Positions 1-64,000 of a stretch of DNA of 64,000 bases are shown one piece after another. Under the pieces are notes generated by a model. That model had not been told where the DNA came from and did no database searches. It worked only from the letters and a program-made list of their open reading frames with translations. Both the position numbers and the translations under genes were made by a program. Location: NCBI GenBank assembly GCA_003856375.1, contig CP034120.1:620001-684000 (forward strand), read 5' to 3'. Numbering within the stretch: the first letter of the stretch is position 1; every line of letters begins with the position of its first letter. The DNA comes from Glaciecola amylolytica. GTDB taxonomy: Bacteria > Bacteroidota > Bacteroidia > Flavobacteriales_D > Crocinitomicaceae.

Positions 1-52
1 GGTGAAAATTCACTTTATCCAGTAAACTGCGATCAATCTTTCCGAATTCCAT
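1..52 (-). CDS. DUF72-like protein, N-terminal fragment (cut by window edge)
   Basis: The reverse strand has an ATG at position 52 followed by 17 open codons to the window edge, reading MEFGKIDRSLLDKVNFH. This opening resembles the start of Bacteroidota DUF72 proteins, which often begin M-x-FGK followed by an acidic, hydrophobic stretch. DUF72 proteins are TIM-barrel-like and of unknown function. Only the first 17 residues are visible, so the family call is tentative; the existence of a gene start here is more likely than its name. Confidence 0.4.
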   Translation of the reverse strand, partial: MEFGKIDRSLLDKVNFH

Positions 53-275
53 GGATTAAAAATAGTTTAAAAACATAGAAAAGTACTTTTAAACAACCCG
101 AAACACCTGTTTTTAGTTAAGAATCAACTAATCCAATATGAACAGAGAATTAATTTTTGAAACTGTTCAAAAGTTCTTGCGTGATGCAAAAATAAAAAGT
201 CGTAATTTTCCGGTGTATTATAAAACAGCAGATTGAAGTTTGTCTATAATTAGTTGAAAATAAAAATGTTGTGTT

Positions 276-569
276 ATGGCTATACCTGTTAGACTTGTCA
301 AAGATTTGATCGAATTTTCTGACATTATTCCGGACCTTCAGGGCATGGGATTGAAAGTGTTTTCTTACGGTAAAATCAAAAAGATTTACTGGTTGGGGAA
401 AGATATCATCAAGAGCGTAGAAATCGTTCAATACAGAAACTTGGAAGATTATTTCAGCGAAGGAAGCGGCGACCCGATTTCCAGATCGTTCGGGCGAACA
501 AATTTACCGGCTGAAATTGAATTCTTTATCAATCAGGAAGAAGAATATCCGGCTTTGTTTGTGAAATAA
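276..569 (+). CDS. Hypothetical protein, 97 aa
   Basis: Short intact reading frame of 97 residues with ordinary codon use. It has no signal peptide or membrane segment. The protein is mixed alpha/beta in character, with an acidic, aromatic C-terminus, and looks cytoplasmic. I do not recognise a family. It stands alone between a reverse-strand gene start at the window edge and the convergent gene ending at 635. The frame is supported by its plausible composition and lack of competing frames with better coding character; function is unknown. Confidence 0.6.
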   Translation: MAIPVRLVKDLIEFSDIIPDLQGMGLKVFSYGKIKKIYWLGKDIIKSVEIVQYRNLEDYFSEGSGDPISRSFGRTNLPAEIEFFINQEEEYPALFVK

Positions 570-634
570 GGGAGTTGAGAATTGAAAATGAAAAATTGAT
601 AAGCTTTTCATTCCGATAGCTATCTGAACTCCAT

Positions 635-1738
635 TCAATTTACCCAATCTTTGATCTTTTTCACTGCTTTTTTGTCCAATCCCGTAACTGAGACGTCTAC
701 ATTCTCCCAGTAGAATTTTTCAATGCCGTAAAGCTGACCGATCTCGTCTAAATTTTCATGCAGATTAAACAGGTCGATTTTCAGGAATCCCAACCCTTTT
801 CCCATCAAAACTCCATGCCTTTGATTTCCTTTAGCAGCACCTTTCGGCCCTTTGACATTCAGTTGAATACAATCTGCCCACGCATTGGAAACTTCGATTG
901 ATACAAACCAGCCGTATTTTGGTTTTTTCTCCGTCGGATCACTGCTCAGTTGCAATTTAAAACTCCACTTCTGACCAATTTCCGTTTGAATTCCGATTGC
1001 TTTGATCACCTCATCGGCAAGACTTCCAACCTGGTTTGCAGCCAGTTTATTGTAAGCCAGTTGATACGCTTTCTCCGTATTCGACAAGGTTTTGTTTGGT
1101 CCGAGCGCAAGCAGGAAGATATTCAATTCAGTGAGCTTGTTGTCGTTCCCGATCTGAAACTGAAATGCTTTTTCAGCCAACGGATGATTGCATTTTCCAA
1201 GTGCATAGACAAAGGAATTGAAAGCGCGGAGATCTCTGGATTGTTTCGGAACAGTTACCAATGTTTGTGCGACGTATTCGCCAACAATCGGTGTGATGAA
1301 TTTGTCCGATACCTTGAAACCTTCTGCTTTGTCAACCGGAAAAGCAAAAGTGCTCAGATAGTTTAAAAACAAAGCTGTTTCACGATATTCTTCATATGCT
1401 TTCGGATCATTGAAATCCTGATTTAATGCAAAAGCCAAACATTGATTCATCATCCGGCTCGGAAAGGATTCGTTCAGATAGATACTTCGCATAACTTCGC
1501 GCAAAATGGCAATATATTCAACGGAAAAACTACTTGCAAAACGGAATAATTGCTGCGATCCCATTCTCTTTAAAGCTTCGAAAAGTTTCTTTTCATCCAC
1601 TCCCGACGGAAGTTTACGCATCAGTTCAATGGTTGCTTTTTCCTCTCCTGAGCCGATTGTATTAGTCGGTGAATTCAGGAATTTGTCCATTACTTCATCT
1701 GCAGCAAGCGCTTTCGCTGATTTTTTCAAATCACTCAT
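635..1738 (-). CDS. Hypothetical protein, 367 aa
   Basis: Intact 367-residue protein without signal peptide or membrane helices, so probably cytoplasmic. Residues about 1-230 are largely alpha-helical and resemble a HEAT/ARM-like helical scaffold, with regularly spaced hydrophobic residues. From about 255 on there is a beta-rich C-terminal part with a Gly/Lys-rich turn (GPKGAAKGN). No catalytic motif is evident and I do not recognise the family. It converges with the 97-aa gene ending at 569. Its start lies 24 nt downstream of a short AATTCGTAATT-type repeat that also precedes three other genes in this window. Confidence 0.7.
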   Translation of the reverse strand: MSDLKKSAKALAADEVMDKFLNSPTNTIGSGEEKATIELMRKLPSGVDEKKLFEALKRMGSQQLFRFASSFSVEYIAILREVMRSIYLNESFPSRMMNQCLAFALNQDFNDPKAYEEYRETALFLNYLSTFAFPVDKAEGFKVSDKFITPIVGEYVAQTLVTVPKQSRDLRAFNSFVYALGKCNHPLAEKAFQFQIGNDNKLTELNIFLLALGPNKTLSNTEKAYQLAYNKLAANQVGSLADEVIKAIGIQTEIGQKWSFKLQLSSDPTEKKPKYGWFVSIEVSNAWADCIQLNVKGPKGAAKGNQRHGVLMGKGLGFLKIDLFNLHENLDEIGQLYGIEKFYWENVDVSVTGLDKKAVKKIKDWVN

Positions 1739-1761
1739 AGTATTGATTAATTGTGGTTTAA

Positions 1762-1778
1762 AATTACGAATTACGAAT
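1762..1778 (-). repeat. Dispersed AATTCGTAATT motif, copy a
   Basis: Read on the reverse strand this is ATTCGTAATTCGTAATT, running into a TAATTTTA sequence that resembles the Bacteroidota -10 element. It lies 24 nt upstream of the start codon at 1738. Similar motifs lie upstream of the genes starting at 13304, 13792 and 36723, always in the same orientation relative to the gene. A promoter-associated role is inferred. Confidence 0.5.
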
Positions 1779-1852
1779 CGTGTTTACATATAATTTTAGA
1801 AAATATGACTGAGCGGAGTTGGAGGCAACCTTTCAATTGATTTGTTAAAAAT

Positions 1853-1866
1853 ATACCAAACGGTAT
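1853..1866. promoter_or_regulatory. Candidate TetR operator upstream of the tetR gene
   Basis: The inverted repeat ATACC-AAAC-GGTAT lies 48 nt before the TetR gene and just upstream of its -10 element. A second copy with longer arms (2523-2542) lies before the thiolase gene. The shared ATACC-N4-GGTAT design fits a dimeric TetR-family site and implies autoregulation plus control of the downstream operon. This is inferred from position and symmetry. Confidence 0.7.
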
Positions 1867-1884
1867 TTTGTTGTAAAAATGAAT

Positions 1885-1892
1885 TACATTTG
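1885..1892 (+). promoter_or_regulatory. -10 element of tetR promoter
   Basis: TACATTTG matches the Bacteroidota -7 consensus TAnnTTTG exactly and lies 22 nt before the ATG at 1915. The candidate operator at 1853-1866 covers the expected -33 region, so a bound repressor would block sigma contact. Confidence 0.6.
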
Positions 1893-1914
1893 CTTCATAG
1901 ATTGAATCCAATTC

Positions 1915-2505
1915 ATGACAAAAGCAGAACGTACGCGGCAATTCATCATAGAAACAACGGCTCCGATTTTTAATAAAAAAGGATACGAGGGAACTTCTAT
2001 TTCGGATATTACGACTGCTACCGGTTTGACGAAAGGAAGTATTTACGGAAATTTCAAAGACAAGGATGAATTGGCAGCCGTGGCTTTTGATTACAATTTG
2101 GGAAGAGTTCGGGATGAAATCGTGAGACGTTCACTCGGTTTGAAAGATCCTGTTGAACAATTGCTGGTGTATGTGAATTTCTACGGAGAAGTTTACGACA
2201 AAATCTCCATTTCCGGAGGTTGCCCGCTCTTAAATACCGCTGTTGACGCAGATGATTCAAATCCCTTATTGTTTACCAGAGTTTGCAAGGCCATATTGGA
2301 ATGGCATTCACACATTCGGAAAATAGTAGAGTACGGAATGAAAAAGGAGGTTTTTGCAATTGAAACGGATGCGGAAGCATTTGCGGATCAGTTTGTTTCG
2401 TTGATTGAAGGAGGAATGCTGCTTTCCAGAACGTTCAGAAACAGGAAGCATTTGGATTCGAATCTGTTGTTCATCCGGAAAATGATCCGGGAAATAACGA
2501 GTTAG
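1915..2505 (+). CDS. TetR/AcrR family transcriptional regulator
   Basis: The 196-residue protein has the TetR plan. Residues about 5-50 form the helix-turn-helix DNA-binding domain, with the recognition segment TKGSIYGNFKDKDEL ending in the family's typical Y-x-x-F/K-DKDEL. A helical ligand-binding and dimerisation domain follows. It is a local repressor by family habit. It stands 83 nt upstream of, and in the same direction as, a thiolase/dehydrogenase/thioesterase operon. Matching inverted repeats precede both transcription units. The likely inducer is an acyl-CoA or a lipophilic compound processed by that operon, but this is inference. Confidence 0.9.
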   Translation: MTKAERTRQFIIETTAPIFNKKGYEGTSISDITTATGLTKGSIYGNFKDKDELAAVAFDYNLGRVRDEIVRRSLGLKDPVEQLLVYVNFYGEVYDKISISGGCPLLNTAVDADDSNPLLFTRVCKAILEWHSHIRKIVEYGMKKEVFAIETDAEAFADQFVSLIEGGMLLSRTFRNRKHLDSNLLFIRKMIREITS

Positions 2506-2522
2506 CATTTTTTTTGACTAAA

Positions 2523-2542
2523 AATATACCGATTGGTATATT
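2523..2542. promoter_or_regulatory. Candidate TetR operator upstream of the thiolase operon
   Basis: Perfect inverted repeat with 8-bp arms and a 4-bp centre, AATATACC-GATT-GGTATATT, lying 17 nt after the tetR stop codon and 46 nt before the thiolase start. Its core is the same as the element at 1853-1866, so one regulator probably binds both. Confidence 0.75.
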
Positions 2543-2588
2543 GTAGGGTTGTAAAATGAAAAGAGATAAAACGACAAAAAAATAAATT

Positions 2589-3776
2589 ATGGAAAAGCAC
2601 GCGTATATTTTAGCTGCAAGCAGAACCGGAACCGGAGGTTTTCTTGGTTCTCTTTCTTCATTTACTGCACCGGAACTGGCGGCGGAAGTTATCAAAGATC
2701 TGATCCCGAAAGCAGGAATCAAAGCGAGTGATATCGACGAGGTGATTCTGGGAAATGTACTTTCTGCAAATATCGGTCAGGCTCCGGCACGACAAGCTGC
2801 ACGTTTTGCCGGAATTCCGGATGAAACTGACGCAACAACCATCAACAAGATTTGTGCTTCCGGTTTGAAAGCCGTTTCGTATGCTGTTCAATCCGTTCTT
2901 TTGGGAAACAGTGACGTGGTTCTTGCCGGAGGAATGGAAAGTATGTCGAATGCGCCGTATTATATCGAAAATCATCGGGAAGGACATAAAACCGGACATC
3001 AGCAAATCGTAGACGGAATGCTCAAAGACGGATTGTGGGATCCGTATCACAATTTCCACATGGGAAGTGCGGCCGAACTGGCAAATAAGAAATACGGAAT
3101 TTCGAGAGAAGAGCAGGATGCATACACGCTGAAATCCTTTTCAAAAGCGAAGAACGCGCACGCGTCGGGAAGTTTTAAGAATGAAATTACTCCGCTTACG
3201 ATTCGCACAAAGAAAGGAGAATTCGTTTACGAAACCGATGAAGACATTGAAAAACTGAATCCGGATAAGTTGGGGCAATTGAAACCGATTTTCGAATCCG
3301 ACGGATCGATTACAGCTGCAAACGCATCAAACTTAAACGATGGAGCTGCAATTTTACTGATCGTTTCCGAAAAGTTTCTGAAAGAACACGATTTGAAACC
3401 TTTGGCGCGGATCATTGCTTTTTCGGATGCGGCTCAGGCTCCGGAATGGTTTACAACTTCACCGGCTTTGGCAATTGAGAAAACCTTGAAAAAAGCAGGA
3501 ATCGGGATCGAAGAGATTGACTATTTCGAAATGAACGAAGCTTATGCCAATGTACCGATCATTAATGCGCGTTTGGGCGGAGTGGATCTGGAAAAAGTAA
3601 ATGTTCGCGGTGGAGCAGTTGCCATTGGCCATCCGCTCGGAGCTTCCGGAGCACGAATTCTGGTCACACTCACACATCTTTTAAATCAACAGCATGCAAA
3701 ATATGGAGTTGCGGCTATTTGTAACGGCGGCGGCGGCGCTACGGCGATGCTGATAGAAAATCTACAGACAAAGTAA
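2589..3776 (+). CDS. Acetyl-CoA C-acyltransferase (thiolase)
   Basis: The 395-residue length is typical of thiolases, which cleave or condense beta-ketoacyl-CoA with CoA. The nucleophilic cysteine lies in [11 protein letters not shown] (Cys89). The catalytic histidine is in [11 protein letters not shown] (His348), and the second cysteine in ICNGGGGA (Cys378). The protein is therefore expected to be active, as a degradative or biosynthetic beta-ketothiolase; the sequence alone does not tell which. It is the first gene of an operon with a short-chain dehydrogenase and a hotdog thioesterase, downstream of a TetR regulator with a perfect operator in the leader. Confidence 0.93.
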
Positions 3777-3848
3777 AAGTCTTGACTCCTGGTTTCAAAA
3801 ATTAACAAACAAAAGGAAGCATTGCTTCCGATAATTAAAAACAGACAA

Positions 3849-4541
3849 ATGAAAACAAACGGGAACACCATTTTAATTACAGGAGGGTCGGCAGGGATCG
3901 GCTTCGAACTGGCAAAACAATTTTCAACACTGGGAAACAAGGTTCTGATAACAGGACGAAATGCAGACAAACTGAAACAGGCGGCAGACAAATTGGAAAA
4001 TGTCATTCCAATTGCGGGAGATGTGACGGATTCCGAAAGTACGGACCAATTGCTTGCAAAGATCAAGAAAGAATACCCTGAATTGAATGTAGTCATCAAC
4101 AACGCGGGTTATGCAGATGCTTATCAACTGGGAGTTGATGCAAATGCGTATAATGTTGCGGCAAGAGAAATGGAAACGAATTACCTGGCGATTGTCGGAT
4201 TGACAGAAAAATTATTGCCGACACTTTTGAATAATGAGCAGGCGACAGTTGTCAACGTGACCTCTATTGTGGCGTACGCTCCGCAAAATATCCTACCAAC
4301 TTATTCGGCAAGCAAGTCGGCATTGAAAGCTTATACGGACGTTCTGCGCAATACCTTGGGAGACAAATTAAATGTATTCGAATTGATTCCACCTTTGGTG
4401 AATACTGAATTTTCAAAAGAGATCGGTGGAGAATCCGGCATTCCTCCGCAGGAAGTCGCTCAGGAATTACTTACAGCAATGGAAAAAAATCAATGGCAGG
4501 TTCCGGTCGGAATGTCAAAAGAGTTTGTAATGGCTCAATAA
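3849..4541 (+). CDS. Short-chain dehydrogenase/reductase (DltE-like)
   Basis: A 230-residue classical SDR with a Rossmann fold. The cofactor motif is TGGSAGIG near residues 11-18, NNAG follows strand 4, and the catalytic pair is Y152-SAS-K156. The start at 3849 gives a normal SDR N-terminus; the upstream in-frame ATG at 3822 would add nine residues that do not fit. It resembles the DltE-type oxidoreductase subgroup. The substrate is unknown; next to a thiolase and a thioesterase a 3-oxoacyl or related carbonyl substrate is plausible. It starts 72 nt after the thiolase and ends 7 nt before the next gene. Confidence 0.88.
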   Translation: MKTNGNTILITGGSAGIGFELAKQFSTLGNKVLITGRNADKLKQAADKLENVIPIAGDVTDSESTDQLLAKIKKEYPELNVVINNAGYADAYQLGVDANAYNVAAREMETNYLAIVGLTEKLLPTLLNNEQATVVNVTSIVAYAPQNILPTYSASKSALKAYTDVLRNTLGDKLNVFELIPPLVNTEFSKEIGGESGIPPQEVAQELLTAMEKNQWQVPVGMSKEFVMAQ

Positions 4542-4548
4542 AACAGGA

Positions 4549-5046
4549 ATGGAAATAAAAGAACGGGAACGAACTTACTCCTGGGGAAATCCTCTGGAAG
4601 GAGTTGAATTATCGAAAAGCCTTTCGGGACTGGAATATTTATTGGCAATGAAGCGGGGAGAAATTCCTGCTTCGCCGCTGATCAACACTCTGGATTTTTC
4701 AATCGGAGAAATCGAAGAGGGAAAGGTGAGTTTTGTGCTTGAGCCGAAAGAATTTCATTACAATCCCAATGGAAGTGTACATGGCGGAGTCATCACATCT
4801 CTTCTGGATTCGGCAATGGGTTGCACCTTGCATTCCCTTTTACCCAAAGGAACGGTTTATACAACCTTGGAATTGAAAGTCAATTTTCTCAAACGGGTTC
4901 ACACCGGAAGCGGAATGTTAGTTGCAGAAGGCAAGGTGATTCACTTGGGTGGAACCACTGCTTTGCTTGAAGCATCCCTGAAAGATCCAAAAGGAGCAAC
5001 TTACGCACACGCCGTTTCAACATGCCTGATACTTAAAAACGCTTAA
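4549..5046 (+). CDS. PaaI-family hotdog thioesterase
   Basis: A 165-residue hotdog-fold protein. The family motif NPNGSVHGGVITSLLDSAMG spans residues 72-91 and carries the substrate-site His78-Gly-Gly and Asp87. These enzymes hydrolyse acyl-CoA or aryl-CoA thioesters. The gene is 7 nt behind the dehydrogenase and closes the TetR-linked operon, so it probably releases CoA from a product or a dead-end intermediate of the same pathway. No signal peptide is present; it is cytoplasmic. Confidence 0.88.
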   Translation: MEIKERERTYSWGNPLEGVELSKSLSGLEYLLAMKRGEIPASPLINTLDFSIGEIEEGKVSFVLEPKEFHYNPNGSVHGGVITSLLDSAMGCTLHSLLPKGTVYTTLELKVNFLKRVHTGSGMLVAEGKVIHLGGTTALLEASLKDPKGATYAHAVSTCLILKNA

Positions 5047-5180
5047 AATCGTGTGTGGAAATGTAAATGGTACTTTCTCTCGAAACCTCGGGTTACAGTT
5101 AGCAGCGAGACAGGTAGGCGAGCATTTATCTGCGCGTCTGCGGGAAAAGAAAAGCGTGATTATATTCTTGTATAAAGCAT

Positions 5181-5213
5181 AAAAAAACCGGAGTCCAATG
5201 AATGAGCTCCGGT
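5181..5213 (-). terminator. Intrinsic terminator of the DUF4382 gene
   Basis: On the reverse strand, a 7-bp stem (ACCGGAG at 5187-5193 pairing with CTCCGGT at 5207-5213) is followed by a run of seven T. It lies about 43 nt past the stop of the gene at 5256-5846. Confidence 0.75.
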
Positions 5214-5255
5214 CAATAGTATAGTGGAATAGATTCCGGATAATCCGGATTATTT

Positions 5256-5846
5256 TTAATTGCCTTTTTCAGCAAACGCAGTAACCATTTCATTCACACG
5301 AACAGCGCGTTCCTGAATTTCCTCCATCACCGGTTGGATAAAGTACGCGTCATTGGATACCGAAACCGAAGTCGACGTATCAAAGTCAATCATCACGGTA
5401 TTATTCTTTCCGGGACGAATATCCTGATTAATGCCGATTTCAACAAAACGATCCGTATTGTTTGCAAAAGATAAACGATTGGTTCGGCTTTCGCTGCCAT
5501 TTACCGTGTAGATAGAATTCGTTGTTCCGAATGTCAGACGAAGCTTCGAGTAAGCAGCCGCAGGAATTTCCGCATTTGCCAGCAGAGATTCGTTTCCTTT
5601 CGTGAACCCGGCACTTGCAATGCTTTGCTGATAATCATTCAATGCGATCCACCCGGTTTTTTCAGAATAAACTTCTACCTTTGTAATTTCAATGACAATT
5701 CCGAAAGAATTCGTTTTTGAATCACTGATTTTAACCTGAAGGTTTCCCTTTGTTTCGGCTGCAGGTTTCCCCGAAGGAGTTAAACCATTTGCCTGTGTAG
5801 TAGAAACAGTGATAAGTGCTAGAAATAGTAACATCAACTTTTTCAT
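5256..5846 (-). CDS. Secreted DUF4382-like protein
   Basis: A 196-residue protein with a signal peptide (MKKLMLLFLALITVSTTQA, cleavage near residue 19). After it comes a beta-rich domain that fits DUF4382: a strand of the form VKISDSKTN, then 'W..L', then an 'IPAAAYSKLRL' segment, and near the end 'VMIDFDTSTSV' and 'YFIQPVMEE'. DUF4382 proteins are exported and of unknown role, possibly carbohydrate-binding-like folds. It is monocistronic, with its own terminator, and divergent from the AraC regulator gene. Confidence 0.75.
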   Translation of the reverse strand: MKKLMLLFLALITVSTTQANGLTPSGKPAAETKGNLQVKISDSKTNSFGIVIEITKVEVYSEKTGWIALNDYQQSIASAGFTKGNESLLANAEIPAAAYSKLRLTFGTTNSIYTVNGSESRTNRLSFANNTDRFVEIGINQDIRPGKNNTVMIDFDTSTSVSVSNDAYFIQPVMEEIQERAVRVNEMVTAFAEKGN

Positions 5847-6287
5847 ATCTCGTTTCTTTAATTGGTTGCAAACACGTATTCTATTTTCTTGCCGGAAATT
5901 GTTAAAACAGGAAACAAAAGTGTTAACGCCTTTCTTTTAGGCACGTTACAGAATATTTGTGATTCCGTTGTACCATCAGCAGACAGCTGATTCGTTTCAA
6001 AATGAAAATCTGTTTTTCCATTTTGAAAAAGAAGGAAGCCCTTTCAGTGCAAAAATCAACTTCATACTTAAACGTAAAGGAGCAAAGCTTATGCATTGTT
6101 ATTCTGCGTTCCTCTTATGCGCCTCTGTAGGAGAAAAACATTGTCACCAACACAATCAGTTATTTTATAGCTCTCATTTGAATTCCTCCAACAATTACTT
6201 TTTAACCATTTTTCACGACTCCGAAAAAAATAGTTTTGGATCGAAGTATGTAAATCAAGTATATTTGAAAATCATAATTTTTTTACC
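5847..6287. other. 441-bp intergenic region between divergent genes
   Basis: This gap separates the DUF4382 gene (reverse) and the AraC gene (forward). It holds a clear forward promoter at its right end (6234-6267). A 110-codon open frame inside it lacks coding character. Nothing else was recognised. Confidence 0.6.
6234..6267 (+). promoter_or_regulatory. Promoter of the AraC-family gene
   Basis: TTTTG at 6234-6238 and an exact TAnnTTTG element (TATATTTG, 6260-6267) are separated by 21 nt, as expected for the Bacteroidota housekeeping sigma factor. The -10 element is 20 nt before the ATG at 6288. Confidence 0.65.
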
Positions 6288-7202
6288 ATGAATGGGTTAT
6301 TGACTTTACAGGAATTTTATGCAAGTATTTTAAACAAGGGAACCTTAGAACAGTTCTCACACTTGTCTAAAATGAGTCATTTCAACGTCTTTAAACGCGG
6401 CCAGATTCAATGCGCGCGCATCACAGAGCTGCATCGGACGGATTTTCACAAAATCTCCTTCATTGTAGGTGAAGGAATCATTCATTTCGAAGACTCTAAA
6501 GTCCCTGTTTCCGGGAAAACACTCATTTTTTATCATGGGAATGTACCGCATGTCTGGGAACCTGTTTCGGAAGACCAGCAAGGATATTTCTGCCTTTTTA
6601 ACAGCCATTTTATCGATACTTATTTGCTCGATACATTCTTTCGTGATACGCCGTTGATGAACACGACAATGACCCCGGTTTATCCTTTGACAGACGAACA
6701 AGCGGCATTGTTCGAGTTTATTTTCGAGCAAATTCACGATGAGGTGGAAGGAAGTTATGTCAAGAAATACGAAGTAATCGCTCATTATTTGCATATTCTG
6801 CTTCATCAAACGAACAAACTGTGTTTCCAGAATGTGCATGAAGACAAGAAACCGGCTGCGTCTGTTTTGTTGACTACTTTGTTTATGGAAATGCTTGAAA
6901 GACAGTTTCCTATTGATTCTTCCGAGCAGTCATTAGCCTTGAAGAAACCAAGCGATTTTGCGGAGAAGCTGGACATTCATGTAAACCACCTGAACCGTTC
7001 GATCAAGGAAGTAACGGGCCGCAGTACAACAGAAATCATCTCATCCCGCCTGGCGAATGAAGCCAAAGCCTTACTGCGTCATACGGATAATTCTGTTGCC
7101 GAAATTGCCTATACTTTGGGCTTCGAACATCCATCCAATTTCAATAGTTTCTTTAAAAAACAGACCCAATTGACACCTAAATCGTTTCGGAATGTCAATT
7201 AG
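6288..7202 (+). CDS. AraC family transcriptional regulator
   Basis: A 304-residue regulator. Residues about 20-180 form a cupin-like sensor domain, and about 205-304 the double helix-turn-helix DNA-binding domain. The second HTH shows the family signature: 'SVAEIAYTLGFEHPSNFNSFFKK' with TPKSFR behind it. It is directly upstream of an RND efflux operon in the same orientation (175-bp gap), which makes it the obvious candidate activator or repressor of that operon. Two inverted repeats in the gap could be its sites or those of another regulator. The ligand is unknown. Confidence 0.9.
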   Translation: MNGLLTLQEFYASILNKGTLEQFSHLSKMSHFNVFKRGQIQCARITELHRTDFHKISFIVGEGIIHFEDSKVPVSGKTLIFYHGNVPHVWEPVSEDQQGYFCLFNSHFIDTYLLDTFFRDTPLMNTTMTPVYPLTDEQAALFEFIFEQIHDEVEGSYVKKYEVIAHYLHILLHQTNKLCFQNVHEDKKPAASVLLTTLFMEMLERQFPIDSSEQSLALKKPSDFAEKLDIHVNHLNRSIKEVTGRSTTEIISSRLANEAKALLRHTDNSVAEIAYTLGFEHPSNFNSFFKKQTQLTPKSFRNVN

Positions 7203-7208
7203 TTAAAA

Positions 7209-7264
7209 AAATCAAAATATTTGATTTGAATAATAAATTGCATGAATTGAATAAGTCTTTATTC
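7209..7264. promoter_or_regulatory. Two inverted repeats between the AraC gene and efflux operon
   Basis: The first, AAATCAAA-ATA-TTTGATTT (7209-7227), is a perfect repeat with 8-bp arms just after the araC stop. The second, GAATAA-GTCT-TTATTC (7249-7264), has 6-bp arms and lies at about the -33 position of a near-consensus -10 (GATCTTTG, 7277-7284). Either may be an operator for the efflux genes. The first could alternatively be a weak terminator. Confidence 0.4.
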
Positions 7265-7377
7265 TGATTGATGAATGATCTTTGCCGAAAATTAACCAAA
7301 TAGTTAAACCAAAAGCAAGATTTAAACTCACATAAGTAGTCCCATAAAAATAAGGTGAGTTCAAAAAGACAGATTTT

Positions 7378-8538
7378 ATGACAGTATTAAAACCAATTTA
7401 TGCACTTACGGCTTTGTCGTTAGTATTTTTAGCTTCTTGCGGCTCCAAAGAAGAAGCTCCTGTAGCAGCAAACATGATCAAAACCTATCAGGTGCTGGCA
7501 GTAGAACCGCGTTCAACAACTATTCAAACAGATTATCCCGCAACCATTGAGGGAATCGAAAACGTAGACATTCATCCGAAAATTGACGGATTCGTAGACA
7601 AAATTCTGGTTGATGAAGGACAATTTGTCAAAAAAGGTCAATTGCTTTTCACCATTTCTGCCCCGCAGTACGAACAATTGGTTCGCACGGCAAAGGCTTC
7701 CGTTAAAAGTGCTGAAGCAGCAGTGAGTACGGCAAAATTGCAGGTTCAGAAAACCAAGTCCTTGGTGGAGAAGAACATTGTAAACAAATATGAATTGCAG
7801 GAAGCAGATTTGATTTTGCAAACACGCACCGCGGAACTTGCTCAGGCAGAGGCGAATCTGGTAAATGCGAATGTCAATCTGGGGTATACGAAAATTTCCA
7901 GCCCGGTCAACGGAGTCATCGGAAGTATCACTTTTAAAACGGGAAGTTTGGTGTCGAGTTCTACTGTGAGACCATTGACTACCGTTTCGAATATCACCAA
8001 CATCTATGCTTATTTCTCGATGAATGAAAAGCAATTGCTGGAGTTTATCCGGAATACGAAAGGAACTGATTTTGACCAAAAAATCGCGCATTTACCCGAA
8101 GTTTCATTGATGCTTTCAGACGGTTCTCTTTATCCTGAAAAAGGAAAAATCGGATCGGTGAACGGATTAATCAACCCGCAAACGGGAGCGGCGCGTATTC
8201 GTGCTACGTTTTCCAATAAGCTGAATTTGCTGCGAAGTGGAGGAAGTGCTCAGGTAATGATTCCTCAGGAAATTTCAAACGGATTTCTGATTCCGCAGCG
8301 TGCGGTTTCCGATGTACAAGGAAAGAAATTTGCGTTTGTTGTGGGACAAGGCGGAGTAGTGCGCAGTGTATTGGTAGAAATGATGCAGGCAACAAGCGGT
8401 CATTTTTACATTGTAACGAAAGGAGTGAAAGCCGGAGATTTGGTTGTGTTGGAAGGAGTTCAGTTCCTGAAAGACGGAATGAAAGTCAAGATTACAAAGG
8501 CCAATCCGAAAGAGATTTATGCCGAATTGAATCAGTAA
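7378..8538 (+). CDS. RND efflux periplasmic adaptor (AcrA/MexA type)
   Basis: A 386-residue membrane fusion protein. The lipobox LVFLASC puts the lipidated cysteine at residue 21. Then come a biotinyl-lipoyl-like half motif (VDIHPKIDGFVDKILVDEGQ), a coiled-coil hairpin (about residues 100-170), the second lipoyl half ('LGYTKISSPVNGVIG'), and the beta-barrel and membrane-proximal domains. It links the inner-membrane pump to the outer-membrane channel. It is the first gene of a three-gene operon; the pump gene follows after 42 nt. Expression is probably governed by the AraC regulator upstream. Confidence 0.93.
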   Translation: MTVLKPIYALTALSLVFLASCGSKEEAPVAANMIKTYQVLAVEPRSTTIQTDYPATIEGIENVDIHPKIDGFVDKILVDEGQFVKKGQLLFTISAPQYEQLVRTAKASVKSAEAAVSTAKLQVQKTKSLVEKNIVNKYELQEADLILQTRTAELAQAEANLVNANVNLGYTKISSPVNGVIGSITFKTGSLVSSSTVRPLTTVSNITNIYAYFSMNEKQLLEFIRNTKGTDFDQKIAHLPEVSLMLSDGSLYPEKGKIGSVNGLINPQTGAARIRATFSNKLNLLRSGGSAQVMIPQEISNGFLIPQRAVSDVQGKKFAFVVGQGGVVRSVLVEMMQATSGHFYIVTKGVKAGDLVVLEGVQFLKDGMKVKITKANPKEIYAELNQ

Positions 8539-8580
8539 GATTCAGGACAAGCCATTCATTACAGATCTTAAAATCATTTT

Positions 8581-11500
8581 ATGTTTAAAAAATTCATAGA
8601 AAAACCCGTATTATCTACGGTTATCTCGGTATTGATTGTGATTCTCGGAATTTTGGGTTTAATAGCCATTCCAGTTTCTCAATATCCGGATATTGCACCA
8701 CCAACGGTTCAGGTATCGGCTTCTTATCAGGGAGCAAATGCCGATGTGGTGCTAAACAACGTGGTCATTCCGCTCGAAGAACAAATCAATGGTGTGGAAG
8801 ACATGACTTACATGACTTCGACGGCAGGAAATGACGGAACGGCGACGATTACTGTTTACTTCAAATTGGGAACCAACCCGGATTTGGCTGCGGTGAACGT
8901 ACAAAACCGTGTTTCCCGTGCCACGAGTTTGCTTCCGCAGGAGGTGATTCGTGCCGGAGTTGTAACAACGAAACGCCAGGCGAGTAACTTGTTGATCTTT
9001 AACTTGTATAGTGAAGATTCAACTTACGATCAGACATTTTTGCAAAACTATGCCAATATCAACCTGATTCCGCAGATCAAGCGGATCAAAGGAGTTGGAG
9101 ATGCAACTGCTTTCGGTTTGATGGATTATTCCATGCGGATTTGGTTGAAACCGGATGTGATGGCTAGTTACGGTCTTGTTCCGGATGATGTGAACAAAGC
9201 ATTGGCAGAACAAAATATCGAAGCTGCTCCGGGACAGTTCGGTGAACAGGGAGCTCAGAGCTATCAGTATACCATTAAATACAAAGGACGACTAAAAGAA
9301 GATACGGAATTTAGCAATATTGTTGTTCGTGTGGGCGAAGACGGAGAGGTTTTGCGTTTGAAAGACATTGCCCGCATCGAATTGGGAGCTCAGAGTTATG
9401 CGAGTTCGGTTCGTGTAAACGGAAAATTCGGTTTGGGAGTTGCGGTGAATCAAACTGCCGGCTCCAATGCGCAGGAAGTCATCGAAGGAACGCTCAAAGT
9501 ATTGGACGAAGCTCAGGCTTCTTTCCCGAAAGGAGTGAAATACACAACAATTGTAAACGTAAACGACTTTTTGGATGCATCCATTGAAAAAGTATTCCAT
9601 ACGTTGATCGAAGCCTTTATCCTGGTGTTCCTGGTGGTATTCCTGTTCTTACAGGATTTCCGCTCCACTTTAATTCCGGCAATCAGTGTTCCGGTGGCAA
9701 TTATCGGTACGTTTTTCTTCCTGAATTTATTCGGATTCAGTATTAACTTGTTGACCTTGTTTGCCTTGGTGTTGGCGATCGGTATTGTGGTGGATGACGC
9801 CATTGTGGTGGTGGAAGCCGTGCATGCCAAACTGGATGAAGGTTACACGTCGGCCAAGAGAGCAACCATTGATGCGATGGATGAAATTACGGGAGCAATC
9901 GTTTCGATCACGCTGGTAATGGCCGCGGTATTCGTTCCGGTGAGTTTCATTCAGGGATCTACCGGAGTATTCTACAAGCAGTTCGGTTTGACGCTGGCCA
10001 TTTCAATTATCCTTTCAGCAGTAAACGCATTGACCTTAAGTCCGGCTTTGTGTGCCTTGTTACTGAAACCGCATAAAGACGAACACGGAAAGAAAAAATC
10101 CTTCCTGCAGCGTTTCAATGTTGCATTCAATGCGTCTTTCGACAAGTTGACAAACCGATACAAACGTTCCGTTTCATTCTTAAGCAGAAGAAAATGGGTA
10201 ATGGTGGCCATTCTGGCAGTTTTCACCGGTTTGTTGATCTGGGGAATGAAAACAACTCCGAAAGGATTTGTTCCGGCAGAAGATATGGGAACTATTTTCT
10301 CGGATATTTCATTGGCTCCGGGAACTTCTCAGGAAAGAACGGAAGAAATTCTGACTGAAATTGACAGCATTGTGCGCTCGGTTCCGGAAACGGAATTCAC
10401 GCTGCGTGTAGTTGGTCGTTCGATCATCAGTGGAACGGGAAGTTCTTACGGAATGGTTTTGGCCCGCCTGAAATTGTGGGACGAACGCGAACGCGATGTG
10501 AAAGCAATTATCGGAGAGCTTTTTGCGAAAACGGCTTCGATCAAAGATGCGAAAATCATCTTCTTTTCTCCGCCAACCATTCAGGGATTCGGTAACACTG
10601 CCGGATTTGAATTCCAGTTGCAGGATAAATCAGGAGGAGATATCAGTAAGTTTAACGAAGCAGCAACAAACTTCCTGGGAGCTTTAGCTCAGCGCCCGGA
10701 AATTCAATACGCAACCACTTCCTTCAACCCGAATTTCCCGCAATATCAGATTGATGTGAATGTGCCGAAAATCAAACAATCCGGGTTGACGGTGAGCGAT
10801 GTATTGAGCGTGCTTCAGGGATACTATGGTGGAGTTTATGCTTCGAATTTCAATAAGTTCGGAAAGCAATACCGCGTTATTTATCAGGCAGAGCCGGGAA
10901 GCAGAAAGAACCTGCAAAGTTTGAATTCGATCTACGTTCGGAACACGAGCGGGGAAATGGCTCCGATTTCGGAGTTTATTACCATGAAGCAAGTGTACGG
11001 ACCGCAGGTTATTTCACGTTTCAATCTCTTCACATCGATTTCTGTGAACGGAACACCAAATGCGGGTTACAGTTCGGGAGATGCCATGAAGGCAATCGAA
11101 GAAGTGGCGAAAGAAACACTTCCGGCCGGATACGATTACGAGTTCTCAGGTTTGTCGCGTGAAGAAAGCACGGGAGGAAACCAGACTTTGTACATCTTCC
11201 TGCTGTGTGTGGTCTTCGTTTATTTCCTGCTTGCAGCGCAATATGAAAGCTACATTCTTCCTCTGGCCGTTTTGATCTCATTGCCGATTGGTTTGGCGGG
11301 AGTTTTCATCTTCGATAAAATCTTCGAAGTGGATAACAACATCTATACGCAGATCACGCTGGTGATGTTGGTCGGATTGCTGGCTAAAAATGCCATTCTG
11401 ATTGTGGAATACGCCGTTGACCGGAGAAAGAAAGGAATGAGTATTGTGGAAGCTGCGGTGAGCGGTGCAACTGCTCGTTTGCGTCCGATCCTGATGACAT

Positions 11501-11727
11501 CCTTCGCTTTCATTTTCGGATTATTGCCGCTGATGTTGTCGAAAGGAGTTGGAGCGGCAGGAAATACATCCATTGGAACCGGTGCGGTCGGAGGAATGTT
11601 GATCGGAACCATTTTCGGAGTTCTGGTAATCCCGATTTTGTTTATCATTTTCCAGAATCTTCAGGAAAAAGTGAGCAGTAAAAAAGCCGACGACGATGAA
11701 GAGGTTGGAGCAGAAGGAACCGCATAA
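8581..11727 (+). CDS. RND multidrug efflux pump, HAE1 family (AcrB-like)
   Basis: The 1048-residue length and organisation match AcrB/MexB: TM1, a large periplasmic loop, TM2-6, TM7, a second loop and TM8-12. The proton-relay aspartates are present in TM4 (VVDDAIVVVEAVH), as is the TM10 lysine in GLLAKNAILIVEYAVD. The protein exports hydrophobic or amphiphilic compounds by proton antiport through a trimer. It sits between the adaptor gene and the outer-membrane factor gene, with short gaps, so the tripartite pump is complete. The C-terminus is short and acidic. Confidence 0.95.
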   Translation: MFKKFIEKPVLSTVISVLIVILGILGLIAIPVSQYPDIAPPTVQVSASYQGANADVVLNNVVIPLEEQINGVEDMTYMTSTAGNDGTATITVYFKLGTNPDLAAVNVQNRVSRATSLLPQEVIRAGVVTTKRQASNLLIFNLYSEDSTYDQTFLQNYANINLIPQIKRIKGVGDATAFGLMDYSMRIWLKPDVMASYGLVPDDVNKALAEQNIEAAPGQFGEQGAQSYQYTIKYKGRLKEDTEFSNIVVRVGEDGEVLRLKDIARIELGAQSYASSVRVNGKFGLGVAVNQTAGSNAQEVIEGTLKVLDEAQASFPKGVKYTTIVNVNDFLDASIEKVFHTLIEAFILVFLVVFLFLQDFRSTLIPAISVPVAIIGTFFFLNLFGFSINLLTLFALVLAIGIVVDDAIVVVEAVHAKLDEGYTSAKRATIDAMDEITGAIVSITLVMAAVFVPVSFIQGSTGVFYKQFGLTLAISIILSAVNALTLSPALCALLLKPHKDEHGKKKSFLQRFNVAFNASFDKLTNRYKRSVSFLSRRKWVMVAILAVFTGLLIWGMKTTPKGFVPAEDMGTIFSDISLAPGTSQERTEEILTEIDSIVRSVPETEFTLRVVGRSIISGTGSSYGMVLARLKLWDERERDVKAIIGELFAKTASIKDAKIIFFSPPTIQGFGNTAGFEFQLQDKSGGDISKFNEAATNFLGALAQRPEIQYATTSFNPNFPQYQIDVNVPKIKQSGLTVSDVLSVLQGYYGGVYASNFNKFGKQYRVIYQAEPGSRKNLQSLNSIYVRNTSGEMAPISEFITMKQVYGPQVISRFNLFTSISVNGTPNAGYSSGDAMKAIEEVAKETLPAGYDYEFSGLSREESTGGNQTLYIFLLCVVFVYFLLAAQYESYILPLAVLISLPIGLAGVFIFDKIFEVDNNIYTQITLVMLVGLLAKNAILIVEYAVDRRKKGMSIVEAAVSGATARLRPILMTSFAFIFGLLPLMLSKGVGAAGNTSIGTGAVGGMLIGTIFGVLVIPILFIIFQNLQEKVSSKKADDDEEVGAEGTA

Positions 11728-11756
11728 GAAAGTATAAAGGATTTAAAATAGAATCA

Positions 11757-13157
11757 ATGAAATTCAATAAGATAAAAACAACAGGTCTTTTCGTTTTGCT
11801 TCTGGTAGTTTCAGGTTGTGTGACTACCAAATATGAACGGCCTGATGCGGTGATTACGGAGAAATTATACCGTGATCAAGCCACAGAGGATACCACTTCC
11901 ATTGCGGATTTGGAATGGAAACAGCTTTTTTCGGACCCGCTTTTACAGGATCTGATCGAAAAAGGATTGGCGCAAAACCTAAATTTGAAACAGGCGATGT
12001 ATCGCATGGAATCGGCGCAGGCTTATTTGAAACAAAGTAAAATGGCCTTTATTCCGTCGCTTACTCTGGATGTGAATTCAACGGATGCCAAACAATCACA
12101 ACGAGCAGTCAATGCTCCTCCGGGACTTTTGAAATTGACAACACATACCAACCGGATTCAGCTTGGAACAGCTTGGGAATTGGATGTTTGGGGGAAATTG
12201 CGCAGTGCGAAAAGAGGTGCGCTTGCAAGTGTTCTGGAAAGTGAAGCGGGAATGCGTGCAGTTCAGACTCAGTTAATCGCAGACATTGCCAATGCTTATT
12301 ACAGCTTGATTTCTTTGGATAAGCAGTTGAAAATTACCGAAGAAACTGTTGAAGTGAGAAAACGTCAGGTGGAAACCTTGATTGCGCTTCAGGAATCGGG
12401 GAAAATTACAGGTGCAGAAGTTGCTCAAAGTCAGGCGAACCAGGCTGCAGGAGAAGTAATGATTCCGGATTTGAAAAATAAGATCTGGCAAACGGAAAAC
12501 CTGTTGAACTTCTTGCTGGCTCGTGAACCTCAGGCCATCCAACGCAGTTCTTTGGATGAACAAACGATTTATGCGGATTTGAAAACCGGAGTTTCCTCTC
12601 AGTTGTTGAAAAAACGTCCGGATGTGCAGCAAGCGGAATATGCTTTCATTGCGGCATTTGAAAACACCAATGTGGCGAAAACGTATTTTTACCCTGCATT
12701 TACTTTAACTGCAAGCGGTGGTTTTGCAAGTTTCAAAATTCAGGAATTGTTCAGCCAATCGGTTTTCTATAATATCATTGGAGGTTTAACACAGCCGATT
12801 TTCAATCAGGGAAAAAACAAAATGCGTCTGCGTCAGGCAAAAGCCGATCAGCAAATTGCTTATTACGGATTCCAGAATTCGATTTTACAGGGCGGACAAG
12901 AAGTTTCGAATGCTTTGTATGCATATCAGAATGCTGTGGAACGTGAAAAGATCAGACAGCAGCAAGTTCAGTTTTTGATCATTGCGGTCGACAATACGCG
13001 TGAATTATTAAGTAATCGTTCGGGAACCAATTACACAGATGTTTTGACTTCCGAGCAAAATTTAATTGCAGCTCAAATGAGCGGAATCAATGATAAGCTT
13101 GATCAGCTGCAGGCGGTAGTCAATCTATACAGAGCGCTTGGCGGCGGTTGGAAATAG
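11757..13157 (+). CDS. Efflux outer-membrane factor (NodT/TolC-type lipoprotein)
   Basis: A 466-residue outer-membrane factor with a lipoprotein signal (LLLVVSGC, Cys near residue 21). Two repeated coiled-coil/beta-barrel halves follow, as in the NodT/OprM family. Recognisable family segments are 'LDVWGKLRSAKRGA' and 'LLKKRPDVQQAEYAF', and the C-terminus ends 'LYRALGGGWK', typical of this family. It forms the outer-membrane exit duct for the pump. It begins 29 nt after the pump gene and is followed by a strong terminator. Confidence 0.93.
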   Translation: MKFNKIKTTGLFVLLLVVSGCVTTKYERPDAVITEKLYRDQATEDTTSIADLEWKQLFSDPLLQDLIEKGLAQNLNLKQAMYRMESAQAYLKQSKMAFIPSLTLDVNSTDAKQSQRAVNAPPGLLKLTTHTNRIQLGTAWELDVWGKLRSAKRGALASVLESEAGMRAVQTQLIADIANAYYSLISLDKQLKITEETVEVRKRQVETLIALQESGKITGAEVAQSQANQAAGEVMIPDLKNKIWQTENLLNFLLAREPQAIQRSSLDEQTIYADLKTGVSSQLLKKRPDVQQAEYAFIAAFENTNVAKTYFYPAFTLTASGGFASFKIQELFSQSVFYNIIGGLTQPIFNQGKNKMRLRQAKADQQIAYYGFQNSILQGGQEVSNALYAYQNAVEREKIRQQQVQFLIIAVDNTRELLSNRSGTNYTDVLTSEQNLIAAQMSGINDKLDQLQAVVNLYRALGGGWK

Positions 13158-13180
13158 ATGATTTATCAACAAAAAAGAAT

Positions 13181-13212
13181 GGCGGTTAATTGTATGATTA
13201 GCCGCCGTTTTT
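13181..13212 (+). terminator. Intrinsic terminator of the efflux operon
   Basis: GGCGGTTAAT pairs with ATTAGCCGCC (one G-T pair), with a 6-nt loop and five T behind it. It lies 24 nt past the stop of the outer-membrane factor gene. Confidence 0.85.
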
Positions 13213-13247
13213 ATTTGAACGCAATTCTAAATCACATTTGAAATCAC

Positions 13248-13281
13248 TCGTAATTCGTAATTAATTTTAGCACTACATTTA
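13248..13281 (+). promoter_or_regulatory. AATTCGTAATT motif (copy b) and -10-like element
   Basis: CTCGTAATTCGTAATTAA is followed by TACATTTA at 13274-13281, one base off the TAnnTTTG consensus, 22 nt before the ATG at 13304. The segment from the -10-like element to the start codon is nearly identical before the paralogous gene at 13792, so the duplication included the promoter. Confidence 0.55.
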
Positions 13282-13303
13282 CTTCAACTTAAATAAAAAA
13301 CCA

Positions 13304-13678
13304 ATGAAAAATCTAAAAGTAATAACGCTTATCGGATTGGGATTCATGACAATTCAATCCTGTTCGAAGCAAAGCGAAATATGTGAGTGTACGGATATGG
13401 CCACTGAACTGATGAAAGGGGAGCGTGAGCATAATTATGACGGAACATTCGGAAAAAAATTCGAGGAAGAGCACAAAGCTGAAAAAGCAAAGTGCGAAAA
13501 ACTAAACGATATCAAGGATAAAGCGGCTCAGGAGAAAATGCGTGAAGAATCCAAAGAATGCAGCGGATACGGTGCGTTTAAGGACGAAACAATCAAATCT
13601 CTGGAGCATTTGAAAAAGCGGATGCCGGATCTTTCCAAAGAAATCGATAAATCCATTGAGAAAATCAAAGCGGAATAG
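13304..13678 (+). CDS. Small helical lipoprotein, copy 1
   Basis: A 124-residue protein with a lipoprotein signal (FMTIQSC, Cys near residue 20). A short CxC pair (ICEC) follows, then a highly charged helical body rich in Lys and Glu with further cysteines (AKCEK, KECSG). It closely resembles the next gene; most positions are identical. The two are tandem duplicates, each with its own promoter-like leader. I do not recognise a family. The charged helices suggest a periplasmic coiled or helical bundle held by disulfides. Confidence 0.8.
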   Translation: MKNLKVITLIGLGFMTIQSCSKQSEICECTDMATELMKGEREHNYDGTFGKKFEEEHKAEKAKCEKLNDIKDKAAQEKMREESKECSGYGAFKDETIKSLEHLKKRMPDLSKEIDKSIEKIKAE

Positions 13679-13730
13679 CATTGTGAATTACCGGTGCAGA
13701 ATTCCGAATGAGATTTTATTTAATTCGACC

Positions 13731-13770
13731 CTCGTAATTTACCATTCGCAATTATTTTGTACTACATTTA
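13731..13770 (+). promoter_or_regulatory. AATTCGTAATT-type motif (copy c) and -10-like element
   Basis: CTCGTAATTTACCATTCGCAATT is a diverged copy of the dispersed motif. It is followed by TTTTG and TACATTTA (13763-13770) 21 nt before the ATG at 13792. Arrangement and spacing match those in front of the first paralog. Confidence 0.55.
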
Positions 13771-13791
13771 CCCAACTTAAATAAAAAACGA

Positions 13792-14169
13792 ATGAAAAAT
13801 TTAAAGGTAATTGCACTAATCGGATTGGGATTCATGACAATCCAATCTTGTACAAAGCAAAGCGAATTGTGCGACTGTACTGACTTGGCTACTGAAATGA
13901 TGAAAGGTGATCGTGAGAAAAACTACGACGGAACTTTCCAAAAGAAATTTGCTGAAGAGCACAAAGCTGAAGAGGCAAAATGTAAGAAAATTTACGAAGG
14001 AAAAACGGATAAAGCGAGCCAGGATAAAATGCGCAAAGAAATGAAAGAATGCAGTGGATACGGTGCGTTTAAGGACGAAACAATTAAGTCTATGGAGCAT
14101 TTGAAAAAACAAATGCCTGAGCTTTCTAAAGAAATCGATAAGTCAATCGAAGAATTGAAAGCAGAATAA
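13792..14169 (+). CDS. Small helical lipoprotein, copy 2
   Basis: A 125-residue paralog of the preceding gene with the same lipobox (FMTIQSC), the same CxC pair (LCDC) and the same cysteine spacing. The differences are conservative (Lys/Glu/Asp exchanges) plus a one-residue length change in the middle. The conserved cysteines argue that both copies are under selection. A strong terminator follows. The function is unknown. Confidence 0.8.
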   Translation: MKNLKVIALIGLGFMTIQSCTKQSELCDCTDLATEMMKGDREKNYDGTFQKKFAEEHKAEEAKCKKIYEGKTDKASQDKMRKEMKECSGYGAFKDETIKSMEHLKKQMPELSKEIDKSIEELKAE

Positions 14170-14189
14170 TTGATTCTGAAAGAATTAGA

Positions 14190-14222
14190 AAGCCACCGGT
14201 CAAAAGATCGGTGGCTTTTTTT
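14190..14222 (+). terminator. Intrinsic terminator after the duplicated lipoproteins
   Basis: The 9-bp stem AAGCCACCG/CGGTGGCTT (14190-14198 with 14209-14217) runs into a T-rich tract. It lies 21 nt after the stop codon at 14169. Confidence 0.9.
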
Positions 14223-14390
14223 GTTGGATCCTACCATCCGTTTTTTTACTGTTTGCATATTTTTGACGCTCTGATGTTACATAAGTGTGAAATTTTATTT
14301 TCTTTGCAATAAATTGATTTAAATACTGTTACTATTAGAAGCCACGACACTTATGACTGCAATACATTTTTTGAACCTAAATCAATCAAA

Positions 14391-17300
14391 ATGCCTAAAT
14401 CTCTGATTTTTGTATGCGCCATTTTATGCTGCATACACTCTTTTTCCCAGGTTGTCGGAGGCCGGAATAATTCCGAAATGACTCCGCAAGTTTCCAAACC
14501 ATCCGAATTGAGTTCGGGAGTGTACTCCGGAGACGTCAATTTGTTTTCAGGAGATTACAATTCAAGTATCAAATTGGGGGCTGTTGCTACTCCAAGCGGT
14601 TTGAGTTATGAACTCAGCCTGAATTACAGCAGTTCGTTCTCCATCGGAAATACGATGCCGATTTCAACCGGAATTCCTTACGGGGAAGGATGGAATCTGA
14701 ACCTTCCGACTATTTCTATTGAAACAGAGGTATTCAACAACTTTATGAAGTCGGATTATTGTACGGAAGCTGGAGCCAGCGGAACGCCGCTTAGTTTCAA
14801 TGCTTTAGGAAACAACGCGCTGAAAGAAGGAGATTTGTACTGGTTTTCTCCCTATATCAATGTTCCGGGAGTAGCCAGCGGAAGAGCAATTTTCAAATAC
14901 GTGGATGTCAATGACGACAAAACGATTGTCTTCGAATTGAATGCGTTTGAAAATCACGTAGAGGTGCGCTATAGCGGAGATAAGTGGGTGGTGATTGCAG
15001 CTGATGGAACGCGTTATACCTTTCAGACCGCTGTTCAATCGTTTAATGCTCCGGCAAACAAACGGGTTTTGTACTACAACCAATCCCACCTTGTTACGGC
15101 AACAAATAATGCCAGATTTGTTCAGGATAGCGGAAGATATGAAAATGCAGGGCAGGCCGCTATGGTTGAAAATTCCATACTCCCGAAACAGAAGTATAAT
15201 TTGTGGTATTGTGATGCCATTACACATCGCAATCAACCATTTCAGGGAATTAATTTTACCTACAAAGGATTCGGAAAATTCAACTATTTCAAAGAATACG
15301 AGCAGGAAGCATACAAATACGCTGCAGCGGAGAACTTTTTATCCTCCACATTTGCAAAAGAACATGATTTTTCCTGCTACTCTGATCTGCTCTTGTTGAA
15401 AGTAGAAGCCATTTCCATTGATGGTCTGGTCGACCGGCTGGAACTGAATTATGCTACCGACAGAAACCTGATTCTGAGTAATACAAACGAATTGATCGAT
15501 TACAGATTGAACGGAAACGGAAGATTGGATAGTTTATATAGTTATCAAAGTATTTACTCGGCCGGAAAAGCAGATAATAATTTTGAAGCAGGTTGGAAAA
15601 GATACGAACACAGTAAGAAAAATACCACAACGAACCCGGGAGGAGTGAGTGCATCTGATCCTTATTCTACGATAAACGGATATTTAAGGGGGGATGCTAA
15701 TGGCTCGGGAGAGATTCCTTTTTCACACAGCTTCCTTGAAAGTCCGCGTTTGATGCAGGATAAACTCTATCCCGGAGATATCTATGAAGTCAGATCGCGG
15801 ATCAAGCGGTCAAACTCGATGTCGGCCGACTTTCTGAATAGCGCGGGTACTTTTGACATGAGTATCGTAACGGGAGATTTGGAAAATTCGAGAGGATTGA
15901 ATGCCTCCAATTATGATTTGTATAATGGCAATAACGGGATTTATTATGCTCTCACGAATTACAATTCAACCCGTTCAAAAGTACTTTATTCAACCTTCAA
16001 TATGGCACTCAAATGGTCGTTGAACTATGGTGAAGGAGACAAAATGCTTTCCAACCTTTTTGTGATGCCAAACATTCCGACCAAGTACAAAGGCTTCAAT
16101 TTCCAGATCGGGCCGGGGAATTCGGATGTAAACTATGCTACGGAAAGGGGTGTTGTACATAATTCCGTAACAACGAAACTGGAAGCCGGGAAAGCTTATG
16201 TATTTAGTTCTCTGGCATCATCTTACCCCTTGAAATCAGCAGCAGATATCGGAGGGAATTTCGGGATTGGTTTGCCGTGGAATCTGGTTTCACCAGTCTA
16301 TGAGTATATGATCACACATCAGAATACGTTCAATTATGCTACTGCTAATGCCAAAGAAGCGTATAATTTCTGGTGGAACGACAATGGGAATGTGATTGCA
16401 AACGATCCGAAAACATTTAATATCCCAACTAAACTGGATAATACGGTCCGTCTGGATGAATTTGAATTGATTCGCTATTCGAAGAATCCGTATATGTTGA
16501 CAGGAGTTTCTTACTACAAAGTAAACGGCGACGTTGGAGGACCGGTAGAAACAGGATTGAAATTGGTTGCCCAAAAGAAAATGGAATACACTTCTGCGAA
16601 ATGTCAGATGCTTCAAAATTATGATTATGATCCCGGAGACACGTTGCGATACAGAACGGATGTGTGGCAGATTTTTGTTTTGCTGAAAGCGGTGAGAGAA
16701 GTTCCTTTGGAATGGACGACGGATACTACTAAATTGCTGACCACTTTTCTGTCCTATTCGAAATTCAATAATAATGCTATTCTTTATCAGATAGACCAAC
16801 CGATGAACGGTCATTTCGGAATGTTATTGACTCAAATCGTGGATTATCTGGGTGGAATCACCAAAATAGAGTATTATCCGGCAAATGATACCAGAACCAG
16901 ATATACCGGATCATTTTTGCTTGATCGTTCCGGATTTTGTGGTGTGACTACCAGCTTGGGATATGGAACAAACCGGGCAGATGTGGTGCACCCGATCGTG
17001 AAGTATGTATTGAAAAATGACGAGGACGATTTAGTGAAAAACAATACCTCATCGGCGAATAACGGTCATAAAAGATGGCATTATGATTTCGATGTCAGTT
17101 CAAAGATCTCGAAATTGACATCGATTCAGGTTCCGGATAGTTTGTTCTACAACGGAAGACGCTTCAGTTTTGACACAGGGTTTAAAAAAGTGTCTGTTTA
17201 TGGGCCTTCTTTGATTGAAGGAAGCAGTGAATATGTGAACAGAACAGATTATGAGCATTACGGTGCCGATTTCAATTACGGTGGTGCGTTTCCGTCTACC

Positions 17301-20300
17301 GAAGATTACCTCTATCACGGAAAATTGAAATCTGTCAAAGAATACGATGTAAACGGCAAGTTGTTTACCGAAAAATTGATCAATTACGCCTATACTTTAG
17401 CTTATAAAAACGGGTACACACGCCCGAATCCGTACCGGGAAGATTTGGTTTGGGAGCAGGAATATGATAATCCGGGAGGACAATACGAATACCGCGATTA
17501 TTATTTGAATCAGGTGCTCACGTACAATAATGGTTCAGGAATTGTAACCGGAACCAATGCGTATAAGGACTTAGACATTCCCGCATTTAGAGGAACGGGA
17601 GATGATTTTGAATTGCCGAAGTTTTTGGAATTCGACTATTATCCGACTCTGGAAGTAATGAATCCGGAATACATGTTTCATTCTTACTTCATCAAAAAGA
17701 CAGAGGAAATCAACCGTAAATACGACGATTACCTGTACAAACAGGCTGTCACAACGGGAACAACAGCTCCAGGCCCTTTTAGTCCGGCTCCGAATCCCTT
17801 CGGATCAGGATTTGTGAATCCGGTGGGGCACAATGATCAGTTGCTTTCTGCTCAAAGAATGATGATGAATACTCAGCCGGAGGCTGTTGTTTTGGATTCC
17901 CTGATGGATCAATCTCCATTGATGGATTCTACGATGTATTACATGTTGAACTCATCGACGCTTGGTGACCGGAATATAATTGTCATTCTTCTTGCACAAG
18001 GCAATCTCAGTAATCTGGTCTTGAATAGCTTTATTGAAAAATTCGGAGGATCTCCTTTTAGCACAATTGGTTTCAATCCGGTCTCGGTTATTCAGCAGCA
18101 AAGTTATATTTCGGATGAGGTCTTGAGTGCTGTTTTGCCGAAGATAACCAACCGCTGGAAAACGGATCTTCTTGAAGCGTTATTCGGGAAGAACGAATAC
18201 CTGTCGGATCCCGTTTTACAGGAGTTTACAGGAGTAGGAGTCAGATACTTCAATTCTGCCTTGTTCACCAAAATCCTGTCGAAACAGCCACAGTTTTCCG
18301 AGACTGTCATTGAAAAAATTATCAACTCGCGTTATCTGATTCCTGCCGATTTGAGTAAGATTTTAAAGAATCAGGTTCTTTCGGAAGCGAATTATTCGAC
18401 CCTTATAGGAAATAGTGTGGTTCTGAACAACACGATTGTGGAAGTGATTGAAAACGGAGGTAATTATCCGACGGAAGCTGTTTTTGGCAAATTGATGACC
18501 CGTACACCGGCTTTTATGGAAGCTGAAATGGAACGGATTATTGAAGTTACCGACCGGGATCTCGAACCGTCCTTGCTCACGGGACTAATTGCCTTTTACG
18601 GTCCCAAACCTTTTCTGGTCGATTTTGTGTTCAGAGGAAACCCGTTGGATGTTTTCTGTACGAACCCAACTTTGGGCGGCTGGAATTACATTGAAACGAA
18701 AACGTCTTACGAATATTACGAAGCAGATTATCGCGGAACATCCAACGGAATTGCTTACAAAACGTTGATGTCTTTGGAAGATATTCCGGGAAGAACTGTT
18801 TCATTCGACGGAGGAGCGATAAAAACAATTTCTTCACTGCGACTGAAACACGAGCCTTCCTGGCAGGTATTCAGCGTGACGAATACATCGACACATTTGC
18901 CGACGGCAAAAGATGAAAAGCAGTTTTTCTATCTCTTCGACTTGAAAAATCGTTATGATCGCTATTGGTACAACTATGATCTCGGAGAAGTCAATGGACA
19001 AACTTCTTCTTTCGATTATGCCCTGCTGAACAATGATCTGGATACTGTAATGTTTACTACGCGTTGGGATTGTGAGTATATAGATGCTTATCTGGCTCAA
19101 GTTCCTGTGCTTCCCAAATACGACGGAATGGCAAAAAGCCGCCAGTATGCAATGCGAACTACGCCATTCCAGCAGATGCATGTGACCAAAAATCAGCGGG
19201 ATGCGAAGGAATTGCGTAAAAGCGAATATTACTTCTACGATTCCCGTTGGGTAGTAGATCAGTATTCACGGAATGAAACTGTTTTGTATGATGGTCCGTC
19301 TTGTCCCACAACAGGAACTCCACCGGTAAATCCGGTTGGTTGCGCATCTTGCGTGCGCTGGAAAAACGGAACGGAAGCCGATTTTCTGGCACAATTGCCA
19401 TTCAATTACTGTTTGTGGAAAGATCCGGTAATCGGTTATTTTGCCTGTCCGTCATCAGTCAATTATGCAGCTTGCCACACCGGAGTAGAACTCATTGACT
19501 GCAATCCGTCTATTCCGCAGGAAGAGGAGGAAGGTGGGCCGGCACAAATGATTATTTTGACCGATGCGCTGAAAAAGACCTTGCAGCTGCGTTCGGTGGT
19601 CACTCAGATGGATACGGTTCAAGGACTGCCATCAAAAGAATTTAACAAGTTTCGTTTTGACCGGAAAAACACGCTGATTGCGGATTTCTATATGCAATAT
19701 GACGGTATGGATAATCAAAACATTGCTCGTCCGTTCAAAATGCTTTATCCTTTTGATACACTCGTAACGACACATGTGCACAAACGCAATCAGCACATGC
19801 AGCCGGCATTGATTTCAAACAGCGTAGGTCTGCAGACCAAATTCTATTACAACACAACGGTCAACAGATGGAATGTTGATACGAATTGTACCAATCCGAC
19901 ATATAGCTTCCTATACAATTATTCTTCGGCCGATATGCGCAACATCGGACTTCCGGTGCGCGTAACGGTTGGATATATGCGTCCGGACTCTCTGGCGACA
20001 ACTTTTGAATATACCAATGACGGTCAGGTGAAGAAAATGACCACTTCTTCCGGGCATACCATGGAATATACCTTTGACGGGTTCAACCGTCTCTCAAGTG
20101 TCATTGAAAACGGAACGCGTTTGCTCTCCCGAAATGATTACCAATTGTGGAAACACGGTTTCGGAAAATCTTTTGAGGAACGTACAAAAGAAAATTACGT
20201 GCATTCGGTTTTGTATCAGCATGAAACAGACACGCTGGATAACCGCGAGTTCCAAAAAGCCTTTCTGGATCCTTTGGGAAGAACAGCCGGAGTGGTACGT

Positions 20301-23300
20301 GCTTATCGCGGAGAAGGAAATGTGCAGATTTCGAGCGGTTCCATTGGTTATGACAATTGGGGAAGAGCAAAAATTCAACGAAAACCATCCTTGTTTGTCG
20401 ATCCGAATCAGATTACAGGACTCAACCCGATTCTGTATAACTACAACTCCGGATCAACCTTGTATTACGAAACGAAATTCGATCACGATCCGGCGTCGCT
20501 GGACACGCGTATTTCAGATCCCGGTATTGCGAATTCCGATCCGCAAAATCACGTGATCCGCAAACAAACCTGGATTGCAAACAGTATTTATATGTCGTGC
20601 GAACTGGGCTTAAGCGGTGCTGAACTGAAATTAATCATGAATTCCGGGGCTACGGGTGCTTTCCGCTTTTTGCGTACATCCGTAAAAGATCAGGATGGCA
20701 AAGAAACGATTACTTACACCAACGCATTCGGGCAAACGGTGGGTACTTTGTCCTGGAGCTATTCCAATGAAAAAGTAGTGACTTTGTATGTGTATGATTC
20801 CTACGGAAACCTGTCGAAAACGATCAATGCGCGCCGTCAGAGCACGGATTATCAATACAATCTGAGTGGTCAGCTGATTCGCGAAACGAACGTGGACGGC
20901 GGAGAAAAACGCTATATCTACAACAAACACGGAAAAATCAGCGGTGTTCAGGATCAGGCAGACCGGGAACAAGTCAATGAAAACAACAATCTGGTAACGC
21001 GCTTCCGTAAATTTGTGTATGATAGCTATGGAAACCTGCTTTCACAAGCTTTGGTTACCACTTCCCCTCGCCTTGAACCGTTCTGTTTCCAAAATAAGAC
21101 CGAAGGTTCTGCAGGTTCCTATGATTTCGAATATGTGTTTTCCAACCGCATGACACAGGATTGGTTGAATTACTACACGACGATCGATCCGGTGAATGGA
21201 GGACGGATGGTCACTTCCGGTTTGCCTGCGATAGCTCCTGTTGCCAGTTCGGTGCTTGAAAAGAGCATGGTTTACGGAACCCAGCAAGTTTCACCGTCTA
21301 CTTTGGGGAAATTAATAGAATCATATTCTTACGGGCTTACAGGAGTTGCCGTTCAAAAAATCACCTATGCTTACAACGCCGAAGACTTACTGGCTTCGCA
21401 AGTCATTTTGCAGCATCCCTCAAATGTGAATACCAACGATCAGTATTTGGTTCAAGCAACCATTCAGTATCCGAGATACAACCTGAGAGGTTCTTTGCTG
21501 GAAGAAAAACTGGATCTGGGCAGCGACGGCTCTACGGATATGAAGTCTTTCTATGTGTATGATGCCTTGAACCGCCTCAAAGAAGTGTATGCCGTGCAGG
21601 CAGATGTGGAGCTTACGTACGCAACCAAAATGGTAGATTACAAGTACGACGATGCTCTCGGAGTAGTGATTTCCAAAGGCTATTCCGTGGACAATTTTTC
21701 AGATGCTTCTTTCGGACACCAAATGGTTTCGTATGCGTATGACAACCGCGACCGTCTGACACAAATGGGAAGTGCGTTGTTTAATGAATGGTTGTATTAC
21801 GACAATACTCAAATCCCTGCTTACAACAACCAGACGTCGGTATCTCAAGCTGATGCTTATAATGGAAATGTGAAAGGATCGAAGGTGAAATACAATTTTA
21901 CCGGAACAACTACCACCAACAGCTCCATTCCGTTGTTTGCCAAAGAAACCATTTATGGCTATCAGTATGATGGTTTGAATCGTCTGACTTCCGCCGATGC
22001 ATTGGTAGGAGATTTCATTGATGCACACTTTGCCTTGACACCAAATGTGAATGCACCCCAATCGTATTTGATCGGTGATGAAAGCTACAGTTTCGACAAG
22101 ATCGGAAACCTCATTACCTTGTTGCGAAAGAAGCCGGGAGCATCCCCGAGTAGTAATGTAATCGTGGAAGATTTTGTGTATACCTATGCCAACGGCAATA
22201 ACCGTTTGATGAAAGTAGCGGATCAAACGACGACAACGAACCGCAATTACAGCTACGATTCAAACGGGAACCTCCTCACGGATGATTACCGTGACATCGA
22301 TACAACGGTTTACGGACGCAGTTCGTATGCTTACAATATCACGAAGGGAACGGACCAGATTTCGTATTTATACGATGGCGGAGACCAGCGGATTTTCAAA
22401 AAAGTAGTAACTTCCATCCAAACCACGCAGGAAATGTACGTGAAAGATGCTTTGGGCAGGGATTTGGCAATTGTGAAATTTGAACCGGGAGGTGTCTCCA
22501 GGGAATTTTATATTTACGGAAACGAGCGTATAGCAATGATCTCTCCGAATACAGGAGGAACAACTCCTTCACGCATCCAGCAAAACGAAGCTACTTTTTT
22601 CTTAACGGATCATTTGGGGAATACACGTGTGGCGTATTGGGCCGCAAGCAGTTCTACTGCCTATGTTATCAATGCGGTGGATTATTATCCGTATGGAAAG
22701 ATTTTACGGGAATATGACAATGGTTCTGGTGATCGCTATTTGACCACGCAGCACGAAAGGGATAAAGAAACCGGTTTGGATTATCGTGGGGCGAGGTATT
22801 ATGATTCGGATATTGCGCGGTTTTTGTCTCTTGATCCCAAAGCAAGTAAATACCCGAGTCTTTCTGCTTATTGCTACGTTGCCGGAAATCCTATTAAATA
22901 CATTGATCCGGATGGAAAAGAGGTCATTGGGTCTGATAAAAAGGCAGTAACATATACCCGAGATGAAAATGGAAATATAGTTTGGAGCGAAAATGCAACG
23001 GATGATATTAAAGAAGTTGGAAACGCAATGCTTTTAACTAAAAGCGGTGAGGAAGCATTTAATAAATGGCAAAATGCAAAAAGTAAAGTGTATATCAGTA
23101 TTGATAGAGAGTATGAAAATCCAGATGCATATGCCGAAAACTTCCACTCTTCTGGAGCAGATGTTTTTTTGAATGACGATAAACAATACAAAAAAATAGA
23201 TGTTGTGATTTATAAAAAATCTATTGAGAGCGCTATAAAAAATCCCGAATCTAGATTTTACAAATCAAGTTATGAGGAAATGCTTGGTGCAGTTGGAGCG

Positions 23301-23513
23301 CATGAAGTTGGACATAATGAACCATCACAAATTAAGTTAGATATGAAAGTGCCAGATGAGATTAAACAAGACCCAAAATTGAATATCCCTTTTAATATGG
23401 AGTTGATTTTTAGAAAAGAATATCAAAGTACAAGACCCGAGGACAGATTAAAAAGTGAAGAGGGTATGAAACGGTATAAAGATAAAGGCTATGAAGGAAT
23501 TATTGGAAATTAA
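14391..23513 (+). CDS. Giant RHS/YD-repeat polymorphic toxin with HExxH tip
   Basis: A 3040-residue secreted protein. It has a signal peptide (about residues 1-20, ending SFSQ), then a very long beta-rich N-terminal shell. At about 1180-1415 there is an unusual helical-repeat insert, and near 1645-1710 a Cys-rich segment. YD repeats run from about 1890 to 2650 (for example YTFDGFNRL, YDALNRL, YDSNGNL). The RHS-associated core occupies about 2780-2842 (HERDKETGLDYRGARYY, NPIKYIDPDGK). The variable tip after residue 2842 is AT-rich and carries H2971-E-V-G-H2975, a zinc-peptidase HExxH motif. RHS shells encapsulate and deliver such tips to rival cells. A small lipoprotein overlaps the 3' end and is the likely immunity gene. 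Orphan copies of the same core follow downstream. Confidence 0.88.
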   Translation: MPKSLIFVCAILCCIHSFSQVVGGRNNSEMTPQVSKPSELSSGVYSGDVNLFSGDYNSSIKLGAVATPSGLSYELSLNYSSSFSIGNTMPISTGIPYGEGWNLNLPTISIETEVFNNFMKSDYCTEAGASGTPLSFNALGNNALKEGDLYWFSPYINVPGVASGRAIFKYVDVNDDKTIVFELNAFENHVEVRYSGDKWVVIAADGTRYTFQTAVQSFNAPANKRVLYYNQSHLVTATNNARFVQDSGRYENAGQAAMVENSILPKQKYNLWYCDAITHRNQPFQGINFTYKGFGKFNYFKEYEQEAYKYAAAENFLSSTFAKEHDFSCYSDLLLLKVEAISIDGLVDRLELNYATDRNLILSNTNELIDYRLNGNGRLDSLYSYQSIYSAGKADNNFEAGWKRYEHSKKNTTTNPGGVSASDPYSTINGYLRGDANGSGEIPFSHSFLESPRLMQDKLYPGDIYEVRSRIKRSNSMSADFLNSAGTFDMSIVTGDLENSRGLNASNYDLYNGNNGIYYALTNYNSTRSKVLYSTFNMALKWSLNYGEGDKMLSNLFVMPNIPTKYKGFNFQIGPGNSDVNYATERGVVHNSVTTKLEAGKAYVFSSLASSYPLKSAADIGGNFGIGLPWNLVSPVYEYMITHQNTFNYATANAKEAYNFWWNDNGNVIANDPKTFNIPTKLDNTVRLDEFELIRYSKNPYMLTGVSYYKVNGDVGGPVETGLKLVAQKKMEYTSAKCQMLQNYDYDPGDTLRYRTDVWQIFVLLKAVREVPLEWTTDTTKLLTTFLSYSKFNNNAILYQIDQPMNGHFGMLLTQIVDYLGGITKIEYYPANDTRTRYTGSFLLDRSGFCGVTTSLGYGTNRADVVHPIVKYVLKNDEDDLVKNNTSSANNGHKRWHYDFDVSSKISKLTSIQVPDSLFYNGRRFSFDTGFKKVSVYGPSLIEGSSEYVNRTDYEHYGADFNYGGAFPSTEDYLYHGKLKSVKEYDVNGKLFTEKLINYAYTLAYKNGYTRPNPYREDLVWEQEYDNPGGQYEYRDYYLNQVLTYNNGSGIVTGTNAYKDLDIPAFRGTGDDFELPKFLEFDYYPTLEVMNPEYMFHSYFIKKTEEINRKYDDYLYKQAVTTGTTAPGPFSPAPNPFGSGFVNPVGHNDQLLSAQRMMMNTQPEAVVLDSLMDQSPLMDSTMYYMLNSSTLGDRNIIVILLAQGNLSNLVLNSFIEKFGGSPFSTIGFNPVSVIQQQSYISDEVLSAVLPKITNRWKTDLLEALFGKNEYLSDPVLQEFTGVGVRYFNSALFTKILSKQPQFSETVIEKIINSRYLIPADLSKILKNQVLSEANYSTLIGNSVVLNNTIVEVIENGGNYPTEAVFGKLMTRTPAFMEAEMERIIEVTDRDLEPSLLTGLIAFYGPKPFLVDFVFRGNPLDVFCTNPTLGGWNYIETKTSYEYYEADYRGTSNGIAYKTLMSLEDIPGRTVSFDGGAIKTISSLRLKHEPSWQVFSVTNTSTHLPTAKDEKQFFYLFDLKNRYDRYWYNYDLGEVNGQTSSFDYALLNNDLDTVMFTTRWDCEYIDAYLAQVPVLPKYDGMAKSRQYAMRTTPFQQMHVTKNQRDAKELRKSEYYFYDSRWVVDQYSRNETVLYDGPSCPTTGTPPVNPVGCASCVRWKNGTEADFLAQLPFNYCLWKDPVIGYFACPSSVNYAACHTGVELIDCNPSIPQEEEEGGPAQMIILTDALKKTLQLRSVVTQMDTVQGLPSKEFNKFRFDRKNTLIADFYMQYDGMDNQNIARPFKMLYPFDTLVTTHVHKRNQHMQPALISNSVGLQTKFYYNTTVNRWNVDTNCTNPTYSFLYNYSSADMRNIGLPVRVTVGYMRPDSLATTFEYTNDGQVKKMTTSSGHTMEYTFDGFNRLSSVIENGTRLLSRNDYQLWKHGFGKSFEERTKENYVHSVLYQHETDTLDNREFQKAFLDPLGRTAGVVRAYRGEGNVQISSGSIGYDNWGRAKIQRKPSLFVDPNQITGLNPILYNYNSGSTLYYETKFDHDPASLDTRISDPGIANSDPQNHVIRKQTWIANSIYMSCELGLSGAELKLIMNSGATGAFRFLRTSVKDQDGKETITYTNAFGQTVGTLSWSYSNEKVVTLYVYDSYGNLSKTINARRQSTDYQYNLSGQLIRETNVDGGEKRYIYNKHGKISGVQDQADREQVNENNNLVTRFRKFVYDSYGNLLSQALVTTSPRLEPFCFQNKTEGSAGSYDFEYVFSNRMTQDWLNYYTTIDPVNGGRMVTSGLPAIAPVASSVLEKSMVYGTQQVSPSTLGKLIESYSYGLTGVAVQKITYAYNAEDLLASQVILQHPSNVNTNDQYLVQATIQYPRYNLRGSLLEEKLDLGSDGSTDMKSFYVYDALNRLKEVYAVQADVELTYATKMVDYKYDDALGVVISKGYSVDNFSDASFGHQMVSYAYDNRDRLTQMGSALFNEWLYYDNTQIPAYNNQTSVSQADAYNGNVKGSKVKYNFTGTTTTNSSIPLFAKETIYGYQYDGLNRLTSADALVGDFIDAHFALTPNVNAPQSYLIGDESYSFDKIGNLITLLRKKPGASPSSNVIVEDFVYTYANGNNRLMKVADQTTTTNRNYSYDSNGNLLTDDYRDIDTTVYGRSSYAYNITKGTDQISYLYDGGDQRIFKKVVTSIQTTQEMYVKDALGRDLAIVKFEPGGVSREFYIYGNERIAMISPNTGGTTPSRIQQNEATFFLTDHLGNTRVAYWAASSSTAYVINAVDYYPYGKILREYDNGSGDRYLTTQHERDKETGLDYRGARYYDSDIARFLSLDPKASKYPSLSAYCYVAGNPIKYIDPDGKEVIGSDKKAVTYTRDENGNIVWSENATDDIKEVGNAMLLTKSGEEAFNKWQNAKSKVYISIDREYENPDAYAENFHSSGADVFLNDDKQYKKIDVVIYKKSIESAIKNPESRFYKSSYEEMLGAVGAHEVGHNEPSQIKLDMKVPDEIKQDPKLNIPFNMELIFRKEYQSTRPEDRLKSEEGMKRYKDKGYEGIIGN

Positions 23514-23835
23514 AAAAGTTGTTTTACTTGTGATTGTTTTGACTTTTTGCCTTGGAGGATGTAGATCTAATTTTTATTTGAGCAAAAGAGAAGATAAGAT
23601 TCTTGATAAGTATGGTGAGATAGCTAATTTAAAAGATACTGTTATTCATAATAACAAATATCAACTTACCTATAAAGAAGGTGTTTTGTTAAGTATAGGG
23701 AAATTACATGATGATACAAAAAACGGAGTTTGGTGGTATTTTTCTAAAAACCATGTTGTTAAGTATGTTGTTGATTATAGAAAAAATAGCATTGATACTC
23801 TATGCGCCCCAACAGTGAATAAATCAGATTGGTAG
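23491..23835 (+). CDS. Small lipoprotein, candidate immunity to the HExxH tip
   Basis: A 114-residue protein with a lipobox (LGGC, Cys near residue 24) and a short beta-rich domain containing 'KNGVWWYFSKNHVV', similar to MORN-like 'dGkkNGvWkyy' strands. It overlaps the last 23 nt of the RHS gene in another frame, so the two are translationally coupled. This position, directly behind the toxin tip, is where immunity genes of RHS systems lie. A periplasm-facing lipoprotein would suit a toxin acting in the envelope. The immunity role is inferred; no known immunity family was recognised. Confidence 0.65.
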   Translation: MKELLEIKKVVLLVIVLTFCLGGCRSNFYLSKREDKILDKYGEIANLKDTVIHNNKYQLTYKEGVLLSIGKLHDDTKNGVWWYFSKNHVVKYVVDYRKNSIDTLCAPTVNKSDW

Positions 23836-23850
23836 ATTTTATGATTTAAG

Positions 23851-24015
23851 ATGAATTCCATAGCCCCGATTGGAGTAAGCTCGTTAGTCCAGCAAACTCC
23901 GGGACCAAGTGGTTCTTTTGATCAATGTAATGGGTACAGACTGACGATCAGTGTACAATATACAACAACTCGTACGGTGAACAAAATCCGTTTGGTTCCG
24001 AGAGCTCCAAATTAA
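23851..24015 (+). CDS. Short orphan reading frame, 54 aa (possible gene remnant)
   Basis: ATG at 23851 opens 54 codons ending at TAA 24013-24015. Local base composition is richer in GC than its AT-rich neighbours and resembles the older genome. The peptide has no signal and reads like the tail of a larger exported protein. It may be a fragment of a former RHS-associated gene left by recombination, rather than a working gene. It lies between the first candidate immunity gene and the next cassette. Confidence 0.3.
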   Translation: MNSIAPIGVSSLVQQTPGPSGSFDQCNGYRLTISVQYTTTRTVNKIRLVPRAPN

Positions 24016-24080
24016 ACAGATGCAAAATTGATTTTATTATATTCCCAATTAAATCATGTTTTTATATCAAACTCACATCA

Positions 24081-25148
24081 ATGAAATATCTTCTTAAGAT
24101 CTGTTTTATTTTTTGTTTTTCAACATTGTTTTCTCAATCTGGAGATAGTTTGAAATTCGATTTTTTTAATTCATCGGTAAAATTGTATGCAATCGGTGAA
24201 GATCATTTCGAAGACGATATTCAGTTACAAGTTTCAATTATTGAGTATCTTCAAAACAACACCAATATTGATGTGTTTATTTTTGAATACCCCATTGAAG
24301 TTGGTAAGATTTTTAACGAATATATATTGTTTGGACACAAGAAGGAAGAGGTCGATAAAATTTGCTCTCTCTTGAATAAAAATGTAAGCCGAAAAACTAA
24401 AATCATTTTGGATTTTTTAAAGAACCATAACCTTTCAAATTCTAATAAAATTGAAGTTAAGGGAATTGATAGACTTAGTTTTTACAAATTAAAAAGACAG
24501 TTGAGCAGTTTACTTATCATTTTCCCTGAGTTAAAACAAATTGATTTACCGAAAAATGAACGCTATGTACTAAAACATAAGGTAAAAGATTACAACCAAA
24601 AAAAAAGTGGAAGCATAATCAATTCGCTTATAACTGAGTTGCAAGACAATAGATCCTCTTTTGATCGATCCCTTGGAGCGAAATTGATTGATTACGAAAA
24701 ATGTTTAAATGATCTGAAGCTCTATTATATGGATTATGGTTCTCGAGTATCTGATTCTATCCGAGAAACCTTTATGACTCAAAATCTCATTAATATTGTC
24801 GACTCTAACTCTGTTAGTATTTTAATTTGTGGTGGTTTGCATGCAATGTATAAAGAAAAGGACACTTGGTATTATGGTTACCCTTTTACCTCTATGGTCG
24901 CATCGATCAAAATGAATTATCCAAGTCAGGTATTCTCAATTGTTTTACAATATCATGAAAAAAAACTCTTCCGCTTTTTTCCAGAGTTTAATCTATTAAG
25001 TGATGATTTAGAGCTATCATTTAAGGAATGTAATAAACAATATGAAGTTGTTACAGGAAAAGAATTAACACAACACCCATATGCAAATGAGCGTTGTGAT
25101 ATGATTATTATTCAAAATAATAAATATAGGAAACGGAAAGCTAAATGA
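24081..25148 (+). CDS. Secreted EreA/ChaN-like fold protein in the RHS cassette region
   Basis: A 355-residue protein with a signal peptide ending LFSQS (about residue 20). The segment 'LYAIGEDHFEDD', then 'DVFIFEYP', and near residue 250 'ILICGGLHAMY' follow the pattern of erythromycin-esterase/ChaN/TIKI-like proteins, which have an acidic/His site near the N-terminus and a 'G.H' near the C-terminus. It is very AT-rich, suggesting recent acquisition. Its stop overlaps the start of the next orphan RHS cassette (ATGA). It could be the immunity or accessory gene of a lost cassette, or an effector. The fold call is tentative. Confidence 0.5.
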   Translation: MKYLLKICFIFCFSTLFSQSGDSLKFDFFNSSVKLYAIGEDHFEDDIQLQVSIIEYLQNNTNIDVFIFEYPIEVGKIFNEYILFGHKKEEVDKICSLLNKNVSRKTKIILDFLKNHNLSNSNKIEVKGIDRLSFYKLKRQLSSLLIIFPELKQIDLPKNERYVLKHKVKDYNQKKSGSIINSLITELQDNRSSFDRSLGAKLIDYEKCLNDLKLYYMDYGSRVSDSIRETFMTQNLINIVDSNSVSILICGGLHAMYKEKDTWYYGYPFTSMVASIKMNYPSQVFSIVLQYHEKKLFRFFPEFNLLSDDLELSFKECNKQYEVVTGKELTQHPYANERCDMIIIQNNKYRKRKAK

Positions 25149-25924
25149 TGGCTACGCAACATGAACGGGACAAGGAAACCGGTTTGGATTATCGTGGGGC
25201 TAGATATTATGACAGTGATGTAGCGCGGTTCTTATCGACCGATCCGTGGGCAAGTAAGTATCCTGCCTGGAGTACGTATAATTATGTAATGGGGAATCCA
25301 GTGAAATTTATTGACCCAAATGGAAAGGGGCCAACTGATTGGTTTTTGAATGTGCAAACAGGAAATCTTATTTATATTAAAGGGACTTCTGAAATCACTC
25401 AAAAGGAAATAGATAAATACGGGTGGGACTCTTCTCCTTCTGATTATAAGCGACTAGGTGCTGATAATATGTTTGGTGATAAAGTTGAATGGGTTGTTCC
25501 CAATATTTTAAATCAATCGATGTATTGTTTCTATAACTATTCACAGTATTTTATGGAAACTCAGGGCTACGTGAAAGGTCAGGAATATGATGTTGTAGAA
25601 ACCGAGAGAGTAACTGGAGGACGTCAGGGAGATGAGAATGTTTCCGCATCAGAAACTACTTATAAAGAAACTAAAGGTGATCTGACATATGCTAAACCAG
25701 AAGAGTTAGGTCGAAAAGATAACTTAAAAGCTCCTAAAGAGAAAGGCTTTTGTTGGTCTAAAACAACGGTTACATACAACACGGTCGTTGAATATAACAA
25801 AAGTCCCAGATCAAATCCGTTTTTTGCAGGTAATGCTATTGGAGATGCGGGTTCTTTGGCTGGGAGTTTTATTGAACTTGCAATAGCAATCATAACAAGA
25901 AATAAGGTTGTTCCAACTAAATAA
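25145..25924 (+). CDS. Orphan RHS core-plus-tip cassette 2
   Basis: A 259-residue protein. Residues about 4-60 match the end of the RHS core of the giant protein (HERDKETGLDYRGARYY, then 'NPVKFIDPNGK'). The remaining 200 residues are an unrelated tip with no motif I recognise. Homology to the full-length gene begins abruptly at the codon for TQHERD, as expected for a displaced tip left behind when a new one was recombined in. There is no signal peptide and no shell, so it cannot be exported alone; it is a silent donor unless recombined. The tip is AT-rich. A lipoprotein gene follows 7 nt later. Confidence 0.7.
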   Translation: MMATQHERDKETGLDYRGARYYDSDVARFLSTDPWASKYPAWSTYNYVMGNPVKFIDPNGKGPTDWFLNVQTGNLIYIKGTSEITQKEIDKYGWDSSPSDYKRLGADNMFGDKVEWVVPNILNQSMYCFYNYSQYFMETQGYVKGQEYDVVETERVTGGRQGDENVSASETTYKETKGDLTYAKPEELGRKDNLKAPKEKGFCWSKTTVTYNTVVEYNKSPRSNPFFAGNAIGDAGSLAGSFIELAIAIITRNKVVPTK

Positions 25925-25931
25925 TGATAAA

Positions 25932-26582
25932 ATGAAAAATGTAGTAATAATGTTCTTATTGCAACTCCCATTATTAGGGTGTTTTAGTCAAAAAAAAGAT
26001 ACATATCCTGATTATAATCAAGATAAATCTAATTTTGAAGAAAATTTCACATCCCACTTTCCAGATAGTTTGGAAGTCATTACCGACCCAAAAACGACGT
26101 ATCTTTTTTCATCCAGAACCGATACGAGCGATCATGACGTTTGTTTTATGCTTTATGAATATGAGGTAAGTGATTCTTACATGAAGCAAATAGCAGAAAA
26201 AATAAAAGGGAAGTATATTGCTCAATATAAGCCTATGGATAGTTGCTTGTTGGTTGTGAATCGTTTTGAAACTCCGGATACGTATGAAAGTAGTAAAAGA
26301 ACAAAGATTATTGACAGCACCTTGGTTGATAGACCTTGTTACCAAGATTTGTACCCGATTCCTCATTTTTTGGATTATAAGTATTTAACTCAACCCGGTC
26401 CGGTTTGGTTAAATCGAAACTTCACTATCTATGTTTTGGAAGCGAAGCCAGTGAACCCTTATAAAAAGTTTGCAATGAGCCCAGATAAACAAATGCCTGC
26501 AAAATGGAAAAATGGATACTCCAAAGGGATTGCAATTAGTAAAAAGGACAAGACAGTGATTCATTGGAGTATTATGTGGTAG
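25932..26582 (+). CDS. Lipoprotein, candidate immunity for orphan tip 2
   Basis: From the ATG at 25932 the protein has 216 residues and a lipobox (LPLLGC, Cys near residue 17); an upstream in-frame start at 25908 would spoil the signal peptide. The body is mixed alpha/beta with no recognised motif. It lies 7 nt behind the orphan tip gene, as in toxin/immunity pairs, and its AT-rich composition matches that tip. The role is inferred from position only. Confidence 0.6.
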   Translation: MKNVVIMFLLQLPLLGCFSQKKDTYPDYNQDKSNFEENFTSHFPDSLEVITDPKTTYLFSSRTDTSDHDVCFMLYEYEVSDSYMKQIAEKIKGKYIAQYKPMDSCLLVVNRFETPDTYESSKRTKIIDSTLVDRPCYQDLYPIPHFLDYKYLTQPGPVWLNRNFTIYVLEAKPVNPYKKFAMSPDKQMPAKWKNGYSKGIAISKKDKTVIHWSIMW

Positions 26583-26601
26583 ATGATAAACCACGCAGGA
26601 A

Positions 26602-27744
26602 ATGTACGTGAAAGATGCTTTGGGCAGAGATTTGGCGATTGTGAAGTTTGAACCGGGAGGTACCTCGAAAGAATTCTATGTTTACGGAAATGAACGTGTG
26701 GCAATGATCTCTCCGAATACTGGAGGAACTACTCCTTCACGCATCCAACACAATGAAGCTACATTTTTCTTAACGGATCATTTGGGGAATACGCGTGTGG
26801 CGTATATGGCCGCAAACAGTTCTATGGCTTATATTATCAATGCGGCGGATTATTATCCGTATGGAAAAATTCTAAGGGAATATGATAATGGAGCAGCGGA
26901 TCGTTATTTGAGTACAGAGCATGAAAGAGACAGAGAAACTGGTTTAGATTATCGAGGGGCACGGTATTATGATGTAGCACGCTTTCTCTCTACTGATCCA
27001 TGGGCGGATCAATTCCCAGCCTGGAGTACTTATACTTATGTGTTAGGTAATCCAATTGTCTTTATTGATCCTACAGGGAAAGGTGCTGAAGATTGGGTGA
27101 AAAAACCCAATGGTTCTATTGTATGGGATCCTAACGCGATTTCCCCTGAAACTACTCAGGAAGGAGATAAGTATGTTGGGAAATCAGGTAAAGGAACCGA
27201 CGATGAAGGTAATATGGTTACCTATAATCCTGATGGTACGAAATCTGTGCAGAATGAAAGTCAAACAGTTGTTATTGGGTATAGAAAAAGTGAAAACACG
27301 ACTCCGACTTCAAAAACTCCATGGATGGAAACGGCACTTCAGGAACTTAAATTAGGAGTCAAAGAAGTACCTAAAGGATCAAATTCCGGACCTAGGATTG
27401 ACATGTATCTAAAATATGCAGGAGTATCACTGAGTAATAAGGCACAAGATAAAAAATGGTGCGCTTCTTTTGTTCATTGGTGTTTGGGGCAAAATGGAAT
27501 AAAAGGTGCAGGTGCTAGAGGGAAAGATTATCTTAAATGGGGAGTTAAATTAGATAAGCCTAAGTATGGAGCAATAGCAGTTTTTACTACGGGACATGTT
27601 GGTTTTTATATGGAAACTAATAAAGATGGAACGTTAAAAATACTTCATGGAAACTGGTCTGATAAATTAAAAATATCCAGTGGGGTATACGATCCTATTT
27701 ATCCAAAAGATATTCAGGAGTATAGATTCCCATCAATAAAATAA
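26602..27744 (+). CDS. Orphan RHS core with CHAP-like amidase tip (cassette 3)
   Basis: A 380-residue protein. Residues 1-155 repeat the RHS core of the giant gene (MYVKDALGRDLAIVKFEPGG through NPIVFIDPTGK) at high DNA similarity, starting at about 26588, upstream of the ATG. A linker follows, then a domain at about 240-380 fitting the TIGR02594/CHAP-type cysteine amidase family: WMETALQELKLGVKEV, catalytic Cys287 in KWCASFVHWC, and His332 in TGHVGFY. Such enzymes cut peptidoglycan, a fitting toxin. Compared with the main gene a few codons are lost in 'YYD-VARF'. It has no signal peptide or shell. Confidence 0.8.
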   Translation: MYVKDALGRDLAIVKFEPGGTSKEFYVYGNERVAMISPNTGGTTPSRIQHNEATFFLTDHLGNTRVAYMAANSSMAYIINAADYYPYGKILREYDNGAADRYLSTEHERDRETGLDYRGARYYDVARFLSTDPWADQFPAWSTYTYVLGNPIVFIDPTGKGAEDWVKKPNGSIVWDPNAISPETTQEGDKYVGKSGKGTDDEGNMVTYNPDGTKSVQNESQTVVIGYRKSENTTPTSKTPWMETALQELKLGVKEVPKGSNSGPRIDMYLKYAGVSLSNKAQDKKWCASFVHWCLGQNGIKGAGARGKDYLKWGVKLDKPKYGAIAVFTTGHVGFYMETNKDGTLKILHGNWSDKLKISSGVYDPIYPKDIQEYRFPSIK

Positions 27745-27751
27745 TAACAAG

Positions 27752-28249
27752 ATGAATACGATTAAATTGACACTGCTTTTTCTACTTTTCCTTTCCTGCT
27801 CTAATCGTGAGAATGCGATTAGAGCTAAAAAAGAGATAAGGAATAATAATCAAACGATCGAAATTGAAAGTTTTGAAACATTTTGGGATGAATTTGCTCA
27901 TTCTTTGAAGTCCAATGATACTTTGAAGCTTCTTGAATTGACTCTTCCGGTAATTGAAGTAGGAACTATTGATGATTCGGATAGAACTTTTTCGTTTAAA
28001 GACAAGGAGGTTGCTCGAATCATTTTGTTTGAATATCAGAATGGCGGTTATTACGATTATGAAAAAGATAAAGATCTGTCGAATATTGAGATGATGAATT
28101 TACCGTTGTCTGAATTACCGGATTACAAAAAGGATTCGGATGATCAGAGAATAAACAATTTTGTGTTTTCTAAGAATAAAGACGGTTGGAGATTGACGGG
28201 ACTTTATACTCAGATTGACAATTATTTAAAAAATCATCCGAGGAAATAA
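27752..28249 (+). CDS. Lipoprotein, candidate immunity for CHAP-like tip
   Basis: A 165-residue lipoprotein (lipobox LLFLSC, Cys near residue 16) starting 7 nt after the CHAP-tip gene. After a charged spacer it has 'FWDEFAHSLKSND' and ends with 'NNFVFSKNKDGWRLTGLY', a layout common in NTF2-like or DUF4348-type exported proteins. A periplasm-facing lipoprotein is well placed to neutralise a peptidoglycan hydrolase. The immunity role is inferred from position. Confidence 0.6.
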   Translation: MNTIKLTLLFLLFLSCSNRENAIRAKKEIRNNNQTIEIESFETFWDEFAHSLKSNDTLKLLELTLPVIEVGTIDDSDRTFSFKDKEVARIILFEYQNGGYYDYEKDKDLSNIEMMNLPLSELPDYKKDSDDQRINNFVFSKNKDGWRLTGLYTQIDNYLKNHPRK

Positions 28250-28271
28250 TCCTGGAAATTGTAATGGGTGC

Positions 28272-28343
28272 GTGGCAATGATCTCTCCGAATACGCAGGG
28301 AACTACTCCTTCACGCATCCAGCACAATGAACCGGATTGTTGA
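28272..28343 (+). pseudogene. Decayed RHS core fragment (cassette 4 remnant)
   Basis: About 20 codons (VAMISPNT-QGTTPSRIQHNE) match the RHS core segment at 26698-26757 and its counterpart in the giant gene, then run into a stop codon. It lies immediately behind the third candidate immunity gene, where another cassette would begin. It is too short to be functional and marks the eroded end of the array. Confidence 0.75.
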
Positions 28344-28401
28344 TAATAATTAAACTTCTCCCTTTTCAACTCTTTCATACTGAACCTGTCGAAGTATCAA
28401 T

Positions 28402-29229
28402 TCACCTCCCTTTCATCGGCACCTCATAAATCCAGCGCAAAAAGAAACTATAGGAATCGTATTTGGTATCCAGTGGAATTCCGGCCACCAAGCCAATTTT
28501 GGATGTTTTTGAAACCGTCATCCGCATTTGAGGACGAAAAACCACCGAAGTGAAATTCGCTGCCATCAAGGTATTGATCTCAAGTCCGATGACACTTTTT
28601 GTAGCCGGAACAGCATAATGAATACTTCCGTTGATGTGGAAGAAGAGTTCGCTGTTACTGGAACGCAATTCCTTTTCCCATTCAGGCCCGGTAATGAGCA
28701 TGGTGTGGAAATTGTTCTTCCAGCTTTTTGCCACCACCAGAAAAGGGTGCATCAGATTTGCTCTCACAAAACGCTCCTTGCCGTATCTGCTGAAAGAAGT
28801 CAGCTCGAACTCATTCAGATAACCCAAAGCTGCGGAAGTATTGAAGCGCGGAGAAACCAGAAACGTATATTGAGCAGCGAGTTTTAGTCCGTCGAGGCGA
28901 TTTCCCGGAAGCGGTTCCTCTGTCTGATTTCCGGTTCCGAAGGAAAAAGTAAACGGAATTTCCACTTCAAAACCCAATCGGTTGACGGGGGCAAATTCGT
29001 ATTCCACCAACGTGGTCAGTTCCACGTGATCGTTCAAATGTGCACTTCCCAAACCGATATTCCATTCACGTTCACCTTTTCGTGCGCCCAGATCGCGGAT
29101 CAGATCCACAAACAATGGTTCGATGTGTTTGACCTTTACCAGAAGCAACGAGTCAGAGCTTTGAGCGGCTGATTGAAAGGGGCAGACAAAAGCGATTGCA
29201 GCAAATACGAAAGCGAACAGATTCTTCAT
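28402..29229 (-). CDS. Outer-membrane beta-barrel protein, unknown function
   Basis: From the ATG at 29229 (MKNLFAFVFA...; an alternative ATG lies 6 nt upstream) there is a signal peptide ending SAAQS. An 'EPLFVDLIRDLGARKGEREWNIG' segment follows, then alternating amphipathic strands ending in an aromatic-rich C-terminus, as in outer-membrane barrels. This opening motif recurs in Bacteroidota barrel proteins annotated only as hypothetical or transporter-like. I cannot assign a substrate. It is monocistronic and convergent with the RHS region. Confidence 0.65.
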   Translation of the reverse strand: MKNLFAFVFAAIAFVCPFQSAAQSSDSLLLVKVKHIEPLFVDLIRDLGARKGEREWNIGLGSAHLNDHVELTTLVEYEFAPVNRLGFEVEIPFTFSFGTGNQTEEPLPGNRLDGLKLAAQYTFLVSPRFNTSAALGYLNEFELTSFSRYGKERFVRANLMHPFLVVAKSWKNNFHTMLITGPEWEKELRSSNSELFFHINGSIHYAVPATKSVIGLEINTLMAANFTSVVFRPQMRMTVSKTSKIGLVAGIPLDTKYDSYSFFLRWIYEVPMKGR

Positions 29230-29526
29230 AAACATTTATTTGATGAAGCAAAATTCTCTTCCAAATCTGAAAAAAGTTGGGAACGATTCAGAAAATACGA
29301 TCGGTATAACTCGTCTAAGATTTTTGTGATCTGCGGAAATCTCTCAAATCTCTCAAATCTGCGCGATCCGCGGGAGACAAAACAGGAGCATGTTTGTTTA
29401 AACAGATCTGGTGATTTTCAGACACCATATTCTGTTCGATTTAAGCAAATCTATTCCCCTGAAGTCATGTTTTAGGGGTATTCTTTGTATTTTCGTTACT
29501 GAAAACCCGAAAGTAGGAATCTTTTC

Positions 29527-30483
29527 ATGAAAAATAAACTGACTGAACTTTTTCAGATTCAATATCCCCTTATCCAGGCAGGAATGATTTGGTGCTCCGG
29601 TTGGGAGCTGGTAAGTGCCGTTTCAAATGCCGGAGGACTCGGAATCATCGGTTCTGGATCCATGTATCCTGAAATTCTGGATGAACATATCCGCAAATGC
29701 AAAGCAGCGACAGATAAGCCGTTTGCCGTAAATCTTCCGATGTTGTATCCGAATATCGAAGAACATATTCAAACAATTATCAAGCATCAGGTTCCGGTAG
29801 TTTTTACTTCTGCAGGAAATCCGAAAACGTATACAAGCCGCTTGAAAGAAGCCGGAATTACAGTTGTTCACGTAGTTTCCTCTGCGAAATTTGCTCTGAA
29901 AGCTCAGGAAGCCGGAGTAGATGCTATTGTGGCGGAAGGATTTGAAGCGGGAGGACATAACGGACGTGACGAAACGACAACCATGTGTCTTATTCCGTTG
30001 GTGAAAGCTGCAGTTTCTATTCCTTTGATTGCCGCTGGCGGAATCGGAACGGGAAGAGGAATGCTTGCTGCCATGACGCTCGGAGCAGACGGAGTTCAGA
30101 TCGGTTCGCGCTTCATCGCTTCTCCGGAATCATCTGCCCACCAGAATTTTAAAGACGAAGTTCTGAAAGCAAAAGAAGGAGATACGATGCTTACCTTGAA
30201 AGAATTGACACCGGTTCGTCTGATGAAAAATTCCTTCTTCGAAAAAGTAGAACAGGCTTACGAACAATGTGCCAGCAATGAGCAGTTGAACGAATTACTC
30301 GGAAGAGGAAGAGCCAAAAAAGGTATGTTTGAAGGAGATTTGGTCGAAGGGGAACTGGAAGTTGGCCAGATTTCCGGATTGATTTCCGAAATGAAACCTG
30401 CCGGAGAAATTGTCCGCGAAATAATTACAGAATTTAAAACCGCTTTGAATGAACGAAGCGATTCCAAATACACATTTGAATGA
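29527..30483 (+). CDS. Nitronate monooxygenase family flavoprotein
   Basis: A 318-residue FMN-dependent TIM-barrel of the NPD/FabK superfamily. The N-terminus 'YPLIQAGMIWCSG' and 'AVSNAGGLGIIGSGS' are the family's opening. 'GFEAGGHNGRDETTT' holds the catalytic-site His-containing motif, and 'IAAGGIGTGRGMLAAMTLGADGVQIGSRF' binds FMN phosphate. Members oxidise nitronates or reduce enoyl-ACP; sequence alone does not separate these, though nitronate monooxygenase is the common annotation. The stop overlaps the start of the M16 peptidase gene (ATGA at 30480), so the three genes through 32977 form one translationally coupled operon. Confidence 0.85.
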   Translation: MKNKLTELFQIQYPLIQAGMIWCSGWELVSAVSNAGGLGIIGSGSMYPEILDEHIRKCKAATDKPFAVNLPMLYPNIEEHIQTIIKHQVPVVFTSAGNPKTYTSRLKEAGITVVHVVSSAKFALKAQEAGVDAIVAEGFEAGGHNGRDETTTMCLIPLVKAAVSIPLIAAGGIGTGRGMLAAMTLGADGVQIGSRFIASPESSAHQNFKDEVLKAKEGDTMLTLKELTPVRLMKNSFFEKVEQAYEQCASNEQLNELLGRGRAKKGMFEGDLVEGELEVGQISGLISEMKPAGEIVREIITEFKTALNERSDSKYTFE

Positions 30484-31721
30484 TCGAATTTAACCGATTT
30501 AAGCTTGATAACGGACTCACGGTTCTGCATCATTTTGACTCCACAACACCGATGGCGGTAGTCAATACTTTGTATGATGTGGGAGCACGTGACGAATCCG
30601 AAGAAAAAACAGGTTTTGCACATCTTTTCGAGCATTTGATGTTTGGCGGATCAGTCAATATTCCCGACTTTGATGCGCCTTTGCAACGGGCAGGAGGAGA
30701 AAGTAATGCATTCACCTCGAATGATATTACGAATTATTACGACACATTGCCTATTCAGAATATTGAGACCGCACTTTGGCTGGAAAGCGACCGGATGCTT
30801 TCGTTGGCATTTACTCCGAAGAGTCTGGAAGTACAGCGCAATGTGGTGATCGAAGAATTCAAACAACGATATCTGAATCAGCCATACGGAGACGTTTGGT
30901 TGGAGCTCAGACCTTTGGCATACAAACAACATCCCTACAAATGGGCAACGATCGGGAAGAAGATCGAGCACATTGAAGAAGCAACGATGGATGATGTGAA
31001 AGCATTTTTCAAAGCACATTATCATCCTGCAAATGCCATTTTGTGTATTGCCGGAAACATTCCTTTCGAAGAAACGAAGCGTCTGGTTAAAAAATGGTAC
31101 GGAGATATTCCGGCCTCTTTGAAACCGCAGCGCATTCTGCCGAAAGAACCGGTTCAGAAGGAATTTCGTGAATTGACAATTGAGCGGAAAGTTCCCAACG
31201 ACGCATTCTACTATAGTTTCAAAATGCCCGAAAGACGCAGTTTTGAATACTATGTAACCGATATTATTTCCGATGCGCTCGGGCGCGAAAAATCATCCCG
31301 TTTGTATTCCAAATTGAAGAAAGAACTGAAATTGGTGACTTCAATCAACGCATACATCACCGGTTCAATCGATGAAGGATTATTGATCATTGACGGAAAG
31401 TTGAGCGACGATGTATCCTTTGAACAATTGGATGCGGCTTTGTGGGCTGTTTTGGAAGATCTGAGAACCGAATTGATGTCGGAAGCGGAAACGTCCAAAC
31501 TCCTGAACAAAATCCGGACTGTGAAAGAATTCCAGGAGCAAGGTTTGTTGAATCGTGCAATGAATCTGTGTTTGTATGAATTGCTGGGAGATGCAAACGG
31601 CGTGAACGAAGAAAATAACTTGTATCAAAGCATCACGGCTGAACAGATGAAGGCAGTTGCAAATCAGATATTAAAGAAAGAAAATTGTTCCCTTTTACGT
31701 GTTAAATCCATCAAAGAATGA
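30480..31721 (+). CDS. M16 zinc peptidase, catalytic subunit
   Basis: A 413-residue pitrilysin/processing-peptidase-like protein with the inverted zinc motif H48-L-F-E-H52. A downstream glutamate-rich helix (VVIEEFKQRY) supplies the third ligand. No signal peptide is visible, so it is probably cytoplasmic. It is followed, with an ATGA overlap, by a second M16 protein lacking the zinc motif; the pair would form the usual active/inactive heterodimer that encloses small peptides. Upstream coupling is to the flavoprotein gene. Confidence 0.92.
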   Translation: MIEFNRFKLDNGLTVLHHFDSTTPMAVVNTLYDVGARDESEEKTGFAHLFEHLMFGGSVNIPDFDAPLQRAGGESNAFTSNDITNYYDTLPIQNIETALWLESDRMLSLAFTPKSLEVQRNVVIEEFKQRYLNQPYGDVWLELRPLAYKQHPYKWATIGKKIEHIEEATMDDVKAFFKAHYHPANAILCIAGNIPFEETKRLVKKWYGDIPASLKPQRILPKEPVQKEFRELTIERKVPNDAFYYSFKMPERRSFEYYVTDIISDALGREKSSRLYSKLKKELKLVTSINAYITGSIDEGLLIIDGKLSDDVSFEQLDAALWAVLEDLRTELMSEAETSKLLNKIRTVKEFQEQGLLNRAMNLCLYELLGDANGVNEENNLYQSITAEQMKAVANQILKKENCSLLRVKSIKE

Positions 31722-32977
31722 GTTTGAGAAGTCAGCAACCTGAAACGAAACAGGTCAATCAAATTTCGTTTGTGAAGCCGCATATCTTTGATGTGACACA
31801 GCACGTGAAATTGCTTTGGATGAAAGAAGTTCCGAATGAAACAGTGCGTTTGGATTTGTTCTTCGATGCCGGAATTACACGCGGAAATGAAAGCATTCCT
31901 GCCATTGTTCACAGCTTGTTGCTTTCCGGAACAAACGAATTTTCCTCTGTGGAAATCCATGAGCAGATTGACGCTTTGGGAGGTTTTCTGGATACGGATA
32001 TTTCCTTCGAAACAGCAGTTGTGAGCGTTTATTGTTTGCGCGAACACTTGCGCAGCATTTCGAATATTGTGGCAAATGCCATTCAGGGATTGGCATTTAG
32101 AGAAACGGAAGTGGAAGATGTATTGCGTTCGATGAGACAGCAATTTGCGGTGAATCAGCAAAAAGTGAAGTATGTGGCGCAACAGCAATTCCGAAAGAAT
32201 TTGTTTGCTTCCGATGCAGATTATTCGACTATTTCAGCAGAATCCGATTACGATGAAAGCAAGGTTTCGACCTATAAAAAATACTGGAAAGAACATTACC
32301 TGAACGGACTCACGAGAATCACTTTAGTGGGAGATTTGGAACAGGACGAAGTGGACGCTTTGATCGATTTGTTTGGAAAATGGGCCATTGACGGAAAAGC
32401 AAACTACGGAGGAAACTTCACTTTTCAGGCTCAGCGAATCAATTTCCCGAAAAAAGATGCGGTTCAATGTGCGGTCAGAATGGGACGTTTCTTATTCCCG
32501 AAAGCACATCCGGATTACATCGATTTCCAGGTTTTGAATACCATTCTGGGAGATTATTTCGGCTCGCGACTGATGTCCAATATCCGTGAAGACAAAGGAT
32601 ATACCTACGGAATCGGTTCGGGAGTAATGGACATGAATCACACCGGATATTTTGTCATTGTAACGGAAGTCGGAAAAGAAGTTCTCGAAAATACGCTGCA
32701 TGAAATCAAATTCGAATTGGAGCGTTTGCAAAATGAACTGGTTCCGGATGAAGAATTGGATCTGGTGAAAAACTACATGTTGGGGCAGCTTTTGAAAAGT
32801 GCCGATGGACCGTATGCGATGCTGGATATGTACAATAGCGTCGATATGCACGATCTGACATTGTCATTTTACGACGAAGCGATTCAAAAGATCAAAGACA
32901 TTACACCGCAAAGAATTCAGGCTTTGGCGAAACAATACCTCAATTTTGAAGATTTTTTAATCATTACTGCGGGTTAA
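31718..32977 (+). CDS. M16 peptidase-like protein, non-catalytic subunit
   Basis: A 419-residue M16-fold protein without the HxxEH motif in its first domain. The substrate-binding segment of the second domain is kept: 'LGDYFGSRLMSNIREDKGYTYGIGS', with the typical Arg and Tyr. This is the usual partner of an active M16 subunit. The start codon overlaps the stop of the catalytic subunit (ATGA), which favours equal production. Confidence 0.9.
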   Translation: MSLRSQQPETKQVNQISFVKPHIFDVTQHVKLLWMKEVPNETVRLDLFFDAGITRGNESIPAIVHSLLLSGTNEFSSVEIHEQIDALGGFLDTDISFETAVVSVYCLREHLRSISNIVANAIQGLAFRETEVEDVLRSMRQQFAVNQQKVKYVAQQQFRKNLFASDADYSTISAESDYDESKVSTYKKYWKEHYLNGLTRITLVGDLEQDEVDALIDLFGKWAIDGKANYGGNFTFQAQRINFPKKDAVQCAVRMGRFLFPKAHPDYIDFQVLNTILGDYFGSRLMSNIREDKGYTYGIGSGVMDMNHTGYFVIVTEVGKEVLENTLHEIKFELERLQNELVPDEELDLVKNYMLGQLLKSADGPYAMLDMYNSVDMHDLTLSFYDEAIQKIKDITPQRIQALAKQYLNFEDFLIITAG

Positions 32978-33190
32978 GGACACAACGCATTCGGAATTTG
33001 TACGTTTTTAAATAAGTGATGTACAAAATGCAGAAGATCATTTTCTCAAAGCAGTGTATTCAGACTTTGCACTCTCCTTATTTCAAATGCAAAGGAATTT
33101 TCTGAATCACAGACTGGTAGTTGGAAAATGTCATTTCTGATCTTGTGCGGAGTTTTAAACTAAAAAGACGATTTTTACGTTATAGATATT

Positions 33191-36100
33191 ATGATTCGAG
33201 TATTTCTCCTGGCGATCGTAACTGCTTTATGCTTTAAAGCAAATGCTACTCACGTAATGGGCGGGGAAATCACGTGGAAATGTACCGGAAACGGCTACGT
33301 GTTTCAATTGGTTTTTTACCGTGATTGCAATGGCGTAGACGTCAATCCTGTTTCTGAGAACCTGAAAATCTGGAATCATCCTTCGTTATCGACTATTCCG
33401 GTTTTGTTTGTAAGCCGCACGGATATTTCTCCGACTTGTTCGGCAGTTGCGGGCTCACCGCCACCTTTGACGTGTGGTTCGGGCGCGAATGGTGGAAACG
33501 GAGTAGGTGCAATCGAAAAAATCATTTACGAATCCAATCCGGTTATTTTACCGGGAGCTCCTCCTGCACAGGGTTGGATCATTACTTACAGCAATTTTTC
33601 CAGAAACGGAAGCATTACCAACCTGTCGAATCCGACCAATTACGGAGTCACGATTCGTGCAACGATGTATGCGATTCCCGGAGCTGTGGCCGGAGTTTGT
33701 GCCGATAATTCGCCACGCTTTTTACAGGATCCTTACCTGGTTTTATGTGCCGGAGAAAACTATGAATACAACATGCATCCGTCCGATGAAGATCTGGATT
33801 CGGTTGTAACGATATTGGCAGCGCCGATGGATCGCATCGAAGGTGCAACTTATAATCCACCTGTTGATCCGGATTTTGTTCTTTACGAACCGGGATTCAG
33901 CGTTGGAAATCCGACCCCGGATGCAACATTCAATGCAGGGAACGTTCCATTGACTTTAGATCCGCAAAACGGACATTTGAGTTTCCGTTCGTTTACAATC
34001 GGAGGTTTCGTGGTGAAGGTCATTGCGCAATCTTACCGGAACGGAGTATTGATTGCGGAAGTGGAGCGCGAAATGCAATTGATCGTAACAAATTGTCCTG
34101 CAAACAACAATGCTCCGGTAATCAACGGTCCTTTTGGAGGGTTGTTCGAAACAACGGTAAACGCAGGCGCATTGGTCACTTTTACACTTCAGGCAACAGA
34201 TGTTGAATTCCTGCAGGACGGAACGCCGCAGAACAATTATCTGACGGCAAGCGGTTCGCAGTTCGGAACAAACTTTACGAGCGCTACGGGTTGTGATGTG
34301 GCACCTTGTGCCACATTGAATCAAACACCGATTATTACAGGAGTTCAGGGAGTTTCAACCAATTTCTCCTGGCAAACAGACTGTGCTCATTTGGTAGACG
34401 CTCACGGAAATACGGACGACGAAAAAACATACACATTTGTGTTTCGTGTGCAGGATAATTTCTGTCAGATCCCGAAAACGACTTTCAAAACCATCACCAT
34501 TCACGTCAAGAATCCGGGAATTATTCCGGCAACAAGCATTAACTGTATTTCGACATTGGCTAACGGAAGTTTGAACATTTCGTGGGACCCGGTTTTGAAT
34601 CCGAATAACACATTTGTCAATTTTGAATTGCATTCCATTCAAAACGGATTGATCGGGAATTATCCGATTGGAACGACTACGGTGAATGTTCCGGCTCCGG
34701 GTCAGGACAATGATTATTTTGTTCAGGTGAAATCCGGCTGTAATGTGACTTTATCTAGTGATACAGTTAAAAATGTGCAGCTTGATTTGTTTAATCCTGC
34801 AAACGGAACAGCCGTTCTGGACTGGAATCTTCCTGCTCCGAATCCGCTTCCCGGAATGAGTAATTCCTGCACGATTTACAGAGAATATCCTGCCGGAACA
34901 TGGACTTCAATAGCTGTTCTTCCATACCATACAACACATTTCGTTGATACCATCGATATCTGTTCGGCGTTCCTGAATTATCAGGTGGTTTATTCAACTC
35001 CGGTTTGTCAGTGGTCATCGAACATCATCGGTGATAATCTTCAGGATGATATTACCCCGAAAATTCCGCTTATTTCAAGTGTTTCCATCGATACGATTAC
35101 CGGGAATATAGTCATTACCTGGGATCAGAATTATGAACCGGATACATACGGATACATTGTATACCACAAAGATGTGAACGGATTTATCGTAGAAATTGAT
35201 ACCGTTTGGGGAATCACAAATACAACCTATACACATCCGATTCCGATTAACGGGCCGGAAACGTATTCGATTGCTGCGTTTGACTCTTGTTTTACACCTG
35301 CAGTTCCTCCGACTTATCAAACTTCTGCCAAAGCGGAATTACATACGAGTATGTATCTCACATACAGCACGAATAGTTGTACATCGCAGGCGGAATTGAC
35401 CTGGACACCTTATGTCGGCTGGGGCGGAGGATTAACCGATTATACGATTTTCGTCAAAGAAGGAACCGGAGTCTGGACAGCAGTTGGAACAACAACAAAT
35501 ACATCTTACGACCTGAGTTTGATTCCGCTTCAAACGTATCGTGTTGTCATCCGTGCGAATAATGGAAATGGGTCCGAAGCGTTCTCCAATATCCGTTCTT
35601 TTGTGATCACTGCTCCAACCGCTCCAACGATTAATTATCTTCGGGTAGCAACAGTTGATCAGAAGACAATTGTATTGCGTCATGAGATTTCTACGGGAAC
35701 AAATGTAAAAGCCATTCGATTTGAAAAATTCAATAATGCGACTGGTCAGTATGATTTACTTGGAGAAGTACCTGCAACAAGTTCTACACTTTCGATCACA
35801 GACACGGATGTGGACGTTGACAATTTCAGTTATATGTACCGGGCGGTTGTCATTGACAGCTGTGGAAATCTGGGAGCAATCTCCAATCGTGCGCGAACGA
35901 TCTTATTGAAAGTAAAAGCTGATCAAACGAGGTTGACGACTCAATTGAACTGGTCGCCATACGGTGATTATGACGGAGGAGTGCTGCAATACCAGATTTA
36001 CCGTGGAATTGACGGAGTTTTCCCTGCAACTCCAACAGCGATTGTTCCTCCGGATCAGCGTTATTTCGAAGATTTGGTAGATGAATTGGGCTTCGAACAC

Positions 36101-36478
36101 AGTGGAAAAGTGTGCTATTATGTGATTGCCGAAGAGGCCATTAATCAATATGGAATTCAGGAATTGAGTTTGTCGAACGATGCCTGTGCGGTTATCGAGC
36201 CCTTGGTTTATATTCCGAATGCTTTCACACCGGGTGGAATCAATCCGATTTTCATTCCGGTAGTTTCATTCCAGGATGTGTCGAAGTATGAGTTTTCGGT
36301 TGTGGATCGTTGGGGACAATTGGTTTTCCAAACGAATGATCCGGCAGCAGGCTGGGACGGACATCATCAGCAAAGCGGGAAATTAGTCGCTCCGAACGTT
36401 TATGTGTATGTTCTGAAAGTCGTAGACGGAAACAATCAGGAATATTTCTTCCGCGGAAATGTAACGGTGATTCATTGA
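33191..36478 (+). CDS. Large secreted protein with type B T9SS sorting domain
   Basis: A 1095-residue exported protein. It has a signal peptide (MIRVFLLAIVTALCFKANA) and an N-terminal 'THVMGGEITWKC..FYRDCNGVD' domain common in Bacteroidota surface proteins. Beta-sandwich repeats, probably fibronectin III-like, follow in the middle. The C-terminal gliding-associated (type B) sorting domain begins 'YIPNAFTPGG' and has 'DRWGQLVFQTNDPAAGWDG' near the end. Type IX secretion takes such proteins to the cell surface. No enzymatic motif is apparent; adhesion is a reasonable guess. The gene is monocistronic. Confidence 0.88.
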   Translation: MIRVFLLAIVTALCFKANATHVMGGEITWKCTGNGYVFQLVFYRDCNGVDVNPVSENLKIWNHPSLSTIPVLFVSRTDISPTCSAVAGSPPPLTCGSGANGGNGVGAIEKIIYESNPVILPGAPPAQGWIITYSNFSRNGSITNLSNPTNYGVTIRATMYAIPGAVAGVCADNSPRFLQDPYLVLCAGENYEYNMHPSDEDLDSVVTILAAPMDRIEGATYNPPVDPDFVLYEPGFSVGNPTPDATFNAGNVPLTLDPQNGHLSFRSFTIGGFVVKVIAQSYRNGVLIAEVEREMQLIVTNCPANNNAPVINGPFGGLFETTVNAGALVTFTLQATDVEFLQDGTPQNNYLTASGSQFGTNFTSATGCDVAPCATLNQTPIITGVQGVSTNFSWQTDCAHLVDAHGNTDDEKTYTFVFRVQDNFCQIPKTTFKTITIHVKNPGIIPATSINCISTLANGSLNISWDPVLNPNNTFVNFELHSIQNGLIGNYPIGTTTVNVPAPGQDNDYFVQVKSGCNVTLSSDTVKNVQLDLFNPANGTAVLDWNLPAPNPLPGMSNSCTIYREYPAGTWTSIAVLPYHTTHFVDTIDICSAFLNYQVVYSTPVCQWSSNIIGDNLQDDITPKIPLISSVSIDTITGNIVITWDQNYEPDTYGYIVYHKDVNGFIVEIDTVWGITNTTYTHPIPINGPETYSIAAFDSCFTPAVPPTYQTSAKAELHTSMYLTYSTNSCTSQAELTWTPYVGWGGGLTDYTIFVKEGTGVWTAVGTTTNTSYDLSLIPLQTYRVVIRANNGNGSEAFSNIRSFVITAPTAPTINYLRVATVDQKTIVLRHEISTGTNVKAIRFEKFNNATGQYDLLGEVPATSSTLSITDTDVDVDNFSYMYRAVVIDSCGNLGAISNRARTILLKVKADQTRLTTQLNWSPYGDYDGGVLQYQIYRGIDGVFPATPTAIVPPDQRYFEDLVDELGFEHSGKVCYYVIAEEAINQYGIQELSLSNDACAVIEPLVYIPNAFTPGGINPIFIPVVSFQDVSKYEFSVVDRWGQLVFQTNDPAAGWDGHHQQSGKLVAPNVYVYVLKVVDGNNQEYFFRGNVTVIH

Positions 36479-36540
36479 TTTTTTGAAAGTTTTCTTTAAA
36501 TAAAAATCCGCTCAAAAACGCTTGAAATATGGTCTGCAGA

Positions 36541-36578
36541 CCAGTAAAACAAAGGGCTGTTCGCAATATCGCGAACTT
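36541..36578 (+). repeat. Dispersed 38-bp repeat, copy 1
   Basis: This 38-bp segment, from CCAGTAAAAC to GCGAACTT, recurs in reverse orientation at 47556-47593 with a single mismatch. Its core GTTCGC-AATATC-GCGAAC is an inverted repeat with 6-bp arms. It lies 63 nt after the stop of the large T9SS cargo gene. Confidence 0.85.
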
Positions 36579-36677
36579 GCAACTTTAGAGTCAGATTTAG
36601 GCATCACGGCCTTCATTTCCCTAACATCATAGCACAATCTAAAAACCTGATTCGAACCGCCACAACAAACAATTCAT

Positions 36678-36706
36678 CATTCGTAATTCGTAATTCGCAA
36701 TTATAA
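36678..36706 (+). repeat. Dispersed AATTCGTAATT motif, copy d
   Basis: CATTCGTAATTCGTAATT continues into CGCAATTATAAG and then a TATTTTTA sequence (-10-like), 17 nt before the ATG at 36723. It is the longest copy of the motif seen here. Confidence 0.6.
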
Positions 36707-36722
36707 GTCGTATTTTTAAAGC

Positions 36723-38507
36723 ATGTTGTCCCGATTTTTGCGAAAACTAAACGGTGGAATTTTCTTTCTGAGGAATAGTTTGAGTCCCCGTCAATTTTTA
36801 CTCATTTCAAGCGTACTGGTTGGTTTGTCTTCTGCTTTGGCAGTGATCGTTTTGAAATCATTCGCGCATATGGTGCTGCTTTTTGCGAAAGACCTGAATC
36901 ATAAATTTCATTTCAAATACCTGGATCTGATCTTACCCGTTTTCGGGATTGTTCTGACGATTTGGATCACCAAAAGATTACTCAACGGAAAATTGGAAAA
37001 AGGAACCTGGCGGATCATTTACGCGATTACAAAGAAGTCGAGTATCATGCCACGTAAGCAAATGTATGCTCAGGTCATCACCTCATCGGTAACGGTTGGC
37101 TTCGGTGGATCTGCCGGATTGGAATCTCCCGTAACGATTACCGGTGCAGCTTTCGGGTCGAATTATGCGCGGGTTTACAAGTTAACAACCAAGGAACGTA
37201 CCTTACTTTTAGCTTGTGGTGTTGCCTCCGGAATTGCGGCGGCGTTCAATGCCCCGATTGCCGGAGTTTTGTTCACGCTGGAAGTATTGCTTGCAGATGT
37301 CGGGATCACAGCTTTTATTCCTTTAATGTTGTCCGCAGCTTCGGGAGCTTTGCTTTCCGCGGCGATTTTGAATGAAAGCATTTTGTTGTCGTTCAAGAAT
37401 ATGGCCGTTTTCGAATTGCGAAATGTACCTTTTTACATGATTCTGGGTGTTCTGACTGGTTTCATTGCCGTTTACCATTCGCGTGTTTTCAATAAAGTGG
37501 AAACCTGGATGGAGCATTTGAAACTGAAACCGTATCAAAAAGGAGTTTTCGGCGCTTTATTGCTATCAATTCTGATCTTTATTTTTCCTTCTTTATTCGG
37601 TGAAGGTTATGAAAGTATCCGCTCCTTATCGGCTGAAAAAGTATTTGACCTGATGGAAGGAACTTTGTTTGAGAATTTCAACCAAACCTGGTTTCCCCTG
37701 ATATTTATCGGAGCAGTTGTTTTTCTGAAAGCCATTGCCACCGGCTTGACTTTGGGATCGGGAGGAAACGGAGGGAATTTTGCTCCTTCTTTGTTTGTGG
37801 GAAGCTACACGGGTTTTGCCTTTGCGTATGGCTGGAACTTAACGGGGCTTGCTTTCGCACTTCCGGTGACGAATTTCACCATGGTGGGAATGGCCGGTAT
37901 GCTGAGCGGTTTGTTTCACGCTCCGTTAACTTCCATTTTCCTGATCGCAGAAATTACGGGAGGCTACGGTTTGATGGTTCCTTTGATGATTGTTTCCTCG
38001 ATCAGTTTTGCCATTTCGAAACGCTATTCGAATCATTCGATGGATATTGTGAAACTGGCAGATGAAGGTCATGTGGTTCGTGCAGACAAAGACCGTCACG
38101 TATTATCGTCCATCGAAAGTGCCGACATTCTTGAAGAAACACTCGTGGTTCTAAAACCAAATGACACGATTTCGACCTTGTTTACAACCATTCAGCATGC
38201 GAATCAGGCTTTGATTCCGATTGTTTCGGACAGCGGAATTCTGCTTGGAATGATTTATCTGGATGATCTGCCGACGATTCTTCCTGTTTATTCCGCAGAA
38301 CCGAATACGCCTTTGGAACTGGTCATGGAACCGATTCGTTATTCTTTGAATCCGCGAAACACGGTGGAACAGATCATGGATATGTTCGAGCATTCAAAAC
38401 TGAATTACCTTCCGGTTATCGACAACGATCAGGTTTTGGGTTATTACTCAAAACGCAGATTGCTGGAGGCTTATCGGAATAAGGTGATGGATAGTATGGT
38501 GGAATAA
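36723..38507 (+). CDS. ClC-type chloride channel/transporter with CBS domains
   Basis: A 594-residue protein. Residues about 25-435 form the ClC membrane domain and about 455-590 a pair of CBS domains. The anion-path motif 'GGSAGLESP' holds the gating glutamate Glu134 in the position of ec1 Glu148. 'GSGGNGGNFAPSLFVGS' is the second conserved motif. In the helix with 'NAPIAGVLFTLEVLLA' the residue aligned with the internal proton glutamate (ec1 Glu203) appears to be Val188, so coupling to protons is uncertain. The CBS domains suggest regulation by adenine nucleotides. Confidence 0.92.
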   Translation: MLSRFLRKLNGGIFFLRNSLSPRQFLLISSVLVGLSSALAVIVLKSFAHMVLLFAKDLNHKFHFKYLDLILPVFGIVLTIWITKRLLNGKLEKGTWRIIYAITKKSSIMPRKQMYAQVITSSVTVGFGGSAGLESPVTITGAAFGSNYARVYKLTTKERTLLLACGVASGIAAAFNAPIAGVLFTLEVLLADVGITAFIPLMLSAASGALLSAAILNESILLSFKNMAVFELRNVPFYMILGVLTGFIAVYHSRVFNKVETWMEHLKLKPYQKGVFGALLLSILIFIFPSLFGEGYESIRSLSAEKVFDLMEGTLFENFNQTWFPLIFIGAVVFLKAIATGLTLGSGGNGGNFAPSLFVGSYTGFAFAYGWNLTGLAFALPVTNFTMVGMAGMLSGLFHAPLTSIFLIAEITGGYGLMVPLMIVSSISFAISKRYSNHSMDIVKLADEGHVVRADKDRHVLSSIESADILEETLVVLKPNDTISTLFTTIQHANQALIPIVSDSGILLGMIYLDDLPTILPVYSAEPNTPLELVMEPIRYSLNPRNTVEQIMDMFEHSKLNYLPVIDNDQVLGYYSKRRLLEAYRNKVMDSMVE

Positions 38508-38536
38508 AACAGATGAGATAATAAAGGAAAGAATTT

Positions 38537-39169
38537 ATGCCCACACTGGAAGAAATATACTTTAACAGGATACAAGAACTTTCAAAAATTAAGATTTTGA
38601 TTATTGGTGAAAGCCCCTATTCCAAAGGAGCTAATGGTGTTGCCTTTTGTAAAAACTCCTGGGATGAATTATTTGAAGGAAAAGAAATACTTGAAGAGAA
38701 TGAAGAAAAGCGCTGTTGTGGTCAAGATGTATTATACTCATTGGGATTTGAGGAGGAAAAGGTTCGGTCTAAATTTGAATCCCCAATTCATCTATGGATT
38801 TATATGCTTGAAAGAGGAATTGTGATGATAAATATTGCTCATAATATTTTGATTAATAAATATATTCCCGGACAAACAACAGAAGTTTACGCTGAAGCTT
38901 TGTTTAAAGCTAATCAGGAAACAATTTTAAAATCGAAAGCATTAAATTATCCAATAATTGAAAAATCGGATGAATTATTCATTTTGGGAGAATTAGCTGC
39001 TAAGTGTATCTTTAATCATTTCTATACAGATTTTAAAGACAAGCCAAAGGAGGTTGTAATTCATCCGTCTAGTCGTTGTAAAGCAAATGAAAATAAAGAA
39101 AAGCACCACGAATGGTCTGAAACATGGGGTGAAAAATACCTTTTGAGAAAAATAAAACCTAAGATATGA
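38537..39169 (+). CDS. Uracil-DNA-glycosylase-like fold protein, AT-rich
   Basis: A 210-residue cytoplasmic protein. 'ILIIGESPYSKGANGVAFC' near residues 20-38 resembles UDG motif A (GQDPYH...GLAFS), and 'VIHPSSRCKAN' near the C-terminus resembles motif B (HPSP). The catalytic Asp of classic UDG is replaced (GESPY), so glycosylase activity is doubtful. Composition is clearly more AT-rich than the ClC gene upstream, hinting at acquisition. A broader UDG-superfamily protein of unknown role is the best description. Confidence 0.5.
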   Translation: MPTLEEIYFNRIQELSKIKILIIGESPYSKGANGVAFCKNSWDELFEGKEILEENEEKRCCGQDVLYSLGFEEEKVRSKFESPIHLWIYMLERGIVMINIAHNILINKYIPGQTTEVYAEALFKANQETILKSKALNYPIIEKSDELFILGELAAKCIFNHFYTDFKDKPKEVVIHPSSRCKANENKEKHHEWSETWGEKYLLRKIKPKI

Positions 39170-39357
39170 AGGTTTTGTCCAGTTTAAACTCAGACCAATA
39201 TATGAAGGAAGAAGGAGAGCAAACGGATAAATCGCATGGTGGTGAGCAACAGAAATTCCCAATTAAAAACGACAACTTTTGTACATTTATCAGTAGAACT
39301 TAATAAAAGTATCCTAACATCTTTCAATTGATTGAATAACCAACTAACAACATTCTG

Positions 39358-39660
39358 ATGGTTCTAAAAATAGTATTTGCCGGTTTGATTACTTTGTTGA
39401 TCAACATTGTTTTTATGACGATCCAATATTTCTATCAGGCTACTAATTATGGTGATGATCTGTTTATTTACCTTGGATTTCCATACGATTTTTTTTATTT
39501 CCAACCGGATTTTGAACTCCATGGATCCAATATGAGACATTTCATTTACGATGCGTTTATTTGGTTTGTATTTTCTTTTTTAGTTGTTCTTGCTATAAAT
39601 TCTTTCAGAAATAAGCGGCAAAATAAAAGCGAGAACCAATTGATTGATAAGAATGAGTAA
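39358..39660 (+). CDS. Small membrane protein, 100 aa
   Basis: Two predicted membrane helices (about residues 5-25 and 65-85) flank an aromatic-rich loop (YLGFPYDFFYFQPDFE), with a short basic C-terminal tail. The family is not recognised. The stop codon overlaps the start of the next gene, so the two are co-translated. A TTTTG...TACATTTA promoter-like segment lies about 80 nt upstream (near 39278-39290). Confidence 0.6.
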   Translation: MVLKIVFAGLITLLINIVFMTIQYFYQATNYGDDLFIYLGFPYDFFYFQPDFELHGSNMRHFIYDAFIWFVFSFLVVLAINSFRNKRQNKSENQLIDKNE

Positions 39661-40015
39661 GGTTTCAGAAATATTAAAAATGAACAGAATGGAAAAGACA
39701 AATTTTAATGAGATTATTGATGAATTAATAAACCGTGATTCGTTTAGCAAAACATCTTCATGGGAAGAAAGAGGACTTAACAAATCAGATGAGGACGTTA
39801 TTCAGATTTTGAATGATGCAAAAACAAATTTTTTGAGAGAAATTCAATCGATTAAAATGAATTATCAATCGGAAAGAGAACGATTTGTCAGACTGAACGA
39901 AATTGTAGATGATCTTCCCTGGGATGAATTAGATACGGAGGAAAAAGAATTTATGGCAGACGAACTGGCTCCTGCCATTGAGGCATTGGGTTTTGATCCT
40001 GTTTCAATTTTTTAA
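39653..40015 (+). CDS. Hypothetical acidic protein, 120 aa
   Basis: The ATG at 39653 overlaps the upstream stop; a TTG nine bases earlier is the only longer start. The protein is charged, helical and acidic, with a C-terminal segment 'DLPWDELDTEEKEFMADELAPAIEALGFDP'. No signal or membrane segment is seen and the family is not recognised. It is followed 7 nt later by a small lipoprotein gene, so it lies in a three-gene accessory operon. Confidence 0.6.
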   Translation: MSKVSEILKMNRMEKTNFNEIIDELINRDSFSKTSSWEERGLNKSDEDVIQILNDAKTNFLREIQSIKMNYQSERERFVRLNEIVDDLPWDELDTEEKEFMADELAPAIEALGFDPVSIF

Positions 40016-40022
40016 AAATGCG

Positions 40023-40325
40023 ATGAAAGTAATTGGTAAAGCTGCTTTTTTGGTTGGATTGGCATTTTTGTTGAATGGTTGCGGACGAATGAGCAATCCC
40101 GAGATCATGAAATCCTGGTGGAAATTCGGAAGAGGATCTTCTATCGGAGATGTTCTGATCTTTGATAAAACCAACCTGAAAGCGGATACAATTTATCAGA
40201 ACGGTGAGCCGGTTGCTTTGATTATTGATTGCAATAAAGGTGTTTTCAGAAGAAGTGCGGTCTTGGAAATAGAATTACTGACGACCCATGCACATGGCTT
40301 TTATCACGATAAAGGATTGAAGTAG
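40023..40325 (+). CDS. Small lipoprotein, 100 aa
   Basis: Starting at the ATG at 40023 the protein has a lipoprotein signal with lipobox FLLNGC (Cys near residue 20). The longer open frame upstream would bury this signal and overlap the preceding gene. The mature part is about 80 residues, beta-rich, of unknown family. It is the last gene before a hairpin shared with the convergent gene at 40353. Confidence 0.6.
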   Translation: MKVIGKAAFLVGLAFLLNGCGRMSNPEIMKSWWKFGRGSSIGDVLIFDKTNLKADTIYQNGEPVALIIDCNKGVFRRSAVLEIELLTTHAHGFYHDKGLK

Positions 40326-40351
40326 TTGGTACGAGATGCATCGCGTACCAA
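40326..40351. terminator. Hairpin between convergent genes
   Basis: TTGGTACG (40326-40333) pairs with CGTACCAA (40344-40351) around a 10-nt loop. It fills the 27-bp gap between two converging stop codons and probably ends transcription from both sides. No clear T tract follows, so its strength is uncertain. Confidence 0.5.
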
Positions 40352-40352
40352 A

Positions 40353-40832
40353 CTAAATGATCTGCTCAAACAATCGATTAATGACTTTCTTCAAGCTCAT
40401 TGAAGCACTAATAAAGACTAACCAGAGAATAAAATTCCACAATGCGGAAACCCCAATCATCAAGAAAATCTTACTCAACCAACTTAATTCAGCTCGGGTT
40501 CCGAAAAGACATCCGGCAATGATTCCTAATTGAATAAAGATTAGAAAGACCCACGTAATTTCAGAGAATTTAATTTTCACGTTTACTTGGGTAAGGTTCT
40601 CAGATAAATTGACCAGTCGAATGTACGCGTCAGGTGCAAAGCTTGCTCGTTGAAATGACTCCGATTTATGTGTGAGAATAAATTCATCCCAGCTGAATTC
40701 CATAGAATAAGAAGATTCAAATCCAAGTTCATTCCGCTCAAGAATGTCTTTTTGACTCAAATCCTTCAAGGTTTGGGTTAAATCATCTGCGCTTTGATTG
40801 AATTCGAAACTGTATCTTTTTCTGAAAATCAT
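40353..40832 (-). CDS. Hypothetical membrane protein, 159 aa
   Basis: The first 90 residues are soluble and beta-rich. Two membrane helices follow at about 92-112 and 120-145, with a basic/amphipathic C-terminal end. The family is not recognised. It lies 24 nt upstream of the M1 peptidase stop region on the same strand, but the two are probably separate units. Confidence 0.6.
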   Translation of the reverse strand: MIFRKRYSFEFNQSADDLTQTLKDLSQKDILERNELGFESSYSMEFSWDEFILTHKSESFQRASFAPDAYIRLVNLSENLTQVNVKIKFSEITWVFLIFIQLGIIAGCLFGTRAELSWLSKIFLMIGVSALWNFILWLVFISASMSLKKVINRLFEQII

Positions 40833-40856
40833 GGATTGAAGAATTTATTTTCAATC

Positions 40857-43800
40857 TTACTGCAAGAACCTCATTAAATCAAGGGGTTTATTCGTCAGAT
40901 TGAATTTCAAGGTGAAGCGAATGCGCTCCGCATAATTTTCCGAATTGTAAGCTTTGATCATATTTTCCGACTGAACGATCGGGAAATAGATTCCGAATAC
41001 TTTTCCTAATCGCATGGCTAAACCAAGATCATAGGCCTGAGCAGGTTTGGAAGAATAGGCCTGATCAAACAATCCGAAATCGGCATAGAGGCCAAAGATT
41101 TTTGGGCCGATTGGTGTTTCGATGTAGAAATTGGCAGCAGCCATCCAACCCGTACTCGTTCCGAAATAACCCGAAGAACCGTTTCCTGCAGTAGATTTGA
41201 AACCTCCCATATTTTCCAAACGCTGCTGAGACCAGATTCCGCTTTGCGCCGAACGACCAAAAAAGTAATCTTCGACAAACAAATCCTGGATTCCGCCAGC
41301 ACCGCTTAAAGCAAAGGAATAAGCCGAAACTACCCCTGAGTTGTACATGTCGAAATTCCAGTAGTTTCCACCGAAAACGCGCAATTCCACCCAGCGCGAA
41401 CGCTTGTTTTTGAGATAACGGTATTTGTATGTTGCAGCAACAGAAGAACGGGTGAACTGATCGCTGTTTACAGGATTGGAAACGTGATCTGTTCTCAATT
41501 CCAGATTGACCTGATGATCTGCTTTTGTGTAAGAAAAATCGTATTGAATGTATCCACCGACTAATTCCCGTTGTTTGGGTCTGAAAACATCTAAGCGATA
41601 CATCGATTGAATTCGAATATTTTGACTGATCGGTCCACCGATTCGATTTCCGATTTTAGCAGTCCAATAGGGAAGAATCGCCACATAATATCCGTCGTTT
41701 TTGTCCAAAGTATCGTTTTTGAAAGAACGCAGGGAAATCCCGATTCGCGAAAGTTTCAGGTTTCTTTTTGGGAAGAAAGTACGGTTGATCTCAGCAATTC
41801 CTGAGATACGTCTTCCACCGAAAGAATACATCGGAGCTAGCAAAAACTGAACGCTTGGAGAAGGAATGCTGAAATTATGCAAGGCGATTCCCAGCATGAA
41901 TTTGTCGTACTGGTTTCCGCCCAGAACCGGACTCCAGAATAAATTGCTTTTCTGAACCTCATTTTTGCCTGCTAAAAATTGAAGTTTCAAAGGTTCAATT
42001 TTTCCGAACAATCCTTTTTGATGCCAGTAATTATTGGATTGAACAATCTCAGGGATTCTTCCGCTTGCGTTGATTTGCACAGCATCCATTTCGGAATCAA
42101 AAACCGCTTCTGATTTCTTCGCGCCATTTTCAACCCAAATGGTTTGTATTTTCTTTCCGTCTCTGAATCCGCTCACTTCAATGGGACCATCCACTTGTCC
42201 CACATTTTTAACTGTTGCCACGGTTTTTCCGTCGAAAGAAGAAACTTTGGAGATCTTGTAATCGATGTGATTGGTCGTTTGAATCAAATCTGTAAAAAGC
42301 CAGGATAAATCTCTTCCGGAAACACGTTCAAGCGTTGCGCGCAAATCTTCCGGCTGTGGATGTTTGAAGCTCCATTCCCGGTAATAAGTTTGCATGGATT
42401 GGTCGAAAAGTGAATCGCCGAGATATTCCTTGAGGTAATTGAAAACCAAGCCTGTTTTCATGTACATGATTCCTGCGTAATTCGTGCGTGTAAAATCCGC
42501 GGAATGTGTTTCGATAGGCTGATCTTCTCCGGTTGCGGCAATCAGGCGATAAAAGAAATCTCCCGAATGATAATGATTCAATTCATCGAAGTGAAACCGA
42601 CCGTTCAGAACCATTTTGGACAAATAGTTGTTTTTAGGATATTTCGTATACATGTAACGCATTTCATTCAGGGTGTTCAAACCTTCGTCCATCCAGCCGT
42701 GAACACGCTCGTTGCTTCCCAGAATCCCATAAAACCAATTGTGACCAACTTCGTGAACGATCACAATTTCCAGTTCCGTGTCCGAGCTTGCATTTCCGAT
42801 TACCGTCACATTCGGATATTCCATTCCCCCGCCGGCAGAAATAGTTCCGTCAACGGCGGTAACCTGATTGTACGGATAATCGCCGTTCCAAAGAGAATAA
42901 TAATACGTTCCGTCGTGAATATATTCTGGAGCACGCTTCCAAAGAGCAGCATTTTTAGGTGTAAACAAGGACCAGGTTGTGACTTTTCGTTTGGAATGAG
43001 GCAATTCCACTTCCCCTTTTAAAACAGCATAACGCTTATCTGCGAACCAGGCAAAGTCGTGCACATTTGTTTGCGTAAAACGGATTGTTTTCCATTCCGG
43101 ATCGGAAGGAGGAAAGTCACTATTGGGATATTTTTTTCGGATCAGCGATGAAAAATGCTCTTTGGTATGAGCAGCTAATGTATCCATGAATGCTATTTCA
43201 GATTCTGTCTGCAGATCTCCGGTTGCGCCGACCACGTAATTTTGAGGAAGGGTGATTGACACGTCGAAGCTTCCGTATTCGGAATAAAATTCACCTTGTG
43301 TCAGATACGGAATCTGATTCCATCCGTTTTTGTCGAAAACTGCCGGTTTCGGATACCATTGCGTGATTTGATACGATTGCCCGATATGTCCTAAGCGCGA
43401 AATTTCTCCAGAAGGGATTTTAACATGAAAAGGTGTCGTTACCGTGATTGATTCACCTGATTTTAGCGGCGTGTGAAGTATTAATTTCGCGATATCCGGG
43501 TTTTTCGGATCGATTTCCAGTGATGCGTCTTTGCCATTTATCTGAAAGTGTAAAGAATCAATTCCTCCTTTGATCGAATCTTCTCCGAAAGTCAGTAATG
43601 ATTCGTCGTCTTCGTAAAGTTGTTTTCCGAGTGCAGTTTTCCCGTTTTTGTAGGCATTCGGCCAGAGGTGAATGTAAATGAAATCCAATGTATGCTGAGA
43701 ATTGTTGTGATAAACAAAGCTTTCAAAACCGCTCAATTCGTGTTTGTCGTCATTCAATTTGACAGTGATGGTATAATCAACTTTTTGCTGCCAGTAATTC

Positions 43801-43859
43801 TGACTGAATAATTTGAAAGATGCAAATACGAAAATTGCAATCAGTAATAGGAATTTCAT
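40857..43859 (-). CDS. M1 family aminopeptidase-like protein with C-terminal outer-membrane barrel
   Basis: A 1000-residue protein from the ATG at 43859, which gives a clean signal peptide (MKFLLLIAIFVFASF...LFSQ); longer in-frame starts overlap the divergent gene. Residues about 25-500 form an M1 (gluzincin) peptidase with the exopeptidase-like GGGMEYP and the zinc site H369-E-V-G-H373...E392 (HExxH-x18-E). From about 630 the chain changes to alternating beta strands with an outer-membrane barrel end ('IRFTLKFNLTNKPLDLMRFLQ'). The peptidase is thus probably displayed on, or inside, the outer membrane. This M1-plus-barrel fusion is found in Bacteroidota. Confidence 0.85.
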   Translation of the reverse strand: MKFLLLIAIFVFASFKLFSQNYWQQKVDYTITVKLNDDKHELSGFESFVYHNNSQHTLDFIYIHLWPNAYKNGKTALGKQLYEDDESLLTFGEDSIKGGIDSLHFQINGKDASLEIDPKNPDIAKLILHTPLKSGESITVTTPFHVKIPSGEISRLGHIGQSYQITQWYPKPAVFDKNGWNQIPYLTQGEFYSEYGSFDVSITLPQNYVVGATGDLQTESEIAFMDTLAAHTKEHFSSLIRKKYPNSDFPPSDPEWKTIRFTQTNVHDFAWFADKRYAVLKGEVELPHSKRKVTTWSLFTPKNAALWKRAPEYIHDGTYYYSLWNGDYPYNQVTAVDGTISAGGGMEYPNVTVIGNASSDTELEIVIVHEVGHNWFYGILGSNERVHGWMDEGLNTLNEMRYMYTKYPKNNYLSKMVLNGRFHFDELNHYHSGDFFYRLIAATGEDQPIETHSADFTRTNYAGIMYMKTGLVFNYLKEYLGDSLFDQSMQTYYREWSFKHPQPEDLRATLERVSGRDLSWLFTDLIQTTNHIDYKISKVSSFDGKTVATVKNVGQVDGPIEVSGFRDGKKIQTIWVENGAKKSEAVFDSEMDAVQINASGRIPEIVQSNNYWHQKGLFGKIEPLKLQFLAGKNEVQKSNLFWSPVLGGNQYDKFMLGIALHNFSIPSPSVQFLLAPMYSFGGRRISGIAEINRTFFPKRNLKLSRIGISLRSFKNDTLDKNDGYYVAILPYWTAKIGNRIGGPISQNIRIQSMYRLDVFRPKQRELVGGYIQYDFSYTKADHQVNLELRTDHVSNPVNSDQFTRSSVAATYKYRYLKNKRSRWVELRVFGGNYWNFDMYNSGVVSAYSFALSGAGGIQDLFVEDYFFGRSAQSGIWSQQRLENMGGFKSTAGNGSSGYFGTSTGWMAAANFYIETPIGPKIFGLYADFGLFDQAYSSKPAQAYDLGLAMRLGKVFGIYFPIVQSENMIKAYNSENYAERIRFTLKFNLTNKPLDLMRFLQ

Positions 43860-43955
43860 AAAGGGATTCTGTTTCAGCATATAAAAGTAATGCAATTGTG
43901 TATGTTTTGTAACATCCGCCGAAATCTTAGTTATTATTGAACTAAAACTGCGAAT

Positions 43956-44843
43956 ATGAAACACCTATCCATTATTTCCCTTTTTCTATTGTTGAATTCA
44001 CTGGTGTTTTGCCAGATTACGGATCACATTGTTTACAAACAAGCGGTGGTACCCATTTATAAACGGGCAATCGAAAAGCGTCTTTTTAAGGAAAGTATCA
44101 ATCAATTGAATCGGGTAAAATCCAGGTATGGAATGCTTTATGGGGAAGACTACCTGCTGATGAGTTATTGCTACAAAGAAATGGGAAATGATTCTCTGGC
44201 GGCTATTTATGTAAAAGAAGCTTGTTCCGTTCCCACTTTTGATATGCGGGTAACCTGGTACATCGAAAACTTAAATCCCGGTTATATTTCTGAAGGATTC
44301 AATGAACAGAATATGAAGTTGAAAGATGAGGGTTTTGAAAACAGCTGGAATAATTATCGTGCAAAAAATGCAGATTCATTGAGGGCAGTTATCGACAGTA
44401 TGACTTATTGGGATCAATTTTACCGGGATCAGTGGCATACCAACCCGGATAACGTACAATTTCAGCAACAACTGGATTCGATGAACCGCCGAAACGAAGA
44501 ATTATTAGCTGATATGGTTCGTCGAATTGGTTTTCCGGGAGAAAAAAGATTGCAACTCGGAGAGTTTTGTGTTTGGTTTGTTTTGGTTCACTCAGCCGGT
44601 AATGAAGAATTCTATCAGCGTATGAAACCGGTTTTTCTAAACGAAGTGAAGATCGGAAATATGTCGCCTTGGATGTATGCCAGCTGGATCGACCAACATC
44701 AGTTCTACAATAATCTGCCAACAATGTACAACACACAAGTGGGGTTGAAGAGTGATTTTACAAAGGCAGAACGTGAAGAAATCAGCAAAAACCGCTTTGA
44801 AATCGGATTGGTGGATTTGGAATTCAGATTGCCGAATGAATAA
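43956..44843 (+). CDS. DUF6624-like exported protein
   Basis: A 295-residue protein with a signal peptide ending LVFCQ. The C-terminal part contains 'HSAGNEEFYQRMKPVFLNEVKIGNMSPWMYASWIDQHQFYNNLPTMYNTQ' spread over about residues 205-255. This fits the DUF6624 pattern: a helix with 'D..F', then 'G...P..yA...D', then 'YGTQ'. Function unknown. It is divergent from the M1 gene and ends just before a perfect 40-bp palindrome that probably terminates it. Confidence 0.6.
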   Translation: MKHLSIISLFLLLNSLVFCQITDHIVYKQAVVPIYKRAIEKRLFKESINQLNRVKSRYGMLYGEDYLLMSYCYKEMGNDSLAAIYVKEACSVPTFDMRVTWYIENLNPGYISEGFNEQNMKLKDEGFENSWNNYRAKNADSLRAVIDSMTYWDQFYRDQWHTNPDNVQFQQQLDSMNRRNEELLADMVRRIGFPGEKRLQLGEFCVWFVLVHSAGNEEFYQRMKPVFLNEVKIGNMSPWMYASWIDQHQFYNNLPTMYNTQVGLKSDFTKAEREEISKNRFEIGLVDLEFRLPNE

Positions 44844-44848
44844 AGGCC

Positions 44849-44890
44849 AAACCAGTCGGGGTGAAAAATTTTTCACCCCGACTGGTTTTT
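44849..44890. terminator. Perfect 40-bp palindrome with T tract (family P, copy 1)
   Basis: Positions 44849-44888 are a perfect palindrome with 20-bp arms: AAACCAGTCGGGGTGAAAAA followed by its exact complement. Five T end it on the forward strand. It follows the DUF6624-like gene and precedes the GT9 gene start by 18 nt. It is a member of a dispersed hairpin family with copies at 61538-61567 and 63513-63554. Confidence 0.85.
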
Positions 44891-44905
44891 ATGTACTTTT
44901 ACCTC

Positions 44906-45871
44906 ATGCAACGCTTTTTAGTCATTCAAACAGCATTTTTGGGAGATGTAATCCTTGCAACTCCGGTTGTGAGTGAATTGAAGCGTTTGTTTCCGGATGC
45001 ACTGATCGATGTTTTGGTACGCAAGGGAAACGAAGCAATTCTGAAGAATCATCCGGCAATCCATGAAGTTTTTTCTTTCAACAAAAAGGAAGGTAAGTGG
45101 AAAGAGATGCGTCGTTTGATTCGTATGTTTCGTTCCAATCCGTACGATGAAGTCATCAACCTGCAGCGTTTCGGAAGTTCCGGAATCATTACGTTTCTTT
45201 CGGGTGGAAAGCGAAAAGTGGGGTTTGATAAGAATCCTTTTTCATTTTGCTACGATATCAAAATCAAACACGAAATCGGAAACGGAAAACATGAAGTGGA
45301 ACGCAATCTGGAATGTATTGCACATCACGGAGCCCAAAAACTGGTTCGTCCTTCCGTTTTTCCATCCGATGCAGACAGGGAAAAAGTAGCTGTTTATACT
45401 CAACAACCGTTTTATACATTGGCTCCGGCTTCCGTTTGGTTTACCAAGCAGCTTCCGGAAGCAAAATGGGTTGAACTGGCAACTAATCTCAAGCGCAAAG
45501 GAACTGTTTATTTGGTTGGCGGGCCGGCAGATGCGGATCTTTGCCAACGAATTCTTGAAGCTGCGGATCTGCCGTTAGAAAACAACCTGGCTGGAAAATT
45601 GAATTTGTTGGAATCCTGTGCCTTGTTTGAAAAAGCTGTGCGTTGTTTCGTGAATGATTCCGGGCCTTTGCACATGGCCACGGCAGTGAATGCTCCGGTT
45701 ACTGCTTTTTTCTGTGCCACTGTTCCGCGTTTCGGTTTCGGGCCGCTCTCCGACGACAGTGAAATCCGGGAAACGAAGGAAAAACTGACTTGCAGACCTT
45801 GCGGATTACATGGCGGAAAAGTTTGTCCGGAAGGACATTTCAAATGCGGGAATATTGATGTGAGTGTTTAA
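44906..45871 (+). CDS. Glycosyltransferase family 9 (heptosyltransferase-like)
   Basis: The start at 44906 (MQRFLVIQTAFLGDVI) gives the canonical GT9 opening; an upstream ATG falls inside the palindromic terminator. The protein has 322 residues. The N-terminal Rossmann domain has 'LGDVILATPVVSELKRLFP', and the C-terminal domain has 'LVGGPAD' and the sugar-nucleotide site 'CFVNDSGPLHMATAVNAP'. GT9 enzymes add heptose or related sugars to the LPS core at the cytoplasmic face. Other surface-polysaccharide genes are not nearby. Confidence 0.9.
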   Translation: MQRFLVIQTAFLGDVILATPVVSELKRLFPDALIDVLVRKGNEAILKNHPAIHEVFSFNKKEGKWKEMRRLIRMFRSNPYDEVINLQRFGSSGIITFLSGGKRKVGFDKNPFSFCYDIKIKHEIGNGKHEVERNLECIAHHGAQKLVRPSVFPSDADREKVAVYTQQPFYTLAPASVWFTKQLPEAKWVELATNLKRKGTVYLVGGPADADLCQRILEAADLPLENNLAGKLNLLESCALFEKAVRCFVNDSGPLHMATAVNAPVTAFFCATVPRFGFGPLSDDSEIRETKEKLTCRPCGLHGGKVCPEGHFKCGNIDVSV

Positions 45872-45927
45872 TCTTGCTTTTTCCATTTTAGCGGACAGCT
45901 CGGGACGAGACAAGGAAAAGAACGCAA

Positions 45928-47487
45928 TCATTTCAGTGGCAAACTCACCCGGATGGTGGTTCCTTTTCCGATCTCAGAATGTACTACGTATACTTTTCCT
46001 TTATGATATTCTTTCACAATTCGTTTCACCAGAGATAATCCCAATCCCCAACCTCTTTTTTTCGTGGTGTAACCCGGTTCGAAAATGGATTTGAATTGTT
46101 TGGGAAGCAAGCCTTTTCCTGTGTCGGAAATTTCGATATGTACTCGTTCCGGAACTGTTTTAATTAAGACATCCAGTTTTCCTTTTGATTCCATTGCATC
46201 AACCGCATTCCGGATAATGTTTTCCATTACCCATTCCATCAGCTGTTTGTTGTGACTGACCAAAATAGGATCATCCTCGTAATGAGTTGTCATTTCTACT
46301 TTTTGAGAAATTCGTGGACGCAGATAATCCATCACTCCCTGAACGGTGAGGCGAATATCTGTTTGCGTCAGATGCGTTTCGGAACCGATTTTTGAGAAAC
46401 GCTGCGAAACGGTATCCAAACGTTCCACATCTTTTTGCATTTCCGAAATAATGCTCGGATCTACATTTTGTGTTTCCAATAATTGAATCCAGGCCATCAA
46501 AGAAGAAAGCGGTGTTCCCATTTGATGAGCAGTTTCTTTTGCCATTCCTGCCCAAACCTGATTTTGTTCCGCCTTCCGGAAGGTGCTGAAGAGCAGGTAG
46601 CCGATGAAAATGAACACACCGATAATTAAAAACTGAATATAGGGAAAGAACTGTAATTGCTTCAACTCATCGGAATTGTCATAATACAACCAGTTTTGCT
46701 GGTCCGGACCAAAAGAAATGACAATCGGTTCGTTTACTTTTTCCAATGAATTGAGGGTTTTCTCCAAATTCTCCGGACTGGTTTTTTCTTTGGGGAGATT
46801 ACTGGAAATTAACGAGTCCTTTTCTTTATCCATGAGTACCACCGGAATCAGCTTGGAATCATTAATCAATTCATTGTTGAATGCGGAAATGAGTGAATCC
46901 CGTTCTTTTTCCAGTTGAATGGTGCGTTTGGTATCGGTGTAAAAAGAAGTCATGGTTAAGCCCTTTACCACCTCAATCCGGAATGGTTTGTGTTTTTTCT
47001 CCCAAACAGTCGTCAAAATCAGCAAGCTGTCTTCGTATTTTTTGACCAATTCTTTCTTGGTCAGTTCAGGGTATATTTTCCGCAGATCACTCGTATCGAA
47101 ATCAAGATTGGTGTAACCGGAAATTTGATTGTCACCATCTACCAGAATAACCGGAATATCTTTGTTTTCACTGATAATGGTAATCGGGAAATGGTAATCC
47201 GGAAAAACGTTTCCTGTAACAGGTTTGGAGATTTCCTTTGTTGCTTCAAGGTATAATTTGATCTTTCGGCGCTCATGTCCGCGAAGCTGTTGGAAAGCAC
47301 GATCGGTAAATTCAACCAATTCAGCTTTTTTCTTGATTGCCTCGGCCCATTGTTTGGCGCGTAAACGCTCGCGGTCGGACACTTTTTGAACCGTAGAATT
47401 AGATACCCAAAGTGATATGGCAACTGTAATGAGTGCAATCACCAGCAGGACAATTTTCCATGTTTGTTTGTTGGAGTATAAATTCAT
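45928..47487 (-). CDS. Orphan sensor histidine kinase
   Basis: A 519-residue membrane kinase. TM1 is at about residues 10-28, a periplasmic sensor region runs from about 30 to 280, and TM2 is at about 281-303. Then come the phospho-acceptor helix with His321 (KETAHQMGTPLSSL) and the HATPase domain with the N box (ENIIRNAVDAMESKG) and G boxes (DTGKGL, GWGLGLSLVKRIV). HAMP is not obvious. No response regulator lies next to it. The signal is unknown. Its start is 70 nt from a dispersed 38-bp repeat. Confidence 0.9.
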   Translation of the reverse strand: MNLYSNKQTWKIVLLVIALITVAISLWVSNSTVQKVSDRERLRAKQWAEAIKKKAELVEFTDRAFQQLRGHERRKIKLYLEATKEISKPVTGNVFPDYHFPITIISENKDIPVILVDGDNQISGYTNLDFDTSDLRKIYPELTKKELVKKYEDSLLILTTVWEKKHKPFRIEVVKGLTMTSFYTDTKRTIQLEKERDSLISAFNNELINDSKLIPVVLMDKEKDSLISSNLPKEKTSPENLEKTLNSLEKVNEPIVISFGPDQQNWLYYDNSDELKQLQFFPYIQFLIIGVFIFIGYLLFSTFRKAEQNQVWAGMAKETAHQMGTPLSSLMAWIQLLETQNVDPSIISEMQKDVERLDTVSQRFSKIGSETHLTQTDIRLTVQGVMDYLRPRISQKVEMTTHYEDDPILVSHNKQLMEWVMENIIRNAVDAMESKGKLDVLIKTVPERVHIEISDTGKGLLPKQFKSIFEPGYTTKKRGWGLGLSLVKRIVKEYHKGKVYVVHSEIGKGTTIRVSLPLK

Positions 47488-47555
47488 GTGTTACGAATGT
47501 AATTAAAAACGTTGTTTTGGCTGTGAAATTGTGGTAAGAATAAATTCTTGGTTCT

Positions 47556-47593
47556 AAGTTCGCGATATTGCGAACAGCCCTTTGTTTTATTGG
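47556..47593 (-). repeat. Dispersed 38-bp repeat, copy 2
   Basis: Reverse-oriented copy of 36541-36578 with a single mismatch (CCAATAAAAC instead of CCAGTAAAAC). It lies between two divergent genes. The core is the same GTTCGC-N6-GCGAAC inverted repeat. Confidence 0.85.
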
Positions 47594-47642
47594 ATCTCAG
47601 AAGTTAAAAGTGAGCAAAATTTCCCCCTTTCGATTTTTAAGA

Positions 47643-47650
47643 TAATTTTG
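47643..47650 (+). promoter_or_regulatory. -10 element just before the 141-aa membrane protein gene
   Basis: TAATTTTG matches the TAnnTTTG consensus exactly and ends 4 nt before the ATG at 47655. Transcription would start at or near the start codon, which implies a leaderless message. No clear -33 element is visible. Confidence 0.4.
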
Positions 47651-47654
47651 ACAT

Positions 47655-48080
47655 ATGTTACATCATTTGACTACAAGAGAAAAGCTTGTTCTGCTTATAA
47701 TCGGAATATTGTTGCTGACCTCTTATGTTGTTCCGGCAGTAAACATTCAGGATTTTGCAAAAATGGCAGAGGAAGAGCGTTGGATTGATGAAATCACCTG
47801 GGGTTATGAAGATCAGTATGTTGTCATTACAATTGTTTACGCGCTCATTTTGTTATTGCCTTGTTTTTTTCGACCTAAAAAGTGGTCTCTCGAGATCTTG
47901 AGAGTGTTTTTAATTCTTCTGATTCTGTTTATCCCGTTTAGTTTTCTGTTCGCAGTTGCTTATATGATTCCGGTTGGAATGGAGCCGCTTTTGGGAAGGT
48001 ATTTGGTGATTTCAGGCTTTTTGATGACCATTGTATTTTGTATTCGGTTTTATTTTCGCGGGAAGCAATTCATTAAATAA
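47655..48080 (+). CDS. Membrane protein with about four helices, 141 aa
   Basis: Hydrophobic protein with membrane segments near residues 10-28, 57-73, 82-103 and 113-132, and a short acidic loop between the first two (MAEEERWIDE). The family is not recognised. It is followed 7 nt later by a gene for an exported protein, so the two are probably co-expressed. Confidence 0.65.
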   Translation: MLHHLTTREKLVLLIIGILLLTSYVVPAVNIQDFAKMAEEERWIDEITWGYEDQYVVITIVYALILLLPCFFRPKKWSLEILRVFLILLILFIPFSFLFAVAYMIPVGMEPLLGRYLVISGFLMTIVFCIRFYFRGKQFIK

Positions 48081-48087
48081 AAATAGA

Positions 48088-48978
48088 ATGATCTGGAAAC
48101 GTGTGTTGGTTTTGATTTTATATGTGATGATTTCTGATTTCTCGGAAGCGACACTGATTTCATCCTATGAACCATTTGCGCGGATGAATGCTGCGAAAAC
48201 CTACTATTTTGTCAGCGTTCCGGAAAGTCCGAATTCTGATAAAGGGTATACAGCTGTTTTCGACGCCAAAACAAAGATCCTGAAATTTAAAATAAACATG
48301 TTTTTTAAAGAACGCAGGGCAGCTCTCACGAATGATGGAAGACAAATCATTCAGGTGAATATTAACATGAGTAAGTCTGTAGAAAATTGTTCTGTTACAA
48401 TCTACACCGATCAGGAGGAAACTAAAACCCTTCAAGTCTTTCAGAAAAAAAGCAAGTGGGTAGAAGATATTTACTCCGTTTCACATCTGTCTGATATATG
48501 GGAAGAGAATAACAAAACAGTACTTTATACCAGCGATTCGATTTACAGGATAGATCAGAGCAGTTTTCTTGTAACAGCTCAAAAGAATGATCTTCCTAAA
48601 ACGGGTAAGTCTTATGAACAGTATAATAAGGGAAATCTGAGAAATGACTTGTTTTTCGATATCTCGGAATTGAAGCCGGGAAAACTTCCCTTGATCCGGC
48701 AACTTGAAAAAGATCTGAATGTCAAACTGGTCAATGATAAAGAGAAAGCAGCCAGAGCAGTGTTTTTCACATTGACATTGAATGCGGACGGAACATTTGG
48801 TTTTATGGACGTGGAAGCGGCAGAGATTTTGGATCTTTCCAAAGCAAAATGGGTTCCGGATGAAAAGTTAAAACAGATGATCATTCAAAAACTGAAAACA
48901 TATACGTATTTGAAATCTTCGGTTCCTGAAGGTTTGCCTTATTGGGTTTTCACTGGTAAAATGTATTTGTTGCAGTAA
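48088..48978 (+). CDS. Hypothetical exported protein, 296 aa
   Basis: The ATG at 48088 gives a signal peptide (MIWKRVLVLILYVMISDFSEA); the longer frame upstream overlaps the previous gene. The middle is beta-rich. The C-terminal 110 residues ('FTLTLNADGTFGFMDVEAAEI', then '..YLKSSVPEGLPYWVFTGKMYLL') resemble the TonB-C-like tails of Bacteroidota envelope proteins, but this is weak. Directly behind the stop lies the 56-bp tandem array. Confidence 0.6.
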   Translation: MIWKRVLVLILYVMISDFSEATLISSYEPFARMNAAKTYYFVSVPESPNSDKGYTAVFDAKTKILKFKINMFFKERRAALTNDGRQIIQVNINMSKSVENCSVTIYTDQEETKTLQVFQKKSKWVEDIYSVSHLSDIWEENNKTVLYTSDSIYRIDQSSFLVTAQKNDLPKTGKSYEQYNKGNLRNDLFFDISELKPGKLPLIRQLEKDLNVKLVNDKEKAARAVFFTLTLNADGTFGFMDVEAAEILDLSKAKWVPDEKLKQMIIQKLKTYTYLKSSVPEGLPYWVFTGKMYLLQ

Positions 48979-48993
48979 TCCTTTGGATTGCTA

Positions 48994-49609
48994 TTCCTTC
49001 GCGTTGCGCTTGTATCCAGGCTACGCTCAGTCTTCGACAGCTTGCGCTTTTCCTTCACGTTACGCTTGTGTCCAAGCTACGCTCAGTCTTCGACAGCTTG
49101 CGCTTTTCCTTCGCGTTACGCTTGTATCCAGGCTACGCTCAGTCTTCGACAGCTTACGCTTTTCCTTCGCGTTACGCTTGTATCCAAGCTACGCTCAGTC
49201 TTCGACAGCTTACGCTTTTCCTTCGCGTTACGCTTGTATCCAAGCTACGCTCAGTCTTCGACAGCTTACGCTTTTCCTTCGCGTTACGCTTGTATCCAAG
49301 CTACGCTCAGTCTTCGACAGCTTACGCTTTTCCTTCGCGTTACGCTTGTGTCCAAGCTACGCTCAGTCTTCGACAGCTTACGCTTTTCCTTCGCGTTACG
49401 CTTGTGTCCAAGCTACGCTCAGTCTTCGACAGCTTACGCTTTTCCTTCGCGTTACGCTTGTGTCCAAGCTACGCTCAGTCTTCGACAGCTTACGCTTTTC
49501 CTTCGCGTTACGCTTGTGTCCAAGCTACGCTCAGTCTTCGACAGCTTACGCTTTTCCTTCGCGTTACGCTTGTGTCCAAGCTACGCTCAGTCTTCGACAG
49601 CTTGCGCTG
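48994..49609. repeat. 56-bp tandem array, 11 copies
   Basis: Eleven head-to-tail copies of a 56-bp unit (opening TTCCTTCGCGTTACGCTTGT) with few substitutions: GTATCC or GTGTCC, AGGCT or AAGCT, and GCTTGCGC or GCTTACGC. The end copies share the GCTTGCGC variant, and inner copies share GCTTACGC. All three forward frames are open throughout, giving spurious 189-214 codon frames; since 56 is not a multiple of 3 each frame cycles through the same three peptides. It is not a CRISPR array, as there are no unique spacers. It is GC-richer than its surroundings. Confidence 0.95.
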
Positions 49610-49668
49610 TCTCTTATTTAGCTTCATTCTGAATTAACCCATTCGCACTCAGAAAAATCGATTTTGAT

Positions 49669-49676
49669 TAATTTTG
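49669..49676 (+). promoter_or_regulatory. -10 element of the class I fumarase gene
   Basis: TAATTTTG is an exact TAnnTTTG match, 86 nt upstream of the ATG at 49762 and 60 nt after the end of the tandem array. The interval also holds AT-poor leader sequence without further signals. Confidence 0.5.
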
Positions 49677-49761
49677 CACCTGAAACAAGAAAAAGCAACG
49701 CTTTTGATGCAGGCAAGCGGTAGCGCGGCCTCCATTAAACTTGCTTTTTGACGAATAAACA

Positions 49762-51369
49762 ATGATGGCTGACTTTTTTTACCAGGAACCGTATCCGATT
49801 CTGAAGGATACGACAGAATACCGCAAAATTTCGTCCGACTATGTAAGCGTAGAGAAAATCGGGAACAGAGAAGTGTTAAACATTGATCCGAAAGGATTGG
49901 AGCTTCTTGCTCAGGAAGCATTGGGTGATGTGTCATTCTATTTGCGAACTTCCCATTTGGAGAAATTACGTGCAATTCTGGATGATCCCGAAGCAACGGA
50001 TAACGATCGTTTTGTAGCATACAATTTATTGCAGAACGCAACCATTGCGGCAGAAGGGCAATTACCTTCCTGTCAGGACACCGGAACGGCGATTGTGGTT
50101 GGTAAAAAAGGAGAAAACGTATATACAGGGGCAAATGATGCCGAGTATCTTTCCAAAGGAATTTACAATACTTATCAGGAAAAGAATTTGCGTTATTCTC
50201 AGATTGTAGCTCTGGACATGTTCGAAGAAAAGAATTCCGGTTCCAATCTTCCGGCGCAAATCGATCTGTATGCATCTCAGGGAGCGAAGTACGAATTTTT
50301 ATTCTTAGCAAAAGGAGGAGGTTCGGCAAACAAAACGTTCTTGTATCAAAAAACGAAATCCTTGTTGAATGACGCTTCTTTGGAAGAATTCATCAAAGAA
50401 AAAATCAAAGATCTCGGAACTTCAGCTTGCCCACCGTATCACCTGGCATTTGTAGTAGGAGGAACCTCTGCAGAAGCAAATTTGGCTGCGGTGAAAAAAG
50501 CATCAGCCGGTTATTACGATCATCTTCCGACAGAAGGAAATATGGGCGGCCAGGCTTTCCGCGATTTGGAATGGGAAAAACGCGTTCAGAAAATTTGTCA
50601 GGAAAGTACTATCGGAGCACAATTCGGAGGAAAGTATTTTACACATGATGTTCGTGTGATCCGTCTTCCGCGCCACGCAGCATCTTGTCCGGTTGGATTA
50701 GGAGTTTCCTGTTCTGCAGACAGAAATATCAAAGCAAAAATCACAAAAGAAGGTTTGTTCGTAGAACAGCTGGAGAAAAATCCACGTCGTTTGCTGCCTG
50801 AAGTTCCTCCACATTTGGAGCCGCCGGTAAATATTGATTTGGACAGACCAATGGCAGAAGTATTGGCTGAATTGTCGAAATATCCGATCAAAACGCGTTT
50901 GAAGTTGAACGGAACACTCATTGTAGCTCGTGATGCTGCTCATGCGAGAATCAAAGAATTGTTGGATGCAGGTCAGCCAATGCCGGAATATTTCAAAAAC
51001 CACCCGGTTTATTATGCTGGACCGGCAAAAACTCCGGAAGGAATGCCTTCAGGAAGCTTCGGACCAACAACTGCCGGACGAATGGATTCCTACGTGGACT
51101 TGTTCCAAAGCATGGGAGGAAGTATGATTATGCTTGCAAAAGGAAATCGTTCGAAAGACGTAACGAATGCGTGTCATAAATACGGTGGATTCTATTTGGG
51201 ATCAATCGGTGGCCCGGCTGCGATTTTGGCAAAGGAAAATATCCTTTCTGTGGAGTTGGTTGATTTTGAAGATATGGGAATGGAAGCCGTTCGCAAGATC
51301 ACAATCAAAGATTTCCCGGCGTTTATTATTACTGATGATAAAGGAAATGACTTCTTCGCGAATTTGTAG
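49762..51369 (+). CDS. fumA: Fumarate hydratase class I (4Fe-4S)
   Basis: A 535-residue class I fumarase of the FumA/FumB type, interconverting fumarate and malate. The N-terminal alpha domain holds Cys104 ([10 protein letters not shown]) and Cys223 ([10 protein letters not shown]). Cys316 (GVSCSADRN) completes the set of three iron-sulfur ligands expected from the E. coli enzyme. The C-terminal beta domain has '[21 protein letters not shown]'. The enzyme is oxygen-labile in relatives. An unrelated class II fumarase is encoded 7 kb downstream. A terminator follows. Confidence 0.93.
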
Positions 51370-51389
51370 AAGTTAAAATTGATTAGAAT

Positions 51390-51425
51390 AAAAAAAGGAA
51401 TCGGCTTGTGTCGGTTCCTTTTTTT
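51390..51425 (+). terminator. Terminator of the class I fumarase gene
   Basis: AAAAAAAGGAA (51390-51400) pairs with TTCCTTTTTTT (51415-51425), the T run serving as the tail. It lies 20 nt past the stop codon. Confidence 0.8.
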
Positions 51426-51580
51426 GTTTTCTGTCTCTTTGAGAGTAGTGCATTTTCATTTGTCAGTTCGAGTAGCGCAGCATGTCGAGAATGTAAACGA
51501 TGAAGAAACAGAATTCCCTGAAACACGTTCGCGAATTGAGGGCGTAATGGTTTCATTGGAAGGAGCTCGTAAGTAGAAAC

Positions 51581-51616
51581 AAAAAAGAGACCGCCGTTTT
51601 CACAGTCGATCTCTTT
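51581..51616 (-). terminator. Terminator of the lipoprotein gene at 51651-52589
   Basis: On the reverse strand AAAGAGA pairs with TCTCTTT (51610-51616 with 51584-51590), followed by more T. It is 35 nt past the stop. Some inner pairs extend the stem. Confidence 0.7.
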
Positions 51617-51650
51617 CATATTACTTTTAAAAACTAACTCGTTTAACTTT

Positions 51651-52589
51651 TTAAAGTTCTACTTCATAATCGTCACCTTTGTTATCTTCTCCGATGAATC
51701 CGATTACTTTCTCTCCTGCGAATACTCTGTAGTACAAAACAAGACTAGTTTTTCCTGGGGCAATCTGAGATGGTCTCTCTCCGAAAGTCGGATCTGACTC
51801 AGGAATTCCTTTACCATATTCTGTTACAATCCATGGCATGCTTACCCACGCTTGTTCCGAAGCAGAAGAGTTTTCAATATCCAATTCCAATTTCACGAAA
51901 GTTGTAGATTCCATTCCAGGGAATGCCGCACGGAATTTTTTCACTTTCTCGTCATTCACATTGTACGTGATGCCCTTGAATGTATATGTTTTTGTTAACT
52001 CGAAGATGATGTCTTCAACTTCAATACTAGCTTCCAAATCAAATGCTTCCTCTGCCGGAGCGTTCAATTTCTTCAATGGCAGCAAAGCTTCTTTCTTTTC
52101 TTTGCTTAAATCTATTTCCAAAGCATTTTTAGTGCTGGCTCCTAAATACAGGTTGTCCAGTTTAGCATCTACAGGAACACTGAATACCGCATAACCTGAT
52201 TCGTAAGTGGATGTTAGTCCTTTGAAAGTTGGTCCTGTAGCAAGAGAAACACTTGCAGGATAAGTCTTTTTAGTGGAAGCATCGAAAAGTGCAATGTTTG
52301 TTTCCAACATTCCGATATCAGCATCCATATCCGTTGATTGAACTGAGAATTCTACTTTTACCAGTTTGTCATCTCCGCTTTTCGGGCTGAAATCTTCTTT
52401 TCCATCCCAGTCGTCTGTCACAGTTGTCAAACTAATGACGTTGAAAACAGGCTCTCCTTCTTCATTGTTTTTCCCGTTAAGGAAACCTTTCACATTGGAA
52501 GTGTATTCCGTCACTTTGCTTTCAGGAGTTCTTGAACAAGAAGCTAAAAAAGATCCACCGATAAGCAGGTATAAAAGTTGTTTTTTCAT
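51651..52589 (-). CDS. Lipoprotein with two beta-sandwich domains, 312 aa
   Basis: Lipoprotein signal with lipobox FLASC (Cys near residue 18). Two similar-sized beta-rich domains follow (about 45-165 and 190-312), in style like DUF4352/telokin-like exported domains ('KLVKVEFSVQSTDMDADIGML', 'TFVKLELDIENSSASEQAW'). Function unknown. It is monocistronic, with its own -10 element (TACCTTTG on the reverse strand, 52615-52622) and a terminator. Confidence 0.75.
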   Translation of the reverse strand: MKKQLLYLLIGGSFLASCSRTPESKVTEYTSNVKGFLNGKNNEEGEPVFNVISLTTVTDDWDGKEDFSPKSGDDKLVKVEFSVQSTDMDADIGMLETNIALFDASTKKTYPASVSLATGPTFKGLTSTYESGYAVFSVPVDAKLDNLYLGASTKNALEIDLSKEKKEALLPLKKLNAPAEEAFDLEASIEVEDIIFELTKTYTFKGITYNVNDEKVKKFRAAFPGMESTTFVKLELDIENSSASEQAWVSMPWIVTEYGKGIPESDPTFGERPSQIAPGKTSLVLYYRVFAGEKVIGFIGEDNKGDDYEVEL

Positions 52590-52614
52590 TGGTTATAAAT
52601 TTGTAATGCAGTGG

Positions 52615-52622
52615 CAAAGGTA
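52615..52622 (-). promoter_or_regulatory. -10 element of the 312-aa lipoprotein gene
   Basis: TACCTTTG on the reverse strand, an exact TAnnTTTG match, lies 25 nt before the start codon at 52589. Confidence 0.55.
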
Positions 52623-52744
52623 GCCATTCCTCCCTGTGGGCGAAGAAATGCAGCTAAAAGTTAAAAGCAAATTGATATTCGCTTGATATTGGATAATAAG
52701 CGTTGGGTTTTGGGATGTTTTCGATTTTTTTATTTTGGAAGCAG

Positions 52745-53992
52745 CTACTCTTTAATCAATCGAAGCATTTCCGAATGGCGACCTTGAAAACGCAGCAGGT
52801 AAATTCCGCTTTCTTGTCCTGAAAGATCAATCACAGAGTTGTTTCCGCTCAGAATTACTTGCCCCGTCGTATTCAAAACCTCATAAGAGCTTTCCTTATA
52901 ATCATCCGATAATCTGAAAATTCCGTTTGAAGGATTGGGATAAATACTCAAAGAAGTTGTTTCGGATTCGTCCAGACTAAGGAAATTTCCGGAGTAACCA
53001 TATACGTTGGATCGTGTGAAATCAAAGGTTCCAAAATAGAGACGTCCGTTGTATTCTACTCCTGTATTCAAAATACTTTCCGGATGTGTGAAATTGTAAG
53101 TGGTCCATTGCTGACCGTCCCAACTGGCAATATCGTCTGCAGCTTGATTGCCGATTTCGTCAAAATCACCGAGTGCAAAGAGAAGATTGCCGCAAGGGAC
53201 CAAAGCACGAATTCCGTTCCAGCTGGTTCCGGTAATGCTCATACCAACATCAGACCAGGAAGTTCCATTCCATTTAGCAATATTCTTAGCTGTTACACCA
53301 CCTGCTTCATTGAAGCTACCAGCGATATAAAGCTCATTTTGGTAGACTACGGCTTCCGTAACGTTGCTGCCTACACCTGTTCCCAAAGCTTCCCAGGTGC
53401 TTCCGTTCCACAAAGCAATGTTTCGTACGGGAACTCCTTCCAACTCAGTAAAATTTCCCATTACACAGAGTTTACCCTGATAGCTGATCATTTTGAAAAT
53501 GCTCACATTTCCTGTTGTAGAAAGATCTTTAAAGGGGAGAAAAGAGCCCGATGCTGTTTTTCGGCGAATGACACCACCAGGTGTAGCGACATATAAATAA
53601 TTTTCATCTGCAAGAATGCTCCAGTGGTTTGAGTTTGATCCGCCAGCTTGTTGCCAGGTAGAACCGTTCCATTTCGCAACACCAATGTTTGGATCGAATG
53701 TAAAACCCCAATCTCCAACAGCGTAAAGTTCATTGTTGAAAACCGCAAACTCACGCGGGCCACCACCTCCAATCAGGTTCGTGTGACGTATGATGCTTGA
53801 ACCATTGTAATAAGCTGACCAATAGCAGTGAATGCTGTCCTGATTGTTTGTGAAATTTCCACCAATGAATAACTTGTTGTCAAAGACAATCATGTCTCTG
53901 ATCACTTGATTAAAATGAGTTAAGGTATCAAATTGTGCATTTGACCGCTGTAAACCAAGAAAAAGAAAGATCAGAAGGATAGATATTTTCAT
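52745..53992 (-). CDS. T9SS type A cargo with Kelch-like repeats
   Basis: The ATG at 53992 gives a signal peptide (MKISILLIFLFLGLQRSNAQ); upstream in-frame starts spoil it. The protein has 415 residues. The middle repeats a unit of the type 'NIAKWNGTSW..G' about every 45-50 residues, with 'LYIAGSF' strands: a beta-propeller-like or Delta-60/Kelch-like array. The last 80 residues are the type A sorting domain ('LSIYPNPSNGIFRL', 'SGIYLLRF'). It is a surface or secreted protein of unknown target. Confidence 0.85.
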   Translation of the reverse strand: MKISILLIFLFLGLQRSNAQFDTLTHFNQVIRDMIVFDNKLFIGGNFTNNQDSIHCYWSAYYNGSSIIRHTNLIGGGGPREFAVFNNELYAVGDWGFTFDPNIGVAKWNGSTWQQAGGSNSNHWSILADENYLYVATPGGVIRRKTASGSFLPFKDLSTTGNVSIFKMISYQGKLCVMGNFTELEGVPVRNIALWNGSTWEALGTGVGSNVTEAVVYQNELYIAGSFNEAGGVTAKNIAKWNGTSWSDVGMSITGTSWNGIRALVPCGNLLFALGDFDEIGNQAADDIASWDGQQWTTYNFTHPESILNTGVEYNGRLYFGTFDFTRSNVYGYSGNFLSLDESETTSLSIYPNPSNGIFRLSDDYKESSYEVLNTTGQVILSGNNSVIDLSGQESGIYLLRFQGRHSEMLRLIKE

Positions 53993-54025
53993 AGATTGAA
54001 TATCGAATTCGGGGTTAATCGAAAA

Positions 54026-54033
54026 CAAAAATA
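54026..54033 (-). promoter_or_regulatory. -10 element of the Kelch-like T9SS cargo gene
   Basis: TATTTTTG on the reverse strand, an exact TAnnTTTG match, lies 33 nt before the chosen start at 53992. This supports that start over the longer in-frame one at 54028, which would overlap the promoter. Confidence 0.5.
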
Positions 54034-54202
54034 CATTTATTATTTGAGCTTTTTCGGGGCATTATCTTCTCTTTGAGAAAGGAATGAAGGAATGATTCCT
54101 TTATCCAAGGCACAATTTTTGCTGTAATTCACCGAAATTTTTTCCAAACACATTAAACGTTTTACTGCGGAAACAATCAAAGTAGAGACACAAACCCATT
54201 TT

Positions 54203-57082
54203 ATGCGACAACATTCCATTCTTGTTCTTCTGATTAGCATCTTTTGCCTTTCTTTTACAAGCTTTTCACAAACAGAACTCACCGGGAAGATTTCCGATAA
54301 ACAAACGTCTGAAATGCTCATGGATGTGCGGGTTGCTCTGCTTTCTGTTCCGGATTCAAGTGTGGTGAAGGTGGCAATGACGGACGAAGAAGGAAATTAC
54401 TGGCTGGCCGATCTGACTCCCGGGACATACATCTTGAAGGTGACTTCTCTGGAATATTCTGATCAGGTGAAAAGAATCGAACTCCCGGCTGGAAAAACGG
54501 TGATGGATTTTGTGATGAAAACTGATACGAAACTCATTGATGAGGTGACGGTGGAAGCCAAAGCGATTCGGGTGGAGCAAAAAGGAGATACGACACAATA
54601 CAATGCGGAAGCATATAAAACCAATCCGGATGCAACGGTGCAGGACCTCATCACTAAAATGCCGGGAATTACACTGGAAAACGGAGTTGTAAAGGCGCAA
54701 GGGGAACAGATTACGAAAGTCATGATCGACGGACAGGAATTTTTTGGAGATGATGCCAGTGCAGCATTGAAAAACCTGCCGGCTGAGATCGTATCGAAAA
54801 TTCAGGTTTACGATCAGGCGAGTGATCAGGCAAAGTTTACGGGAATTTCAGACGGAAACGAAGCGAAAGCATTGAATATTGTGACCAAGGCCGGGAAAAA
54901 TCAGGGACAATTCGGAAAGATTTATGCCGGATACGGAACTCCGAACGATTTGTATATGGCTGGAGCAAACATCAACTTTTTCAAAGGAACAAGACGAATT
55001 TCCCTGGTCGGAATGTCGAACAATGTGAACCAGCAAAATTTTTCTACGGATGATATTTTAGGTGTAACAGGTTCTTCAGCAAGTCAAAGCAGGGGCGGTC
55101 CGGGTGGAAGAGGCGGCTTTGGCGGTGGAGACAACGAAAATTACCTCGTTTCACAACAAAATGGAGTCAGTACGACACATGCAATCGGTTTGAACTATTC
55201 CGATAAATGGGGAAAGAATAAGAATACGAAAGTGACGGGAAGTTACTTCTTTAATGGGACGAAGACAGATAATTCACAGGTCACAAGCCGGAATTATGTG
55301 CTTTCTGCAACGGCAGGTCAGCATTACGACGAAGATTTTTCCGCTATAATGAAAAATGCCAATCACCGGTTGAATTTTAAGTTCGATATCGCTTTGGATT
55401 CGATGAACTCGTTGGTAATTACACCAAAATTGAGCTATCAGGGAAATGACCGCACACAAGGAACAGCCGGAACAACAGTCGACGGCCTTCAATCCCTGAT
55501 CAATACAATCGACAATAATACGTTCAGTAACAACAAAGGACTTACTGCAAGTAACAGCATTTTGTGGCGTCACCGTTTTGTGAAACCAAGACGAACGTTC
55601 TCTGCGAATTTGACCGGGACATACAACAACCGCATTGGTAACAGTGGTCAGGAATCGTACTCACATTATTACGATGAATTGGGAGCAGATTCTTTGGCTG
55701 CGATCAATCAACAAGCGGATAACCGTACGAATGGCTATGGAATCAGCGGACGTTTTTCGTATACGGAACCTTTGAGTAAAAACTGGTCGGGAGAATTAGT
55801 CTATTCACCGTCATACACCGTGAGCGATGCGGACAAGCGTACGTATGCCTATGATTCGCTTTCCGGAGCTTATTCGATGATGGATACGACACTTTCGAAC
55901 GTTTTCGATAATCAGACAATTATTCAGGAAGGAGGAGTGAATGCGCGTTTCCAAAAGAATAAAACCAGTTTTCAGCTGGGAATAAGCTACCAGAATTCCT
56001 TATTGCTGAATACACAGGAATTCCCGATTGACCGCGATGTGAGATTGGCTTTCAATTCGATCTTGCCGAATATGCGTTTCAGATATGAGTTTTCCAAAAC
56101 CAAGAACTTCATGATGAGTTACCGTGCCGGAACAAGAAACCCGACGATTGATCAGCTGCAGAATGTGATCGATAACTCCAATCCCTTGTCTTTGTCTTCC
56201 GGAAATCCTGATTTGAAGCAGCAATACAATCACCGTGTTTTCGGACGTTTCAATTCAACCAATGTTCAGAAAGCAACTAATTTCAATGTGTTTTTTGGTG
56301 GAGAAATGAACAGCAATTACATTTCCACCAGTACAGTCATTGCAACTTCAGATACGATTATTGATGGAAACATTACCTTGCAGCGTGGTGCTCAATACCG
56401 GAAGCCTGTCAATCTGAACGGAAGCTGGAATGCACGAACAACTGTTTCCTACGGACTTCCATTGACGAAATTGAAATTGAATCTGAATTTTTACGCAGGA
56501 GCAGCCTACACGGTTCTTCCAGGTTTGATCAACAATGTAGTAAACGAATCGAGAACATCCAACGCAAACGGAGGGATGACCATTTCAAGCAACATGAGTG
56601 AAAATATGGATTTCACGGTCGGATATACGCTCAACTATAATAACGTGGTGAACACAAAGCAAAATGTTGCCCGAAACGAATACTTCGTGCACAGCATGAG
56701 TGCGAGATTCAACTGGATCATCAAGGAACGTTTGGTCATTAACTCGAATTATTCCCTGAACGCCTATGCAGGTTTAGGTTCCGGATTTAACCAGACGATC
56801 ATGCTTTGGAACGGAGGAATCGGTTATAAATTACTGAAGCAAAAACAACTGGAATTGCGCGTTTCCGTATTCGATATCCTGAACAATAACAACAGCATTA
56901 CCCGAAACGTAACGGAATCCTACATCGAAGACGTGAAATCGAATGTATTGAACAGATACTATATGCTTACAGTGACGTACAATATCCGAAATTTCGGAAC
57001 AAAAGCTCCTGAAACGAAAGAAACGAAACAGCAAGATGGAGGATTCGGAGGCCCGCCATTTGGAGGTCCACCATCACATTAG
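54203..57082 (+). CDS. TonB-dependent-receptor-like outer-membrane barrel
   Basis: A 959-residue protein with a signal peptide (ending TSFSQ). A carboxypeptidase-regulatory-like domain (about 25-110, 'GKISDKQTSEMLMDVRVALL') and a plug-like region ('VQDLITKMPGITLENG', 'VMIDGQEFFGDD', about 140-190) follow. A large barrel occupies the rest. The plug hallmarks are those of the 'outer membrane beta-barrel family 3' TonB receptors. A Gly-rich loop lies near residue 300 (GGPGGRGGFGGG). The C-terminal tail 'GGFGGPPFGGPPSH' is unusual, as barrels normally end in an aromatic strand. The substrate is unknown; no SusD-like partner follows. Confidence 0.85.
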   Translation: MRQHSILVLLISIFCLSFTSFSQTELTGKISDKQTSEMLMDVRVALLSVPDSSVVKVAMTDEEGNYWLADLTPGTYILKVTSLEYSDQVKRIELPAGKTVMDFVMKTDTKLIDEVTVEAKAIRVEQKGDTTQYNAEAYKTNPDATVQDLITKMPGITLENGVVKAQGEQITKVMIDGQEFFGDDASAALKNLPAEIVSKIQVYDQASDQAKFTGISDGNEAKALNIVTKAGKNQGQFGKIYAGYGTPNDLYMAGANINFFKGTRRISLVGMSNNVNQQNFSTDDILGVTGSSASQSRGGPGGRGGFGGGDNENYLVSQQNGVSTTHAIGLNYSDKWGKNKNTKVTGSYFFNGTKTDNSQVTSRNYVLSATAGQHYDEDFSAIMKNANHRLNFKFDIALDSMNSLVITPKLSYQGNDRTQGTAGTTVDGLQSLINTIDNNTFSNNKGLTASNSILWRHRFVKPRRTFSANLTGTYNNRIGNSGQESYSHYYDELGADSLAAINQQADNRTNGYGISGRFSYTEPLSKNWSGELVYSPSYTVSDADKRTYAYDSLSGAYSMMDTTLSNVFDNQTIIQEGGVNARFQKNKTSFQLGISYQNSLLLNTQEFPIDRDVRLAFNSILPNMRFRYEFSKTKNFMMSYRAGTRNPTIDQLQNVIDNSNPLSLSSGNPDLKQQYNHRVFGRFNSTNVQKATNFNVFFGGEMNSNYISTSTVIATSDTIIDGNITLQRGAQYRKPVNLNGSWNARTTVSYGLPLTKLKLNLNFYAGAAYTVLPGLINNVVNESRTSNANGGMTISSNMSENMDFTVGYTLNYNNVVNTKQNVARNEYFVHSMSARFNWIIKERLVINSNYSLNAYAGLGSGFNQTIMLWNGGIGYKLLKQKQLELRVSVFDILNNNNSITRNVTESYIEDVKSNVLNRYYMLTVTYNIRNFGTKAPETKETKQQDGGFGGPPFGGPPSH

Positions 57083-57105
57083 AACATTTGGAGGTGAATG
57101 TTTTT

Positions 57106-57258
57106 CCTCCCCCTTTGTCCCCCTCCAAAGGGGGAAACCAAAGATTTTCCTTTTAAAGATTAAGCTTTTCTCCGATTATTTCAAACCGGTGATGTGTATT
57201 TGTCTTTTTGAAAGAGGATTTAAACCTCCCCCTTTGGAGGGGGAGAATGAGGGGGAGG
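57106..57258. repeat. 153-bp MITE-like element with C-rich inverted ends
   Basis: The left end (57106-57135) and the reverse complement of the right end (57225-57258) share CCTCCCCCT...TCCCCCTCCAAAGGGGGA apart from a few bases in the middle. Each end can itself fold (for example CTCCCCC with GGGGGAG, 57226-57245). About 90 bp of ordinary AT-rich sequence lie between. No target-site duplication was seen. It fills the gap between two convergent genes. Confidence 0.6.
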
Positions 57259-57294
57259 ACATGAAGAGAAAATCCCCTTTACATTTTCAATTCC

Positions 57295-58683
57295 CTAAAC
57301 CATTTTCTCCGGAATCACCCATGCATCAAACTCTTCTGCAGTCAGATAACCCAACTGGACAGCCATTTCTTTGAGAGTTGTTCCTTCTTTATGTGCTTTT
57401 TGAGCAATTTCAGCAGCTTTGTAATAACCGATCTTCGTGTTCAAAGCCGTTACGAGCATCAAACTATTGTCCAGGTGCTTTTTGATATTTGCAGTCAATG
57501 GTTCGATTCCAACAGCGCATTTGTCGTTGAAAGAAACACAGCCTTCGCCGATCAATCGTGCGGAATGAAGGAAGTTGTAGATCATTACGGGTTTGAAAAC
57601 GTTCAGTTCGAAATGTCCGTTTGAACCACCGATATTAATCGCTACATCATTTCCCATTACTTGTGCGGCGATCATGGTTAAAGCTTCACATTGTGTCGGA
57701 TTTACTTTCCCCGGCATAATAGAAGATCCCGGTTCGTTATCCGGAATGAAAATCTCACCGATTCCGCTTCGTGGACCGGACGACAACATACGAACATCAT
57801 TGGCAATTTTCATCAGGCTTACGGCAACAGTTTTCAAAGCACCGTGCGCTTCCACAATGGCATCATGAGCAGCCAAAGCTTCAAACTTATTTTCTGCGGT
57901 GATAAAAGGTAAACCGGTCAGATTTGCAATGTGCTTCGCTACGTTTTCGGAATATCCTGCAGGAGTATTGATTCCCGTTCCGACAGCCGTTCCACCCAAA
58001 GCCAGTTCGCTCAAATGTGCAAGTGTGTTTTTGATGGCTTTCAAACCGTGATTCAACTGACTTACATAACCGCTGATTTCCTGACCCAAGGTAAGTGGAG
58101 TAGCATCCATGAAGTGAGTTCTTCCGATTTTCACCACATGCATATAATCTTTACTTTTTTGAGCCAACGTATCGCGCAGTTTCTCAATTCCCGGAATCGT
58201 TGTTTCGATCAGAATTTTGTAAGCCGCAATGTGCATTGCAGTAGGGAAGGTGTCATTGGACGATTGCGATTTGTTCACATCGTCATTCGGATGCAATACT
58301 TTTTCTTTATCGGTCAAAGCGCCACCATTCAAAACATGGGCTCTGTAAGCGATTACTTCATTCACATTCATGTTGCTTTGAGTACCGCTTCCGGTTTGCC
58401 AAACCACCAACGGAAACTGGTCATCCAGCTTTCCTGCCAGAATTTCATCTGCTGCCTGTCCGATCAAATCCGATTTCTCCTGAGACAAAATTCCTGCATC
58501 GAGATTGGTCAATGCAGCAGCTTTCTTTAAATATGCAAAAGCCCGGATAATTTCCTTCGGCATTTTGTTAATGTCCTGTGCAATTTTGAAATTTTCAATA
58601 CTGCGCTCGGTTTGAGCACCCCAATAAGCATCCGCAGGCACTTTTACTTCGCCCATCGTATCCTTTTCAATTCTGTATTCCAT
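57295..58683 (-). CDS. fumC: Fumarate hydratase class II
   Basis: The ATG at 58683 gives the standard FumC N-terminus ([28 protein letters not shown], cut here to its motif). The protein has 462 residues. Signatures are 'GSGTQSNMN' (98-106), the catalytic His190 in [10 protein letters not shown], and the flexible loop '[13 protein letters not shown]' (319-331). This is an oxygen-stable homotetramer without iron-sulfur. It duplicates the reaction of the class I enzyme encoded at 49762-51369. No operon partners are seen. Confidence 0.95.
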
Positions 58684-58921
58684 GATTTTGGTTTTGAGAA
58701 TAAAATTATAAAGCACAAGTTAGTTATTTCTCCCCTGTTTGAGTGAATTTCAGACGGAATATCCCTTGAAGGTAGTATGATCTTCTTGTTTCTAGTGTGG
58801 ATTTTCGCAAAAAAAGACAGATAGATATGTGTCTATCGGCCCAGTGGCAATGCTACTTTTACTCAATAACATAAGTTCCTGAAATTATCTCCTATCCATT
58901 GTCTGAGGATTGATCCACAAC

Positions 58922-58949
58922 AAAAAACGGGAAGCCTCTCAACTTCCCG
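58922..58949 (-). terminator. Terminator of the PNGase F-like T9SS gene
   Basis: CGGGAAG (58928-58934) pairs with CTTCCCG (58943-58949). On the reverse strand the stem is followed by six T. It lies about 24 nt past the stop at 58973. Confidence 0.8.
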
Positions 58950-58972
58950 CTAACTACTAATGAACATAAAAA

Positions 58973-60304
58973 TTACTGCTTTATGAAGCGCTGTCTACTC
59001 ATCATTCCATCCGTAAAACGAACCTGAATGAAGTAAATTCCTGTATCGATACCGGTAAGGTTCACCGGATTTGTAAGTTCACTTTTAACCGTTTTTCCTG
59101 AAGCATCCAATAACTCGAAAGATTGCATTTCTCTGTCCGATTGAACATTCAATACATTGGTTGCAGGATTCGGGAATAAATTGATCACGGATTTATTCAA
59201 TTCTTCAATCGACAAAACTTCTGTGTTGCTTCCCTGTAGGTACAATGAAAGCGGGAAGTTTCCGTTTTGATCTACGAATTGTGCTGCCGGTACGGAAATC
59301 TTGAAAGAATGACTTCCAGCAGCTAAAGTTCCAAGACTGATTTCGCGGATTGGAATGACGTCACCCGGACACCAGTTATTCCAGCTTGTCCACCAGGATG
59401 CAGACTGAGCAGATGGACCGTAAATTCCGTTTCCTTGTGTGTTGAACTGACGATAAGGCTCACATGATTTTCCTCCCGGAGTGTAGCTTAAAACCTGACT
59501 TCCGTTGAAACTAACGTTATGTACTCTTCTCACATATTCTTCTCCTCCGTTATTTGCTCCGTGATTTGAAGTAATCAAATAAAGTTTTGCATCGTAAACC
59601 GTTTGAGCAGTTGTGAAATTGATAGTTTTCACTGTCGTACCAATTGCATCTGTAGCATTTGCCTGATAATTATTGAAATCTGCCTTGAATGAAAGAGCCT
59701 TCAGGTAAGTTTCAGGATCAAAACCTGCATTCGGACCATTGGAAACAAAATCCACTTTTCCTTTAAACACGTCATTTCTTCCGGAACAACCAGAAACTTG
59801 TGTGTTTGCAGCATATGGCACTCCAAAAACTTCCAGTTCCAACCAAAAATCGAAGTTTCCGGCAATATCACTTGATTTAAGAATCTTAGCGATGTTGTTT
59901 ACTTCAAACGAATAAGGAACAGAAGTCGGCTGTACGTTTTTGTTCATGAATGGAGTGATAAAACGCCCGATTTCAATGCGTGAAGCAGTAGCCGGGTCGT
60001 AGGTTGTACTTCCCTGAGGAACCAATGCCAGGCTCACATTTCCGATCCGGTCATAATTGTCGCACAACGCCGAAATCGTAATGTTTACTGTTAATTCATT
60101 TCCGATTGCAGCTAAATCCTGCGTGCTTAGTTTTTTCGTCACCAAATCATTACGAAAACGAATAACACCTGCTGGTGTCGGGTCGCTCACAACACCTGCG
60201 TAACCATCAAAAAACACCACATCAGTCATAATGTTAGTTGTTGTTTGAGCAATGACGCCAAGCGAGAAAGATATGGCTAGCAAAGAGCCTATTATTTTTT
60301 TCAT
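58973..60304 (-). CDS. T9SS type A cargo with peptide-N-glycosidase F-like region
   Basis: From the ATG at 60304 (MKKIIGSLLAISFSLGVIAQ; an ATG 6 nt upstream is possible) the protein has 443 residues. Residues about 30-340 resemble PNGase F: near 240-320 lies 'SNHGANNGGEEYVRRVHNVSFNG', then Cys, Trp and 'WNNWCPGDVIPIREI', followed by 'AGSHSFKISV'. These recall the C-terminal jelly roll of PNGase F with its conserved NWCPG. The last 85 residues are a type A sorting domain ('INLFPNPATNVLNV', 'TGIYFIQVRF'). It may remove N-glycans from glycoproteins outside the cell; activity is inferred. Confidence 0.75.
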   Translation of the reverse strand: MKKIIGSLLAISFSLGVIAQTTTNIMTDVVFFDGYAGVVSDPTPAGVIRFRNDLVTKKLSTQDLAAIGNELTVNITISALCDNYDRIGNVSLALVPQGSTTYDPATASRIEIGRFITPFMNKNVQPTSVPYSFEVNNIAKILKSSDIAGNFDFWLELEVFGVPYAANTQVSGCSGRNDVFKGKVDFVSNGPNAGFDPETYLKALSFKADFNNYQANATDAIGTTVKTINFTTAQTVYDAKLYLITSNHGANNGGEEYVRRVHNVSFNGSQVLSYTPGGKSCEPYRQFNTQGNGIYGPSAQSASWWTSWNNWCPGDVIPIREISLGTLAAGSHSFKISVPAAQFVDQNGNFPLSLYLQGSNTEVLSIEELNKSVINLFPNPATNVLNVQSDREMQSFELLDASGKTVKSELTNPVNLTGIDTGIYFIQVRFTDGMMSRQRFIKQ

Positions 60305-60310
60305 AATCAC

Positions 60311-60628
60311 GAGTTTATCTGATTTCCAAAATTAGAAGGATACTTCCTTCAAAATCGGTTTTCTCATCGGGCAGAAAAGAAGCGTGCTGTTTTGGGACAC
60401 CAGCTTTTATATAAAGGCTTGAGTAATTAAGTCAATGTTAATCAACTGTTTGCTTAAGGTGAGGTGATTTGTCAAACTTCTGAGTACTAGTTGGCTTGTC
60501 TTGGATTTGTCGCTTATTTGTCCCGTTTTGAACATTCCTGAAACAGGCTTTTTTGCCCCACTGTTGATTTGATCGCTTCATTTTCTTCCAAAAATCCAAA
60601 ATTCTCCGGACAACGTATTTCCTGTATC
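60311..60628. other. 318-bp intergenic region between divergent genes
   Basis: Holds a reverse-strand -10 element, TAATTTTG at 60327-60334, 23 nt before the start at 60304. AT-rich sequence without a gene fills the rest. An in-frame ATG at 60569 upstream of the LpxR-like gene is not favoured because it would put 20 hydrophilic residues before the signal peptide. Confidence 0.55.
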
Positions 60629-61534
60629 ATGCGGATAGTACTAATCGGTTTCATATTGCTTTTGAATGTTGTTGCTCTTGGTCAGGATAGTCTCAGATAC
60701 AAGGAAGCCTATTCGATCCGTTATGAGAACGATTTGTTTGCCGGAACGGATCGTTATTATACTCAGGGAATTTTCCTGCAATACGATCATTTGGAGATTA
60801 ACCTGAAATGGCTGAATAAATTCTTCTTCCGGGTTCCGAATATTCAGCGGAGTTTACAAACCGGGGTTGCACAGAAAGTATACACGCCGTCTTCCATTAC
60901 TTCAGACACCTTGCTTTTGGGCGACAGACCTTATGCTGCAACTTACGGTTATACCGCTAAATTCAGTTCGAAAAGTAAATCAAAGAACTACATTTTAAGC
61001 TGGAGCTTGAATACCGGATGGATAGGAAAACCGGCTTTCGGAAAAGAAACTCAAACGGCTATTCACCGCTGGACGAACAACAATAAACCTTTGGGTTGGC
61101 AATATCAATTGAATACGGCATTAAGCATCCACATGAGTTTTGGATTTACAAAAGTCTGGTTCACCAAAACCAACTGGCTGCGGGTAGAAGGAACCAATGT
61201 CACAACTATTGGAACTTTGCACAATGAAACCCGCGTATCAGGAATCTTGAAAGTGGGATATATTTCTAATAATAAGAACTATTTTGTTTACTATAATCCG
61301 GAAGCCCGTGCGGTGCTTTATGACGGAACTTTGCAGGGAGCTGTTTTTGCAAAACCAAGTGAAGCGGGTATTTCGGGGAAAGAGATCAATCATCTGGTTT
61401 CTGAACAAGAGCTGGGTTTTATCATGTTACAAGGTCATTTTTCCTTCTCGGTTTACGGTCATTTTCAATCCGGATTGTTCCGGAATGCGAAAAATCATGC
61501 CTGGGGCGGAATGGGTGTTGGCTATTATTTTTAG
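60629..61534 (+). CDS. LpxR-like lipid A deacylase (DUF2219) outer-membrane protein
   Basis: The start at 60629 gives a signal peptide (MRIVLIGFILLLNVVALGQ). The 301-residue protein has the LpxR/DUF2219 pattern: 'RYENDLFAGTDRYYTQGIFL', 'AQKVYTPSS', 'DRPYAATYGY', 'ETQTAIHRW' and 'GWQYQLNTALS', ending with an outer-membrane 'GVGYYF'. LpxR removes a 3'-acyloxyacyl chain from lipid A. The segments with the known site residues (Asn in EN, Asp/Arg in TDR) are present, so activity is plausible. A dispersed hairpin follows the stop. Confidence 0.75.
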   Translation: MRIVLIGFILLLNVVALGQDSLRYKEAYSIRYENDLFAGTDRYYTQGIFLQYDHLEINLKWLNKFFFRVPNIQRSLQTGVAQKVYTPSSITSDTLLLGDRPYAATYGYTAKFSSKSKSKNYILSWSLNTGWIGKPAFGKETQTAIHRWTNNNKPLGWQYQLNTALSIHMSFGFTKVWFTKTNWLRVEGTNVTTIGTLHNETRVSGILKVGYISNNKNYFVYYNPEARAVLYDGTLQGAVFAKPSEAGISGKEINHLVSEQELGFIMLQGHFSFSVYGHFQSGLFRNAKNHAWGGMGVGYYF

Positions 61535-61537
61535 TCA

Positions 61538-61567
61538 AGTCGGGATGGAAAGTTTTTCACCCCGACT
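61538..61567. terminator. Hairpin family P, copy 2 (degenerate) between convergent genes
   Basis: AGTCGGGATGGAAAG pairs with TTTTTCACCCCGACT, with one mismatch and a G-T pair. The right arm is identical to that of the 44849 palindrome. It fills the gap between the stop codons at 61534 and 61585 and may stop transcription from both sides. Confidence 0.65.
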
Positions 61568-61584
61568 GAACCAGAATGATTTGA

Positions 61585-62937
61585 TTATGGATTGACAATT
61601 AAATACGTGCTCACTATCCGGAATCCGATAGTTGGTTTTGCGTCAATGACTCCGGAATAAGGATCGGGTGCATAAATCTGAACTTCGTCCTTGTCACTTT
61701 TCCAGCTTCCGCCCGCAGTTCCCGGATCTTTCCTGTTCATTCCTTCGTAAACCATCTCGGCCACATTTCCACTCATGTTGTATAATCCGTACATATTTGG
61801 AAAATAGGATTTTGAAGGAGAAGTGATATCATATCCCGAAGTTTTGAAGATTGTTTCTGTGCTCTCCGTTGTGTCTCGGGCATAATTTGCTAAAATCAAG
61901 CCTGCTGAGTTGCGTAAATAAGGTCCTCCCCACGGATAAGGCAGCATTTTTCCTTCATAACTCGCTGCTTTTACCCATTCAGCCCGGATGGGCAATCTCA
62001 CATCGTTGTAATTCCCTTCTTTTTTCTCTCCCACAAATTTCCGGAGTTCTTCCGAAAGCCATCTGCAATACAATTCGGCGCCTTCTCGTGAAACATTGAC
62101 TACCGGAAATTCATTGTATGCTTTATGAGAAAAGTAATGTTCTGAAAAAGGGCTTAATTCCCCATTGTTTAGACTATTCCATTGTGCCTGATCCGGTTTT
62201 GCTTTCAGGAATTCAGCTTTTCGGTCCTGGATTAACAAATCGAAGAGGAAAGTACGATATTCAAAGTTCGTCACTTCCGTTGTTCCCATGTAAAATGCCT
62301 GAGCAGAAACCATTTTTCCGTTGTAATCGAAACTTCCGCTGGGAATGTAAGCATAGTCATCCTTGTCGTGCTTTTGAAGCGCTTTCAGCATACTTCTCTT
62401 CTTTTTCTTCGTAAGGGAAATTTCTGCTTCGGTCAGCTTCGGAAATTGATAGGGTTCTTCAAAAGCGGGCCTGTAGACCTTTTGGTGATCTTTCTGCGGT
62501 GTCTGAAATGCGATTTTCGGATTGGTTTCATTAAAATCTTCATTCTGCCCCGGCTCTGCCTCTGAGTTTTCCGACACTTGTTCTTGAAACGGTTTGTTTT
62601 GCTGTTCGTGATTGAGTGAAACAGAAGCTGTACGTTGCTTTGGGTTTGCTTGTGCTTTATTGGTAAGAGGTGTTTTTCGATCTGCTTTTTCGATATCCGG
62701 ATTTTTGGTCTCGTTTTTCGAAGCTGCTAAAATAAAAAGTATTGAAAGGGCTAAAGTTCCTACAGTTGTCATCATGATCATCCATTTTTTAGTGAATACT
62801 TGCTTTTTAGGAAACTGATTCACCTCAGGAGTATGGATGGATTCGATAAAACGCTCTTTGGTCTGTCCGAACGATTGTACCGTTTGGTCTTCTTTGGCCA
62901 GTTGGAAGAGTTGTTCCAGTTGTTGTTGCTTATCCAT
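61585..62937 (-). CDS. Membrane protein with FGE/sulfatase-modifying-like domain, candidate anti-sigma
   Basis: A 450-residue protein in three parts: a 50-residue cytoplasmic N-terminus (QQLEQLFQLAKEDQTVQSF), one membrane helix (about 52-72), a charged linker (73-175), and an extracytoplasmic formylglycine-generating-enzyme-like domain (about 195-450; 'DYAYIPSGSFDYNG', 'YLYNMSGNVAEMV'-type segments and a final 'GFRIVST'). The active-site cysteine region of true FGE reads GGSW, without the Cys, as in GldK/GldJ-type paralogs. It overlaps the ECF sigma gene by 8 nt. The topology is that of an anti-sigma factor with an unusual sensor. Confidence 0.75.
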   Translation of the reverse strand: MDKQQQLEQLFQLAKEDQTVQSFGQTKERFIESIHTPEVNQFPKKQVFTKKWMIMMTTVGTLALSILFILAASKNETKNPDIEKADRKTPLTNKAQANPKQRTASVSLNHEQQNKPFQEQVSENSEAEPGQNEDFNETNPKIAFQTPQKDHQKVYRPAFEEPYQFPKLTEAEISLTKKKKRSMLKALQKHDKDDYAYIPSGSFDYNGKMVSAQAFYMGTTEVTNFEYRTFLFDLLIQDRKAEFLKAKPDQAQWNSLNNGELSPFSEHYFSHKAYNEFPVVNVSREGAELYCRWLSEELRKFVGEKKEGNYNDVRLPIRAEWVKAASYEGKMLPYPWGGPYLRNSAGLILANYARDTTESTETIFKTSGYDITSPSKSYFPNMYGLYNMSGNVAEMVYEGMNRKDPGTAGGSWKSDKDEVQIYAPDPYSGVIDAKPTIGFRIVSTYLIVNP

Positions 62938-63451
62938 GGCTTGCTGCTGTTTTTAAAGAAGATTCATAGGTGAGAATACCCATGAGTTTTTCACGGCCTC
63001 TTTTCAGACGTTGTTTCACGGCCGATTCGGAAGCATTTTGAATCACGGTAATCTCCTGAATACTGAAACCGGTAATCTCGAACAGAATGATACATTCCCG
63101 CTGTTCTTCGGAAAGTTGTGCCAAAGCTTCGTAGAGATAGTGAATATCTGCATGAGCCTGTGGATTGGCATTCCGATCCCAAATGTCTAAATGAGAATTT
63201 CCTTCCGGAATCCGGTTTTCGCGCTTCTTTTGGTGATAATTTCCTAAAACACGCACACAAATGCTAAACAAAAAAGAAAGAAAAGCTTCTTTGGATCTCA
63301 ATGAATCGAACTTTTCGTAGGCCACTACAAGGCTGTCGTTCATCAAATCCCTGAAATCCATTTCGCCGTAAACCCGCGCTCTGCAGAAGCGCTCGAACCG
63401 TTCATGAACCGGCTCGTAGAGTGTGAGAAATGCTTCTTGTTTTTCCTTCAT
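62930..63451 (-). CDS. ECF RNA polymerase sigma factor
   Basis: A 173-residue sigma-70 family protein with region 2 (about 10-75, 'FRDLMNDSLVVAYEKFDSL', 'FLFSICVRVLGNYHQKK') and region 4 (about 100-160, 'LSEEQRECIILFEITGFSIQEITVIQNASESAVKQRLKRGREKL'). Regions 1 and 3 are absent, as in ECF sigma factors. It is transcribed with, and overlaps, the FGE-domain membrane protein, whose N-terminus probably holds it inactive at the membrane. Target genes are unknown. Confidence 0.9.
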   Translation of the reverse strand: MKEKQEAFLTLYEPVHERFERFCRARVYGEMDFRDLMNDSLVVAYEKFDSLRSKEAFLSFLFSICVRVLGNYHQKKRENRIPEGNSHLDIWDRNANPQAHADIHYLYEALAQLSEEQRECIILFEITGFSIQEITVIQNASESAVKQRLKRGREKLMGILTYESSLKTAASHG

Positions 63452-63512
63452 TCCTGTTAAATCACATACGTGTTACAACTGTATGTTTGACAAAAGTGAA
63501 AAAAGTTACATT

Positions 63513-63554
63513 AAAACCAGTAAGGGCGAAAAATTTTTCGCCCTTACTGGTTTT
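63513..63554. terminator. Perfect 42-bp palindrome (family P, copy 3)
   Basis: Perfect palindrome with 21-bp arms: AAAACCAGTAAGGGCGAAAAA and its complement. It shares the architecture of the 44849 copy, but three stem pairs differ with both strands changed. It lies downstream of the gene ending at 63577 and upstream of the sigma gene. Confidence 0.85.
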
Positions 63555-63576
63555 CTATTGAAAGAATAGCCTTGAT

Positions 63577-64000
63577 TTAACTGTTTCTCTGCAGAACCAC
63601 TTTCCCGCTTAGCCAATGGTTATTTTCATCCAGATAGCGAATCAGATAGATTCCGGTAGTGTAATTTGATAAATCAACCTGAATGCGTTCATCTTTTTTC
63701 AATTTCGGGAGTACTTGCAGCAATTTTCCGCTTAGATCGGTGATGTAAAGTTCTTTGATATCTGTATTCGGAAGAATATGAATAATTCCGTTTGTCGGAT
63801 TCGGGTAATAACTCCAGGTAATTTCAAGATTCTTTGGTTTGACGGAATCTGTTGAATCTGCCGGATGAGTAGAAACAATCGAATCCGGAATATTCAAAGC
63901 CAGATCAGGAATGTTTTGCTGGCAATCCGGCATGTAGGTATAACTTTTCACGATCCGAACCATGATGGTATTCAGTGTTTCCACTTCATAGGAATCTGTC
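63577..64000 (-). CDS. T9SS type A cargo, C-terminal part (cut by window edge)
   Basis: The reading frame is open to the window edge (…TDSYEVETLNTIM…), so the gene's start lies beyond 64000; the GTG and ATG codons inside are not needed as starts. What is visible is a short linker with a Cys (YMPDCQQN) and a Pro/Asp/Ser-rich stretch, then a type A sorting domain ('WSYYPNPTNGIIHIL', 'LYITDLSGKLLQV', 'TTGIYLIRYL', final 'KVVLQRNS'). The catalytic or binding part is outside the window. A palindromic terminator follows. Confidence 0.8.
   Translation of the reverse strand, partial: TDSYEVETLNTIMVRIVKSYTYMPDCQQNIPDLALNIPDSIVSTHPADSTDSVKPKNLEITWSYYPNPTNGIIHILPNTDIKELYITDLSGKLLQVLPKLKKDERIQVDLSNYTTGIYLIRYLDENNHWLSGKVVLQRNS

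Follow-up and report, generated by a model that had tools for sequence, protein, structure and literature searches.

The tandem repeat of eleven 56-bp units located upstream of a fumarate hydratase (fumarase) gene in Glaciecola amylolytica (contig CP034120.1) probably arose by head-to-tail multiplication of a single member of a family of dispersed, non-coding, REP/RPE-like palindromic elements of the genus Fluviicola. The family is genus-wide, dispersed, palindromic, mostly intergenic and variable between related species, and is thus REP-like in the broad sense. Its members carry two hairpins, one on either side of an AGTCTTC linker, which are maintained by compensatory change. What appeared to be a minisatellite thereby becomes part of a family found across the genus, under strong structural constraint and unusually placed at −7 boxes and stop codons. 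Unless indicated otherwise, coordinates refer to the window, that is, the whole analyzed stretch of 64,000 nucleotides.

The array and its immediate surroundings

TRF places the array at 48990−49608 (period 56, 11.1 copies, 97% matches, score 1147), matches to covariance model R1 span 48994−49613, and the 11 AGTCTTC cores are spaced by exactly 56 bp throughout. Pairs of units differ at 0−5 of 56 positions, six columns being variable, and the GC content of the array is 52% compared to 41% for the window. None of the forward frames contains a stop codon, while the reverse frames contain 16, 13 and 13. The description of an eleven-copy 56-bp array with three open frames given in the initial annotation is thus confirmed by TRF, core spacing and the stop-free forward frames. 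The gradient of variants that it noticed is likewise correct: GCTTGCGC occurs in copies 1, 2 and 11 and GCTTACGC in copies 3−10, while GTATCC is found in copies 1 and 3−6 and GTGTCC in copies 2 and 7−11. As the 56-bp units abut, with no spacers between them, CRISPR could be ruled out. The features of the region, all on the forward strand, are the following:

48088−48978, +, ORF without Pfam match, its stop codon 11 nt before the array
48990−49613, +, 11 two-hairpin elements arranged head-to-tail as a tandem array with a unit of 56 bp (TRF, core spacing, R1)
48983−49621, 48988−49632 and 49068−49637, +, three mechanical ORFs that overlap one another and lie across the array (212, 214 and 189 aa), judged to be non-genes
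49557−49616, +, terminal (11th) copy (sequence; R1 74 bits, E = 2.4e−20; helix covariation in homologs)
49557−49560, +, CTTC of the 11th copy (sequence)
49561−49586, +, first hairpin (hp1) of the 11th copy, GCGT-TAC-GCTTG-TGTC-CAAGC-T-ACGC (sequence)
49587−49595, +, linker of the 11th copy, TC-AGTCTTC (sequence)
49596−49611, +, second hairpin (hp2) of the 11th copy, GACAGC-TTGC-GCTGTC, intact (sequence)
49614−49616, +, TTA that follows the tail (TC) of the 11th copy (sequence)
49614−49636, +, junction flank TTATTTAGCTTCATTCTGAATTA, resembling four relatives without the array
49669−49676, +, probable −7 promoter box of fumarase, TAATTTTG, fitting TAnnTTTG and lying outside the array (recognized by eye)
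49762−51369, +, gene for fumarate hydratase, following the array (PF05681, 4.4e−76; PF05683, 3.4e−80)

The mechanical ORFs over the array gave no Pfam match above the cut-off. They bear out the earlier warning that the open frames may be called as false proteins, and the array, which opens three such overlapping frames, is a caution for gene finders. TAATTTTG is probably the −7 box of fumarase judging by its sequence, and comparable boxes lie upstream of fumarase in several relatives. A reverse-strand partial copy suspected by eye at about 49690−49750 was confirmed by neither covariance model at E ≤ 1.

Two hairpins maintained by compensatory change

The elements share the plan CTTC-hp1-TC-AGTCTTC-hp2, ending in a T-rich tail, and fall into three subtypes. 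In subtype A, sister to the focal one, hp1 has a conserved 19-nt loop (TTYCGCACTRACGTTTGTY) on a stem that varies. Subtype B, which includes the focal array, has a bulged hp1 of the form CTTC-GCGT-TAC-GCTTG-TGTC-CAAGC-T-ACGC, and the minor subtype C (10 loci) has CGTCTTC as its linker. Units of the same array resemble one another; between species they differ. Several CGTCTTC-linker elements (L203, L219, L228, L243, L244, L249, L250 and L259) were seen by eye to lie inside larger inverted repeats, which would give branched structures between genes.

The table of subtypes A and C comprises 68 loci, and covariation was assessed on 57 distinct units from 64 of them (48 of subtype A and 9 of subtype C; L202, L213, L247 and L258 were excluded for gaps, Ns or offset). 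In hp1 of these units, 87 cells were changed on both sides versus 25.4 ± 3.8 after shuffling, with all seven pairs contributing, and 82% of positions were paired compared to 27−61% when the arms were slid; the two outermost of the seven pairs are formed in only about half of the units. The hp2 stem of subtype A (AAAAGC/GCTTTT) is nearly invariant and, since it hardly varies, says little about pairing. Eight elements of subtype B gave 93% pairing and 26 both-side changes versus 7.3 ± 2.1 after shuffling, for a structure drawn from those same eight sequences. A larger set of 68 distinct matches gave 190 versus 46.4 ± 5.3; having been fitted to the model, it is biased towards that structure.

The six variable columns of the focal array comprise two positions in predicted hairpin loops, one bulge position and one pair of hp1 that changes from T-A to T-G; the others are a mismatch in copy 2 and a position in the flank before the element. 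A protein-binding or structural role had initially been attributed to AAGCT...AGCTT arms around CAGTCTTCGAC. The structural role holds in a wide sense, but not these arms as a conserved pairing: the letters are present, yet in eight homologous elements the arms are 47% paired, which is the level of shuffled sequences. A perfect 6-bp hp2 is found in the last copy, whereas in the predicted fold internal copies retain only three of its pairs, as would be expected if the tandem joint cuts through one arm of hp2.

Folding energies are by themselves a weak indicator: the predicted z-score is −1.42 for the focal unit as plus-strand RNA, −2.43 for its reverse complement, −0.70 for a subtype-A unit and −1.99 for the whole array. 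No conserved GTAG or GTGG was found at the foot of the hairpins on either strand of eight aligned elements; the reverse complement of the focal unit has a single GTAG, which its homologs lack. Terminal inverted repeats, which together with a target-site duplication mark MITEs, were not seen in the unit.

Distribution of the family

The initial annotation proposed looking for the unit elsewhere in the genome, and this search turned up both a second array and dispersed copies. In the genome of the same organism (4.61 Mb, one contig), DNA search revealed the second array, made of 55-bp units, at about 553.2−553.4 kb. The core CTCAGTCTTCRAAAGC, allowing up to two mismatches, occurs at 58 places, in arrays and as single copies, versus 3 for the reversed control. 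Of 20 core places that were read, R1 recognizes 17 at E ≤ 1, whereas L156, L158 and L160 have no R1 match at this threshold and resemble chance occurrences. With 150 of 580−589 candidates scored, R1 gave at least 42 matches at E ≤ 0.01 and at least 52 at E ≤ 1; these counts include the 11 focal units. The dispersed homologous elements rule out a purely local minisatellite.

In the genus, R1 finds matches at E ≤ 0.01 in 13 of 14 genomes, F. taffensis included, with at least 3 to at least 62 matches per genome (150 candidates scored in each). The subtype-A pattern is also present in 13 of 14 genomes, again with counts that are lower bounds, but in the poorest genomes it does no better than its control, which equals the matches in G006 and G009 and exceeds them in G010. 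The figure of 13 genomes therefore relies on R1. Of 80 genomes of the family, 14 have matches to the subtype-A model R2. F. taffensis accounts for 53 of these and the genome carrying the focal array for 31; outside the genus the matches are mostly single and weak. Across the order, R1 with stricter filters detects 11 of 150 genomes, eight from this genus and three from the same family. Plasmid and phage records yielded no copies at E = 1e−5 in blastn mode. A search of 24 loci, the focal array (L001) among them, against Rfam 15 returned only a tRNA above the gathering threshold. A whalefall-1 hit below it (24 of 37 bits, E = 0.04) overlaps the subtype-C element in L259.

Placement relative to promoters, stop codons and reading frames

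The consensus of the flavobacterial −7 element is given as TAnnTTTG at −12 to −5 in the part of the source used here (PMC9723704). In subtype A, TAnnTTTR starts 17−21 nt past the linker in 48 of 58 loci, where 0.56% would be expected by chance, and at no other position of the first 60 nt. The loci are partly non-independent, as 22 of those with a called protein fall into seven orthologous groups. All 11 subtype-A loci of the genome carrying the focal array have the box at this distance, whereas none of the 10 loci of subtype C does, and the latter were kept out of the promoter count. Given this distance, hp2 would span the interval from the −33 region to the −7 box.

In view of these observations, the family could be a selected cis-regulatory element, with the focal array serving fumarase as a decoy or as an upstream, enhancer-like array, a reading that we regard as less likely. 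In its detailed form for the sister subtype, AGTCTTC would lie at about −33, hp2 would fill the spacer between −33 and −7, and hp1 would provide a site for a further regulator, so that tandem copies would tune the dosage of binding sites. Beyond the −7 box, it draws on the conservation of the 19-nt hp1 loop despite the varying stem, on the retention of elements at orthologous promoters (see below) and on the orientation of the nearest upstream ORF, which is on the same strand in five and on the opposite strand in six of the 11 subtype-A loci in the genome with the focal array; the last also means that subtype A is not supported as a general terminator of the upstream gene. Against it, the proteins downstream of ten of these loci that were scanned belong to unrelated families (pyrophosphatase, pseudouridine synthase, methyltransferase, enoyl-CoA hydratase, kynureninase, M17 and M50 peptidases, GAF, inositol-phosphatase family and YchF), and the focal subtype lacks the promoter arrangement, the array ending about 55 bp from the probable −7 box of fumarase. 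Cis-regulation accounts well for subtype A and poorly for subtype B.

For subtype B, genomic context was examined for 49 elements, taking one strong match per locus out of 73 matches (repeated matches, L281, a twin of L270, and the weak L317 were omitted) and mechanical ORFs of at least 80 aa. None of the 49 ends within 30 nt of the start of a same-strand ORF, and 17 terminate where an ORF on the opposite strand ends, at or within 30 nt of its 3′ end, eight of them exactly at the stop codon. The latter placement would be compatible with hairpins that act in RNA as 3′-end, terminator or stability structures, like REP/BIME after stop codons. In keeping with such a role, the gene-sense strand of the unit is predicted to fold better than the other (z-scores above), and the focal array begins 11 nt past a stop codon. 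However, the remaining 32 of 49 elements are not at such sites, no U-tract was seen by eye after the hairpins in the gene-sense direction, relative to its upstream gene, the focal array has the reverse of the usual orientation, and eleven copies exceed what a terminator needs. We consider this explanation rather unlikely.

Mechanical ORFs overlap 10 of the 49 elements, the focal array, L268 and L289 not being counted as coding. In seven ORFs (L262, L312, L267, L278, L318, L321 and L334) the copy is in frame; all seven are read on the opposite strand in a single common frame and encode approximately EEASLPKTEASSGKDEKPKE. The frame of L318 is only 126 aa long, and two of the host ORFs look orthologous. 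Two of the coding copies lie in the same genome as the focal array (genome coordinates):

3295254−3295370, coding copy L262, a tandem of 2 × 57 bp (a multiple of three)
1681352, coding copy L312

These copies, together with the stop-free forward frames, are what could be said for the array being a protein-coding repeat in one of those frames. Yet the coding copies use the other strand. Moreover, the one tandem inside an ORF in this genome has a period of 57, whereas tandems outside ORFs have periods of 55, 56, 58 (four arrays), 59, 60 and 61 bp, of which only 60 is a multiple of three, and the variable columns of the array are mainly loops, bulge and wobble. With no Pfam match above the cut-off and a period of 56, which is not a multiple of three, a coding function of the focal array is highly improbable and was rejected.

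Turnover at orthologous sites

Comparison of two orthologous sites showed that species differ in the presence of the element and that the number of tandem copies varies. Only one of 13 genomes of the genus has the array in the 700 bp that precede fumarase. All 12 relatives lack it; there, G002 and G012 contain a single isolated NGTCTTC heptamer each, and G006 contains one in reverse orientation. Along with the near-identity of the units, the presence of the array in one genome of 13 supports the recent expansion or active conversion proposed in the initial annotation. In four relatives (G008, G001, G013 and G007), homology resumes at 49609−49614, within 6 bp of the right end of the array (71−77% over 80−83 bp). 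This junction homology is short and weak (best E = 1.6e−9, weakest 4.3e−4) and is not seen there in 8 of 12 relatives; in G005 homology resumes at 49650, and in other relatives only at the start of the gene or not at all.

To the left of the array, homology to most relatives stops near 47532. In the relatives compared, no match to the segment 47533−49608 was thus found at the equivalent place, between the histidine kinase and fumarase genes. The whole segment differs from the relatives, so at the left edge there is no empty site to pair. The segment comprises two ORFs (47655−48080 and 48088−48978) and the array as its right edge. For the second ORF, tblastn finds no match in 17 fumarase loci (L033−L049), and the neighboring kinase is present in only three of them. 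Two copies of a 14-bp tandem repeat lie within the histidine kinase ORF (47176−47205). Other palindromic repeats, of the CCTCCCCCTT...AAGGGGGAGG and AATTGACAATTG types, were seen by eye in the space upstream of fumarase in several relatives (L033, L034, L035, L036 and L046), and this space looks like a repeat hot spot.

The second site is upstream of ppa (PF00719), for which 12 of 14 loci could be compared (G003, not aligned, and G005, a fragment, were excluded). Five of the 12 genomes have the element and seven do not, and the latter count against the cis-regulatory reading. The genome carrying the focal array has eight cores there and the relatives have 3, 3, 2 and 2 (one partly masked). The −7 box is TAnnTTTG in 10 of the 12 genomes and TATATTCG in two. 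In addition, an M50-family peptidase gene, which we take to be rseP-like, has 1−3 copies of the element in five genomes. Persistence of some elements at orthologous promoters, in five genomes each for the M50 peptidase and ppa, suggests selection rather than passive spread and weighs against the origin preferred below, and the differing copy number at one promoter offers a natural series for studying how hairpin repeats may tune expression.

Possible origin of the array and candidate mobilizing enzymes

Our preferred explanation, expansion of one member of the dispersed family, would involve the following steps. A single element may have come to adjoin TTATTTA upstream of the fumarase promoter in this lineage, at the right edge of the lineage-specific segment. 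It would then have multiplied by replication slippage or unequal recombination (or conversion), aided by the hairpins, and internal copies would have lost the outer half of the right hairpin at the tandem joint, leaving the full 6-bp form only in the last copy. The family itself may have spread via single-stranded hairpin DNA inserting alongside TTA, which reads TAA on the complementary strand, in which case surviving copies would gather at −7 boxes and stop codons. In subtype B, 18 of 49 elements have TTA as the triplet behind the tail, where 1.6% is expected per position; however, TTC is commoner (20 of 49), which speaks against such insertion, as do the seven empty ppa promoters, four of which read CTA or GTA and three TTA. 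Set against single-stranded elements of the IS200/IS605 type, which have a subterminal hairpin and insert 3′ of a fixed short target, the observations are mixed: a hairpin adjoins TTA at the fumarase junction, but the triplet behind subtype-B elements is divided between TTA and TTC. If the array is active at all, it would most likely serve as a structured spacer between the end of the upstream gene and the fumarase promoter, acting in DNA or in read-through transcripts.

A more specific proposal is that the elements dock at the borders of transcription units, as single-stranded hairpin DNA moved by an HUH/Y1-type enzyme to positions beside TTA (TAA on the other strand). Because TTA/TAA occurs both in the −7 box (CAAAnnTAA) and in stop codons, one rule would explain the copies that abut promoters, those that abut stops and those in frame, and, if true, tandem copy number at promoters would be an evolvable setting of expression. 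We view the proposal with considerable doubt. Matches to Y1 transposases (PF01797) are found in 11 of 14 genomes of the genus (23 in all), but among the eight loci examined the element lies near only one, L166 of F. taffensis, with two subtype-A copies within 300 bp; at L164, R2 gives a weak match (E = 0.07). Neither R1 nor R2 matches anything within the loci (L170, L260) of the single PF01797 match in the genome with the focal array, so a Y1 partner there is not supported, and none of the Y1 loci examined pointed to a mobilizing enzyme. A GC-rich palindrome with GGGGATTAATCCCC at its core lies within the Y1 transposase-like gene region of that genome (G000:C1:3183071; L170, L260), inside the reading frame or close to it. 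The Y1 gene of L166 (F. taffensis 2659879) is flanked on either side by copies of a hairpin, CTGCGCTGGATCTCCTGATCCTG, that has no relation to the focal element.

Comparison with known repeat families

Searches with motif strings, and of full texts on Fluviicola and Bacteroidetes repeats among the best-ranked papers, covering mainly open-access journals and main texts, showed no published description of the element. The family thus appears to be undescribed, although such a search is not proof of absence, and it belongs within known REP-like kinds of repeat. It offers a case in which to study the spread of REP-like repeats that lack an obvious transposase.

Rickettsia palindromic elements are palindromic repeats kept in frame inside unrelated protein genes and found also between genes. 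Going by that description, the present family is alike in having copies both in frame inside ORFs and in intergenic regions. To our knowledge, Rickettsia palindromic elements are of different sequence and phylum, and tandem arrays and promoter docking lie outside their description.

The BrickBuilt MITE of Porphyromonas gingivalis, in the part of its description considered here, has a 23-nt unit, a leader, a tail and terminal inverted repeats, with promoter elements reported (PMC4596501). It resembles the array studied here in being an intergenic tandem minisatellite of Bacteroidota tied to a dispersed element, and its copy number varies between strains. In our case, the 55−61-bp unit is the dispersed element itself, which also occurs singly, and no terminal repeats were seen. 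Genes of TnpA-Y1 subclass 2.6 of Bacteroidetes, according to the portion of the account consulted, are flanked by non-GTAG, weaker hairpins copied around the genome (PMC6006769). The phylum is the same, and Y1 proteins of two relatives (L166 and L169) carry the NH[LIV]H, WQ and YIH[QN]NP motifs listed in that portion. On the other hand, the element lies near one of eight Y1 loci, and that gene is flanked by a different hairpin.

Also among the nearest kinds are REP/BIME sequences and GTAG- or CGTC-tagged palindromes, which the sections at hand describe as short, dispersed, largely extragenic, often downstream of coding regions and clustered; CGTC families are known in Bacteroidetes, lack a dedicated transposase and have stems of 8−9 bp with loops of 4−5 nt (PMC3733652). 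The Fluviicola element does not agree with either tag in detail: GTAG-REP copies flank a Y1 gene, whereas here none does so at the PF01797 gene of the same genome and one of eight loci has them overall, and in place of CGTC the focal subtype has AGTCTTC, with stems of 3−7 bp, of which some carry a bulge or a 19-nt loop. Like REP/BIME, it is a short dispersed palindrome that is clustered and has some copies inside genes. It is distinguished from REP and CGTC palindromes by two linked hairpins, a conserved AGTCTTC linker and a foot without conserved GTAG, and its placement at the −7 box is a feature of its own relative to the parts of the REP/CGTC descriptions compared (PMC3733652).
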